Source of the DNA: Gyromitra esculenta
Lineage: Eukaryota; Ascomycota; Pezizomycetes; Pezizales; Discinaceae
Length of the DNA: 64,000 bases
Assembly (NCBI GenBank): GCA_038503075.1
Contig: JBCAML010000008.1
Location: 1,054,001-1,118,000, forward strand
Direction: 5' to 3'
Shown piece by piece: positions 1 to 64,000 of the stretch (positions are counted from its first letter, which is position 1; every line of letters begins with the position of its first letter). Both the position numbers and the translations under genes were made by a program. The notes beneath the pieces are model-generated. The model saw nothing but the letters and a program-made list of their open reading frames with translations. It did not search any database and had not been told where the DNA came from.

Positions 1-3000
1 AGAGATTAGCTTATGCCAGAGCCAATAAGATACTCTCACAGTTATCATCGCCCTGCCTCTACAGCTTGTCCGCAATGGCATTCCGCCTTGTTTCAGCAAC
101 TCCCAACCACTTCCCTCTCAATAGATAGAAAGTTCATTCAGTCTCTTCCCGGATTTTTTTGCGATCGAGATATTTCCAGTTCTTGGTTAGGGTGTGCTAG
201 TGAATCTCTGCGCAACCAGCCGTCCGGTCCGTCCAAAAACTGGATAGGACGGACTGGACAGGCTTGGCTCAGTCTGGTCCTAGTCAACTAGTCCAAGACT
301 GAATCATGTTTGTGTACTAACCAGCGGTTCCTCTTCTCTCCTCTTCCCTTCTTCTTTCTTTCAACAACAACCAACAACCACCGTGATTGGCACTATGGGT
401 TCACACCGGCATCAACAACTTCAACTTCACAGAGACAAAAATCAGCAGGCAATGTTGGGTATGATCCCAGCTTGTCAATCAGCGGTTTCTAACTATGATG
501 CCAGTACCAATGATTCCACCTAGGATTCGCGAACGACTCAGATGAGAACACATTCAACATTTGAAAACCCGGGCTTGAAAAGCCAGATACTATTAGCATA
601 TACTGACTGATACATACAGCTTCTAGTAGTGATACCAAATATATATAAAAAAATAGTGCTATACGGGCCAATTATTGTTTCTCCCCTTCCTTCTTTCGTC
701 GGTATACTTACAGTGTTTCTAGTATCAAACCAACTATTCAGCTATATAAGGCAGCGAAAATGCTATGCTGTTTCGATTACACGAGTAGCCTGACCTCAGT
801 CTAGGATCTCTTCCAGATGGAATGTAGGATTAAGGCACCGTATTCAGGGCAGGTACTGTTCCGGTTGTCTTTTTAACTTTTATTTCGTAAAAGCTACGCG
901 AGGCATCCAATACGATCGAAGGACAACTACCTCTTCTGCTAAATGATGGATACGTATTTAGTTCGAGTATCGTCTATCTTATTTGTATAGCTGTCGACCG
1001 CTAACACTACATTTGCTAGGGGTTTGCGAATAATAGGCTAAACGGGTTCAGTTCATCTTGGAGAATGTATTGTCAAGCTGAGCTATCGGAAGAGTATATT
1101 TATAGTTCAGTGATGAGGGAGTCTGCGGGTGGAAGATGAGACGGAGATGTATTCTTGGATGAGCGCTGACTAAAATATGGGAGAAAGGTGTATCTGGGTT
1201 TATCGTGTGTGGACCGTTCGTTATCGGATTCAAGTTCTTGAGATTTGAGGATGTGGTTTATCACCGGTCTAAGCAAGGTTTTATTAGAAGTAGTCATTCA
1301 AATGCAGTATGATCTAGCTGGAATCACGTACGTCGCCACTTCGATATATTCTTGAAACTAAGTTTCGGTAGGAATAGTTCACGGCAATTACTATCGCGAG
1401 CATTCGTCATTGCCTACTCCGTACAAACCCAGCAAGATAGGTAATCGAGAGATCACTACCCTTTCGAAACAGTGCTAGCTTACGTTATCCTCTGTATGTA
1501 GAGAGATATATACCATCTAGTAACATTCGAAATAGGTAAGTTACTCCCTCTTCCTCTATTGCTAACTTTTGCTGGGTCTCTGGGAAATTCGAAGGCGATG
1601 AATCATTCTCTACAGTTCAGGAATGGTTATCCTGGGAAGTATTGTTTCCTTATTATTTGAAGGTCGAAATTAGTTCAATGTCAAAAAAGGGGGCTGGACT
1701 ACTAATCTATTCACAACCTCGACATAAAAACTATTAATAGAAAGTAAAGATCGATTTCGGGATCAAATATCTAGATTCGCTATAGTGCGTGCAGCGCTAG
1801 AAACGCGGGAGGGTATTCTAGACCTGCTACCCTGCTCAATCTATAGGATCTATCTCGTGGAGACAGTATTACGCAGGTATTTCAAAAATTTGAAGACTTT
1901 AATATCTCCATTCCTTGCATACATCCTGATTCATGAAAAGCATGGATACAAGCTTAGAAGTCTAATTGAATTGGAAAGTATCAAGTAATCTGCCTATTGA
2001 TTATGCGCCACAATCCATCATGAGCCTGCAATTGACGAAAAAATATTTACCGCGAGTAATCTTGGTGCCAATAAGCACGTCAAGAGAATATGCTGGATGG
2101 TATCTAAAGTGCGGAAGTCATGGGAGCAGTGCATTCTGCTACTTTCGGGATGATCGTGGTTATATTCAGTAGTAAGGGGTAACGTTCTCGAAGTATTTTT
2201 TTCGATGGGACCGTGGTTATGGGTTATGTACGGCCAAGCCGCGCTCCTGGGGTATCCGATTCAGCGATTCGATTTCTGTTCGAATCCCAAGTGTCCGTCC
2301 GGCGACCCGTGTGCCATTCCCGAGTTTGTAGAAATGAATGCAGATAGCAAGGATACTGGCTCGTGTGGATCTATGGCATATCTAACAGGAATTAGTTTTA
2401 GCATGAAGATTCTAAATCCAGTAAATCCTGAGGAAAGGAAGCTAGGGGCGCACTATTGGAGACTGTGCCTCGTATTGAACAATTAGCTTAAATAAGACGC
2501 GAATTCGAAGACAGCAGCATGCTTTTACCGAGATTATGAATGATTATCTAGGAACAATTATCTAAAAACGAAACGACTAAATCTGTACTCTCGAAAATTA
2601 CCTATCACGAGAAAGGCAACTGCTCAGTTTGGGGTATTTAGTCACCATACATCACTCGAGATGGCTCATTTCACTAGTGTTGAAATAATGAATAGATATG
2701 ATATATTGATAGTCTAGTAAAGTAGAGAAGAGGAAACAGAATAGACGAACGGGAGAAGAGCTCCATGTATATACTCCCTATGGAGTCATATATAAACAGG
2801 TTTATGGGGGCTCTTTGGGCGCCGAATAGATCGGCCCGAGCAACCCCCATTAGCAGTATAGACTATTGACCGAACGTCTTCGGTATCCCGAGTAGCGACG
2901 TACCAAATGAAACACTAGGAAGCCTATTGATATATACCATATATCCAACAACCAGCTCGATACTCTGGATCTCCTCTCCCAGCCTTACTTGTCACAGTTT

Positions 3001-5695
3001 CAAAACAATGAGAACCGACTATCGAATAGTGCGATGTTGCTCTCACATGTCTCAAGAATCTCCGCCACTTTTTGTTCATACTAATAACAAAACCAGGCAA
3101 CAGATTGAAACCTACGAACATTTAAATATTCTATACGTTTCATTAGCAGCAGTTTTTATCAACTCATGTCCGTCAGATCAGTAGGCTGGAGTTTCGTGGC
3201 GAGACGTAACTGCTCCGCGCACGTACTGTGACTTCTGCTATTAATCGATACTGGAACCATAGTACACGAAAAGTCATCTATAAACTAATACTTACAAAAT
3301 ATATGCGCGGAGCTAGCAACGTAGCTAGTATTAGAAGATACAGAAGATCAACCAGAGACTTAACCACTCATTTTCAATCACCGACTCACGGAGAACCGAC
3401 CGTGCTAAGAAAGCGTATACTCGGAACCATGATCGTGGAACACAAATCAACGCATTTCCACTGACTCCAAAAGCACGTAGCGAAGAATTCGAGAAATTCG
3501 AATCCAGAACCAACACAGCTAGAAGTTAAAACTAGGAAACTGGAGCATGTTCAACGGGTCAGTAATTTTCCTATTAGGTGTGGATCTGGAGATAGGGTGG
3601 GTTGGGATGCTATTGGCGTATAGCTGAGGAGGAGGAGGAGGAGGAGGAGGAGGAGGAGGAGAGTGATATTCAGACTACAGATTAAGACAGTTTTCTATCA
3701 TTTTACGTCGTTTACCGTAACGAAACCCAACATAGTAGAATCGAATACTATTGTGTAGCGCAGATTTCAGGGTTGCTATAAGGATTCTCTATTGGTGGGA
3801 GGGAATAGGAGCTTTACGGCAAGATAGAAGGTGGTGGACGGGAGCGCAGCTATATGTGGTTATTTGGTTACTTGGTGCAAATATCTACTCTATGTCTCGG
3901 TGGTACTGCTGGTTTGTGTTTCTCTGGATTCCAAGGACATGTTTGCACTTATACCCGTTGTCTCGACACATACACGGGAGGATTCCGAAATACCTGTTCG
4001 AGGTATTGAGCTTAAGGCAGTTGGAGGCCTCTGGATTATGATGAGTGGAAGAAGTATTCTAGTCTTGGATGGGATCAAACTTGTGTTTAAGCCTATTGTT
4101 AGCGTGTACACGTACCTTATTCGGCAGGTATCGTTTATATCCGTATCTTTGTTTCGACCGAGACACTTGTTTAATCGTAGTAGTGCACTCGCCAGCATAA
4201 AAACGTGATATTCTTGGCACGTTTATGCCCATGGACACTTTTCATCACGATAACTCACTCGTTCGGTGTAGCTCACCGCAAGGTTACACAGCCACGTAGT
4301 CCGTTGGTTGGCTAACTCAACTTCAGTCTTGGTCCTGGGCTGTGGCAAGTTCTATAGCTACATGTGTCAATGCTTGCTGGTCGATACATGTAGTGTCCGG
4401 TATGTCCCATCAGCACCTGTTGGCCGACAGCGTCCGGTATGTAAATTAATCGCTCGCACTACTACTATATAGCCAACCTTGGCGTTGTTTTGAGGAGGGT
4501 TGGTTCACGCCGCGAATGAGTCAGTGGTTTGAGGGATATGAAACCGGAAGAAACGACTGCATGGTAAGTAGCTCAGTGTCAGCAAAGGGTTTACTTCAGT
4601 TGGGGGGGGAGGGCGGCGGGACGTTTGTAAGCTGTATCTTCGAGAAAGTAGCATAGGATTTGTATAGATAAATGGAGATGGCTCGTATCTCAACGCCGGA
4701 AGAAAGAAACACTTGGGAGGGCAAGGAAAGGAGGTGGGGATATTAATAAGTATGCTAGAACTAGTAATAGACATAAATATAGATCCAGCTCAGCTCAAAT
4801 ATGTATTGATATCCTGTATGGAGACGAATGGGTACAAGGAGAATGGGATATGGAGAAGTACGCGTTCAACTCACTCACAGAGACACTACGGCAGGACTCT
4901 GGATACGTCAGAAAAGCACAGTAATGCAAAAGATGCAGAGATGTACATCCGTAGAGCTGAGAGCTGAGAGCTGACAGACGATGAGAGATAAGGCTACAAA
5001 TAAAAGCACCCAGCAAGAGCCACGATCCGATGGGCAAATGCATGATATCACCAAGAAGAGGAGGGGAAAGGGCTGAGTGCTTGTAAATGGAGTATATATG
5101 TAAGTGCTATGCGGGAATTCTCTCGACCGAGCCACAGGCTGCAATCGTTCCCCAGTGCCAGGAAACAAAAGAAAGGGATCGATGAGATCGTGTACATCCG
5201 CGGAAACAAAAAACAAGGAAACGCAGGAAATCAATCGATCTGATCGAGGATTAATCCTGATTCCCCCCCTCTTCCCCTCCATGCATCTGCCCCACCACCA
5301 TCACCACCATCACCACCACCATCAACGGATGAATCACGCTCGATCACTCAAGGCATCTGCACGAATCACGATCGAGTGCATTTAAACGTTATTGTGCATA
5401 CCCGGACATGGAACAGAAACGTCAACATGTTTCGATAGACGATGGCACCCTCTCTGCTCAGATTGCAGCTTGTTGCTCCAGCCTTACCCCGCCGGTACCG
5501 TTATTGCCAATTCTCTGGTTCCAACCCGTGGATCCGGTTCTCGATTCCCACCTGCACGAGCCCTCGATATACCGGAGAAAACTCTTGGCATCCGGTACAA
5601 CGAGTTTTGGGACCCCAGGCGAAGATCATCCCTCCTCCACGGAAAAATGACCCCTCCTATCACCACCACCAACAACACCCCCCCCAACTCCGATA
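1..5695. other. Gene-poor intergenic tract, left edge
   Basis: No gene could be supported here except one weak small ORF (2205-2486, listed separately). Open frames are short, most lack an ATG, and base composition is AT-rich. Local structure includes a hairpin with 8-bp arms GTCCGTCC/GGACGGAC at 227-234 and 247-254, an uninterrupted (GAG)n array at about 3625-3661, a direct repeat GTCCGGTATGT at 4395-4405 and 4432-4442, one TACATGTA at 4385-4392, and a CAC/CAT-rich microsatellite at about 5290-5325. The tract could hold decayed mobile elements, but I recognised no transposase or reverse transcriptase motif. Confidence 0.6.
2205..2486 (+). CDS. Small ORF of 93 aa, unrecognised
   Basis: This is an ATG-initiated frame of 93 codons in an otherwise frame-poor AT-rich tract. 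Its first half (about 2205-2370) is visibly richer in G+C than its surroundings. It contains a cysteine/proline-rich stretch with the pattern C-x4-C-x4-C around residues 25-36 (FCSNPKCPSGDPC). I do not recognise a family, there is no clear promoter, and the C-terminal half looks like ordinary AT-rich sequence. It could be a small secreted-type protein, an exon or remnant of a decayed gene, or chance. Confidence 0.2.
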   Translation: MGPWLWVMYGQAALLGYPIQRFDFCSNPKCPSGDPCAIPEFVEMNADSKDTGSCGSMAYLTGISFSMKILNPVNPEERKLGAHYWRLCLVLNN

Positions 5696-7427
5696 ATGGC
5701 AACTCCCGCACCCCCCATCGGCGAGCGCATCCTCCCAAACACCCACGTCCTCATCCGTCTGCCCTCTGGCGCACCCCGCGTCATCAGGATCGTCCCAGAT
5801 ACGACCATCTCGCTGGGGAAATTCGGATCGTTCCCGGCAAACGCGCTGATACATCGCCCGTACAATCTGACGTTCGATATCCTCGATGCGCCGGCGACAG
5901 GACTGCGGGTGGTGAGCGCGGCAGAGGTCACGCGAGACATACTGGGTGGTGATGCCGAGGCCGAGCAGGAAGCGGGTGGCCATTACGAGCTGGAGTATGA
6001 AGATTCCGAGGGCGGGGACCAGGTTATGAGGACCAATAGAGATACAATTGACGATCCGCTGGCGCAGAAGATGAGCTGGGTTGAGATTGAGGAATTGAAG
6101 AAACAGGGAACTGGAAGTGGAAGGGTGTGGTTATCTCTCTCTATTATTTGCTATGGATATCTAAATTGACATGTTCGTGGTGCTACAGGATCTGGTGCAG
6201 AAGCTATTATCTTCACATTCAGCGATACACCAGAAAACCCCTTTCGCACTCCAGAAGTATACCCTCCGCAAAACCAAAAAGTTTCTTCGCCGTTTCACTG
6301 CGCTCCCGCTTTCCGTCCAATCTCTGACCAACTACCTCCTCGACGTCAAGGAGCCTGTCAAGATTCTCGATTTCCGCGATGAGACGCTCGCGCTCATGCT
6401 CTCCCTTGCGAATATCCACTGGGGCGGGCGTTGGCTCGTCGTGGATGAATCCGGGGGCCTCCTCGTGGCAGCCGTGGCCGAACGTCTTGGGCTCCTCGAA
6501 TACACCCCGGACACCGACGAGCTCCCTACAGAAGATGCTGTAGAAGAGGAACCCAAGCCTGCTCCCACAATTGATACCACTACTACCGCCGCCGCCGCCG
6601 CCGATGCTACGGCCACAACTATCCCAAAGCGCTATGTGAAAAGACCGGAACCACCACAACCAACACGCAACACAATCACCCTCGTCCACCCGAACGAGCA
6701 GCCCAATCTCTCCCTCCTCAAATACTTCAATTACGACACCAACAACCCCACCGTCTCCCATCCACTGCACACACACCTCCGCACCCTCAATTGGCTGCAA
6801 CTCGTCGCGCCAGAGGCCGACAGTGTCCTCATCAAGCCCGCCGAGATACCCGCCGACGAGCTATACGCCATGAAGAACAGCAAGCGGTCCGCCTACTACC
6901 GCAAACTCAGACGATGGGAACGCATGACATCCATCGTATCAGACACGCAACAGGGTGGCTTCGACGGGCTGCTAGTAGCCGGATTCATGGAACTGAAGGG
7001 TATCCTACGCCACACAGTACACCTCCTCAAGGGATCTGCACAAGTAGTAGTATACTCGCCGCACCGCGAGTCCGTCTCCGAGATCGCCGACCTCTACTCT
7101 TCAGCCAGAAAAGCGGAGTGGATCCAGCGCGCTAGCGCCGAGGATGCGGTCGCCGAGGACGAGGTTGATCCGACGTTGCTGCTGGCGCCGACACTGCATC
7201 AGACGTGGGCGAGACGGTATCAGGTGTTGCCGGGGCGGACGCACCCGGTTATGACGAGCAGGGGTGGCGGAGAGGGGTGTGTTTTCCACGGGGTGCGTGT
7301 GCTACCGGTGGAGGGGAAGGTGCAGGCGCGAGGGGTGTTTAGAGGGGGGAAGAAGAGGAAGGAGGAGGAGGACGGTGATGATGACGGGACGAGTAGCCCG
7401 AGTAAGAAGATGAAAGGAGTCCGGTAG
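5696..7427 (+). CDS. TRM6: tRNA (adenine(58)-N(1))-methyltransferase non-catalytic subunit Trm6/Gcd10
   Basis: Two exons, 5696-6124 and 6189-7427, encode 555 aa. The 64-bp intron (6125-6188) starts GTGTGG, ends CTACAG and falls between codons. The N-terminus carries the conserved block of the Gcd10 family, with LGKFGSFPANALI around residues 40-52. After the intron comes the basic segment KYTLRKTKKF and the LTNYLL..KEP.KILDFRDETLALML region typical of Trm6. By family knowledge, Trm6 pairs with catalytic Trm61 to methylate A58 of tRNAs, including initiator tRNA-Met, in the nucleus. Trm6 lacks a working SAM site and mainly binds tRNA. A Pro/Thr/Ala-rich insert sits near residues 240-285. The C-terminal tail (KKRKEEEDGDDDG...SKKMKG) is a likely nuclear localisation signal. 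The start is the first ATG that keeps the conserved block in frame. Confidence 0.93.
6125..6188 (+). other. Intron of TRM6
   Basis: This 64-bp GT-AG intron begins GTGTGG and ends TGCTACAG, with a plausible branch sequence CTAAATTGAC upstream of the acceptor. Removing it joins two frames that each carry conserved Trm6 sequence, in phase 0. Confidence 0.85.
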
Positions 7428-9421
7428 TACCCACTTTACTGTACAATGTGTTATACCTACTACATTGGTTCTGGTTTTTTTTTTTTCTTTCGTTCGGCGA
7501 AACGGGGTTTTTTTGTATATTAGTTAACGTTCAGTTTCTGTATTTGTCGGTAGAGCCTGACCTCGAGCATTGGAAAAAAAAAACAAAAAACTTGGGGGGG
7601 GTGTGTGTTTTTTTTTGTCTCATGACAAAACAGGAGGTTCAAACCCCATCCCACGTTTCTACTCTACTCCATGCAGCGAGATTATTACTACTTCTGTTAA
7701 CCTACCCTACCTACATATGATCGTCCACTCCGCCCGCCGTGGGTTCCCATGAGTAGCTGGGTAAATCCACGGCACCACGCATACATAAAAAAACTCTTCT
7801 TTTCGAATAGGGAACGCGGTCTCGAGAGCATTCATGTCATGCTACATGTATGCTATGTGCAATTCACCCACCACGAAACAGTAAGACGGAGATTTAACTT
7901 TTAGGGTATCTACATGCTATCACCGCCCAAACTAGGTAGACATATATGCACCTCCGAAGCTTTCGAAATCCGACTGAGTGCAATAGGGTAGGTAGGTAGG
8001 TAGGTAGTCCCATCACAAATGTATCGTATAGGGTTGTGGGTAGGTAGCTGGATTGATCATCCTGCGTACTTGTGCATGATGTTACAGCTGGGAGGGGGGG
8101 GGTGAAAATATTTTTTCTGAGGGAGGGGGATCAATGATAGCTACACTTTACGACGGAAGTGGAATATCACAAAATGTGGAGAGACTGCGCAGGCTTCAAG
8201 GTATGCCATCACCACAATACATAGCACATTACTGGAGATGAGGATCAGAGCAGCATCCGGGTAAAATAGCAGACATCATGATATCATCTGCTGTAGCTTG
8301 GAGCGAATGTACCATGCGTGAGGTGGAGATACTTCCTGAGGGGACGCGGTGATATCCACATTCGAGGAGATGGGGATTGTAATTGGCAAGGGAGCAGGGT
8401 AAAGGACTGTTTTTTTTTTCTTTCCCAGTACTGTACAGACCAAAGCTCCCGGACTAAAAAACGTATTTGCATTCTCTCTTACATTCCCTTCTTCTCTCTT
8501 CTCTTCTCTTCCCGGCGTATGGATTTGCCTAGACTGATTCCCAGCACATATCCCCACGCAGACTTGCATTCCAGCAGCGCGCGCACGCTGATTCGCTGCA
8601 GGATGTCTCGCGCTACACCTCTATCGACCGCTCGTGCATCCGTCGAGATCCAGGCACCGAATCAGCGTGGCTCCCAGCGAAGCCCGTTAATTCTCCGGGG
8701 GGTGGTATAGCGCAGGACAGGGATCGCGAGAGTCTATTTCGGTTTCACCCCGATCGCGCACCTCTCGGGTGTCATGCACGCTCGTTGGCCGACGCCCTGC
8801 GAAGCGAGCGACAGCCGGACTCGTGGTGCCTGACAACACGTCCGGCCCAGGGCAGCCACAGCACCGCTGCTCGTCCCCATTCGATCCCGCTCTGCAGCCT
8901 GCCTGCCTGGTCCTGCGCTTCTCGCGTATGTGCGATTTGCGTGTTCGTTTTTCCGTGGTGGAGGCTTCCTTTTTTCCACGCCGGACGATTGCCGTTCGCC
9001 GTCGTGATCAGTGCGGACCCTTCAGTCTGCGGGGGCGCCTGCGAGGGCCTGCGAATCCTGTGCCCCCGGGGCGTGGCGTGTGCGGAACGGCGACGGGCCA
9101 TAGAGAAGGGCGATTGAGCACAGCAGCGACCTGGGCGAACTTGAGCTTCCTCGCCGGCGTGCTGTCCACGGCTTGCAAACCGGGCTGGCATTATTCAGGC
9201 CTGCGCCAATCACCGAATTGCATTCCGTCACTTGCTGACTGAAGTCTGGTTTATCGACCTATCGCCAGCGCGGAGCTGTGGTCATTGACGTGGACGCCTT
9301 TATTGGGAGACTGCAGCCATATGTCGAGATCAATGCGGACATGCTGGGGCAGACAGACAGCCAGAGACAGCCAGAGACAGCCAGAGCGAGAGTGTGAATA
9401 CTCTGCTGCCCACGGCCATTT
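7428..9421. other. Intergenic region between TRM6 and the deaminase gene
   Basis: No gene is supported. The first part is rich in T, A and G homopolymers, with a TAGG tetranucleotide array at about 7987-8009 and a TACATGTA at 7843-7850. From about 8560 to 9240 the composition turns clearly GC- and CpG-rich. Frames of up to 157 aa on both strands there lack ATG starts or known motifs. A perfect 12-bp inverted repeat (CACGCTGATTCG at 8584-8595, its complement at 8658-8669) lies in that GC-rich part. Around 9350-9385 a 10-bp unit (AGCCAGAGAC) is repeated about three times just upstream of the TATA box. Confidence 0.6.
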
Positions 9422-9429
9422 TATATAAA
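9422..9429 (+). promoter_or_regulatory. TATA box of the deaminase gene
   Basis: TATATAAA is followed by a pyrimidine-rich stretch (about 9432-9490), the usual layout of a fungal core promoter and start region. It lies about 250 bp upstream of the ATG at 9680, leaving a 5' UTR of roughly 200 nt. Confidence 0.6.
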
Positions 9430-9679
9430 CTGCTTCAACCTCCACCGCTTTCGTCCCCGTTTCCGTCTTTCTCTCTTCTAGACTCCCCCCCATATATCCC
9501 CCCATCTACGCTGGACGCACGGTAAGGATATCTATACATACACACATCCGTATATACACATATATATGCCACTCCTGTCTCGAGTTTCATGATTCTCGAG
9601 CTCTGCATCGCTCTCGCTGCCCTTGTTTCCTGCTCCATCGAATCCTCCCAGTCACCGGTAGTCACCCGCAGGCCCCGAC

Positions 9680-12600
9680 ATGTCCGTGAGACGGCGCAGC
9701 AGGGCTTCCTCGAGACCCTCTCCGGTCGAGATCGAGGTCCCAGTCGACCCAAACACCTTTACCTGGCCCGACCGTAGTCGGAAGAAGTTTGTGACCCTCG
9801 TGGCCCTGCAGTGTCTAGTGACCCCCGCCCCCATCACCGTCGAGCACCCGATCAACCTGGAGGCCGTCGGCCGAAGCCAGAAGCGCAGGCTCCCGCCAAA
9901 GACCGAGCGAGAGATCGCCGACCACTTTGCCTTCCTCGCCGCCGGGGATGGATCCGGCGCCGCGTGCTGCATCGAGGAGGTCGAGGTCAGCGTGAGATTC
10001 CGGCTGGCCATGAACGAGGGCGTCCCCGCCGCCGTGCTCGAGGGATTGAAGGGCGTGCTGAGGGAGGTTAGGAAGGTTGCGACTGGCGGTAGGGCTCTCC
10101 TTACCTTACCCTTCGTTTGGCCTTGTGCTGGCCCTTGTGCCAGTCCCCCGCCGGATGCCATTGAGCTCCGTGATATATCCGTGTTAACGGCTTGAAGATC
10201 AGGTCGAGTCCGACGTCAAAGCCGCCGTCTGGGCGAACGTGCTCGAGCTCGAGCGAACCAAGATCCACACCGACCTGGTCGAGCGCTTCTCCAGGGGATC
10301 CAGGCCGCTGTCGGAGCTGTTTGAGGAGGCCCTCGGCCAGCGAGAGACCTCGAACGACAAGCTCACCGACGAAGAGGCGCGGATGGTCCTGCAGAAGATA
10401 TTCGACCTGTGCACGCGTGTCACGGCCACCGACAAGGAGCGCTGCAGCCGGGACCTCGACAGGCTGCTCGATACGTGCTACCGCTTCCGTGCCTCCAGGA
10501 GCTTCAAGGGCTTCCTGAAGTCCGTCAACAGCCGGAGACCGCTCGTCCAGATCATCGAGAAGCTGGGACGCTACAAAACCGCCAGCAACGCTCTCGTGTC
10601 TGCCGCGAGGAACTTCCGCGAGCTCTTCTCCAGCGTCGAGGTCGAGGCTGTTCCCCAGCTCCCCGTTCTCGACGCAAAGACGGCCGCGGGGTACAGAGGG
10701 GTCTACATCGCCGATGTCGCCCAGGACCTCACCCATAACACCGAGCACGCGTGCATGAGCCGGCTCCGGACGGTCACTGACCTAGATAACGCAAAGCTCT
10801 CGAGCAGATATCAAGAGCTCTGCCAGGCTACGCCTACCGCTCACGCTGAAATCCAGCTCGTCAAGTTCTACGAAGAAAATACTGACATTGACCGCCCGAC
10901 GTTCATTGGGTGCAGCAAGAAGGCGTGCTATCTCTGCGGCCTCTTCCTCGAGCTGCACGGCCGCTTCACCGTCTCTAAGGCCCACCAGAATATTTACCAC
11001 AACTGGGCGGTCCCTACCATCAGATGCGCAAGCCCAGAGATCGCGGCCATGCTCGACTTTGTCGTCGAGAAGATGAACCACACTATCGAGGACTCGTGCA
11101 AGAAGATGCTCTGGGAAAACCACAAGACTATGGTTGCCTCTCCTCCAATGTCTCCCGGCTTCCCTGGCAGCGTGCCTGTTACTCCCGTCTCACCTACCTT
11201 TGCCCGACCCGGCGCTGCTGCCTCTGCCATCTTCTCCAATCTCCAAAACATCCGCGCTGCTATGCCAGCACTACCGCGCGTGAATTCCAAGATGACCGAC
11301 TCTTCCAGCGACAGCACAAGCCCGCTGGCAAGGTCGCCAGCTCTATCTTCTGTTTCAAGTCGCACATCCGTCAGCGATGCCACGAGCCCAGACGAGTCTC
11401 CAGCGCCGAAACCGAGACCACAGAGACGCAAGCCAATGCCAGCAGCCCCAAGCTCCGCGCCACAAGTCGTATCAGTCAATATCCCACCTTCAAGATCAGC
11501 TTCCAGGCAAGCCAAGGAGGCTCCTCTACGTCCAGGCTCAAGATCACTCGTCAAGCGCCCAAATCCGACAGAGGCGCCGAAGACTGCAGACCTACCAGTC
11601 TCGTCGTTCACCCGATCTCAATCGGTGAGAGGAGCCCGCAAGGTGACACCGTCACCAGCAAGAAATCTGCCTACGAGGTCGCCATCTGCACTGAGCAAGG
11701 CACCCGAGGTCCCCGCGAGGGCCACTGGACGTCCTCGCTCTTCCTCCGTCATGTCGGTGCGAAGACCTGTAGCGCCATCCCCAGAGTCTGCGCCGATCCC
11801 ATTTGCCCTGCGCCGAGCAAACACGTCTCCAGTAGAAGCGAACAAGAGCGCCATCCCTGTTCCTCGATCCATGTCTAGATCAAACAGAAAGGTTGCTCCT
11901 CCCGCTCCTGAGAGTGTTTATGGCTCTGCCCCTCATTCCCCTTCCGCTGCGAGAGCTCTGCGTAAGCCATCGCCTGTTTGCGGTAGTGGTGAGTCTGAGG
12001 ACCCTGCATCTCCCACGCAGTCCCTGCTGCGCCGATCATCTCCGATCAGTGTCGCCAGATTTGAAACTGCTACCACTATGGCGATGACCGCGGTTACTGC
12101 GTCTCCGACGATGGTTGAGCTTCCTAAACCAGTTGAAGCTCCCACCGTCCTGAAGTCGATCGAGGCGACCCTCTCAAAAGCGCACGACGAGACGAGTGCT
12201 CCTGCTTCTTCAACGAAGTCAGTCGAGACTGTGTCTGATGCTGCTGTCATCCAGAGAGAAGAGTCCGTAGGCAGTTCAGGCGTTGACAGCGACTCCTCAT
12301 CCTCATCCTCATCCTCATCCTCTACGTCTCGAAAGGCAAACCCAGTAATAGAAAACCTCACAAGGACCGAATCAACAGAAGCCCAAGCCGCCTTCTCCCA
12401 GCCAGAAACGCGAAGCCTATCAGAACGCCGAGGCCGCACTCTGAAGCGCGTCGATTCCTCAGCCTCATCATCAACCACTTCCACCGCCAGCCACATCCGC
12501 GCCTCAAACGACGAACGCAAAAAGGCCGCTATCGAGCGTGCCTCCGCTGCCGCTGTCGAAGAGAGCGGTCTCGCAGCCCAGCGCAAGCGCGGACTATCCG

Positions 12601-13028
12601 GCTTCCCGCTCAGGGGCAGAGAGCGCTCTAATATCCCGCTCACGCTGCCAAAGAACTACTACAGCGATACAGAAGCCCTCAAGACCTCGCTCCGCGGCGG
12701 CGCGCTCACGCGTCCGCGCAGATCGAGACTGCCAACGATGACGAACCCATCGGAGACCGAGTACACGCTCTACCTCGCGGGACCCAACCACGACGACAGA
12801 GACGGACTGGGCGAGAAGTTGTTTGTTGGGAAGCTGAGCGACGGCAACTCGGGCGAGCTGAAACAGAGGGTCGGGTGCAAACTGCGGACACAGCTGAGGC
12901 CTGCGGAGAAGGATGTTAGCGGGATGAGGGTTAAGGAGGTTGCGAAGAGCTTGGAGGAGATGGTGTTGGATATCTTCTTCCCTGATGCTGTCTTGCGGTT
13001 GGAGGTTATGTGGGATGGCGTTGTTTGA
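9680..13028 (+). CDS. OTT_1508-like cytidine/nucleic-acid deaminase family protein with long disordered tail
   Basis: Two exons, 9680-10088 and 10198-13028, give 1079 aa. The intron is GTAGGG...TTGAAG, phase 1, with a TTAAC branch-like site. The deaminase core is readable: HAEIQL (zinc ligand H352, catalytic E354), then GCSKKACYLC (C380 and C383 the likely zinc ligands, C375 preceding), then HGRF and NIYHNWAVP. This His-x-Glu/Cys-x2-Cys pattern with these flanks matches the OTT_1508-like deaminases (Pfam PF14441), common in filamentous ascomycetes and related to bacterial toxin-type deaminases. The substrate is unknown. Residues about 430-880 are Ser/Pro-rich and low-complexity, including a serine run encoded by a (TCCTCA)n repeat. 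A conserved-looking C-terminal piece follows (about 960-1079, from LPKNYYSD to the end). A nearby alternative acceptor AG at 10202 would break the frame. Confidence 0.8.
10089..10197 (+). other. Intron of the deaminase gene
   Basis: This 109-bp intron has donor GTAGGG after codon position 1 and acceptor AAG at 10195-10197. Only this donor-acceptor pair joins the two conserved frames with a standard-looking donor. The frame reads ...VATG-D-QVESDV... across the junction. Confidence 0.65.
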
Positions 13029-14980
13029 AGTGTTTATTGTTTTGTTTTGTTTTGCTTTGGTGCGCACGGTGGGTATGATGGTGTTTTGTTTTGTTTTTTT
13101 CTTCTCTTGTTTATGGAAGATGGAAGGGGGGGGGTTATTGGCACATTCGTCTATACGGGACGGAACACGTTTCATTTGTTTTTTGTTTCTAATGGCGTAT
13201 TTTTATTTGGCGGGCGCGGTTTTTTTTTTAAATGAGTGATGACTTATGATTGGGTATTTGATGACAAAAAAAAAACAGGGCACCACATAAGAGAAAGCCC
13301 TTACTGGGGTGAAGAAGGGAGGGGGGGGCTTGTGTTATGATTGGGGGGAGGGTTTGAAACCCGTGAATTACTTGTATTTTTTTTTTTTTCTAAAAAAAAA
13401 AGAGAGAGAGAGGATACCTACCTAGTTAGTTAGTTTAGACAGAGGTGTTTAGGGAAGATTGCTGGCAATTTTTTTTACTTTTACCTAATCAAGAGATATT
13501 TATTTTTGCTACCTGTTGCTTCCTTCGTTCGCAATCGCAGAGTGATGACTGGAGTGGCAATGGGCGATGTTCATAATCCGTCACTCGGGTGTTTTACAGG
13601 GGGGGGAGGAGGTGTTAGAATGAGGATAAGTAAGGGTGAGTGAGTGGTTGTAGATAGCTGGTGGAAAGGCCACTGGATAGAAATTCGGTGTTGACTCATT
13701 GAAACTGTGTATTGGTGCGAATATCCTCTGCGCCGTGTGTGGAGAGAGAGAGAGAGAGAGGAAGAAGTTGATTTGATGTCGTCAGGTAATATTTGTTGGG
13801 CACGATCTGAATGTGACTTGCGAAGGGGGAGGGGGAGGGGGCCTTGTTTAATTGAGTATGTATGTATGTATGTAGGTATGTGATGGGATGATTGTGGTTC
13901 TTGGTTGTTGTTCTAATTGGATTGCACGAGGCAATGCGCACTGCACGTTGAGTGGGTACGGTACAGGGAAACAGTGGCTTTTCCTACCCAGCCTTGGGGA
14001 CAATAAACAACCAGCCCCTCCACCCCACCCCACCACCACCCCACATATGTATATCGATATCTGAACATCGTTTTTGGTCACATTGCTAGCAGTCGATCGA
14101 GTGATCTTTCATATACTGAAATAGACCGTATCTACATGTATCTACCCTTTCATGGGCAGGAGAAAGAAAGAAAGAAAGAAAGAAAGAAAAGTACTCATCC
14201 CAGCACAGTCTCGTATCGATACTAACTAAAACAAACCATAATGGATAGGGAAAGAAAAAGAAAAAAAAAAGCAAACCCTATCGATCCATTGCATCGATCA
14301 CCATTTCCCCCAAAACATAATATCATCTCTTTCTTATTAGACTTTTCGGACAGCACATGTGAAAGTAAGCGAGTAGAGCTTGAGAGCGCACATATTGCGC
14401 ACAGAAGGGATACATGTATTATACCACGACTGAACATATTGGCGCCTGGCTTCCTTCCCCCCCAGCCTGTCTTGGTCCCGTGCGTATGACAAATCTATCT
14501 GTCTGTCTGTCTGTCTTGGTCCCGTTATGGATCTGTTTGTTTTGTATGCGCGAGACCCGTTGTAGACTCATCTCGAGCTCAAGCGATCTCTGTAGTCATC
14601 TTATTGATGTCTTTCAAATTAGTCTAGACACTGAGGTTTTCGGCTACAGACCTAATGCCCAAAGCGCTTGACTATTGTCACAAGTGACCAGAGTGTTGAA
14701 GCCACTAATCGGGAACCGATAAAATAAAAAATGTAGTCGAGTGATAATTTGTGATTCACATCGCACCGGCGAACAGACTCACACGGCTAAGTGCTATTGA
14801 AGGGCCATCAAGTAGACCGCAATAATCGCCTTGGTGAAGTGAATGCAGCTTAGACTCAACTAGGCGTAGGACTTGAGGCCTGGACGCGTAGATGTCTCCG
14901 GCCATATGCATAGGCTGTCCGTCCTATCCCAGCAGACACAGAAGTGAACACCTCTGCTCCGCAGGTCAGGCAGAGGAAGA

Positions 14981-15117
14981 TACTCGGAGCAGGCATGAAG
15001 AACCTGAACATAACTTTTGCTGCCAGCGATTATTGATTCGTTCTCAGCTAGCACATCGACAGATTGATTGACCAACTCGCACTCGCATGTTCAGATTCTT
15101 CATGCCTGCCCCGAGTA
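14981..15117. repeat. Inverted repeat with 31-bp arms
   Basis: The left arm (14981-15011) and right arm (15087-15117) are reverse complements with about two mismatches, separated by a 75-bp spacer. The 137-bp unit could fold into a long hairpin. It contains no ORF of note. It may be a small MITE remnant or a hairpin RNA locus. I saw no clear target-site duplication. Confidence 0.6.
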
Positions 15118-16225
15118 CATATCGAGAAAAAAACGTCAATGGCTGGCTACCAAGTGGATAGAGCCATATCCTATGGCAGACTAAAGCATGTCTATCGTAT
15201 GACTTATACCGGTAACCTTTATCGACCCCCGCGAGTCAAGATAATTGGCTGTATAAAAAAACACTTGAAATCTACACTTCTCCCAGCTCACCAGATTGCC
15301 CCAGTCTCTTTCCAAATCTGTCTCGGGATACATAGATAAATAAAGCAGATTATGCACCACGTACCAGGTCATCAATGTCATATTTCAGCATGGGCTGGCT
15401 ACATATACCCGGGAGACGACGAATTCGAAGCAAGAGTGAGAGTGAGAGAGTGAGTTACGACGACGACGACGACGACAACACATTGAAAAAGAACCTAAAT
15501 GAAACAGTCATCACACACACACAGTGGAGCAGAGATCCAGTGGGACAAGTGACTAACTAGATCCGGGGTAAAAATACCCAACCTCTTAAAGACTATCCAT
15601 CGCTTGAGATGACGAGTAGAGTCGCAATAATCAGCCAAGTCATTAACATCCATATTCCTGTCTGTGGTGAGAGGACGGAGATCAATTCCTGGGTTTAGCC
15701 ATTGCCTCATCATTACAAATGTACACATGCATCCCCTTGCACGACCCGTAGCGAGTGTTTTATTTTTATCCTAAGCCCTACGATATCCACTCTGAAGTCA
15801 AGCACGCGATACTAAGGTATTCTTTAGCCATACCATTCAATTTTTCCTGTCTTCGGTCGGGGTGTGTGTCTTTGTTTTAAAAAATCTCATCCCATTCGCT
15901 GAAGAGATTCTGCGTATCTTCTAGGCGGAAGGCTGTTTGTTACCCCAAGATTTAGACCGAAGCTTGCATTTCACAGGGAAGAGAGGCCTCCTACGGTACA
16001 GCACCGAGAAGGCGGGTGGAATTGGCACGGTATTCGCACATCATTCTCATGGCTGTGGGAGTAAATCGGTAGTGCTACAGTCACCCTACATCTTCTAACA
16101 ACATGGTACCAAAAACACACCACTTTCCGGTACTGTAGTATGCAGGAACAGCAAAAGTAGCATTGACTGACCATCCGAGACCTAAATGTTAACAGAATTA
16201 GTTTCACTCTCAGTGCGCTGGAAGA

Positions 16226-16288
16226 CCATGGTACCCTTGGGTGCGTGAATGACAAATCTATCTATCTATCTATCCATGGTACCCTTGG
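16226..16288. repeat. 15-bp direct repeats flanking a short spacer with an ATCT microsatellite
   Basis: CCATGGTACCCTTGG occurs at 16226-16240 and again at 16274-16288. The 33 bp between them end in an (ATCT)n tetranucleotide run. It is probably a local duplication. Confidence 0.7.
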
Positions 16289-17212
16289 CATCAGCGTGGA
16301 ACATCGCAAGGTCAGATTTCTACACAGCAGTTCTGAACAAGGGATACGATATGCCCCAAAGTAGTCCAACCAACCCACTTGGTTCTTCTCTCCCTGAAGG
16401 CACATACTTTGCGAATTGATATTTTCTAGACTTTTCTAAGCTCGTCCCACTATTAACTCTTATGAGCTCCCCCCCTCCCCCCTCCTCGATTCACTAATAA
16501 TATATTCCCGGTTACGCAATCCAATTACACGCCAGTTTACAAAACTCCCATGCGCACCCCGAGCCGTTCGTCGAGACAGCCTTTGTTTTGTTACATATAA
16601 GTTATTTGTTGTTGTTTATTCATTAGGTACATTCAACCCGAAGGTTATGGTACTTGTTACATATAAGGCTGAGCAGTAGTAAGTCCAACCCCCCCCCCAC
16701 TGTTCTATACTCTAAACACCTACCTGGGTGAGTCACGGCTGTTAGCACTCACTACAGCAGGTAAAAGATGAGTCGTGGTTTTATTTATTTCAACAAGTCT
16801 AGGACCTAGGTATCAACTGAACTGAGCAAGGAATGCCACAATCTCTCTCTCCCTCTCTCCCTCTCTAGCTTCTAAAGAAAAGCAACTACAAATGAAATAA
16901 CGAACATATCCTCCTATTTCCCCACACTACCTAAAAACCGCGCTTGTCAACCGTCCCCCCTTCCCCCCTTCCCCTCCTCCACCCTCCACCCCCTCAGATG
17001 GCCAAACAAACATATATGTATGTACGTATGTATGTAAATACTCCCCACTCAGGAAATCAAGTACCCAAAATCATCGTCACAACCGCCCCCTTCGCAGATA
17101 GAGATGCATATTACCAACCAACCAACCAACCAGCCAGCACAGCTAGCACAGCCTTATTTTTTTTTTTTTTTATGGGGTAGAAAAACGTCCGCGAGCTTAA
17201 ATTTTTTTTCGC

Positions 17213-17232
17213 ACCGAGTGATAGTTCGTGAT
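17213..17232 (+). repeat. Copy A of the dispersed ACCGAGTGATAGTTCGTGA motif
   Basis: This is one of four near-identical copies in the window (others at 22996, 54649 and 60656, all on the + strand), matching over about 19 bp and continuing ATCG in copies A and B. It lies in intergenic DNA. Its function is unknown. Confidence 0.5.
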
Positions 17233-18308
17233 CGATGAACCCCCATACACACATCCGTACGGCTGTTCACGCCTTCATAATCATAACGCGCCCTGAAACC
17301 CAACAACTCAATAACCCCAACCCAGCCCACATCCACATCCACCTCCACCTCCATAAAAACAGAAAAAGGCACAAAAAGGCACAACTCACATCATCACATG
17401 TCATCCTACTCAACCAACCCCTTAACACAAAAAAAAAAAAGGGTCACCAAACAACCCAAGAAAAAAAAATTTCAAGCAACTAATTCAATTAGTTACCCCC
17501 CCCCCATAAAACACCAGCTAACCAACCGGTCAAATGCATACATCTCAAGCTTTCTTTTCTTTTCGTTTTTTTTCCCAGCGCCATTTCAATTGTAGCTACC
17601 AGAAACTTAAAACTAAACATGATACTTTCTTTCATCCTCCTAGCCCACCTCGAGCCCCCCCCCTCTCCAGTGACATGACCGCGAGCCATCACAAAAAAAC
17701 GAGGGCATAAAGTTGGAAAGGCAAGAAAGAGGTAGATAGAAAGATCAAGAGAGGAAGAGAGGAGTTTGATAAAAAGGGGAGCGGATGGCAATTCATAAAG
17801 TAGAGCAGGTGATGGAGCTTCAAAACCCTCAATCAAGAAGCTCGTTAAAGAATTGATGGGAAAAAAGGTATCAAAATGATGAGAAAAAAATATCGGAAAT
17901 TTTCGGGATCAAAAAAGAAAAAAAAGCAAAACCCTCAACACCCGATCCGAGAAAGAAACCCATGATCCCTACATCCCTGGGGGGAAGAAAAAAAAAAGAT
18001 AAATAAATGGGGAGAGGAAAAACGGCTGGCAAAAGACCAAGAAGGATCTGAAGAATCAACGGGGAGGGATACAGAAAAGCGATACAGGAGAGGGAAAAAA
18101 AAAAGCAAAACCTTCTATTACCCCCCACGATCTATGCAAAACCATTGACCTTTCCATGCAAAAAAGAAAAAAAAAATTCCCCCAGGTTGCAAAAAAAAAC
18201 CCCCCATGCAACGTTAAACATTCTAACTTTTCCGATCCCAAATTTGCCCCCAGAGAAACGCCCAATTTCGTGAAAACTTTTTCGTAACATCATCATAAGC
18301 TGTCATGG

Positions 18309-21196
18309 TCATTCGCCGACACCCATCTCGCCACCGAGCCATCCAACAAGCCCTTCAAGCATGCCTGTGCAATCTTCGAATTCCCCATTCAATTCAAATG
18401 CATCCTCCTCCTCATCCATCTCGCTAGGAAGCCACTCATCATACGACAAGCCCTCCCTTTCCTTCCCTTTCCCTTTGCAATCATCCCACTCCCTCTTCCG
18501 CTTCCTTTCGAACATACCCATACCCATGCTGGTGTCTATGACTTCCTCCACGTACCTCATCACCTTCAGCTCCCCCACAGGGTTCAACACCTCGCCGCAT
18601 TGATCCGCCAGCGCCTGCTTCGCACGAGCTGACTCGCCGTCGAGACCATATTCCTCAGCCTCCGCATCCCAGCGGTCCCAGCGATACGTGTTGTCCCGAT
18701 TACTAAGGATGTCGGGCGGGCCAGGCATAAGTAGCATTTCTTCACGCCAATCGCATTTCTGGTGATGGGAGTCGAGAAAGTGTTCCATAAGGGTAGGGAT
18801 ACTCTGCACGCCTTCCCAGGTGCGAAAGCAGGTATTGCACACCATGGTATCATGGTAGAACCACGCTGGAGCTTTACGGTCCTGCTCACACAGTCGGATA
18901 AACTCGTAGTACAGCTCGTTGAATTCCACTCGTTTGTAGCGTTTGAAGTCTGAAACCATCTTACGAAAGAAGAGGGAGAATCGGAAAAACGGCGGGACCT
19001 CGATATCGGATACTTGGGCGATGATGCGGGAGATCAGGTCGCGCGGGGTTGTATGCGGTTTCTGAAACTTGGCGGAAAGGCTATTGCTACTGTTGAACAT
19101 GTAAATTGGGTCCTCTCTTGACGTGCCTGGCTTGCGCGGTTTCCGAGGTCTGCTAGACGCGATGGAAGAGGACGAGCAAAGCGAGAGTTGTTGGCGTAGG
19201 CCTTTGTCTTTGAGTACTTTCGGGTTGAAATTAGGTCCAGTGGAAGAAATAGGTATTTTCTCAGGCCAGTCAGCACCGTCCCAGTTAGGGACCGGTCTTT
19301 TGTAGATAACTTTCTCCTCGGCAGCAAACTCAACGGGTTTCCTGGCTAGACGTTTTATTGCGGGTTCTTCGTAGTGTTCCGAGGCGAGATGGAAGACGAT
19401 CTCCTCCCAAGTACCAGTTTCACGACAATAATCACAGTAGAACTCGGCATTCTTGAAGTTCCTAATCGCCGCTTCAAACACCTCCTCCCAGAGAAAGTAA
19501 AGCGCCCTAAACGGAAGCTGCTGGTCCGGATTCTTCTCATACCACCTGGATCTACAGAACTTCATCGCCTCGAGTACGAAACTCTGCGCACGCGCAGGGT
19601 CATTGAGTAACTGTCCACCTTCCTTTTCTGCGAACCATCGTGCAAGCCTCACCAGCTCCCACATGGCAAGACGGAGCTTCCTCAAATTGTGGTTGTCACG
19701 TATTTCGTCGTTCCTGGCCTTTTTCCGAACGAGTTTGTATAACCTATGCGCGGACTCCTTGACCTCCTGTTGATCTTGATACTGTGCTTCTGCCTTAGTC
19801 CTCTCACTCGTGATCTTTGTCACGAGAGTTTTCCACCCACGATCAGTAAGGACGCTACCGGCCTTCAATGCGGTCTGGTAAGACGGGATGAGTTCGAGAA
19901 CGCCGTCTGCGATCGGTGGGGTGAAGTATTGTTTACATTTCTCCGGTATCGAGATAAGACGCTGTCTGCGGATCTCAGCAAGCTCTTCGCGGCGGGCTGT
20001 TGTTTCTGTGTGCAGCATGAGGACGTGTGAGCGATCTGCAAGAAGCAACACAGTAGCCCTATTAGAAGGGCGGGGTTCTTGAAAAGTTTAGAGGGAATAC
20101 CTTGGCGTTCAAACTCACACATCTTTACCGCAGTTTCCATTTGTGCTTTGACCTTTTGGCTTTCCACCTCGAGGAAGAATGCTAACGCTCCTGGGTTCTC
20201 GAGATCCAGTCTCTTGTGCTTGTCGTACTCGACACGGAAGGCTTCCACTTCGCCCTTCCAGTAGCAGGGGTCGCCACCCCCGAGGCCGTAGTAACTTCCG
20301 CGTTGGGTAGAAACGAATTTACCTATGAAGAATAGGTCAAACTGTTAGTTTACAGAAACCAGGGGAAATTAACAAGTTCAACACTAGTGGAATTGCTTTA
20401 CCAGAAACGAAGCAATGTCTCAAGCAAATCAATGCATTACTAACAAAATCATGTTCTCCAACGATCTCATCAGCCTACACATGTTTGTTAGCATCAAACT
20501 CGACAACCAAACCCCCCCCCTCACAGATTTCAAGAATCCGTAACATACCCTAATCCTATTCTCCTTGAAGCAATTCGCGCAAAGCCTTATGCCCCAAGTC
20601 CAGTAACACTTCTTGAACCTCGGAGCCCCACAAATCTCGCACCCAGACCCCTTCCACAGATGCCACATGTAGCTTTCAGGAAATCCATACATGGGCTCTG
20701 GGTAATCGGGGAACGTATTCTGCCTGCTCTTGGCCCACAGCTTCTCGTCATCGATGAACGCCTTGAAGCTCGAATTGACACGACGGAGCTTCGCCAGCTG
20801 TGACGGTGGACAGTACGAGAATATTTCCAGCCAGATCTCAAACGGGATATGGGAGGAGATTGGTTTCGATTTCTTTGTCGATTTACGCATATTGTTTGCC
20901 GTGGTGGTGGTGGTGGTGGTGGTGGTGGCAGCAGCAGCAGATTTCCATGATTTGGGGACGGTGAGAGCAACGACGTTGTTGTTGTTGTTGTCTGTGGTTG
21001 TGGTGATGGTGGTGACGAGGGCAGAGACCTTACGACGCTTTGCAGGAGGTGCAGGCGTGCAGTCGGGAAGCAGCACCACGTCTAGTCCAGCTCGCCCATC
21101 GTCGTGGGTTTGAGTGCCCCAATGCTCGCTGCCACCGCTGGTGAAGCCTGTGGAATCCCAGTAGCCCCAGCCCGAGTCGGCTAGAGTGGTCATCAT
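18309..21196 (-). CDS. F-box protein with CxxC zinc motif and two C2H2-like fingers
   Basis: Four exons on the minus strand (21196-20549, 20474-20402, 20322-20101, 20035-18309) give 889 aa. All three introns have clean GT-AG borders and matching phases. The first ATG in the long frame is at 21196 (a longer frame starts only with GTG). Residues about 70-105 contain Asn and Thr runs encoded by microsatellites. An F-box (IPFEIWLEIFSYCPPSQLAKLRRVNSSF) spans about 113-155. It is followed by a paired C-x2-C motif (C186/C189 and C206/C209) in CEICGAPRFKKCYWTWGIRLCANC, frequent in fungal F-box proteins of this type. Further on are two C2H2-like fingers, C515/C518/H530/H535 and C714/C717/H733/H738. 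The C-terminus is acidic. By family knowledge the F-box would bind Skp1 in an SCF ubiquitin ligase. The substrate is unknown. Confidence 0.85.
20036..20100 (-). other. Intron 3 of the F-box/zinc-finger gene
   Basis: A 65-bp intron with donor GTATTC and acceptor CAG, phase 1. It joins ...CEFERQ to DRSHVLML.... Confidence 0.8.
20323..20401 (-). other. Intron 2 of the F-box/zinc-finger gene
   Basis: A 79-bp intron with donor GTAAAG, acceptor ATAG and a CTAAC branch site, phase 1. It joins ...RHCFVSG to KFVSTQRG.... The exon on its 5' side is only 73 nt. Confidence 0.85.
20475..20548 (-). other. Intron 1 of the F-box/zinc-finger gene
   Basis: A 74-bp intron with donor GTATGT, acceptor TGTAG and a GCTAAC branch site, phase 0. 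It joins ...KENRIR to ADEIVGEHD.... Confidence 0.85.
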
Positions 21197-22645
21197 GGTT
21201 TGTTGTTGAGTCTGGCTAGATGGATGGTTGTGACTCTTGTTTGCTGCTCTCACCTACCGAGGAGGGAGGGAGGGAGGGAGGGATGTTATAGATAGTGGTG
21301 GGGCAGTGGTGGGGGTGAGGGAGAGGAGAGAGGGGATAGAATAGAGAGAGGAAAAAATAAAGCCTCTTTTCTTTTTTTGTTTTTTCTTCTATTCTCTGTC
21401 ACTCTCTTTTTTTTTTGAATGGACTGCTCCGAGGCCAAAAAAAAAAAAGAAGACGAGTAGACTGACGATTGTCAGGCAGCGAGGGGCGGAAAAGAAGAAG
21501 CAGACGGGCAAAGCGAAGGTAAATAGAGGGGCAGGCAGAGGGGCAGGCAGAGGGGAGAGGGGCAGAGGGGCAGAGGCTTCCCTAAACGTAGGCAGAAAGA
21601 GCAGACCAGATTCTGCGGGGCAGTTTTGAACGGTGGACAGACAGACGGGTCTCTGCAGGCTGTAGGGGAAGACGGATTTGCGGGGGATCGTCTATCGCTT
21701 ATCGAGCCTCCTGCCAAGAAGGCGCGCAGCGAATTCTTCCGGGAAGGAGAGTGAACGTGGACGGCTGCAGTTGGTGGTCCGACAAGCCCTGGAGGCTGCT
21801 GGTGCTGGTGCTGGTGCTGGTGGTGGTGCTGGTGGTGCTACGGCTGATGCTGTGGTGGGAAAAGCACACATGTTCTGTTCTGTCCGTTAGCCAGAACCCC
21901 GTCCACCCGCAAGCCGAGACGCTGCTGTGATTGGCGGTGGCGAGGGCGAGGGCGAGGGCGAGGGTGGAGAGCGAGGGCAGGCGGTGGGCGGGCGTGGGCG
22001 GTGGGCGGTGGGACGTTACAAGGGATCGCGACATGGAGTGTCGTGGGCTCCGTCCATCGGGATCATCGTGAAAGGCAGCGCAATGTACGCAGCATGTAGC
22101 CAGAGCACAGCACAGCACAGACAGACAGGACAGCATGTACAACACAGGTGGGTATCTTGGTTGTGGGGAGGATCAGGCAGCTCAGCAGAAAAGCCGGAAT
22201 CCGGCTAGTCAACGCGGGCACAGAGCCGCCCGCTCAAAGAAGAAGGTTGGCTGCCCGTGTCGTGCTATCGACACACGGTCAATGATACTTTAGGCGATCA
22301 ACTGGCAGGAGAACAAGGAACGGGCAAGTGCGAACCCCATCAGAGTGGGGACAGCAACGCTTGCCCACCCCCCGTTATTGCCCTACCCCCCCCTACTGCC
22401 GCCTTGGTCGTGATGGTATCCCCCCTCTCTCATTGTTATTACTCTCCACTATTACTCCACCCTTCCAGTCCTCCGGTAATCCCGAAGGCGTGATCTCAAG
22501 AAGGCTGTTTGATTCTGATCCACAAGCGCCTCCGCAACAGCCCCTGCAATCGACACGAAAGACAACTCAGCACCGCCGATGAAGCCTAACCCTCGCCGGT
22601 CACGTGTGTGGATTAGGGTTACGGCTCCTCCAAGGCTCGCGGCTC

Positions 22646-22653
22646 TATAAAAG
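22646..22653 (+). promoter_or_regulatory. Orphan TATA box (TATAAAAG)
   Basis: TATAAAAG sits in a locally GC-rich context. About 22 bp downstream is a short perfect hairpin (TGACGG/CCGTCA, about 22671-22688). The nearest + strand ATG called as a gene is 840 bp away (ankyrin gene at 23493). It may therefore drive that gene with a long leader, or an unrecognised non-coding transcript. Confidence 0.35.
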
Positions 22654-22995
22654 CCACGCCATGTAATAATTGACGGATTAGGCCGTCAGGGAAACAGGCC
22701 ACGGGCTTAAGGCTCACGCTGCGATACCCGGTACGCGCCTATTGCCAGCTCTTCCACCCAAGCCTTATATTCAACTCTGATATGACACGAATATCTCTCT
22801 AATCTAACACCCATGTCGCAGCTGTATCACTCCCGGGGAGCCTCATGAACACCCCCAAAAGAAAAATACATATCACGGAAAAAACAAACTTCATATTTTC
22901 CATGCAGCCGGTGCTGCAAATCCTCAGGCAACAGGCATATGCACGAATTGACCTCACGCCATCAAGCGCGATACCCGGAAACCAGCTCAACTGAG

Positions 22996-23017
22996 ACCGA
23001 GTGATGGTTCATGATCG
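22996..23017 (+). repeat. Copy B of the dispersed ACCGAGTGATAGTTCGTGA motif
   Basis: It reads ACCGAGTGATGGTTCATGAT, two differences from copy A, and shares the following CG. It lies about 480 bp upstream of the ankyrin gene start at 23493. Confidence 0.5.
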
Positions 23018-23492
23018 TATGTACCTCGATGCAGGTTATAGGATTACTAACAATGTCTGAGATAACGGATCCCCGTCCTCACATTTCCCGATATGTCGAC
23101 CCCCTGGGATTTTGTGGAGCACCCCTCCCAAAGCGAAGGCCAGCTTGCCTCAATTCCAATGCAGCATCAGGGACTTTGCGCTTTTGAGCCAGCCCTGGTT
23201 TTTTGACCAATCGGAAGCTGGTTTGCACCAATCAAATCGCTAGAAATCGGGGCTAGATCTATTTGCGCAGAGTCTCTATTATCCTCCAAGGACAAAAGGG
23301 GGTGCAGATACATGTTCAACATACCAGGTGTGCTCTCCAGTGTCAGCTGCAATCCATATACCACGACATTCACCTCCAGCCCACTCCCCCAATCTCCAAT
23401 GCCCGCGACCGTCCGTCTTGTCAACTCTCTGATAGCAACCCTGAAAACAATATCGCCGGCGAATAGCACCAGTAACAACAGCAGCAGCAGCA

Positions 23493-24644
23493 ATGACCTC
23501 TCAGAGCGACTCCACAATATCTCTCCTATCCCTTCCCAGCGAGCTCCTCCTCGCCCTCGGCGAACACCTCCCCCCAAGCTCGCTCTACTCACTCACCCGC
23601 ACCTCCCGTCGCCTCGCCATCCTTCTCCTGCCGCGCCTCAGCACCCTCGCCTGCTCAGGCGACTACTCTATCACCGCACTCTTCTGGGCCGCCGCATCGG
23701 GGAACAGAGCCCTCGTGAAACTGGTCCTCTCCAGAACGACAACGGTTTTCCGGGTGTCCCCCGCATCGCCCGGGCCAGCTTCGAACACGCCAATCCACAC
23801 CGCCCCGGGCAAATACGACGTCTCAGTTGTTGAGTCCATCGTCTCGCAGGGCGCGGCCCTGCAGCTCCACTACCAATGCACGACCTTCACGTCCCTGTTC
23901 TGGGCCGTCGTGTCCGCGCACAAGAACCTCGCCTCCCTCCTCCTCTCCACCGGCGCCGCCCCCTGCAACACCCTGAACGCATGTGGCCGCGGCGCCCTCC
24001 ACGAAGCAGTCTACCGCGGCGACTACGACATCGTGCAGCTCCTGTGCAACCCGCACAGCGTCAATCTCCCCGACTCCGAGGGCCGTCCCCCGCTCTACTG
24101 GGCCGTCGCCGTCCGCCCGGACCCAGCCATTGCGAGGCTCCTCCTCGACCACGGCGCCAGCGTTTCATCCTTCCATGACGTCAGCAGTGGGCGCAAGCTG
24201 CTGCACCTCGCTGCCCGCCGCCCCGGTTCCAGCGCCATGGTGCAGGTGCTGCTCGACTACGGCGCGGACCCCACGCAGCGCACGTTCGCGAACCAGTCCG
24301 TGCTGCACGTCGCCGCGCGCAACACCGACGCCGCGACGGTCCGCGTGCTGCTCGACTGCCCGGCGTGCGCGGCACTTGTTAATACGCGCGACATGACGGG
24401 GTGGAGTCCGCTGCACCTGGCGGCGAAAGCGGGGCTGGTGGACGTGGTGCGGTTGTTGCTCGACCGCGGGGCTGAGATCGGTGCGCGGGACGACTACGGC
24501 AGCACCCCGCTGCATTGCGCGGTCTGGAATGGCTGCAGTGAGGTTGTTAATGTGCTGATTGGGAACGGCGCTGACCTTAACGTGCCGGATGATTCGGGCA
24601 TGACCGGGTTCGGTCTGGCGCTGCTTAGACGTGGGTCTCGATGA
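23493..24644 (+). CDS. F-box-like/ankyrin repeat protein
   Basis: An intronless ATG frame of 383 aa. Residues about 10-50 (LLSLPSELLLALGEHLPPSSLYSLTRTSRRL) fit an F-box-like segment. From about 60 to the end are ankyrin-type repeats, with readable units such as TALFWAAASGNRALVKLVL, GRGALHEAVYRGDYDIVQLL, RPPLYWAVAVRPDPAIARLLLDHGA, GWSPLHLAAKAGLVDVVRLLLDRGA and GSTPLHCAVWNGCSEVVNVLIGNGA. Such F-box/ankyrin proteins form large families in filamentous fungi and are presumed SCF adaptors. No substrate can be inferred. Codon third positions are strongly G/C-rich, unlike the AT-rich flanks and unlike the second ankyrin gene at 27.4 kb. A CAG-rich leader (AACAACAGCAGCAGCAGC) immediately precedes the ATG. 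Confidence 0.88.
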   Translation: MTSQSDSTISLLSLPSELLLALGEHLPPSSLYSLTRTSRRLAILLLPRLSTLACSGDYSITALFWAAASGNRALVKLVLSRTTTVFRVSPASPGPASNTPIHTAPGKYDVSVVESIVSQGAALQLHYQCTTFTSLFWAVVSAHKNLASLLLSTGAAPCNTLNACGRGALHEAVYRGDYDIVQLLCNPHSVNLPDSEGRPPLYWAVAVRPDPAIARLLLDHGASVSSFHDVSSGRKLLHLAARRPGSSAMVQVLLDYGADPTQRTFANQSVLHVAARNTDAATVRVLLDCPACAALVNTRDMTGWSPLHLAAKAGLVDVVRLLLDRGAEIGARDDYGSTPLHCAVWNGCSEVVNVLIGNGADLNVPDDSGMTGFGLALLRRGSR

Positions 24645-27387
24645 GGATAGAGAGGGTGAGAACACACAGGGGGTGGTTTTTTCCTTTGGGTTTTGGGTTT
24701 TTGTTTTTATTTTTCGTCCCCTAGGGGGGGTAGGTGATGGAATTGGTGGGGAGAGGGATGGCGTGGAAAAAGGTTGGTTAGAAAGGTTAGTTTTTTTTTT
24801 CTTTCTTTCTTTAAAATACTAATATCTTGTTTTCCTTTATTTCTTTTTCTTTTTCTTTCTTTTTGGTAGGTTTGACGGTTTGTTTTTGTTTTTTTGTTTT
24901 TTTCAAACTAAATTTTCATGTGATCAGCGATGACGATTCCTAACGGGGGAGGGGAATGTATTTTGTCTGGGGGCAAGAAAAATCTAGATGAAACGACCTT
25001 AAAACGTGCTCATCAGCGAGTTTCATCGGTTTCACGAGCTTAATATGAATTGGAAAAAAAAAAAAAAAAGGAAAGAACGATGTGTCAAATTACCTCTGGA
25101 GAGCCCAATTTAACACGGACTCAGAGGGGATGGGGGCGTTCCAGGATATAGGAATTCCGACGTGCTGCAGTTTGTTTGGTGGGGGGACAGGAGGGGACCC
25201 GCGTGGTCGCGTATAGTTGGTAGACCTGGTAGTTCCGAAAAGTTTCTTTTGCGCATATCCTTTGACACTGTTCCGGAGGGGTCCAGGATATCGTGATGAT
25301 GGAGGGAGAGGAGGTTGTTGTTGTTACAACAGACGGAGCTGGTGGCTGTTAAAAAAAAAATTTTTAAAAAAAAAACAGGGACATGTTTCTAGAGAGATTA
25401 TTTGAGAAGCCTGGAAGAAGAGAGAATTGTAATGGGGATTGATGATACGGCGCTGGAATTGGAACAATTTGCGTGGATGTTGAATGTGTTTTTCCGCACT
25501 GTATAGTGATATGTGCCCCCAACGACGATCACCACATCTGACACCGCGCACGTCGGATTCGCTCGCCGGAACCCTGGAAATTGCTGGCAGGGCACACATC
25601 CGCGGTGAGGGGTTATGTCGATCTATCTCTCGCCCTCGTTGGCCCCCCGTCGTCCACCTCCGCTGCCACAAAACAAAGCACGCGACTAATCACCCTCGAC
25701 AGGAACGGAAACAAGTCGACGAATAGCAGGCGAGTGAGAATGAGTGACGTAGAAACCCAGCCGGTTTGTGAAGGCTTGGCAGAGGGCGGTTGACAATCCC
25801 ACCGCGTTCGGTTCTAAATATAATGCTGGTGCTGCTGCACGAAGTCGAAAAATTTGCTCCTCACATAACGCCGTTGGGTGTTGCGATAGCGGAGGGAGAG
25901 ATTGCAGCGTTGGCTGGGGGGCAGTCACGGCGCATCACTCGATGGCGTTCTGCTGTCGTCGCGCCCAGCAAATGGGAGGGCGGAGAGTGGGAAAAGCAAG
26001 CTGTCGCAGAGATGCGTTTTCCAGAATCGCTTACTGCCCAATCACAGAGCCCACGGAACTGGCGAGAGACGTTCCGTTTCCCAGAGCCCGTCCTCTGTCA
26101 AGTTTGTTTGAGCCACAGTGGTCCCTGGTTCAGTGCATCCACATACAAGTCCTCTGGCCAGCCTGGGCCAGTTCCACACATAAGGGATCAAAGGCCCCCT
26201 CAAGCCGATCCCTCACATTGTAGTTAGAATTAACAAAATACTTCAATTGACACCCCTAGAACCCGTGAGACTACTCTTTTTAAAATTACGTATCGTTTTC
26301 TTCGCGTTTTCCGGAAGGACGCTCATGCGCACATATGCTGCTTATCGTCACCTCAAGTGGCGTTTCCTGCTGTGTCTACATGTGGGGGGTAGGTCTAGCA
26401 AGCGTGGCGGTGCAGTCCTCTCCTGGAGAGACTCGCAGTTGTTTGGACTTCCCCAGTTCTGCCAAACAACTTCGGTTTATAATACATGTATCTATACAGT
26501 ATTCTGAATTGACTGGGTATGTTTACCAAGCCTCATAAATGCTGCGTGGGTTGGGGCAGGAACATTGACAGCTCCTGTCGCACCGCCACGTTCGTCAGAC
26601 TTACCCCTGCACCCTAGAACATCCTCAGTTGCCATGGCAACCTCTCACCGGTCATTTCTCATCACTCGCTTTGTAGAACCAAAATCCCATCCCGTCCATC
26701 TATTTATCCTACTCGGTACAATCAAAAGACTACTAACTACATAGCCATCAGTAGCCTCGTCCTTATCCTATGATCTAGCACAAAGGCTTGCTATACCCAG
26801 ATGAATGATACAGCATCAACCGAAAAGAAAGTCGCGAGATAAATTCCCGCGATCGGTCAGAGTTTTCGCATGTGAAAAGTAGAAAAGAAAATATACAAAA
26901 AAAAGTAAGGAAATCGAAAAAGTAACCAAAACCCCCCTCCCCCCACAAATCCTCCCAAAGTAAAAGCCGGAAATGGCTTTTATACGCTCTTTGGACGACA
27001 GGGGCCAGTGAGGAATCAGTAAACCAGAAGCTTTCAAAACGTTCGCTCACGAATGGGTAGACAAAAAAAAAAACCAATGAGAAACAAAATGAAAGCCGAG
27101 GAAGCCGGAAGCCTGAGGCCTACAAACATTCGCTCATGAATGAATAACCCAATGAAACCAATGAAAAATAAAAATAAAACAAGAAACCTGAAAGCCAGAG
27201 AGGCTTGCAAACACCCACTCACACACGTGTACACTCTTAAACCAAAAAAAAGAAAGTCCGCGATAATCATCAAATCTCACTCGAGACACTTAGTCCTCCT
27301 CCCGTTCCGCACAAACCCTGTTTTCCGAAACACAAACTCCAAACCCCCACCAAACCAAAATATTCGACTCGGAAAAAAATAAAAAAC
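24645..27387. other. Intergenic region between the two ankyrin genes (3' to 3')
   Basis: The region contains T-rich and A-rich runs after the first ankyrin gene, a palindromic AAAAATTTTTAAAA tract near 25350-25375, and overlapping unsupported frames at 25.7-26.2 kb without ATG starts or motifs. It also holds a TACATGTA at 26483-26490 and a perfect RFX-type palindrome at 26628 (listed separately). No gene is supported. Confidence 0.55.
26628..26641. promoter_or_regulatory. Perfect RFX/Crt1-type X-box palindrome
   Basis: GTTGCCATGGCAAC is a perfect 14-bp palindrome and matches the consensus bound by RFX-family regulators (Rfx1/Crt1 in fungi, which repress ribonucleotide reductase and other damage-response genes). 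It is not at the promoter of any gene called here: both flanking genes point towards it with their 3' ends. Confidence 0.5.
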
Positions 27388-28686
27388 CTAAACCACAACA
27401 AAATCCTCAGGCGATTCGCCGATTTTGATATCCATCAACTTGAACCTGCAAGCCTCCAGCTCCATATCACAAAAATCATGCTTAACCCCCATCTCCAGCA
27501 ATATTTCAACGTCACCCTGTCGCCCAGACGTAATAGCTCTATGAAGCCATCCCTCCAGCGCAGCATTCCTCTCCGGAGTCCCATCAAGCGGGTTCTTCGC
27601 ACCCTTCCCGATCAAGAGCTTATAGATCTCTGCGCGCTCGAAGGTGATGGCTAAATCGAGAGGCGTCATCGAGAGATACTCGCGATCGATATCGGCCCCC
27701 CGCTCCAGGAGAAGCTGGATAACCTTTGTCCGCCCTTGCTCGACCGCAGCATGGAGCCATTTTTCTCCGTACTGATGGATAAAGTCGCCATCGAGCTTTT
27801 CAAAGAACTCCCTAGCACCAGGGATGCTGAGGGTGCTGACGCCATCAAAGAGATGGTCTGACCAGATGCTGCGCCATTCTTCAGTCAGCTGCCCGACAAT
27901 CTTACTCGTGATGTCGTCGCTGCGCTGGACAATCAGCACTGTGATCTCACTACGGCAGCAGCGGTCGAGCCTGTTGTATCGGGCTTCGCCGAGGACAGAT
28001 CTGCGCGTTTGGTTCCTGCTCGTAGGGGAGGTGCGGGCTCCCCGCGCGAGCAAGGCCCAGAGACTGAGTTCGTTGCCGTCCCTCACGGCGTAGTACAGCG
28101 GGGTATCCCTCTTGTCGTCGAGACCCTCCATATCAGCGCCGTAGTCGATCAGGAGGTTGATCATCGAAAAGTGGTTCCGCATGAGAAGCGCCTGATGGAG
28201 TACTGGCCGCCAACAGTCGTCTCGGACCTCGATGTCTGCTCCTTTGGCTAAGAGGATCTGGGCAACGGCAACATTGTTTCTTTCGATGGCCCACTCGAGA
28301 GCCGAGGCATCAAGATTAATGCCGTCGGGTCTATCGGCATAGTACTTAATACGGATGTTAGGACCAATCCTCATGATCTTGCGAACCGTGGCAACTCTGG
28401 GTATGCCTGGTACTTGGTGGAGGAGGTTGTATTCGTTGTCCTTGATCTCCATTTTCGCACCGTGTTGCAGCATGATGCGGACCAACCTCTCGTTACCGAC
28501 AGCTACAGCCACGGCGAAGCGGATGATTGGGTCTCTGTGCGCTTTGACGAGAGAGTCGAGGAACTCGTGGCTTAGTTGGGCGTTGAGTTGGCGGTCGACG
28601 CGGAGGAGGGAGAGGTAGTCGCTGCGCTTGTCGAAGTAGCTGCAGATCAAAGAGAGGACGTCGTTGGGGAGGCCGGAGAGAGTCAT
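27388..28686 (-). CDS. F-box/ankyrin repeat protein
   Basis: An intronless ATG frame of 432 aa on the minus strand. The N-terminus (LSGLPNDVLSLICSYFDKRSDYLSLLRVDRQLNAQL, about residues 3-38) is an F-box-like segment. Ankyrin-type units follow, for example LVRIMLQHGAKMEIKDN, AVAQILLAKGADIEVRDD, MINLLIDYGADMEGLDDKRDTPLYYAVRDGN and VIQLLLERGADIDREYLSMTPLDLAI, with a non-repeat middle segment around 230-310. It is presumably another SCF-type adaptor or scaffold with unknown target. It has the same domain architecture as the gene at 23493 but low direct similarity and different codon usage, so the two do not look like a recent tandem duplication. A TACATGTA site lies 169 bp upstream of the start (28855-28862). 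Confidence 0.85.
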   Translation of the reverse strand: MTLSGLPNDVLSLICSYFDKRSDYLSLLRVDRQLNAQLSHEFLDSLVKAHRDPIIRFAVAVAVGNERLVRIMLQHGAKMEIKDNEYNLLHQVPGIPRVATVRKIMRIGPNIRIKYYADRPDGINLDASALEWAIERNNVAVAQILLAKGADIEVRDDCWRPVLHQALLMRNHFSMINLLIDYGADMEGLDDKRDTPLYYAVRDGNELSLWALLARGARTSPTSRNQTRRSVLGEARYNRLDRCCRSEITVLIVQRSDDITSKIVGQLTEEWRSIWSDHLFDGVSTLSIPGAREFFEKLDGDFIHQYGEKWLHAAVEQGRTKVIQLLLERGADIDREYLSMTPLDLAITFERAEIYKLLIGKGAKNPLDGTPERNAALEGWLHRAITSGRQGDVEILLEMGVKHDFCDMELEACRFKLMDIKIGESPEDFVVV

Positions 28687-30418
28687 TGTGGAGGCTTGGG
28701 AAGAACTATATATCAGTAGTTAGTAAACTTGATCCCGGCACTGGGGACCAGAAACGTACCAAGTGAAGGAGGAGATCGAGAGTAGAATATAGTTGAAACT
28801 AAAGTCCAGACCGAGAGGTACGATTAGAGTATATAAGCTGGATATACAAGATACTACATGTATATCCACAATTAGCAAATAGTATATTCCTCCCATATCA
28901 AGCAACAAGAGCATACCAATTCAATAACGCGGTCAAAGGTAGAGTCTAGCTTCTCGAGACTCCGAAGGCAAGAGTCTGCTGGGATATCTCGGGATAAGTG
29001 ACTAAGCACTGACATTAGACGCGTCACGAAGGGAATCCAAGGGAGGTAACATACGCGCAAAGACCGTAGAGATGTCAATTCCACATAGATAGTATCTTAG
29101 TCTCCGTATAAAAAGCAGTATCAATAAAGGCAAGTCTGAAAGGTACTGTCGTATACAGAGTTTTTCGCTAGATTAGCAGAGCTTAAAAAGCCAAGTGTCA
29201 CGATCGAGAGTACTGGTACTGGCAAAGTGGGAAGGGGGGAGGATAAACAGCGAAGGATGATTGTTTAAATACCGAATGACTACAAATTAGGGTACGAGTT
29301 ATAATTAAGACAAATGAGTAGGTCCTGGCATTTGGGGGCTCCCGCTTAAAAAGGTCTATTGTGAAGAAGAAAATTCTACGAGGTCCAATTTCAAATTCTG
29401 CACAAAAAAACCATTATTAGTGCTAAAGAGAGGTGGGATATCCAATACTTCTGTAGGATGGAAATCTTCGGCGATTCTACCAACCCCAACAGTCATTCTA
29501 TCGTTCTTTCTGAAAGGTTTGAAATGTAATACTTGCTAGATGTATCTCGCTGCACATGCTCCGGACTGGGAGGTAGAGGAGAGTATCTAGATAGTACATG
29601 CAGTCCCGTCGCCAGACTTAACTTGTTAGTCTAGATAGATCTGTTGTCTAAACTGCTTTTGTCCTCCTAAAGACGTCGCTCATACTTACTCTTTTGGTTA
29701 GTGGCACTAACTGCTAGCCCAACGCCGCTGCCGAGAATCTTTAGCGTCACCATTTCGGGCAGATTCCTATAACCTCCGATCGTACCGATGCAGGACCGGG
29801 TAGTCCATACGTTAACTCATGTCCTCACAACACGCAGGGTTCACAATGTCGATTTGAAGTGATGGAGTCAGTGATACTAGTGACGACTTTTCCTGGAATT
29901 AAGCACAACCTAGAGTACAACATCGAGCCTTGGCGAAATGTTGTTTAATGAGCAGAGTTTAGAAGAAATAGACGTGAGGAGAGACCACGGAAATAATAAC
30001 TACATGTAGCTATAATAACCAATAAGGCCCAAATTTTTTTTGGAAGACGAGCCAAACCCTCGATATCTGTTAAACCTCGACTTTAACCCATCGCTACATG
30101 CTGAATTTTTCTTTTATATATAATAGGTATCATCCTTCTTTCGCAACCCCTCAAAACAAAAACGTATATGAAAAATGTCCCTTTTTGTTCCTTCGTCAAC
30201 GTTCGTTACCATATCATAGACATCGTACTGACTAATACAAGGCGTTCGTCGACTCATCACTCAAAAATAAAGTCCAAGAAGATAGAGAAAATGCACACAA
30301 AAAAGGGTCAACTAGCACCCATGAACTTAAAAGGTGATAACAAATATGCTTTCCTTACAGAACTTAAATAGGAAATGAGAAATGAGAAAGAAAAAAACCA
30401 AAAGGAAATACCACCACT
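28687..30418. other. Intergenic region, AT-rich
   Basis: This is the 5' side of the ankyrin gene and the 3' side of the RRM/R3H gene. I see no gene. It contains TACATGTA at 28855-28862 and 30001-30008, a T-rich block near 30030 and a purine-rich stretch before the stop codon of the RRM gene. A 67-codon frame at 30168-30371 falls in the probable 3' UTR of that gene, on the opposite strand, and is not supported. Confidence 0.55.
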
Positions 30419-32518
30419 CTATTCAACCACAATCTCAACCCCAGACTGGACTTCCAACTCTCCACCAGAACCCCTATTATGCTGCCTCCTGGACGCAAAC
30501 CCCGCATTCCTATCCGGATCCGGCCCTCTTGGCTGTCTAGACGGTACTACCTGGCCCCTTTCCCTCTCACTTCTCACCGAATTCGCCGACGTCGGTTCTT
30601 CGCTATATGGCGACATACCTCCATACCCCCTCATTGACATACCACCATTACTACCAGCACTAACGGGAGTTGAAATATCGTAATTGCCATCCCTTCCGTT
30701 TTGACGTTCTCTATCGATTACGAGTACACCCCTAGGATCCCGGGGATCTCGAAGGCTCGCCCCGCCAACACCAAGATTACCACCCAGGGAGGACGTAAGC
30801 GACACTCCAGCAAGCCCATTCACAAGTAACGACTCACTAGCATTAGAAGCAGACACGGTAGTCCCCGTCGCTGTTGGAGTCAGACTCGGTGTCGTAGAAG
30901 TTACACTCGCACCGTAGTCGGTGTATCGAGAAATATTGCCTCCGAGGGCCGCAGGAAAACTAGCAGAAGAAGGAACAGGGGACGGAGTATAAGACCGCAA
31001 GTCAGCAAACGATTTTGCTGCACGGAGATTCTGTCGACCATGCATATCCCCACGTCCTGAGGGCGACGAAGGAATGTCCAATAGGGAATTCCCGTGACGT
31101 CCTATCGTCGAATACATCCCTGCTCCCTCCGAGCGCGCGTCACTAAAATCCATAGTAGTTGCTCTGGTCAACACTCGTCGCTGATGCGACTCTACAGGAT
31201 GAACGGTCGTGGGGATCGAGGGTGGGCTTATGCTTGGAGTGCCCGTGACTGGGGCCCTAAAAACATGCACTTGACGTTGCTCACCAGTACCACGAGAAAC
31301 GTGCGCCAAGGCCATGTGGTGAGCAAGGGTGTGCACAATACGACGTTGTTGCGGCGAAAGCGTAGACGGAAAGATAAGAGCCTCTCGAGATAGATCGTCG
31401 CGGAACAGCAGGAGCTGTGAATAGAACTGCAAAGTCTGTGGATCGTTCAAGTCTACGTCTGGACGTGACCATTAGTCAATGCACTCTGCACAATGCAGGC
31501 AAGTAGTATATGCGGTCCAAATGCAATACGAAGAACAACTGGCTCGAATAAAACAGAGCCTCGGATAGAGCGATACTAACCTGGCTTTGATCGAGAAGCG
31601 CTTGGCGAAGGAGAGGTAGTAAGAGGAATATTGGGCGGCTGTTGCATCTGTACAGGCCGATGCTGTTCCTCCAACTGACCTCTCCTTTCTCTTTTTTCCC
31701 TCTCAATTCGCTCCCTTTCGACCAAGGGCAACATCTTCTTGTATTCCACCCTGAGTTTCCGGCCCTGGAGATCAAAGTGATTTAAAACTTCGATCACGGT
31801 TGCTGTTTCCTCGGCGGTGGTAAAGTTCGCAAACGCAAGACCCCTGAATACACCATTGTCGAAATGGTAGTTGAAGGCGTAGGGAAGCGGCAGATTGAGA
31901 TCAGTCATCAATTGTACCAATTGCTCCTTCTTGACAGCGAACGGAATATTCTTGATCACGATTGCTGTAGGTATTAGTTCCTCGTCAGGATCCGATCCTA
32001 CAGTCTCGGTGCGCATGGGGGAAGGCCCTAGCGGGACATTCCCCATACCGGCGAGTGGCGAGACAGTGGGCAGAGAAATTGGCGCTGTATCAGTCCACAT
32101 CTATCACAAGACCATGTTAGTCGTAATTCAAATCCAGAGCTCCTCCCCTAGGTCGACTACGAATACATACCGCTGGCAGAGCACTCCGTTGCCTCGACGG
32201 AGTCTTGATTCTGCCCGTAGCTCCACCCATAGCAGCTAGTGCGCCAGCACCTCCAAAGCTGCTTGCATTCCAAGTCTGCGCCCCTGAATCGTAGCCATAG
32301 CCGGTGACAGCCGCGTTTAAACGCGAAGTATCGTAGCGGTTTGTGTCGAACCTAGCAGCGTGATCCTCAGCAGTGTAGAGGCCACTCTGCGAAGCAAATG
32401 TTTCGAAATGCCTCGAGGACGCTCGGTGAAGGCTCTGGTGTTGTTGGGGTTGATGCTGGCCCGTCGGTGACCTTGACGACCCGATGGTGTCATAGTATCC
32501 GTCGTGATGGCTACCCAT
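30419..32518 (-). CDS. PIN4: RRM and R3H domain RNA-binding protein, Pin4/Cip2 type
   Basis: Three exons on the minus strand (32518-32171, 32100-31581, 31458-30419) give 635 aa. The N-terminus is Gln/Ser/Gly-rich. An RRM lies at about 161-240, with TAIVIKNIPFAV as RNP2-like and FRGLAFANF as RNP1-like elements. It is followed by the highly characteristic basic helix KKMLPLVERERIEREKRERR and GQLEEQHRP. Exon 3 begins VDLNDPQTLQFYSQLLLF and then carries an R3H-type segment (QRRIVHTLAHHMALAHVSRGTGEQRQVHVFR, about 325-358). The tail is Ser/Thr/Gly-rich. This order matches yeast Pin4/Mdt1 and fission yeast Cip1/Cip2, cytoplasmic RNA-binding proteins linked to stress and DNA-damage responses. The start is an ATG in good context at 32518. 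Confidence 0.88.
31459..31580 (-). other. Intron 2 of the Pin4-type gene
   Basis: A 122-bp intron with donor GTTAGT and acceptor CCAG, phase 1, and a GACTAAT branch-like site. It restores the conserved PDVDLNDP junction. Confidence 0.85.
32101..32170 (-). other. Intron 1 of the Pin4-type gene
   Basis: A 70-bp intron with donor GTATGT and acceptor ATAG, with a GACTAAC branch site. Phase 0, joining ...RSALPA to MWTDTAP.... Confidence 0.85.
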
Positions 32519-35500
32519 GGTTTTCGTGTGGGGAAATATGGCTGGAAACTCTAAAACTTGAGAGTTGTAAAAATAGGGGGACTGTGGTTTAGATTAAAAT
32601 AGGAAAACGTTGAAACCCCTTTATTCTGAAAAAACTTTTGAAGATAACCTCGAACGATGCCAGATCACCTCGGAACGAAACGATGCGGATTTGACGTAAC
32701 CGGGACTCGGTAGATTTTGCAGTTCGGTAATGTTCTTCCGTGACTGAAATTAAAAGTGTATTGTGGCAGACGTGTAATTAGTTATTGTTGTTGTTGGGTA
32801 TTGCGTAGTGCCTTTTTTCCCCCGTAAAATCGTTTCGAGTACAAGTGAGAAAGAAAAAAGAAATCGTGATGTCCAAAAACTATGGGAATATATAAACCTG
32901 GGATGAAGATGCTGAAAATAGTATACGATGATGCCTTTTAAATGGGGGAGGATATATTTCTTATTTTTTCTCTCGATATTGTCACAAAGTCGTCCTTGTT
33001 GCGTGGCTCGTGAACAATCGTTAAAAGGCGTGGGTCTCGTTAACGAAAAAGGGGCGGGGAAGTCGTAATGATGAGGGGTTTTTTTTTCTTTCCGTCTCTA
33101 GTCTCTGGGGGGGGGTTGTGTGTATTGGCAAGGGTCTACCAATCCACCAGCGATGTTTGGTGGCGGAGATTCGTTAAAAAGGGAGAGGCGGGCAACTGAG
33201 GGATGAGATGAATAGGAGAGAGAAGGGACCTGAAGGGGAGTGGGTAGAGGAGGGGTGGATGATGGGGTCTTGGTCGAAAAAGGAGGTGGGATCAGAGCCG
33301 ATGGGGGATGGGGGAGGCACACGGGTAGTATGATAGCTACGGGGAACGGTTCGGCCAGCAACAGAGCTGGTTCAAGAAAAATGAAATGAAAAAAATATGG
33401 GAAAATCAAAAAATGGATGCAACGAAAGCACGGCCGTCCACGATGGGCGAATCAAATGTGGGTTTTACTTCCTCCCAAGAATTCACAGTCTGCAGATAGC
33501 TGACCGCTTGGAGATGCGGATAACGCGAGGGCACTGGATGGATGAATGAGCGGAGAGACGGAAGGATCTTCAAGTTATGTATAGTAGATTATCCTGCGAA
33601 GAGGCACGGGAGCAACGACGGCTAGCAGTCTGGTTGGTTGCGATGCGATGCGATGCGAGGAAAGAACGAGGGAAAAGAAGCAGAGTGGAAGTGGACAGCA
33701 GCTGGATGGATGGATGGACGGATGAGTAAAGGGGTCACAGCCAAAAGGAAGATTAAAATTCCTATACAGTGCTGGACTGGCATGGGGATGAACAAAGCCA
33801 GAGGCTCACTTTTGCGCCGTGTGTGGTGGTTATGGCTCTTGGGCTCTTTGGCCTATCCAAGTAGAGCACTCGACAAATTGCTCTCTGGTTGGAGGGTGAT
33901 GGGGTGGAGATGAGTGAGAACGAGCAGCACAGCAGGAGGACGTGCACGGAATGGATCCCTCAGGGCCAGGTAATAACAATGATACATGCCTGCGCTCTAC
34001 GTATGTAGCTACATCGGCCTGACTGAAGGTTTGTGGCAACCTCTGGCATGCAAGTAGCCTGACGAAAAAGCTGAAGAATGATATGTGGAGTACATACATG
34101 TACATATACATGTAGGCAGAACATGTACGATTTATGCGGACTTCCTAGGCAAAACACTACATGTATCTACGGCTCAAGAAACTCCGACAAGAACCTGCTC
34201 CGACATGTCCTGACTCGGGAGGTACAATACAAGGGGTGGCGGTCAGAAAAACATACCGGTACCTGCTCTAGCTGCGTGTGCTTGGTGGTGTTGAGAACTG
34301 AGAGATGCTGTCGTGTACCTACTCTACTGCATCTATGTAGAACAGGGCTCATCCAGGGTTGACAGCATGAGGTAGGTAGGTAGATAAATACATGTAGACA
34401 GGTAACTTATCATGCGTGGCCTCAATTTCTAGAGTGATCCTAGCTCCAGAGCCAAACGGAACACCCCAGTTCTTCTAATCGATTGAGTAAACAAGATAAC
34501 CAAATAAATACCTGGTAAACAAATCTTGAAATTCTCGTCACGAAGAAAAAAACAAGCGTCTAGGATATCTCTCCCCCTTTCCTCCTCCCCCACCTCTGTA
34601 GAAACCTCCCCTCTTCCGGACCCCTATCAGCATTAGTCAAGAAGGTTTATATCGCGCTAAACCATTTTAGCGCCTGGGTTCCCGCTTGGGCCACATTTTA
34701 TACCCTGTCGGTATCCCGCGGTAGCATCCTGGGAACGAAACCGTAATCACTTCGTTCGTGATCACGCCAATCGAGTGGGGCTCCGAGTCCTACAGTAGGT
34801 ACACGATACACAAACAAAACAAAAACCATAAGAGAAGGAGAAAAAAACGAAGAAACGTCTCACTAAAAGGAAAAGTGCAAAAGCACAAGAAAAATAAAGC
34901 ATTATCTCGATCACGATCACTACTGCCGGCATCTCGGCGCTCAAAAAAAAAGTAGGGCGTACTTCTCAGATACCGAGATGAAAAAAACACTCTAATAAGA
35001 AAAGTAAACTAATATTATATGTGCCACATATACCGTTTATGTTGGAAAACTAAATCCGACAGCTGTGGCGACTACAAGCTCTGGGTACTGGTACAGTGGC
35101 ACCTACCTCGAGCTCAATCTACACCCACAAGAAAAATATGGATAAAACGGGACGAACGACGTGGTACCAAAACGACTTGCATGTCATCCCGTGCATCTGT
35201 TGGGTCTTGATACATCACGTGAAAATGGGGTGTTACAAACCCCATCGCCATTTCGAGCTTGCTGCTACAGAGCTGGGAAGTTTACTGCTGAAAGAGATTT
35301 TTTAGTTATTGCAGGTTTGAATTTTTGTATAAAACTCGTGGCACGTTATAAATTCTGACAGCTTTTAGAGCACGGAAATTTGTAAGGACCATTGGCCTTG
35401 CCCGCGTACATATGTAATCTTCGTAGTTTTAGATAAATGCCAACCAGCCTGCTACCCGTAATTTTGAGAGCTCTAGATTTTCCCCATAGGTTTCTCTATA

Positions 35501-36366
35501 TGAATTATTCGGATCACCATAATCGATGGTTGGCACTGTGGCTCTTCCCGGGACATGCTGTTGCCAATGCAGCACGCAAACGACGTTATTCCACCAAGTC
35601 CAGAAAAGTCACAAAGACAGGACAGCAGGTCCAGCCCAAAAGGAAAGACGATGCGGCCCCAATTGGATAACGATGCAATTTCATGCGTGGCTGCGCACGA
35701 AAGGGGATTTCCAAGGCCATGTCACGTACCGCAATGGAGCGATTCTGACCCACGGGTACCGACTTTGTAACCAAAAAAGTTAACCTACCTACCCCCGGAC
35801 CTGGAAACCCCTATCTTTGTAACCCTAGATATCTTGGGCGGGGTGGGAATAGGAGGCGGGGCGACGGCGCAGACGGAATATAAACAAGGGTTCCGTAGAT
35901 CCCGAAGCCACTGTTTTAGAATAGTTAGGGACCAGATTAGAGGTGACTTCCGGCAAGCACGGGACAGTATGAAATCCGGCATAGCACAATTACCCCATAA
36001 GGATACCTGCTAAGCGTATCTCTAAGGATATTTACATGGGATCTGGTCTTGATAAAAGGGTATTGTGGACGTAATTAGCCTCTCCTAGAAGGATATGACC
36101 AGCAATGTTATGGTGCAATTTTATTATTGCAGATATTCTTGACAGAAAGACATTTTTGACGCCAAAATAAAATTCTTCCGGCTTAGTTGGGTAGGGTGCA
36201 GATTTATTTGTTTATTCGTCTTTCATTGATTGCATGCACTAACATTATATTACAGGCCCCTCAGCAGCCAAGTCGATAACCATTGCTTCTGGGAATGGCC
36301 TTCCAAACAGCTTGCTCGGGGCACCAATAGGATTGGCAATACACAATCTGATTCCGAACTTCGAAG
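32519..36366. other. 3.8-kb intergenic region
   Basis: No gene is supported. Notable content is a run of TGCGATGCGATGCGATGCG near 33639, a cluster of TACATGTA palindromes at 34095-34165 (listed separately), another at 34389-34396, and a perfect 8-bp stem hairpin (GCGCTAAA/TTTAGCGC, 34654-34661 and 34666-34673) with a 4-nt loop. A semi-palindrome with ATCAC/GTGAT arms lies near 34745-34762. The short frames lack ATG starts or motifs. Confidence 0.55.
34095..34165. repeat. Cluster of TACATGTA palindromes
   Basis: Three exact TACATGTA copies lie at 34095-34102, 34107-34114 and 34158-34165, with a near copy (ACATGTAC) at 34121. This is the densest cluster of an octamer that occurs 21 times in the window. 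Confidence 0.8.
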
Positions 36367-37615
36367 CTAACAGGGCGAAGATGTAGCCTTAGCACTCGCT
36401 AGCGTATCGATACTCTCGATTCGCTTCCCCCGCATCGCGCAGTTGCACCCATGGGTCCCATCAACGTGCGGCACTCGGGGTTCACAATATTCTGCATCAC
36501 CACCCCCGTATGTTAGAGAACTGCTATAGCCACGGAAACAGGCATCGAGCATGGACCACGTCATGGGATCTCACTTACCGGTAAACGTCTGCCAAAACTC
36601 AAATAACACCACCAACAACGATGTCACCGCAATAACCTGACCAAACCCCCACTTCTCCTCTGCATCCCTATCATTCAGCAACCTCTTATTTGCCATCCGA
36701 TACTGACACAACCCGTTCAAAGTGACGACAATCCATGAGCACGTAGTCAGCTGCCACAGCCATGTATTTAGGACGATATCCCTGATGAGTTCAGACCACC
36801 CGTACTTTGTCCCCGGTCTGAACCACGTGCAGCATCTGACGAACTGGAGGAATATCGGTAGATATCCAGACAGGAATAACGACACAGTAGCCACGACCCA
36901 ACCCAGCAGCTCATCTCGCTCGGCAAAGCTCCCGGTACAATACGACTCTGTACAGGCGCGGAAACAATAGTTTTCCAAGTTCCACCGCCTCCGCACGTTG
37001 ACATAGGTGCATGCGCAATACGTAGTATACAGTATTCCGTTCAGCGCAATCCCAGCAAACCTCACTCCACGGTGCCGTGCGTGGTGTTGGGGATTTAATA
37101 CGTATAAGAACATGAGATGGTGCGCCTGCGATGGTATCCAGGCAATGTTGGCTACCTGAATGGCGTGGTAGGCAGTCAAGCTCGATAACTGGGATAAGGC
37201 TGCTATCATAAGTGCAATCCCAGATAGTGTTTGAATATCCGACATGAGCACCAACATTTCTGCCATCATTGCCACGTGTTGGGGGTTCTTGGGCTGGATT
37301 TCTCCCACGAGTGATGGGATTCCACGGAAACTACGGGTGCTGATGACATGCCGAAATACCAAACCAGGGAAGGTCCTGAGACGTGTCCAACGGCCTGAGA
37401 CGAAGTACATATAGGCGCCTATTAGAAACGCGAGGAAGCCTTGGAAAAAAAAGGCTATGAGTACCTGTAGGGCAATAAGTTTTAGATTCAGTATCGTAAT
37501 ATAACTGTGGTACGAGGCTGTAGGGGTGACTTACGCCGATCCCGCTAATATCGGGATTTGATGCTATCGTTGCTCTGCATTCGAGAACTACCGATGGTCC
37601 GCCAGGTCCGTCCAT
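36367..37615 (-). CDS. Seven-transmembrane fungal orphan protein
   Basis: Three exons on the minus strand (37615-37535, 37464-36579, 36491-36367) give 363 aa. Intron phases agree, and the donors GTAAGT and GTAAGT are strong. The N-terminus contains NPDISGIG, a signature I associate with a family of uncharacterised fungal membrane proteins. Seven hydrophobic segments are visible, at about 28-50, 98-123, 129-149, 162-181, 213-235, 257-279 and 302-321. A Cys-rich loop (CFRACTESYC) sits between the fourth and fifth. The short third exon gives a soluble tail with CNC and ends SSPC. No transporter motif is recognised. A receptor-like or unknown membrane role is possible. If exon 2 were read through its last donor the protein would end two codons later, so the tail depends on that splice. 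Confidence 0.78.
36492..36578 (-). other. Intron 2 of the 7-TM gene
   Basis: An 87-bp intron with donor GTAAGT and acceptor ATGCAG, with a CTAAC branch site. Phase 1, joining ...WQTFT to EYCEPRV.... Without splicing the frame would stop within the donor. Confidence 0.75.
37465..37534 (-). other. Intron 1 of the 7-TM gene
   Basis: A 70-bp intron with donor GTAAGT and acceptor CTACAG, phase 0, joining NPDISGIG to VLIAFFFQ.... Confidence 0.85.
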
Positions 37616-40400
37616 AGTCGATTATCCCTTATTGTCGATATCTTGAACTCAAAGTTACCATCAAAATCCGATCAGACCGGTGTATTTAAATAGGAGATTA
37701 CCACCCACGACTCTGGGTAGTGGGGTAGTTGTATTTATGGACCTGAAATCAGAACGGTAGATCCGTTTCTAGAAGTAGCACCGATACGGTATGTTCCGCG
37801 GATCATGTCTTGGAGTCTATTATGATAGGTTGATTTCAAAGAACAAAAGTGTCGAATGCGCCCATGATAGGATAAGTGTTGCCATACCGTTGCACAATCC
37901 CGTGTTTGGGACAACGAGGCTGAGTTTTAGGTAACATTCGACTGCCAATCTGTCAACCTTGGGGAAGATAGCCATTGTGATAGGTACATCGCAGTCTATA
38001 CAACGCGGTACTTTATGTCTTATAGCATCTTTGCGCATCACCATACGTCGGATTAATTGTTGGGCATCCTTTGGGGAAAAGAATGATAGGTATGATTTTT
38101 TTAGGATCGGCGAGTGATAACCTATGCAATGGAAAGGCGGAGTAATGCCCGCGTTTATTTGCTTTTGTTCATATCGCCGAGTACATACAACTCTAATTTT
38201 ATGAAACTACATGTACTCGTAATCCCATGACGTTTTTAAAACGGGCCAGATTCGCATACAATAAAAACTGCCCTGAATCTACCTATTTTATATAGGATGC
38301 AGAGGTAGCCCGTCTTAAAAATGGTATGAGAGTACGAGTACAGTAACATCCTGGTCAGCGGTCTGGCTATAGGACCAACATGAAAAACTGTTGATCAAAT
38401 CAACTGCATATCCTGTAATTTGCTGCGCAGTTCTGTACTGAGCAGGTCTTGGCACCTATGAAATCCGACAACAAATAAGATCACAGAGCAGCGAATAGGG
38501 GGGAGAAAAAGCTATAAGTACATGTAAGTATTAATATGCGGAAAATAAAGTTCTACTGATTTGCATAACTGTCCTCTTACAAGTGTGTTAAAACTTCAAT
38601 CACCTGGCAGTCGTGCCTGATTTTTAAGATTTCCCGACAGGACCGTACCGTACCGCGACCGTGCATCATGTGGAAGACTACATGGCTCGTTAAGCATATC
38701 TGCTTCGTATGGTACTTTTTCTGTGGAGACGGAGCGTATGTATCTATGGTCTTTAGAGTTGCTGTTTTAGGGTAACTTCTCGAAATGAACTGCAATTGGA
38801 GGCGAGACTTTTAATGGGTTAGCCTGGGCTAGTATTCGTATAGGTCCTGACGCACCAACCAGTCTACCGAGCTTACAACTTCACCTGACTCAGTATAATT
38901 AGTCGTAGCGCAACGCTGGGCCTGTAGTGTATATGAGAGGTTGGAAACTTCCTTCTAATATAGTATAATACATGTATATATCGGATGAATGCATGTACAG
39001 ACGATATAGTGAGTGAGAGTGAGAGATTCCAATTGACCAAAATCTGTGTCGATGTTATAACAGGGGTATAAACCATAACGTAGTCCCGCACCCAGCCCCA
39101 TACCAGAAGCTCACTGTTCCCGTAACGGTATTCACGTTTAGTAAATATTGTAGATTCAAATTTATAGACCTGTATTGAGGTTCTTGTCTAGGCTAAATAA
39201 CCTGAGGATCCATCTCGATCCGCTTGTGGCACGGTTCAGCTACCATAAGTTGGCTCGGTACACTGGGAAGATACTTCGTTACCTAACCTACAGCTGGTAA
39301 ATGGGATATACTACCAATGGCCGAAATTGTGTGCGGCTGGTTCACGTAGGGTTGGAAATGTCAATATAGTGTATATACGAGCCATTTGATTTGCAATAAA
39401 TATCCTGTATCGATTTGGAATTGGCCCGCTGCTCGTTCATAATTTTTTTTAACGTGGAAGAGATAGCTTTGCGATTTCGAATTTCCCTGGCTCCCGCATT
39501 GGTACCAGGCCTAGGCGTTTTCTTTTACCGGCCTTTTGGTCTCGTCGCCAGACCTAACCTCCTGCTTTTAGTTAATACTACCTTCTCCGTAATAGGGCTC
39601 TTCCTCTAGGTCGATCTGGAGGCATCGGGGTATTCCGAAGTTTCCTGAAGTGATTGCCAGATAATATTTTCCGCGAGGTAGGCTTGGAAACATGAGTCAT
39701 ACATGTAGGAAATCATTTTTAAACCACTTGACGCATTTCGCCATGTCGTCACTGTTGTGCCGAATTTCTTAAATTTCATCACATTAGGATCAATACGTTC
39801 TAGTATTGGTTACGCGCAGTCCTTCACATTCAGTGATGACTCACCCTAAGTTAGTAAGAGCGTTGGTTGTGAATGGTTGGTCTCGTCATAAACCTCACTT
39901 TGCTTGAGCACGTACTTACAAGATAGAATTGAGCTGAGGCCGGGGAATAGGCTAGTCAAGATCGCAGACAATACTCTACATATTTATATTGTGCTTTCCC
40001 TAAAGAGTTTAGGCTAAGTATCCTATGTTTTGATAGGGCTTGGATTGCAATTGGGGATACCCGTACAACTATAAGTTTTTGTATGGGGTTGTTGTTTGTC
40101 GTTACATAAGATTTGAAGAAAGATCTTATTTCAGAAAGGTTAGGGGCCTCTATGAAGGTAATCTACTTTTTTTTTTTAGCTATGCAATATTTGGATACTT
40201 GGAGGTTATTTTAGGGATGGTGGTACGGCGAATGTCATACAATCACCAAAAAGGGTTGATTATTAGCGTTGCTTTTGACTTTTCAGAGTGATAGTTATCA
40301 AATCTCTAGCCAATTAAACATGATGCTAGTGACTAAGTGACGGTAGGTATCCGTGGTGTTCTTGGGGTTTCGATGTTTTTGTCTGTTGACCCGCTCTGCC
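37616..40400. other. AT-rich intergenic region upstream of U2
   Basis: No gene is seen. The region carries an inverted repeat (38212-38342, listed separately) and TACATGTA at 38208-38215, 38519-38526, 38969-38976 and 39700-39707. Frames are short and scattered, and the sequence is strongly TA-rich, as in decayed repeats. Confidence 0.55.
38212..38342. repeat. Inverted repeat with ~36-bp arms
   Basis: The left arm (about 38212-38247) and right arm (about 38307-38342) are imperfect reverse complements, sharing TGTACTCGTA at the outer end and TTTTTAA.ACGGGC at the inner end, around a ~60-bp spacer. It resembles a degenerate MITE. Its left end overlaps a TACATGTA site. Confidence 0.55.
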
Positions 40401-40440
40401 TCTTGGCATTGGCGCTAGTCTCTTGGCATTGGCGCTAGTC
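40401..40440. repeat. Perfect 20-bp tandem duplication upstream of U2
   Basis: TCTTGGCATTGGCGCTAGTC occurs twice head to tail with no mismatch, ending 78 bp upstream of the U2 TATA box. It could be a duplicated upstream element of the snRNA promoter or a chance duplication. Confidence 0.85.
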
Positions 40441-40517
40441 TCATGCTTGGCCCCGCCCCAGTCCAGAAGAAACTAGCCGTCGGCGAAATTTCTCTCGGCG
40501 CCAAGTAGTGCCAGCAG

Positions 40518-40525
40518 TATATAAA
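40518..40525 (+). promoter_or_regulatory. TATA box of the U2 snRNA gene
   Basis: TATATAAA lies about 40 bp upstream of the predicted U2 5' end (about 40558), followed by a CT-rich stretch. The spacing suits RNA polymerase II transcription, which is what makes U2 in fungi. Confidence 0.75.
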
Positions 40526-40557
40526 CCCCTCCCACTCCGCCCCTCTCTTCTCTCACC

Positions 40558-40810
40558 AGCTCTCTTTGCCTTTTGGCTTAGATCAAGTGTAGTATCTGTT
40601 CTTTTCAGTGTATGTCTTCCACCTTCCTTATTTCTCTTCACTCTTCTTGGGTCCAATCGCTGACTTTACTGCTTTCTAGTTAATCTCTGAAACGGTTCTA
40701 TGGAACCATTTATTGATTATACTTATTTTTGTACCTTGGAGCCGGGGCTCCGTGCTTGCACGTCCTTGGCTCCACTGTGTCACCGGTATTGCACTGTCTC
40801 CGGTTGACGC
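40558..40810 (+). ncRNA. U2: U2 spliceosomal RNA gene, interrupted by an intron
   Basis: After removal of 40610-40679 the RNA is about 183 nt and reads as U2. The 5' part has TTTGCCTTTTGGCTTAGATC, then CAAGTGTAGTATCTG, in which GTAGTA (40589-40594) pairs with intron branch sites. Stem IIa arms are TTTCAG and CTGAAA. Stem IIb is GGTTC/GAACC (40694-40698, 40703-40707). The Sm site ATTTTTG is at 40725-40731. Stem-loop III is TGGAGCC/GGCTCCA (40737-40743, 40768-40774), with an inner CGTGC/GCACG hairpin. Stem-loop IV is ACCGG/CCGGT (40782-40786, 40800-40804), with loop TATTGCACTGTCT matching the U2B''-binding loop. Every conserved element is present, so this looks functional rather than a pseudogene. 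The 5' and 3' ends are set by analogy with other U2 RNAs and may be off by a few bases. Each element was identified by eye. Confidence 0.93.
40610..40679 (+). other. mRNA-type spliceosomal intron inside U2 snRNA
   Basis: A 70-bp insert starts GTATGT (40610-40615), has a CTGAC branch site (branch A at about 40663) and ends TTTCTAG (acceptor AG at 40678-40679). These are the same signals as the protein-gene introns in this window. The flanks join to CTTTTCAGT-TTAATCTCTG, which is exactly the universal U2 sequence. The insert falls in the apical loop of stem IIa, 15 nt after the GTAGTA branch-site recognition sequence, equivalent to after nucleotide 53 in human U2 numbering. Confidence 0.9.
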
Positions 40811-43400
40811 GACTTTTTCCTTGCTTCCCTGGCCGCTGGCGAGGGAGCAATGAATGAGTTGTTCCGTGTTTTGACTTTCAGTGACCCATAAGGTTCTGCA
40901 TCTGTTTTTAATTGACCTTGAATTTTTGAGTGCTCAAGCTCCAGTATTCTTTCGGAAATCTCAATCAGTTTCAATGTTTTAATTTATTATCTGTTTCTAT
41001 TTCGAATTTCTGATCCTTATTTATTGGCTTTGGTGGGTGAAGCTTCATTGCTATGACTGCACATATCCGAGCACTAGTTTCACTCTCATCAGAGAGTAAT
41101 CTTGCCTGTGGAGTCAACTAATGACGAGTATAACTTGATCCGACAATATGGCAATCCTGTCTTATAATTTTATCAAATTCCCGCCGGTATGCGCACGTGC
41201 AGTAGGCTAGTGATCAAACGCTCACGCATCAGCCCGTGTTACCTCACGACCGCTCCCTTCGTGTTCTTGCAATACTCTTATATGGCTACTATGGCTACTA
41301 CTATCACCATATACTATTAGACCACGCGAACACCTCTTAGCATTCATCCCTGCTTCTGGTCAAACTGTCTCACGGGCTATTACCACATCATCGTCATCGC
41401 CATCAACTTCTCAGCAATAATTTCTCTGGGGATGTCCTAGCTTACAGGGTGCCCGCTACTCACTTCTCCGCCGTCACTCAACCCCTCCCCTTACTCTAAT
41501 ACTCCTCCAGAATATTGTGTGCCTTATTATCTCCATAGTCAATGCCATCCAACGTCCACCCTACTCGCTTTTCCAGATTCTCTTGCATGTCATCACCCTC
41601 TGCCTCCCAGCACAAAATCGGGGAAAAGTTACCCTACGCCCTTAGCATAGGCTTTGTAGAGTTCCTCAGAGGCAACTCGACTTCAGGCTGGACTCAATCG
41701 CGACCTTATCATCGACTACTCCGAGGCTGTTATCTCCGAAGCTGGAAAAGAGTTAATTAACATGGTGTACGGCGTGCTTGGGCCGGCGCCAACTCTGCTG
41801 CTGACGAAGAAGAAGACGCGGACCATGAGGCTACCGGCGAAGAAAGCGCCAGCTGGGGAGAAGCACGTAGAGGGGAAATGAGAGCATGTCATCTCACAAT
41901 GGATAAATTAGTGAACTCGAATGCTCGTATGCTAGCCTCTAAGCTTACTTTTCGATCATTACTGCTCCAGGCGTTTGCTTCAAAGTATCTTCGTTTTGGT
42001 AGGATTTGATACGTGTGATAGGGAGTCACTTGAGGCGAGCGAGGGGGTTTAGGCCTCGAGATGGCTCGTGGATTTCAGGGCTTGCCTTGAGGCACTTGAG
42101 GGATTGAACACTCTTTTTGGGAGGAATGAATATCACTACCTATAGTACATATAGTGCATTGCAAGACATATTGAGGTTCCTGGATAGGAAACGACGAGTA
42201 TAATCCTACTAAAGGGGCCGAATTTAGGGTTATATCATGGGAAGAGGAATTTGAGGGGAGGAAGTCTCGCATTTTTATACTATCCTAGATGCTCGAGCGG
42301 CCGTGCTTCATGGCTTACACTGACTTAGTATTTCAAGTTACTGTTCCTGAGGTACAGGTTTGCAAATGTGGGGCCTCCGATTCCGGAGCAGCTGGGGATG
42401 GATGCCGACGCTAAGAACGACGAAAATGACGAGTACGATGAAAACGAAGTCGACAACATGGTAGAGGAATGCAACGATGATTAAGAACAGCAATGGAAAG
42501 AGGGAGGGGGGAAGGAGGCGGAGAAGGAAATGACTTATTTCTCTGAATTGAGTGTAGTCTGATTCATGGCATCTTAGTCGCAGATGATCGCATAGCTGCT
42601 GCTGAAATTTTTTGTTGTCGTTAACTATTCCCAGCCCAGTATCATGGTGGAAGAAAATATCAACTAAAGTTGATGGGGAGTAACTTGGTTTTATAGTTTA
42701 TGACTTTTACAGTTCCGAAATAGTATAATTTAGATCACTGGGAGTTGATATCACCCTCCCTCCTTTTTATTTAGCTGTGGCCTACATGTACTCTAAGTGG
42801 ATGTTAAATAGCATCAAGTTTCATTCCTTATTCATGTTCTTGTAACACCGCTACTAGTCCTGTGATTCTCTTGTTCCCATATTAGTTTTAAGCGATCTCC
42901 ACTGATCTTTTTCACGTGCGCGAATTTTATAGGGGGTCGATGGTTTTAGTGATCGAAAACATCCTAAATGACCAAAACCAAGACTTCAGTACCCATCGCC
43001 ATTCGTGATTGATAAGTCTTGGCACAAGGTTCCGACTGATCCATTATATACCAGTTGATCTAAAATACTGGTGGATTACTTACCATGGCCGTCCTCTCCA
43101 CTACTCGTCTCAAATATAACGAACACGTTTCAGCAGACCAACAACGTAGCTAAAGCTGGATATGGAGAATATATCTAATCTTTTAGGCGGACTTTCGCTG
43201 ACCCTGAAGGGTAGGGTAACTATATGTAGTTCTCAGTGGCTGTCTTGCTAAATAGGGTAACAGTCGCCTACTAAGTTCAATGATTGCATTCAACTGACAG
43301 TATTGCTGATAACATGTGGTATTATACTAAGTTTGTTACACATCCTGACACGAGGCATTAGTTTATTCCACAGTTCTTCGTTTTGTGTGATAGGAGCTTT
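40811..43400. other. Intergenic region downstream of U2
   Basis: No gene is convincing. Two locally GC-richer patches read as short charged peptides: an ATG frame of 39 codons at 41762-41881 (Lys-rich, TLLLTKKKTRTMRLPAKK) and an open stretch ending at a TAA at about 42484 (acidic, DADAKNDENDEYDENE). Both could be remnants of one decayed gene. TACATGTA occurs at 42783-42790. The rest is AT-rich. Confidence 0.45.
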
Positions 43401-43592
43401 TTAAAATGGTGAAATCAGGTGCTCGCCAACTCCGTATGTAGGATCCCTATATATCTGTAGAGCAGTGCCATCTGGAGCGTAGGTATGAACACTAAGGATG
43501 TTAAAGATCCCGCTCTCTGCGAATACCGCAAAGTCGTGATCTAAACCTTCGACTGGCTCATAAAAGTGGACAATTATTCCGCCTGACGTCAT
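43401..43592 (-). CDS. Small ORF of 63 aa, unrecognised
   Basis: An ATG frame on the minus strand with protein-like composition: GGIIVHFYEPVEGLDHDF, AVFAESGIFNILSVHTYA, PDGTALQIYRDPTYGVGE. Its base composition is less AT-biased than the flanks. I recognise no family. It may be a real small protein, one exon of a larger gene, or a fragment of a decayed one. A CRE-like palindrome TGACGTCA (43584-43591) overlaps its start codon, which argues somewhat against the ATG being the natural start. Confidence 0.3.
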   Translation of the reverse strand: MTSGGIIVHFYEPVEGLDHDFAVFAESGIFNILSVHTYAPDGTALQIYRDPTYGVGEHLISPF

Positions 43593-43964
43593 AATTGCTT
43601 GATATTTGAGGAAGTGCGTGCGTTTCTAGATATACAAAAAATAAAGGTCAAAGTCCAAAAAAAAATTGACTGAGTAACGCAGGCTAGAAGTTGTGGAGGT
43701 CAGAATCCGTCTGGGTCTCTTAAAAAAGACTCCAGCCCGACTACACAAAACCTCTGTTTTCAAAAGCCTCAACAGACAGACTCGTAGGAAAGAAATCAGC
43801 AAAATAGGGATAACGCCTCGTGATAGAAAATAAAACAGCAAAAAGTAGTAAAAATCTAAAACTACAAATTCATGCCCCTCAAATATTCTTACACCCACTT
43901 CTCCCCGCAATCATATATCAATTCCGGAAGTCAACTACCATCGCCACCCAAACAACCAACATCA
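43593..43964. other. Short intergenic stretch downstream of CWC27
   Basis: This is the probable 3' UTR side of the CWC27 gene (transcribed leftwards). It is A-rich with no supported frame. Confidence 0.5.
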
Positions 43965-45702
43965 CTACCTTCGCTCCCTTCCAGGCCTACTCCCGCTCCC
44001 GCTCCCGCTCCCGCTACCACTTCCCTTCGGTCCCCCCTCCTCCCTCCTCCGATCCCACTCCCTTCCTCCCCCAGCGCCTCCAAACCCTTTCCCAAAAGCT
44101 CCCCTGCCACCACCCTTCCGCTTCTCCTTATTCTCACCTAGTATCTCCTTCTCCTTCTCCCGCGGATCAATCACGCTCAACTCCTCATTCTTCTTCTTCC
44201 ACGTCAGATCCTTCCCCAGCCGATCCTTCTCAAAACTCAGCGTGTGCGACCACAGCTTATCGCTAGCCTCAGGCGACGGGCTCCGGCCCGCGCGATCGTA
44301 GAGTCCGCACGAAGCGCAATTGGGGATGAAATGCAGATCACACAGATTCGACTCTGGGTCTTCGTCGAGAATGTCTTGTTTAGTGGCAGGGATGAGGGAG
44401 ATGGAGGTGGCGTCGGCGGCGGTGGGGTCAACCATAGATGTGTCTTCGGCGGGTACGAAGGTGGCGGAAGCGAGCTTGTTTTGGAAGCGCTTTAGTGCTG
44501 CGATGGCGGCATCGTCGTCGGCGTCGGTTTCTCGGGCTTTTCCGCGTTTGCGTTTGCGCCCTTTGACGGATGTTGGGGGGAGCATTTCGCGTTGGATTGC
44601 GAGGAGGGATTTTTTGGGTTTTTTGGTGGTGGTTGTGGTGGCGTCTTCGGTGGAGCGGGCACGGAGGGAAGCTTGGAGGGCTGCAATCTGGGCGTTAGTT
44701 TGGGCGAGGGCGGATGGGGGTTTGCGGGGCTCGGGGGAGGAGGAAGGACTGCGTGTAGGGGCAGCATTGGGGTTGGGGTCGGGTTTAGGAGGTTGAGGGG
44801 GCTCGGCCAGGGAGTCTGTATCGGTGGCGGAGGTGATGGTTTCGGTGGTGGTGATGGGGTTTTTGGAACCTGTTTTTGAGGGTTTGGAGACTTCTCTCTT
44901 CTCGATAAGGGTGTCGTCCAAGGGTGCAGCAACAACTAGGCGGGTGTTGAACTTGGGTTTCTTGGATATGGGAGCTGCGGGCTCATCACCCTCATCACCG
45001 CCAAAAGACAGCAGCGCCTTCCCACCCTTCTTTTTCTTTGCAGCAGCCTTCTTTGCTTTCGCCGCATCCTCCAACGTCTCCGTCTTCTTGACCACCTCTC
45101 GCGGTTTCATGTCCTCGAAGGGATTAATCACCACTTCCGCTCCCAAAATCTTGACCGGATACACTGGACGCTCTGTCTCCTCTTCACACTCACCCTGCCC
45201 CATCCTGACCAGATTATACAATGTATCACCCACAATCTTCCCAAACATAGTATTCCTCCCGGTCAATTCCTTCGTGTCCCCAAGTGTCAAGAAGAACTGC
45301 GAGCCATTGTCATTCTTGCGTCCCGAGTTTGCCATCCCAACCAATCCACGGCGATTAAACCGTAACCGAGAGTGGAACTCGTCAGCGAAGAGACCGCCAT
45401 CGTAGATCGCTTCACCGCCGTGCCCGGTGCCAGTGGGATCACCACCTTGGAGGATGAAGTCGGGGACGAGCCGGTGAAAGATTGTGTCATTGTAGTAGCC
45501 GTCGAGACAGAGCTGTAGGAAGTTGCGAGAGGTGAGGGGGGTTTGGCCAGCCCAGAGCTCGATGTCAAGGTCGCCATGTGTGGTTTTGAGGATTACTTTA
45601 GCACTGGAGAGGGTTAGCTGGGTTAGGGGATTGGGGATTTGGGATTAAGGAATTAAGTAGGGCTTACTTTGTTTGCGGCTCGAGATTGTAGCCGGATGCC
45701 AT
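43965..45702 (-). CDS. CWC27: Spliceosomal cyclophilin-type protein Cwc27
   Basis: Two exons on the minus strand (45702-45668 and 45603-43965) give 557 aa. The tiny first exon encodes MASGYNLEPQT plus two bases. The second opens with NAKVILKTTHGDLDIELW. The cyclophilin domain spans about 12-175, with FHRLVPDFILQGGDPTGTG and NGSQFFLTLG. The equivalents of the cyclophilin A catalytic residues R55, F60 and Q63 are kept (R56, F61, Q64). W121 is replaced by Glu (E124) and H126 by Asn (N129), so isomerase activity is probably weak, as in other Cwc27 proteins. After the domain come the expected INPFEDMKPREV segment, a long charged linker, and a C-terminal region with IPNCASCGLYD and WSHTLSFEKDRLGKDLTWKKK. 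The protein ends in a (GS)n repeat from a GCTCCC hexanucleotide array. Cwc27 acts with Cwc22 in activated spliceosomes. Confidence 0.92.
45604..45667 (-). other. Intron of CWC27
   Basis: A 64-bp intron with donor GTAAGC and acceptor TCCAG, phase 2. It restores the Cwc27-typical EPQTNAKVIL junction. The first exon has only 35 coding bases. Confidence 0.88.
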
Positions 45703-48700
45703 TGCTGCGGTGGGTTATATATCAAGGTCGCTGGGAGGTTGTCGCGATGTCCCGGGGGTGAAGCTGGTTGTTGTTTTGGTGTCTGGCTGGATCGGGATTA
45801 GTGCACATGCCGCCAAGACGCAGTCTATATGGCCTCCATGCTTCAACTTCATCCTTGAGCTCCCATCCTTCCTTATCCTTGTCCTTCAAGTTTCAACCTT
45901 TCCTCTTTAGCCCATTAAAACCATATAATCAACTACCACGTTATAATTTATCAAAGTACTAGCAGTATTAGATTTACATGGAATGAATAGTCACTACAGC
46001 AATCACCTACAATTCATCTTATTCATGATTGCTATATCCTTAGGGTTTAACGACTTATTTCTTGATTCTTTATAGCAACGGCATGCTATTCACAGCTATT
46101 GAATAGCCGTAGATATTATTTACACGATTAATTGATATGTAAGTCTACTGGCAGGTTTAAGACGGAACCCCCATATATCTCTTAATTGTTTTGCAGTAGC
46201 ATAAAACCAGAGTTGAGATATTGTGGGGAAGATGGGGCTGTTGATGAATAGATCCCCATTGCATCCCGCGAGCCTTATCACTGGATCAGAGGCTACTGGA
46301 AAAAGCATTATTAACTTTAATAGGTCATCCTCGAGCTGTAATGAAGGAAAATTGCACTATGATTTTACATTATACTCGTCTTCCACCAAAATGCCTTTTC
46401 GTTTTGGACGTCACCTATCCTATCAAAGGTACCCGTAATCATCGAATATTTATTCACACTAATCGTGGTTGTTTGTTTGAGGTATGTCGTTACCTTAATG
46501 TGTTTGAGCTGACTTCACTTCAATAGGTTGCGCCTTCATCCGTACTACTTAGACCTTCGCATTCAAAGACGGAGAAATCTGGGACTCATGACATTTAGAC
46601 GTTAGCAAGGCTGCTCGTTAGCGTCTAGACGGCATATTCTGCTTGCTGCTAGATGCATAACTTAAGAGTAGAGTATATTGAAGGGGATAGACTGCATCTA
46701 TAAAATCTGCCGCAAATTGTTCAGATATTGTTTGTTTCAACGCTAACGCCGAATGCTCGTTTACTTTATTTCTGGAATAGCTCGTCGATAAACCGTCGAG
46801 CCTCTGAAACCCTCCTTCTATCAGCTTTCACGGGAATGCAGAGGATTTATTCCATTCATGATATACTGGTGTTACATTTACTAATGTTTTTGATAGGTCG
46901 AAAAAGGCTAAGCCGGCTGTTCAGTTGTTTAGGATGGGCGGCGCCATCGCGCCGTTAATTCTGCCCCACAGACCTTGTATAGCGATCAATTTGTGCATCC
47001 AGAGCACTACCGGAAACTACCAGCAACTGCCAAGTTAAATTTAGTTCATTTAGTTTTATATTAATATCCGATCTTATTCATACGAATGCTTTTTCTACTT
47101 TGAAATCCTTGAAGTCTGAAAAGAGAAATGTAACATGTCTAGCTAAAATCACAAAGATTCCATGGATGCTAATTTTGTTGGTTGGTTGGCTAAACGTGTA
47201 TTTAGAAGCTATAATACTATCACTTCACAAGCCACAAATCGATATTTCACCTCTATGCGTTAGGCCACGAAGTGTGACCTACGGATGACACTAGTTATCG
47301 AAAGTCGATTTTCAGATTTTCATTTCTAGTCAGTATATGTCAGAAAATTGGAAAAGTCTGATGGTACTTGCTAGATGTTTCTGGTAAGAGTGACTTATAG
47401 CTACCTTGGTTATATACACAAAGCGCATGAGAATCATTCGCATTGGAAATGATAAATTCTCTCTGGATTCGGGTTGTTGGATTTTTTTATTTTTTGGTAG
47501 TATCACCTCCTAGACTCAGCTGGATCGAGGGAACGGGTCGGCAGGAATCTAGACTACCGTCCAAGAGATAGAAAACACCGTGGTGGAATTAGCACAACGA
47601 CATCGGGGGATGCATTTCGTTTTAAATGCTATATCACAAGCAACTAAGATGCTGAGAGTATACTTACTAGTCGATACTGAGTCTTGATCAATAGGCATGA
47701 TGGCTACTAGAAGTTCAGATTGTAACTTTTAGAGTAACTATGCATAACTGTTTTTCTAACTTATACCTTTAAGCCAAACCAAAATAAGTAAATTCGTATC
47801 TCCAAGTTCAAACGTAGAGCAAATATTCCTGATATTGTTCCAGCTTATGTGGAAAAAAACTCCAACCATACCGCTAGTGGAAGTTCGACCTCTTAAATCA
47901 TCGGCATCTAGCTCTCCACTCCAGCCCATCGAAATATGCAAACCGCTCTACGTAATCTGCACCGTTAGCTGTAAAGACTAAAACATCCAGGCAAGGCGGG
48001 TGGGCTATCTACCGTAACAAAGATGTTTTAAGGGTAAGACAATCAATCAATTAGTGAACACCCCCCATACCAAAACCCCCACACCCACCCCGGAACCCCC
48101 AAGCAATTACGCAACCCCTCATCCCTCACCCCTCCAACGTCTCAAGCCGACAAGAAAGATAACCCCCCCTCCCCCCTACAAGCTGCTTATGAAATTCTAA
48201 TCAAGCCCGCACTCGCAACCTCCACATACCACTCTAGCAAATATACCCGGTCTGCCGTGCATATCGTGTCTAGCATACTTACTTACAAGCATGAGGGGGG
48301 TGCGAACACGCGAGCTAAAAATGGTCTTTGAGGCGGAGTTTTTAGGATTACGTGGAGTTGCACTGAAGCCGAAACTCCGGAGAGGATTACCCATGCTAAG
48401 ATTAACAGCAGAGCTACAGGTAGGGGTGGTCGTGGTCGTGGTCGTGGTCGTGTTCGGTGAAGATTGTGGATATAGGTTAGGTATGGATACGGGAGTGTTT
48501 TGGCAGGAGATTTGGTTTTAGGTTGGGGGAGGGAGGTGCTGGTGTTGGGGTAGTTGATGTTAATTGCGGCATGGGTGCTCACTCGGTTCTTCCCATGACT
48601 TCATAATGTTTCATGTGCGTTTAAAGTTTGGACGCTTTCTAAATTTTCAGCCTACTGTGGGCACGTGTGATCCCGGGGGGTGGAGCTGCCCAGGTGGTAA

Positions 48701-50987
48701 GGTTGTCTTGATAGATACTGGGCTCTACACCTCAAAGAATCAGAGGTTTTGTAAACCACGATGTTTCAGTCTCACCAAGACCTATTTACCGGGCACGAAG
48801 GTCTACAGAAGCATTCTACGCAATTATTGGCAGATACTATATATTTCCTTCGACCGAGCCTATTGTTGAAGTCTCTGAGCACGCTGTGCGTAGTGCGCGT
48901 ATCATAGCCTCGTAGCCCCTTACAGCCGCTCGGCAGTCTGTCTAATTTCCGAGCCTTGATCTTGGGAATATTGTTCGAACACCCTCGCGAAAAGCCTTCG
49001 AAGCCACGAGACAAGCCTTACGATCGGATGACGAGTGTAGGGGCTAAGGTGTCGAATTCGTGAACAAAGCTTTAGTCTCGTATTTTTCACTTGAAGGGAC
49101 CCTTGCTGTTGAAGGAAAAGCTTTCCGTAAGTGTCCCCCTACATCTCTATTCATAATTTTTTTCTCTTTTAGTACCCAGCCTCGGAGGTGAGTGAGAACA
49201 TTCTAGTCAAGGCCTGACTAAGAGTGAGCATGTACCGACATAGCTAAAATAAAGTGCTCCTATACGATCTCGATGGCAGCCCTAAAGGCGGAGAAATTTT
49301 ATCCTCTACTAGTTACGTCAGGCTACTGTAGCCTAGGAGATGTGTGTTTACTTTTTTGCACTTTACACCCGTATTTGTAAATCCATCCAAGCCGAGAGGA
49401 AGGGGGGGCTGTGGAATGTGTCTTAGATGATCTGGATGGAAAAAACCAAAAACCAAAGGCAGAGATCGAGTGCTCTAGCGTTGAGCTTATTTTGGAACGA
49501 ATAAAAAGATTGGAGGGGTGTCATAAGTCTCTGTGCGAGAACGGCGCTGGGGAGACTGTGCCAGAAAGTAGATAAATTCATGAATTTTGATCATTGACAT
49601 ATGAGGTAAATTCACGCCGAGTGACTACAAATGACTTCAATAAGGTTATATAAACCGCCGAAAGATGGGGGAGACATTGGACGGTTTTGGACGGTAGTTG
49701 TCGCACGGATTCTGCCTGATGTCATGCATGCCATATTGAGCAGTCGAGCAGTTGCCGTCATGCACGCTCGGTTACTCCCGCAGCAGCGGACATGCAACTC
49801 GAGAATCAGTCCCTGGCGGAGCAGAGGAGTAAGACAGTACAGACAGACGGAGGATAGACAGACGATCATGATAGCGACGGAGATAGAGAAGCAGGAGAAG
49901 GAGCAGAGGAAACGAGAGACGGAAAGGCACTCAATTCTCCTCTCCCAGACATCGTCCATTTGGCCCATTGATCCCCCAGAAACCCACTCGCATTACGTTG
50001 TACTTCGCGGCTAGCGGTACCCCGGTTCCGCAGTCCGGAAGCTGGCCAATCCCATTGCGCTTAGCCTCACTGCACGCGCCATGCGCCAAGCACCAGCAAA
50101 ACCTTTTCAGTCCCAAAGCGACCATCATGTGCTGGCAGCCTGCGAACCTCATCGCCGCCGTCCGAGTGACTGGCTCCACGTCAATCCACTCACCCTCCCC
50201 TCGCATCCGGCGAACACGTCTCTGCATTTTCTGCCCATCGCAACGCCTCCAGTTGAGTATCTGCACCCGGTGCATTACTGGTTCTATCCATTGATGGGGG
50301 CACAGGGTGTATGACAGCATGGCTTATCAGAATCCACTGTGGGTGGTGCAGAGTACGAGCCCATCTGAGTTGAGTAGAGCAGAGTGCAGTACTTCCTGGG
50401 TGCTGCAACTGAATGTGCAGTCAGTCAATCGTCTTACTGCTGGAATATACTCCATTCCCTAAATCTCGTTTCAATTGCTCAACTCAATTGCACCTCTAGG
50501 CTCACAGGTCAATTAGTTGCCCGTTGCTCCAACTATTTTAAATCTTTTTTTTATGCTCAATGATGACCCTGGTTTCGGACGAGATCTTCCCCTCTCCCTC
50601 CACCACCCCCCCCCCTTTGAAACCTGCTGCTATCTGCTGGTTCGGTAATCTTTCGATTACATCCGTTTTTTCCCATTCACCGACGTGGGTTCCGGGATAA
50701 GAAGAAGAAAAATTCAAGACACCCAGTCGTCTCTTGTATCCCCGGATAATTCAAATACCCCCCCCGTCCCCTCTTCCCCGCCTCAAAACCCTCCCCATTG
50801 CCGCATTGCAATTGCACAGCAACACTTTACAAAACATCTGTTACTTACCTACTTACCTCTTGTACCTAATTCCTCAATATTTATCTCTCGACGAGAGAAG
50901 CTATAGCTTTCTATCAAAAACCTTTTTTTCCATTTGCATTTGCATTTTCCATTCTTATTCCCTATTTTGTTTTTTCTTTCCCCCATA
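45703..50987. other. 5.3-kb gene-poor tract
   Basis: No gene is well supported. A 71-codon ATG frame at 46223-46438 contains a Walker-A-like GSEATGKS, but the rest looks degenerate (see findings). Around 48060-48180 the sequence is C-rich. An orphan TATA box is at 49647. A 127-codon ATG frame (49631-50014) overlaps an opposite-strand frame of the same size and has no known motif. From about 50580 the sequence is the pyrimidine-rich upstream region and leader of the acidic-protein gene. No TACATGTA occurs in this tract. Confidence 0.5.
49647..49654 (+). promoter_or_regulatory. Orphan TATA box (TATATAAA)
   Basis: TATATAAA sits in a locally less AT-rich stretch, about 30 bp downstream of CGCCGAGTGA, which matches the start of the dispersed ACCGAGTGAT motif. 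No protein gene starts clearly downstream. A non-coding transcript is possible. Confidence 0.3.
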
Positions 50988-53387
50988 ATGTTCTTTCTCC
51001 CAAGTCTACCAGCCTGCCTAAAACGCAAGTCGAACCCGAGCTCTCGTCTCGGTCCCAACAAACGGGTCCGCCTGGTAGGCATGTTCGAGCCTCGTTGCAT
51101 TGTCCCCACAGGTGCCCGGCGCTCCTGGACATATGCGAAGGAACCTCGGTTCATCCTTGACCCTGTGACACAGGGTATCAAGCGATCCCTCGTCGAGGAC
51201 GACCAAGAACTCTCACCCACTTCCACCAACAATTGTAAAGTCCGAGTCCTTGACAACCGAGATGTTCTGTTCCTGCCCAGCTATAAAAGACTCTGTTCAC
51301 CCAAGAAGCCCCAACGAAAGCGATCCCTAAGCTCCAGCCCACCGAGAAAGTCAGTTGAATTTGTGCGTCTACGTCGACGAGAGTTTATCCGGCAACGACA
51401 GTTGCAGCGTGCCGACTCGGGTATTTGTATGGACTCCGATGAAGATCTGGATGTCTTCTGTGAGCCAATGGCTTCTGAGGAGGACTTCAAGTTCTTTGAT
51501 GCTTCTACTTTTACCGGTACATTTTTACCAAGGATCATGGATTATCACTCGTGTGCCCTTGTCACTAACCTTGAAGCAGGCTTTAGCGTTGAGATGATGG
51601 AGGCTACGGCTACGGTTACGGAAGACGATATGGAGATTGAAGACGCTTCCAATAGTACGACCACCACTACTGCCGCTTCCACCACTGAGGATGACGCTGA
51701 TTCCGGCCCTACCGCGGAACAGGCTTCTAGTTCGAAGGGTGAAGACGAGAAGGAGGTATCGGGAAAGGATATGTCGATTGATAAGAAGGAGGAGGAAGAG
51801 AAGGGGCCGAGCAACGATGTAGAAATCAAAGATGCAGAGAAGAGGGAAGAACAAAAGGAAGAAGCCACAGAACCCTCAAGCAAGGATGGCACCGTCAAGG
51901 AGAGAGTCAGCAAGAGACTAGGTGGTGATGAGTTGGTACGGCTGGGTCCGCCGACTTCACCAAAGAGTGCAACAAAGAAAGAGGACGAGGAGGACGAGGA
52001 CGAGGAGCCTCCCAGAAGATCATCAAGAAGGAAATCATCAAGACCTGCATTACCAACAACTCTAGAGGAAGAAGATGAGGAGAAAGAACACGATGATGAT
52101 GACGACGATGATGGCGATGTAGTGGTAATTAAGCGGAAGTCATCTCGAACCTCTTCGAAGGGCAAGGAAGAGGAGAAAGACAAGAAAGGGATGGGAGATG
52201 GAAGCGATAAGGAAACCGACAAGAAAGAAGAGAAGAAAGAAAAGAAAAAATTGATACGACGAAAAATCAAGGCGGAGGACTCCGGATCAGAATCCGATGG
52301 AAGCGAAATGGAAGATGAAAAGAAACCTAGAAGGAAGGCCGTCAAGGAGGAAGAGAAAATTGAGGTGGAGGAAGAAACTGTTGGAGATAAGATGGAAGAG
52401 GACACCGATGAGGATTCAAACAGCAGCGGCGAGGATACGGACATGAGCACTGATGAAGACATCGCCGACGCTATCCCCGAGGATGTGACTGTTACCGAGG
52501 GAGTTATCGAAGAAGAAGATGTGACCATGAGCGAAGACGATGAAATGGCCGAAGAGTCCCTGGAAGAAGTAAGCGAAGAGAAAGAAGCTACCAAAGTAGA
52601 AGTTGACGCTGAAACGACTGAAAAGGATATTAAAGAAACCAAAGACATCGAAGTCACTACCAGCGAGGAAACCGAGTCCGGCGAGGAAGATTTAGAGAAA
52701 CAACTTCAGGCAGCCGCAGCTACGGCCTCAGTAGAGGTGAAGAAGCCTGTGAGGCGATTGGTACTTGCACCGTCGAAGCAGGATGAACTTGAGGGTATGA
52801 TATTTACTAGTTTGATGTCACGATCGCTAGACTAAAAACTCCTCTAGTTGCCAAGATGCTATCCGTTCCCCGGACTCCTCGAACTCCTCGAAGTCCTAAC
52901 ATGTCTCGCTTCAACATCACAATGTCCAAGGCACCCAGAAAGCTTAATCCCCTCATCAATCCCCTTCTCTCGCCACGCCGAAGTAAGTTTGGTAAATCCG
53001 AGGACCTTGGTGCCCATTGGACAGTGAAGAGACTAGCAGCCAAGAAAAGACAGCAGCCCTTCAATCCTGCGAGTATGAATTCCCTAGTTTCCATCGAAAT
53101 CATCCCTGGTTTTGAAACAAGAGCTAATTCTTATTTGATTAGATATCTCAAGACACGCCTACAGAGATCCAATCAACGAAGACGAACTCTATACTCTTAC
53201 AGCGCGTAGAGCACTCTGGGAGGACGATGAGGCAGAAGAGGCATATGCGGATGAGAAGTATCTGAGAGTGGAGTGGCGTACGACCAAACCTTGGGATGGA
53301 AGATATAGCAGTTGGATGGTGGAGAGCGGAAGTGCGCTCATGGAATTTTGTGTCCGAAAATTGGAAGGTTTCAATATGGGCTGGTAA
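50988..53387 (+). CDS. Highly acidic charged-repeat protein with conserved-looking C-terminus, unknown function
   Basis: Three exons (50988-52794, 52848-53072, 53143-53387) give 758 aa. The first ATG in frame is 50988. The N-terminal ~190 residues are basic and Ser/Arg-rich (KRVRLVG, RKRSLSSSPPRK, RLRRREFIRQRQLQ). Residues about 215-590 are an extreme Glu/Asp/Lys/Ser tract with several possible nuclear localisation signals (RRSSRRKSSR, LIRRKIKAE, KKPRRKAVKEEEK). Exon 2 adds a Pro/Arg block (SVPRTPRTPRSP). Exon 3 encodes a compact domain-like end (HAYRDPINEDELYTLTARRALWEDD...VEWRTTKPWDGRYSSWMVES...LEGFNMGW). I do not recognise the family. The composition suggests a nuclear chromatin- or RNA-associated protein, but that is inference only. 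Confidence 0.78.
52795..52847 (+). other. Intron 1 of the acidic-protein gene
   Basis: A 53-bp intron with donor GTATGA and acceptor CTCTAG, with a GACTAAA branch-like site. Phase 1, joining ...QDELEG/V to AKMLSVP.... Confidence 0.75.
53073..53142 (+). other. Intron 2 of the acidic-protein gene
   Basis: A 70-bp intron with donor GTATGA and acceptor GATTAG, with a GCTAAT branch site. Phase 1, joining ...QQPFNPA to NISRHAYRD.... Confidence 0.78.
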
Positions 53388-55506
53388 GGTGTATTTTTGG
53401 CGTTTGTTTCCTGTTTCCTTTTTTTAATGCTTCTCTAGATCTGGATATCTGGACTGAACGTTTGTACTGGTGCATTTGTATAAAGGGCGTTAAGGGATAT
53501 CATAACGGGTTCGTTGGGGGGAGGGGGGGAACTGGCGGGGGCGTTTTGTCTTTGGAGGGGCGTTTATTATTATGTTTGGACGAATACTGAACGAGGACGA
53601 ATAATGAAGACGGGTTATGGAGCGGTATGGTGACTACGATAACGAGTTTTCTTTTGTAAAGTAGATGTACTATTATGATAATATATCACATCAGTTTTAA
53701 ATTGTCCCTAGGTTTCGGGTACCCGCCTTGAAACGACGCATCGTGATGTTCAGCTTCGTGATCAAACAAAACCAAGTATCCTCCAATGGCACGACAGTTA
53801 CAGGGTCAGCGATCTACACACTTATTCGAGAGAGAGTATTCAAGTGCTCTGCAGCATTCTTGACTTCACCACGCACAGACGATCTGGATGGGAGCTTCCA
53901 AGAGCTACGATTGTCCGCCATATGCACCATCTGCCTCGTTCGTTGACATGCATCTGCAATGCCCGTGTGACCTGCTGCTGGGCCCATATAGGCTGCACGG
54001 CCTATAGCTCCCCACATGGGCCGGGTCGAGAGAGCTCGTAGCCCGGACCAGCCCATTGGAAGGCCTCCGAGGAATCCGGCAAAAAAAAAAAGTAAAAACG
54101 GCAGAAAACGAGACAACTCTTCACCCCTCACAGAGATCACCCCCCCTCCCCAAGCAATCGGGATCTCGGCTATGGGGTAATAGGGTGTCCATTGAGTGAA
54201 GAGGCGCTTTTCTTCTTCGACTGGTTGAGGGGGGGAGGGATTTGTGGCTTAGTTAAGATCCCGATTTCTCGGTAAAGGTAGACTCCTCGTGGAGAGAGAG
54301 AGAGAGAAAGGTGTTGCAGGGAAAAAAAAATAAAAAAATAAAAAAATGACGTACATCGAATGATAAGAGAACTAAAGTGCTTTTATTGTTGGTCCAATAC
54401 CGAATGCAGTTCACAAGCACAGACCTGCCGGCCTTGGAATATGCTATGCAGGTATTGACTTGGACATTTACATACTCTTGTAGGCGCTTTCTAGCTGATA
54501 ACCGGGGGGGGAAGGGAGAGGGGGAAGGAAGAAATATCAGGCAAGGCTATGGATAGGATAGATAATGCACATTGTAAGCTACATACATACAAAGTATTAG
54601 CTGAGGAGGCTGCGGGCTTGGTGGGACATCCTGATGTGGAGTATCGTCGCCGAGTGATATTTCGTGAATGTTATTTCGGGCTGATACTGGGTATATGGCG
54701 TGTTGCTCTACCTTATATAATATAACTTGCTAGTCTATATTGGGATTACCTGTTTTCAAGACTAGCTCCGAGGAGCTACTACCCCTTCCGATACTTGGAG
54801 CTAATGTACCATTGAGGTTCACCAAGAATCACTCGATCCATTCACTCGCCAACAACCAACTTTCCTCGAAGCACAACGTAAATAAAGTTGCTGCCCCGAC
54901 AAATAAATACAGCTCGCGGATTCCCGGCGTTCTATGTAAGTGACATACTATAAATCCACCTTAGGTTAGTCCCTAACCTGCCTTAGCGAGATAACGCCCT
55001 GCCCTACCTATATCACTAACCCGCAGAAGCACTGCGAGCTGACAGTGGGGCCGAGGAGAGACAGGTATACAAGAAGCGTTGGACTACAGATGTGCAGTTT
55101 TTTTTTTTTTTTGTATCCACTCCCCGACGTCAGAATACATAATACCAATCGGAGGAGAGTAACCTGGCGTAACAACCATTCCCCCCCCCCATAGGCAGAG
55201 ATGCTATCCAAATCCACCAATCTTAGCAGATAAGTACTATTTATATCTATATCCCGAACCCTTTGCCGGGAAGGCTAAAGATACCCTCTCTTGCGCAAAG
55301 GTCATGGAGTATCACTCGATTTCCCTTTTAAGCATAGCGCTGACACCTGGGTATCGGCGTGTTCCGAAGCTGGCTGGGTTTGGGGGCTCCGGTGGGCTCT
55401 GCTAGCGATACTCACAGGCTTTCGGGTTTGAAAACCTATTTTCGGTTGGAGGAATCTTTAGTTGCAAATGTTCATACTGTTCATTTTTGCTAGCTGGACA
55501 TTACCA
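53388..55506. other. Intergenic region
   Basis: No gene is supported. It contains G-rich runs near 53515 and 54508, A-rich runs near 54080 and 54320, motif copy C at 54649, and a T17 run at about 55099. The 72-codon frame at 53728 and its opposite-strand partner lack recognisable motifs. Confidence 0.5.
54649..54668 (+). repeat. Copy C of the dispersed ACCGAGTGATAGTTCGTGA motif
   Basis: It reads GCCGAGTGATATTTCGTGAA and differs from copy D (60656) at two positions. Like copy D it continues AA after GTG rather than ATCG. Confidence 0.5.
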
Positions 55507-55578
55507 GCTCTTGTGGCCAAGGGGTAAGGCGTCGCACTTGTAATGCGAAGATCTGGAGTTCAAATCTCTACTGGAGCA
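55507..55578 (+). tRNA. tRNA-Thr (anticodon UGU)
   Basis: A 72-nt cloverleaf folds without an intron. The acceptor 5' strand GCTCTTG faces 3' strand CTGGAGC with one mismatch, followed by discriminator A. The D arm is GCC/GGC around an AAGGGGTAA loop. The anticodon arm is TCGCA/TGCGA with loop CTTGTAA, giving anticodon TGT (Thr). The T arm is TGGAG/CTCTA with loop TTCAAAT. A T5 run (about 55582-55586) just downstream fits RNA polymerase III termination. Confidence 0.9.
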
Positions 55579-55928
55579 ATTCTTTTTAGCTTTTTCTTCT
55601 CGCCAGCTCTCTAGGTATGGCTTGTAGTGTTGTGATTTGAAGGGCGCCTCGTCTTGCTGTATCCTGTAAGTTTCCGTCACATGGAAAACCTAAGCTTAGT
55701 GAACTATTCTGCCGCCAGGGCTGCGGCCTGGGCGACAATTGGCTGAGTAGGAAGAGATTCTTTATTTTATCTATGCCAACCCAAAGTAGGAGCGAAAACC
55801 CTCACGATGAAATGCACTCCCAGATGTAGATGCAGAACAGAAAACAAAATGCCATCGGGAAATACAAAAACTTTTAGCCCCCCTCGGTATCCATGGAAAA
55901 TAGGAAAAGACGAGATGCAACCTTGAGC
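55579..55928. other. Intergenic stretch between tRNA-Thr and deoxyhypusine synthase
   Basis: About 350 bp containing the Pol III terminator and the probable 3' UTR of the leftward-transcribed deoxyhypusine synthase gene. No other feature is seen. Confidence 0.5.
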
Positions 55929-57220
55929 TTAATCATGTGGGAAGGTGATGGTACTCTCATCCATCTCATGTTCCCCAGGCTCAGGCTCAGGCTCAGGAGG
56001 CCTAGCAAAAGTTGCAGCCACAATCATCGGGAACGCGATGGTAGCTTCCGCATAGACCTTGTAGACAACCAAGTCAGCAGCTGCTGGATACACCTAGGGA
56101 GATGAGGAGGAAGAAGAAGCCCTACCTTGACAGATTCGGCATCCATCTTGATCTTCCCCCAACTCACAGCCTCGTCCGGTCTCGCGCCTGCGTCGCTTCC
56201 GTCGAACTCACTCGCGGTGTTTACGAAGACAGCCCACTCCGCCCCGTTCCTCATCAAGCACGCATTGCAGATATGGTGCTTGATGACCCCGCCGCCCAGG
56301 ATGATCGAGCCAACCTTCTTCGCGTGCACGGCGAGCGAGTTGATCCTCCTGATGTCGCCCACAATATCGCACCTGAGCTGTTTCGGCGCGGTCTTGTAAG
56401 TATGGAAGTACAGCATATCACCGATGCTCCCGTCCGTCAGCGCGGGACAGAACACGGGGATATCGTTCTTGTAGGCCCAGTAGTAGACGCTCTGCTCGTT
56501 GTCAATCTCCTTGCCCAGGCGCGCGATCATCTTCGAGGGCGTCCAGACGACCTCGTCGGGGCTGGCCTCCTGCTCCTCCAGCATGGCGTCGAAGATGGGG
56601 ATGATCCAGTCCTCGAAGAGACAGTAGTTGTTGTTGGGGACGACGAGGTTGCCGATGCGGTTCAGGCCCTTCCTGCGCAGGTCTGCGCCGTCGAGGTGGA
56701 AGGCACCAAGATACGTGGGGGCCAGACACTTGATGAAGTCCTCCTCGACTCCGCCGGCGGTCGTGACGATGGCCGACACGTGCTTGTGCTCGACGAGGAA
56801 GCGGATCGTTTCGCGCAGGCCGGAGGAGATCAGGTTCGAGGTGTAGCCGAGGAAGATGTGCGCTTTCTCGCCGGTCTCGTCGTGCCGGTAGGAGCGCATC
56901 TGCTCGACCACCTTGACGGCGCGCGCGAGGTTGGAGCCCTGGAAGCCGATCGTTTCCATGCCGGCGATCAGATCCGAGACGGTCACGAGACGGTCGCGGT
57001 AGCTGTTGAATTCGATGCCGCGGACTTCGCGCGTGGCCCAGGCTGCGGGGACGGGCTCGGAGGGCTTGAGCACTGCCTCGGCGGCGGCAGACGGACGGCC
57101 ATTGGTGGCAGCGGCCGGGGGAGGTTCTGTGGGTTCGGGGGAGAGGCGTTGAGGGGAGTCTGGCGGCGGGGGGAAGGTGACGAGGGCGCCTGTGGGGGAG
57201 GGCGGCAGGGGGGCGGGCAT
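55929..57220 (-). CDS. DYS1: Deoxyhypusine synthase
   Basis: Two exons on the minus strand (57220-56126 and 56057-55929) give 407 aa. The enzyme uses NAD and spermidine to put a deoxyhypusine group on a lysine of translation factor eIF5A in the cytosol. Conserved blocks are unmistakable: [70 protein letters not shown] and [19 protein letters not shown]. The last contains the catalytic lysine (K356). The C-terminus after the intron ([17 protein letters not shown]) matches the family, followed by a short PEPEPEPG tail. The N-terminus carries a Pro-rich extension of about 60 residues not found in the human enzyme (369 aa). I chose the ATG at 57220 (good AAGATGC context). An upstream in-frame ATG at 57439 would add 73 implausible residues. 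Confidence 0.95.
56058..56125 (-). other. Intron of deoxyhypusine synthase
   Basis: A 68-bp intron with donor GTAGGG and acceptor ACAAG, with a GCTGAC branch site. Phase 0, joining DAESVK to [10 protein letters not shown]. An earlier AG is skipped, because only this acceptor gives the family C-terminus. Confidence 0.85.
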
Positions 57221-57600
57221 CTTGGGGATGTGGCTGGGGGGAGGTGGAGCGGACGGGCAGTGGAGCGACGGGGTGAGGTTGGCGGGGTGGGATGAGGCTG
57301 AAAAAGCGTGGATGGCCCCACCACGCTTATCGATAACACGGGTTGTTCCGTGACCCCGCTGGTGCAGCGTGCAGTACAGCTGAGTCCAGCAGCACCGCAC
57401 CGCACAGTATAGCAGCAGCAGCAAAACAACAGAGTACATGTAGTAACAGTAGCAGCAATATGCAGGAACAGGAACAGCAACAGGCGTGCTGCTCCCCGTC
57501 TCTCCAGCACAACACCCATCTGCTCTCCTCTTATTTTTGGTGACAATGTACAGTTATCGTGCCTTATTTTAGCAATTCTCAATTACACTGCTCGGAGCAA

Positions 57601-57672
57601 TGTCTGTCCGTCTGTCTGTCGTCTGTCTGTCTGTCTGTCGTCTGTCTGTCTGTCGTCTGTCGTCTGTCTGCC
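57601..57672. repeat. CTGT/CGTCTGT microsatellite array
   Basis: TCTGTCTG units are repeatedly interrupted by CGTCTGTC, giving an irregular 4/7-bp array of about 70 bp. It lies 380 bp upstream of the deoxyhypusine synthase start. Confidence 0.85.
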
Positions 57673-60655
57673 CTGCTCTGCTCGTCTCCTCCCACGATCG
57701 CCATCCTGCCGTTTTCCCCACGATGAAACCACCGTCCTGCGGCGATCGTCACTTCACTTCAATCGCCCTCAGTCGCATCAGACTCCCGGGCGAACGACCA
57801 GCGCACGGCGATGTTGGATTCAGAGTCTTAACTGTATCATCGTTTCGCCCCCGACAGCGATTGCTGTCTTCCTCCGCTCCGCACTGTTCCTGAGGCCAAA
57901 TGTACTTCGGTCACATTCAGTAGGCCGCTTGACTCCCACGATGGGCGTGCAGCCAGAGAGAACAGCTTCCTGCTCGCTACGTGTGGAAGTGACCATCACC
58001 TCGTTTTACCTCCGTCACAAAAAAAAAACCCCTCTCCTTCCCCCTCTCCTCCCATCACCACAGTAATTCATACCCATCAATGACGCTCCGCCTGCATAAT
58101 GTCATGGTTTTCAGCGTTTCGATGACACAACTTATTCCCCCCCTCCTCTGGCACGCTAATCACCTCCATCTCGCAGGTGGGACCACGTTGACAACCCTTC
58201 TGTGTTTTTTTCTTCTTCTCTCTCTACTTCCCCCCGTTGTCACTCTTTAGCGAAGTCACCACTTATGCCCTTCCTCCCCTTTCCAAGAGTTCTGAAACAG
58301 CCTGATGGTGACTCGCGCCATAGACAATAGACGAAACCGTCCTGTTTTTTTCTTTTCTTTTCTGTCCTCCAAAACGGGCCCGGGGGGGGGTGAGTAAGGG
58401 AGTTCATCTCACATTGGGGGGAGTTTTTTTTTAATGGAATTTGCACGGTAAGAGCGTTTGGCGAGACGGAAAATTATCTCAGTGGCTGCCAGAACCAAAA
58501 AAAAAGAACATTTGCTTCCGCATGCGCAGCTGCTGTAATAAAAAAAAAAAAAAAAAGGGAGAGAGAGAGAGATAATTGCATTCAGCAAAAGGATTAATGA
58601 GCTTTTCGATATTACATGTAGTGGTAAGTACCGTCATTGCTAACCCTACGTCATCAAGATCACCACGTTTATCGATATCCTCCGTCAGAAAAGTATTGTT
58701 GGACGAACAGCTAGTAATGGTACGCAATCTCCTTTCACCCCCCCCCCCCGAGGATGTAAGACGGTCGTTTCGAGACCTTCTTTTCGGCCCGGTCCAAGAT
58801 AGCTAGCTAGCTAGCTCCCTAGGAATCGGTACGCATGTGGGATTGACGGACGGCAGTGCAGCCGTGTGCGTTACGATTGAATCGTCAACATCAAACTCAC
58901 GAGCAAGGTGGATCAGCTGGGACGTGGTCAATGGGAAGAGAGAGAGTAAGAGGAGGGGCGAGAGTTTGCCTAAATGCACAGCGAACGCACCTGACACCCT
59001 TTTGTTTTGCTACGATTCAATTCCGCTTTTTTTATTTTTATTTTTTTGGCAGCCGGCTCTCTCTTTTTTTCTACCGTGGACTAGCTAGCGGCATAGAAGG
59101 GAGAGGAGCTCTGCTGCCCTCGAGCTCTGCCTAGTCTAATCTCCGGCGCCTGGTAGATGACGGGCAAGCAAACAAAAACAAAAAAGGGTCAACACGGACA
59201 AGAGGCCGTCCCTGGGACGGTTTGGCGCGATCAGAGAGAGAGAGCTTTATCGATAATCCCCGTGGACCCTGATGGCGCCCCCCAAATACATAGCGGGCTT
59301 TTCAGGTGCTGGAATATCAATGCTTATAAAAAAAAGGCCATTGTACACGCGATCATTGGGTCCTTTCGAAAGTCTATGGAACGAGGCGTGTCATACCGTC
59401 ATACCTTCCCCCCCCAAAGCTGCGTCCAATAGTGGGACCGCATACAAGGGGGAATATATTTAGAAACCATCGCTTTTGTTTGGATGGCTGGCGCACACTG
59501 GATGCCTGACTGGCCAGTCGGATGGGAGGTAATCAGCACAGACAAAACAGACAGACAGACAGACAGATCCCCTCTGGAACCCCCATGGGTTTTGCCATAC
59601 CATAAGCCGTTCAGTTCACAGTTTTTTTTTGGAGGGGTTTTAGTTTATCTGCGTTGGATTAGGGAGAGAGGAAGGGGCCAGTGGTAGATCCGTGGGGTGG
59701 CGATGAGGAATCTGAGAATTAGTAGGTGGTTCTGTAATCTAGATGGAAGACTACCCATCCGCCCCCCTCCCCTCCCCTCCCCCTCTCCCCGCCCCGTCTG
59801 TACGTTTCCTCCAACATGGTGGTAGCATCGGTGGGTAATTACGTACCCCCCATGTAAACCAAAATTGTTGAGGCTACAGCATCGCCCATACCATACCGAT
59901 GAAGCCATCCGCCTCACTATCTCTGTCTGTCCGTCCGTCCGTCCCGCAGGTCGGTCTGTCTGTCGATCAACCCCCTCCCCCCCCAAGGACGCGGGAAGGA
60001 GGACGGTCTAGTGACCTATAAACTAAACGATAGTCACGAGGCTGGAAAACACGATTATGCACGCCAGAGTTCCTGTTGCTGTCTGCAGGACTCTGTTTCA
60101 GCTGAGTCTTGAAGGTCGCGGAGATGGCTCTTGATACATACATGTAGACAGACACTCGTAGATCAGCCTGCTCGGCCGGGAATTTACAAATGGGCTGGAG
60201 AGTGGGATATATAGCTCTGAGTAGCTATCGGTGGGGGTTGATGGTGTGGCATTGACACGTGATATGAGGGTTGGGTTATTTGGTGGTATGGATGTAGTAG
60301 GGTCTGATCTGGAGATGGGGGGACCGGGGGGGGAGGGGGGAGGGGGGAAGGGGAGAGGGAGTGTTGGATGTTTCTTGTATGTTGTAATATTATTAATTTG
60401 CATTGGGCCGAGCTCGCGTTGTTTCAAAAAAGCAACGCATAAAACAAAAACAGGGCTGGGTTCCATGGAGTTTTTTTAAGTCTGTTTAGTCTGTTTAGTC
60501 CCTGCCTGGAAAAGCGTTGGTAGCTTTACTGTGTTAGCCGGACAGTACGGGTTATGTCTGCCCTGTGTGAATTTGAATTGGGAAACTGTGTTCCTCGTAG
60601 AGAGAGAGGGGGGGGGGAGAAAACGGTAGTTCCAGTGGGCCTAAGTATATCCGAT

Positions 60656-60675
60656 ACCGAGTGATAGTTCGTGAA
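60656..60675 (+). repeat. Copy D of the dispersed ACCGAGTGATAGTTCGTGA motif
   Basis: An exact match to copy A over the 19-bp consensus, then diverging. It lies just upstream of the small inverted-repeat element at 60738. Confidence 0.5.
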
Positions 60676-60737
60676 TATAATGCGGGTACATGAGATATGG
60701 CCATATGGAAAAAGTAAAAAGTAAAAAAAGTAATAGT

Positions 60738-60905
60738 TACTATTCCAGATCAGCCAAATTCCAGGACGGTCGAAATACCAGGAGAGTCGGCTGTATTTCT
60801 CATTGAGCAAATTTGGCTACCCTGCTGGATGTAAGCAAGTTTTCTTACCAGAATCCGTGTTCTGGTATTTGGACTGTCCTGGTAATTGGCTGATCGGGAA
60901 TAGTA
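60738..60905. mobile_element. 168-bp MITE-like element with TA flanks
   Basis: Terminal inverted repeats of about 44 bp: the left arm from 60738 reads TACTATTCCAGATCAGCC, and the right arm ending at 60905 gives TACTATTCCCGATCAGCC on the opposite strand. Both continue through CCAGGAC and AAATACCAG with few mismatches. The outer ends are TA on both sides, the target duplication of Tc1/mariner-type elements. The element has no coding capacity, so it would depend on a transposase encoded elsewhere. The ~80-bp centre is not repeated. Confidence 0.72.
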
Positions 60906-61969
60906 GTCTAAGAACCTACGAACCCACAAAATAAGAAATGCTGACGGGCTTCTTTCCTCTTTCCACGTACTTAGAATCCTGGACGGAACCCTGACGGGCT
61001 TGCTGGGGCGTATAGTGATATATATATATGCTAGACTCAAGATATTCCTAGGACGGAAGTCCATACATAGGTATCAGACCTGAAAACTCGCTGGCATGAA
61101 CAAACACGTTTCGTTCCGTGCACGCGATAGAATTCTGGTCTGGAGGATCAGCGATAAAGGTGATTCTACGGTACGTACTTCAAAACCTGAAATTGACCTT
61201 GTCCAGCTGCAGCCTTCTTGGCCCACTTCAGCTGGTACAGTAGGCGCACTGATTTCTGGGTTATATGGGCTTCGTAGGGTTTGTCTTGTCCTGTCCGCGG
61301 GTACATAGTTCGTTCCGTTATGAGCTGTTCTCGCGGCGCGCGCATGCAGGATGGGGAATACTCTGTTCGGACTCTGTAGTAGTAGTAGTAGTAGTATATG
61401 GTGTCACTTAAGTCTAGGTGTTGGCACGCGTATTCCTCGCCACGCCTGCGTTCAACAAGGGAAAAAAGCCTTGAAATTTGGTATATGGTAGGGTCAACTG
61501 TATCGTATACGTATAGCTACATGTACTTGCATCGTGCAGTTGTAGTTTTTGGTGAGAGATGTGCGTGGTTTGGTGGTAGAGATTAGCTACTGTTGAATCG
61601 CATCTTCTCCGCCGGAGTTGAACACTTTATTAAAGTTTGTGTGTTTGGATTTTTCTATCTAGATGCGCATGCGGAGAAATGAATAAATGGTGGAGAGAGG
61701 CGGGTACTGCGTGTACCTGGGATGAGTAGGTGTGGAAAGCTATCGTGGTCTTAACCCCTTGTATTGGGAGAAATACTGTATGTAGTTTATCAATAGCTCT
61801 AGATTGGCCATGGTGAGCAGCAATCTATGGTTATTGTCACGTCGTCTAGATCTTCGATGGGCCAAGAGACGCCTATTGTAGGCGTGTTACAGGCCAAATT
61901 TGACTTTTTGGTGAGATTAGCTAATGTAGATATATAGTGAGATGTAGTTATTGAGTGAGGTGATTAAAA
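60906..61969. other. Intergenic spacer between two inverted-repeat elements
   Basis: No gene is seen. It contains CTGACGGGCTT twice (near 60938 and 60990), a TAG trinucleotide array at about 61376-61396 and TACATGTA at 61518-61525. Confidence 0.5.
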
Positions 61970-62489
61970 CAAGATGTGGTCGGAAAGTCCTCGCCCACCC
62001 CCCCCCCCAAAAAAAAAACACATCAAAAATAGGCCACTTCACGATCTTTTTTTAAACCAGATCCCTGTTAATGGATTGGGGAAATAGCTATGCCAGAAGC
62101 CTGGGAAATCCGTGGATTCTTACTTTCCTGCTTTATTTTATCTTCATACTCAAATTAGCAAGAATGGTAGAGGAGAGCTTAGGGGGGAAGTTGGAGGAAT
62201 GTAGCTTTTATATATGGCGTTGCCATACAAATCCACATGTGCCAGCCACTCGACCACTAGTTCTTGGCTCTCATTGCTTCAACAGCAATAGTTGGAGTAG
62301 AAAAAGGACTAGAGAGTAGAGAAGAGAGTAGATAAAAGACTAGAGAGTAGGTATTTGTGGACTTATGGATCTAACAGTAGAGTTAATTTTATTTATTCAC
62401 TAACCGGAAACACGGTTTGAAAGTCGTGAAGTGGCCTATTTTTAGTGCGCTTTGGGGGGGGTGGGCGAGGATTTTCCGACCACATCTTG
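61970..62489. mobile_element. 520-bp MITE-like element with ~75-bp terminal inverted repeats
   Basis: The left end (61970 to about 62050) starts CAAGATGTGGTCGGAAAGTC and ends around GGCCACTTCACGA. The right end (about 62420-62489) is its reverse complement, starting CAAGATGTGGTCGGAAAATC on the minus strand, with a handful of differences in the C-run and A-run. AAAA directly flanks both ends (61966-61969, 62490-62493), a possible 4-bp target duplication that low complexity makes uncertain. The interior has only one frame above 80 codons, without motifs, so it is non-autonomous. Confidence 0.78.
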
Positions 62490-63819
62490 AAAATTTCGAA
62501 GTTTTTTTTTGGCTGTGTTTAATTGCTTAGTCCGCTAATACTCGTGATGCAGACATTTTGCCCCCCAGATCGCTGGGTTTCGTGTTTCCGCAGCGGGGCC
62601 TGTGTCTGGACTGTAATTAGAACACAGGGTTTAGGGTTTGAGATTATTTTAAAGGTGTGTTAGAGCTTGGTCGCTGAAAGCTAAGCACCTAAAGCGGTGG
62701 CTTTATATAGCTATAGTGGTTTGGGATCTATATCACCATGTTAGTTTGATCAAATGGAAGAAAGAGATTAGTATTGCGACCCTAAATTTTGAGAGAAGGG
62801 GAGTTAAATGTCCCAAACGGCCGAGGGCGGACTACAGGCCGGCGCCCCTTATACATGTAGAACTGGATGGACAGAAGGGTACTGGTCCGCACGATAGCTT
62901 TCCAGCAAGGGCGGGTATTAAGTCTATCTATCTTCTGGTCTTTTGCGTTTTTGTCTGCCATTTATGTATATATGCTTTGTGCTTCTGTGCTATATTTTAA
63001 CAGGCCTCATGTAATTCTTCATGGTGCCCGACAGGGCACTTTGGGTGCAGTTTCCTCTGGAGAGGTCCGCCGTCTATGGTCCTGCCCTTGTTCACCGTAG
63101 ACAAGCCTTTCAGCTACAACCTGTAGAAATATTAAGTTCATTCTGAGTTCCGTTTGACTGAGGTCGTTGTAAGTTTAAAGCCCACCACGAGAATAGCTGC
63201 ACAGGGTTGTACATGATAATACTAGACCAATAGCCATGGCCTGTGCTGCCATTGTGCTCACCTTGGGAATCTAGTGTTGGGGCCCTGGAGATCACTGACC
63301 ATCAGACTTGTCCGAACACGCAAACTCTTTGCCGCGGAAATACTGATTATATGTACTTTTCTCCGCTAATGATATTTTGCTTGTAGTTTGGAAGCAGGGA
63401 GCTAGAACCTAGATAGTGAGTTGATAATATAGCCATCACTAGTATTTACTACCTGGATGAACTCCGTTTCTACATGTGTAATACATGATCTTGGATTAGA
63501 TCTGGGGGATATATTACATTTTCTGATTTTTGGAGGTGGGCTTAAGCTTGGGGTCAGCAGTTGCTACAAACATTCTATGGTAGGTGGCCAGCAACAAGTT
63601 GCCCGGCCTACGTCTATCTTGTATACTTCTCTCCACGACTGACGCTTTCTCCGTCCGACATACCACATACGCCTGGGGTTTCTCGAATTTGCAGTACTCA
63701 TAAACTACCTTCGTCTTTATTCCACCTTACCTCCTGCGTCGAACCGCGATTGTATCTCGTATTCAAGCCCCCCAAAATACCAACACCACCATCACACAAA
63801 AAACATCCTGGAAGCAGTA
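62490..63819. other. Intergenic region before the right-edge gene
   Basis: No complete gene is supported. TACATGTA lies at 62852-62859. From about 63640 the sequence becomes pyrimidine-rich and C/A-rich, as expected for a promoter and 5' leader of the gene beginning at 63820. Confidence 0.5.
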
Positions 63820-64000
63820 ATGCTGCAGGGTTATGTGATACTTACAGTTGTGTTTGCGATAGTCTTGTGCGTTAGCTTTATCGGCTGGATTTCGGTGCGC
63901 TACCTCACTAGGTCGGCCACAGTTATCCTCCGACAAATCGAGATTCCGAGCCGCAATCCGCCAATCTTCTTGGTCCCGGATGCGAGGGACGATCTTGAGG
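63820..64000 (+). CDS. Membrane-anchored protein, N-terminal part only (runs off window)
   Basis: An ATG frame stays open for 60 codons to the end of the window. It begins MLQGYVILTVVFAIVLCVSF, then IGWISVRYLTRS: a single hydrophobic helix at about residues 4-25 followed by basic residues. This fits a signal anchor with the rest of the protein on one side of the membrane. The next part (VILRQIEIPSRNPPIFLVPDARDDLE) has balanced, GC-richer codons. The ATG follows a C/A-rich leader typical of fungal 5' UTRs. The family cannot be named from this fragment. Confidence 0.55.
   Translation, partial: MLQGYVILTVVFAIVLCVSFIGWISVRYLTRSATVILRQIEIPSRNPPIFLVPDARDDLE

What the first reader, a model, noticed from the sequence alone, without database searches (positions are those of the whole stretch)
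40558..40810. U2 snRNA gene split by a spliceosomal intron in stem-loop IIa
Seen directly: all conserved U2 parts (GTAGTA branch-recognition, stems IIa and IIb, Sm site ATTTTTG, stem-loops III and IV), but with 70 bp (40610-40679) inserted after CTTTTCAGT. The insert has GTATGT, CTGAC and TTTCTAG, the same signals as protein-gene introns here, and its removal gives the exact universal U2 sequence. Known: mRNA-type introns occur in U6 of Schizosaccharomyces and other fungi, and one was reported in U2 of a basidiomycete yeast (Rhodotorula); I do not know of a U2 intron described in Pezizomycotina. Inference: U2 is required to splice its own precursor, so the gene forms a self-dependent loop, and the insertion in loop IIa would block the IIa/IIc switch until spliced. 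How such an intron was acquired (reverse splicing into U2 in the active spliceosome, near where U2 contacts the branch site) is an attractive hypothesis.
Basis: partly seen in the sequence, partly recalled or inferred. Interest (0 to 1): 0.93.

Follow-up and report, generated by a model that had tools for sequence, protein, structure and literature searches.

The report
Introns split every U2 snRNA gene
In this cup-fungus genome all four detected genes for U2, an RNA the splicing machine needs, are interrupted by introns that only the splicing machine itself should be able to remove, so the cell seems to need U2 in order to make U2.

Summary
In detail: a U2 snRNA gene at 40557-40812 (+) is split by 70 nt at 40610-40679 with GT-AG ends and a CTGAC branch site.

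The genome search strengthens it. Four U2 genes were found, all split in loop IIa at nearly the same base; one also has an intron in stem-loop I. No intronless U2 turned up by covariance model or junction pattern. Intron interiors have diverged to about shuffle level, yet donor, branch and acceptor signals are intact in 5 of 5, and excision restores U2. All four share promoter elements with four of five U1 genes. U1, U4, U5 and U6 hits show no intron-sized insertion.

So these look like real U2 genes with spliceosomal introns in a Pezizales-like ascomycete. Splicing is inferred; no RNA data.

mRNA-type introns in U6, and one in U2 of Rhodotorula hasegawae, are known. New here: the ascomycete host, every copy split, and the stem-loop I site.

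The parts
40479..40505 (+). upstream element GTCGGCGAAATTTCTCTCGGCGCCAAG, similar block in all 4 U2 and 4 of 5 U1 genes of this genome
40518..40525 (+). TATA box (TATATAAA)
40557..40609 (+). U2 exon 1: stem-loop I, branch-recognition GTAGTA, 5' strand of stem IIa
40589..40594 (+). GTAGTA branch-site recognition sequence
40610..40679 (+). 70-nt spliceosomal intron in loop IIa (after nt 53 of the A1 alignment, human-like numbering)
40610..40615 (+). 5' splice site GTATGT
40660..40664 (+). branch site CTGAC; 16 nt of intron follow the branch A
40677..40679 (+). 3' splice site TAG
40680..40812 (+). U2 exon 2: 3' part of loop and stem IIa, IIb, Sm site, stem-loops III and IV
40715..40723 (+). GAUUAUACU, 3' strand of helix IIc; 5' strand is 40607-40609 joined to 40680-40685
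40725..40731 (+). Sm site ATTTTTG

Best explanation
The window holds one of four U2 snRNA genes of a Pezizales-like ascomycete, each with a normal-looking snRNA promoter. Every copy carries a major-class (GT-AG) spliceosomal intron in loop IIa, and one copy carries a second in stem-loop I. Each precursor is transcribed, and the existing spliceosome, which itself contains U2, removes the intron(s) to give a normal U2 (186-187 nt over the part compared). The loop IIa intron is probably older than the U2 gene duplications. With the intron in place stem IIa hardly forms in the predicted fold and the RNA favours a IIc-like form; splicing restores IIa, the form used for branch-site engagement (recalled), so unspliced U2 is probably inactive. 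Shown: gene structure, paralogues, signals, no intronless copy detected in the assembly. Inferred: that it is spliced, the polymerase, the conformational effect, and self-dependence in the cell.
For: RF00004 finds 4 U2 genes in the 47.1 Mb assembly, all above cut-off over positions 1-192. All four are split in loop IIa: CAGT|GTATGT...TAG|TTAATC in three, CAG|GTGTGT...TAG|TTTAATA in the fourth, whose boundary lies one base over and still gives an intact U2. Copy U2c also has CCTTTTG|GTAAGT...CTAAC...ACAG|GCTTAG in stem-loop I, downstream of its promoter. The U2 core AGATCAAGTGTAGTATCTGTTCTT at up to 3 mismatches occurs 4 times, reversed control 0. The spliced junction at up to 3 mismatches hits only a tRNA-Phe gene. 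Spliced sequence of copies a-c is 100/100 identical over the first 100 nt, while intron interiors align no better than shuffles in 5 of 6 pairs (36-181 of 300 shuffles reach the score; a-d 13 of 300); 5 of 5 introns keep the donor, a CTRAY branch site with 11-19 nt after the A, and AG. On a structure taken from the U2a fold, cells paired across the four copies are SLI 24/24, IIa 24/24, IIb 19/20, SLIII 56/60, SLIV 44/44, with both-sided changes at three SLIII pairs and one SLIV pair. IIc pairs 32/36 cells with one both-sided change (C-G to A-U); registers slid by 1-6 give 10-24. The upstream element and TATA box are shared with 4 of 5 U1 genes.
Against: No RNA-seq or RT-PCR could be examined. 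The genome search scored only 46 of 977 candidates, and an intronless U2 in unassembled DNA cannot be excluded. U2d has a changed loop I (CCAATTGG) and one broken IIb pair, and may be less active; unpaired SLIII cells are three at the terminal pair (b, c, d) and one more in b. Four sequences are few for covariation. Intron-like strings in the window are not enriched over shuffles. The two protein-gene introns modelled by homology have donors GTAGGG and GTAAGC, so GTATGT is not shown to be the typical donor here.
Confidence: 0.94

Rival explanations
1. The inserts are not removed: these are U2 variants with an expanded loop IIa (and in one copy an expanded stem-loop I) kept in the mature RNA.
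For: Helices outside the insert still fold, and the covariance model tolerates the insertion. The Sm site is in exon 2, so unspliced RNA could assemble a core particle (inference).
Against: The loop IIa inserts differ in length (52, 70, 80, 85 nt) and their interiors are mostly at shuffle level, yet GT, branch and AG signals survive in 5 of 5 inserts. The predicted unspliced fold loses stem IIa (mean pair probability 0.00-0.08 against 0.70-0.88 spliced). The stem-loop I insert would split the 3' strand of that stem.
Confidence: 0.02
2. The four split copies are minor genes or pseudogenes, and an intact U2 gene outside the assembly supplies the cell.
For: Assemblies can drop copies, and the genome search scores only the best candidates.
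Against: Promoter elements in 4 of 4; 100/100 identity of the 5' exon region in three copies on three contigs despite diverged introns; both-sided changes in SLIII, SLIV and IIc. The junction pattern scan of the assembly found no spliced-type copy.
Confidence: 0.03
3. The inserts are removed by another pathway (tRNA-type splicing endonuclease or minor spliceosome), so there is no self-dependence.
For: No direct assay of the pathway was possible.
Against: Donors GTATGT, GTGTGT and GTAAGT, CTRAY branch sites and TAG or CAG ends are major-spliceosome signals. U12 snRNA was not found, but that search rang in no control either, so it shows little.
Confidence: 0.01

Closest known systems
U2 snRNA intron of Rhodotorula hasegawae (Takahashi 1993; now Erythrobasidium hasegawianum, Basidiomycota)
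   Same: An mRNA-type intron in a U2 snRNA gene (title seen only in the reference list of PMC2586383). The abstract as I recall it: one intron of about 60 bp just downstream of the branch-recognition region, with introns in U6 as well.
   Different: Here: a different phylum, four U2 genes all split, a second intron in stem-loop I of one copy, and U6 without an intron. Whether the loop IIa position is the same base could not be checked; the paper is not held.
mRNA-type U6 introns of Schizosaccharomyces pombe and other fungi (Tani and Ohshima 1989, 1991; Canzler 2016; titles seen in reference lists)
   Different: Both U6 genes found in this genome are uninterrupted; U2 is the split one.
Introns in fungal U3 snoRNA genes (PMC5832005, passages seen)
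   Same: Spliceosomal introns in a structured small RNA; reported there in the vast majority of Pezizomycotina analysed, and some genomes have both intron-bearing and intronless copies.
   Different: U3 is not part of the spliceosome, so no self-dependence arises. Here one U3 copy looks intronless and another has an intron.

Membership tests
U2 snRNA (Rfam RF00004) | Covariance-model score over cut-off, full length | tested here: met
   128.1 bits against 46, positions 1-192 of 192, with one large insertion
U2 snRNA (Rfam RF00004) | GTAGTA, Sm site, stem-loops I, IIa, IIb, III, IV after excision | tested here: met
U2 snRNA (Rfam RF00004) | snRNA promoter shared with other snRNA genes of the genome | tested here: met
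   Similar upstream element and TATA in 4 of 4 U2 and 4 of 5 U1 genes; not in the same form at the 4 U4 genes or at U5
Major-class (U2-type) spliceosomal intron | GT-AG ends with excision restoring the mature sequence | tested here: met
   5 of 5 introns in 4 genes
Major-class (U2-type) spliceosomal intron | Branch site CTRAY close upstream of the 3' end | tested here: met
   11, 16, 16, 17 and 19 nt follow the branch A in the five introns
Major-class (U2-type) spliceosomal intron | Removal in vivo by the major spliceosome | not testable with these tools
   No RNA data on hand
Minor-class (U12-type) intron | RTATCCTT donor (consensus recalled) | tested here: not met
   Donors are GTATGT x3, GTGTGT, GTAAGT
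R. hasegawae U2 intron (same insertion event) | Same insertion position and shared descent | not testable with these tools
   Paper not held; no relatives of G000 held for search
U2 pseudogene | Decayed promoter, Sm site or stems | tested here: not met
   U2d shows a few changes

The most novel reading that the evidence does not exclude
U2 in this lineage is obligately self-produced: every U2 gene needs splicing, so a cell can make U2 only from inherited U2. The loop IIa intron also acts as a conformational lock, holding pre-U2 in a IIc-like form with stem IIa broken until it is spliced, so unspliced U2 cannot enter pre-spliceosomes. The loop could set U2 dosage or create an all-or-none state of splicing capacity.
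Probability: 0.3. Interest if true: 0.82.

Novelty: new variant of a known kind. Interest (0 to 1): 0.66.

Why it matters
If spliced as inferred, U2 snRNA here depends entirely on U2-dependent splicing, a closed loop in a core cell machine with no intronless backup detected in the assembly. It also gives new data for the old proposal that introns in snRNAs mark contacts made inside the spliceosome (reverse splicing): two sites, loop IIa and stem-loop I, on either side of the branch-recognition region, and an intron shifted by one base between paralogues. Comparing related Pezizomycetes would date each gain, and the loop could be tested by replacing a U2 gene with an intronless one.

Tried and rejected
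Intact U2 copy: sought with RF00004 (46 of 977 candidates scored), the spliced junction at up to 3 mismatches and the U2 core at up to 3 mismatches; none found. The single junction hit, L017, lies in a tRNA-Phe gene.

Splice-signal enrichment in the window: 15 intron-like strings against a shuffle mean of 16.2 and 14 in the reversed window, so no support from that count. I joined the flanks of 6 of those 15 strings; 3 of 6 gave an open frame, of which 32170 (-) (GTATGT, CTAAC, TAG) most clearly restores an interrupted one. Spliced alignment of two neighbouring genes to Morchella proteins gave one intron each, with CTGAC or CTAAC near the end but donors GTAGGG and GTAAGC.

Donor of the stem-loop I intron: a DNA search of its 108 nt over the genome finds only itself, so no recent reverse-splicing donor is visible. 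The loop IIa introns were not searched this way.

Other organisms: U2 core patterns in viral contigs gave 0. In genome contigs the core gave 4 stretches with 5 matches. They hold three distinct U2 genes, apparently of eukaryotic contaminants (L018; L019; L020, with L021 on the same contig probably showing the 5' part of the same gene), and one further match on L020 that scores as no U2. None of the three has an insert in loop IIa. They are not shown to be fungal, so the age of the intron in Pezizomycetes is open.

U12 was not found, but nothing rang anywhere, so it shows little.

The first try at IIa pair probabilities was in the wrong register and was redone. In one search inserts with shuffled interiors (60 per copy) also nearly abolish IIa (means 0.02-0.13) and favour IIc (means 0.49-0.81), so the conformational effect is generic to an insert here and is no evidence of selection for it. 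Folded precursors of U2c had the stem-loop I intron removed; with both introns in, IIa is 0.00 and IIc 0.83. In U2c the covariance-model hit starts inside the stem-loop I intron; its true exon 1 was placed by eye from the other copies.

Literature: 10 searches of an open-licence library showed no report of a U2 intron in Ascomycota. I saw listings, some cut (20 of 495 papers; 20 of 770, mostly off topic). Most older and subscription papers are not in it, so this is not proof of absence.

Full report
What is there. The window (contig 8 of a 47.1 Mb, 23-contig assembly) carries a U2 snRNA gene on the + strand. Rfam RF00004 aligns all 192 model positions to 40556-40818 with 128.1 bits and one large insertion in loop IIa. 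Removing 40610-40679 (GTATGT...CTGAC...TCTAG, 70 nt) joins CTTTTCAGT to TTAATCTCTGAAA. The result aligns without a gap through stem-loop IIa to three U2 genes found in bacterial genome bins, where they are presumably eukaryotic contaminants.

Which organism. The neighbouring CWC27 gene is 63% identical to that of Morchella snyderi over 98% of the query, the best listed hit with a species name. The deoxyhypusine synthase is 80% identical to Morchella sextelata over 64% of the query, the highest identity among the named hits listed, although three longer plant-labelled records rank among the top eight by score at 57-59% identity. Morchella is in Pezizales, Pezizomycotina. So this is a Pezizales-like ascomycete, not shown to be any named species.

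The rest of the genome. RF00004 finds four U2 genes: U2a (this window), U2b (C1), U2c (C20) and U2d (C17); 46 of 977 candidates were scored. All four are split in loop IIa, by 70, 85, 52 and 80 nt. U2c has a further 108-nt intron in stem-loop I (GTAAGT...TACTAAC...ACAG) between nt 19 and 20 in human-like numbering. A pattern scan for the U2 core at up to 3 mismatches finds these four places and no others, reversed control zero. A scan for the spliced junction finds no intronless copy (its only hit is in a tRNA-Phe gene). The other snRNA hits show no intron-sized insertion by matched length: U6 2 of 2, U1 5 of 5, U4 4 of 4, U5 1 of 1. I read the alignments of both U6, four of five U1, all four U4 and U5. 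All five U1 hits score below the Rfam cut-off of 69.5 (67.3 to 38.5 bits).

Why the inserts are taken as spliced introns. Four lines agree. First, five of five inserts have GT-AG ends exactly where excision restores U2, and U2d's donor lies one base upstream yet its acceptor is matched so that the product is still right. Second, the loop IIa intron interiors have little detectable similarity (5 of 6 pairs within shuffle range; a-d reached by 13 of 300 shuffles), while donor, CTRAY and AG survive in all five introns. In contrast the first 100 nt of spliced sequence are identical in three copies on three contigs. Recent conversion of the whole gene would have made the introns alike, so selection on exons and splice signals is the simpler reading. 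Third, the copies keep their helices, with both-sided changes at three SLIII pairs and one SLIV pair; helix IIc, whose 5' strand is cut by the intron, shows a C-G to A-U double change. This rests on four sequences and a structure taken from one of them, so it is modest evidence. Fourth, all four genes have a similar upstream element and TATA box at the same distance, also found in four of five U1 genes, so they look like normal snRNA genes. The U2c promoter lies upstream of exon 1, so its stem-loop I intron is inside the transcript.

How it probably works. The gene is transcribed like other snRNA genes, and spliceosomes already present remove the intron(s). Predicted folding gives stem IIa a mean pair probability of 0.00-0.08 with the loop IIa intron in and 0.70-0.88 after splicing. 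The IIc core goes the other way, 0.71-0.90 with the intron and 0.03-0.24 without, in four of four copies. In the window's precursor the acceptor AG takes the place of the exon's AG in this helix. From recalled work on yeast U2, IIa is needed for branch-site engagement, so unspliced U2 is probably not usable. Inserts with shuffled interiors behave much the same, so this is a consequence of the site and not evidence of tuned regulation. The window precursor's minimum-energy fold also pairs GUAGUA with UACUGC just after the branch site of its own intron; I did not test this in the other copies.

History. The shared site suggests that the loop IIa intron predates the four-gene family or spread with it; two separate insertions one base apart are not excluded. 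The stem-loop I intron is in one copy only: gained there or lost from three. U2d has the loop UUUAAUAU seen in two of the three outside U2 genes, a-c share UUUAAUCU, and the one-base offset separates the same two groups. No second copy of the stem-loop I intron was found in the assembly. Reverse splicing stays a hypothesis.

What is known. mRNA-type introns in U6 of fission yeast and other fungi are well known (passages in PMC10484740; PMC5832005). The latter states that U3 and U6 were so far the only small structured RNAs known to be often interrupted. A U2 intron in Rhodotorula hasegawae was published in 1993; I saw only its title in a reference list and recall its abstract. Ten library searches showed no U2 intron in an ascomycete, in a library that lacks most older journals. 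So this is a variant of a known kind: new host phylum, every detected copy split, a second site in stem-loop I, U6 intact.

Limits. No RNA data, no related fungal genomes, no raw reads. Splicing and self-dependence are inferred.

Noticed in passing
L016 (G000:C3:2403273-2403382 +), compared with L005 and L006: The only U5 gene found lacks the U1/U2-type upstream element and TATA box. Like both U6 genes it has CAAAAACT or CAAAAAACT about 20 nt upstream and a tRNA-type B box downstream (GTTCAAATC at about +116; U6 at about +124 in both copies); the same B-box string also occurs at about -33. Its Sm site reads AATCTTTGG, breaking the usual T5 run. It looks like a U5 gene under a U6-type Pol III promoter, which I do not know from fungi. 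B-box matches alone are expected by chance here (2 seen, 1.94 expected in the locus)..
   Followed up: partly
L003 (G000:C20), U2c: U2c carries a second spliceosomal intron, in stem-loop I, not seen in the other three copies.
   Followed up: yes
L004 (G000:C17), U2d: U2d has a changed stem-loop I loop (CCAATTGG), a broken IIb pair and an intron boundary one base upstream: possibly a diverged U2 variant.
   Followed up: partly
L022 and L023 (U3 snoRNA genes): One U3 copy (match 232 nt) looks intronless, another has an intron (GTTCGT...CTAAC...TAG); the two others (L024, L025) have similar extra length but their alignments were not read.
   Followed up: partly
L011 (G000:C2): A fifth U1-like gene scores low (38.5 bits) and lacks the shared upstream element and TATATAA box: perhaps a U1 pseudogene or variant.
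   Followed up: no
window 43977-45702 (-): About 3 kb from the U2 gene lies CWC27, a spliceosomal cyclophilin, with one modelled intron near its start.
   Followed up: no
window 37620-43600: Around U2 there is no ORF longer than 83 aa, so the gene sits in several kb without convincing protein-coding frames.
   Followed up: no
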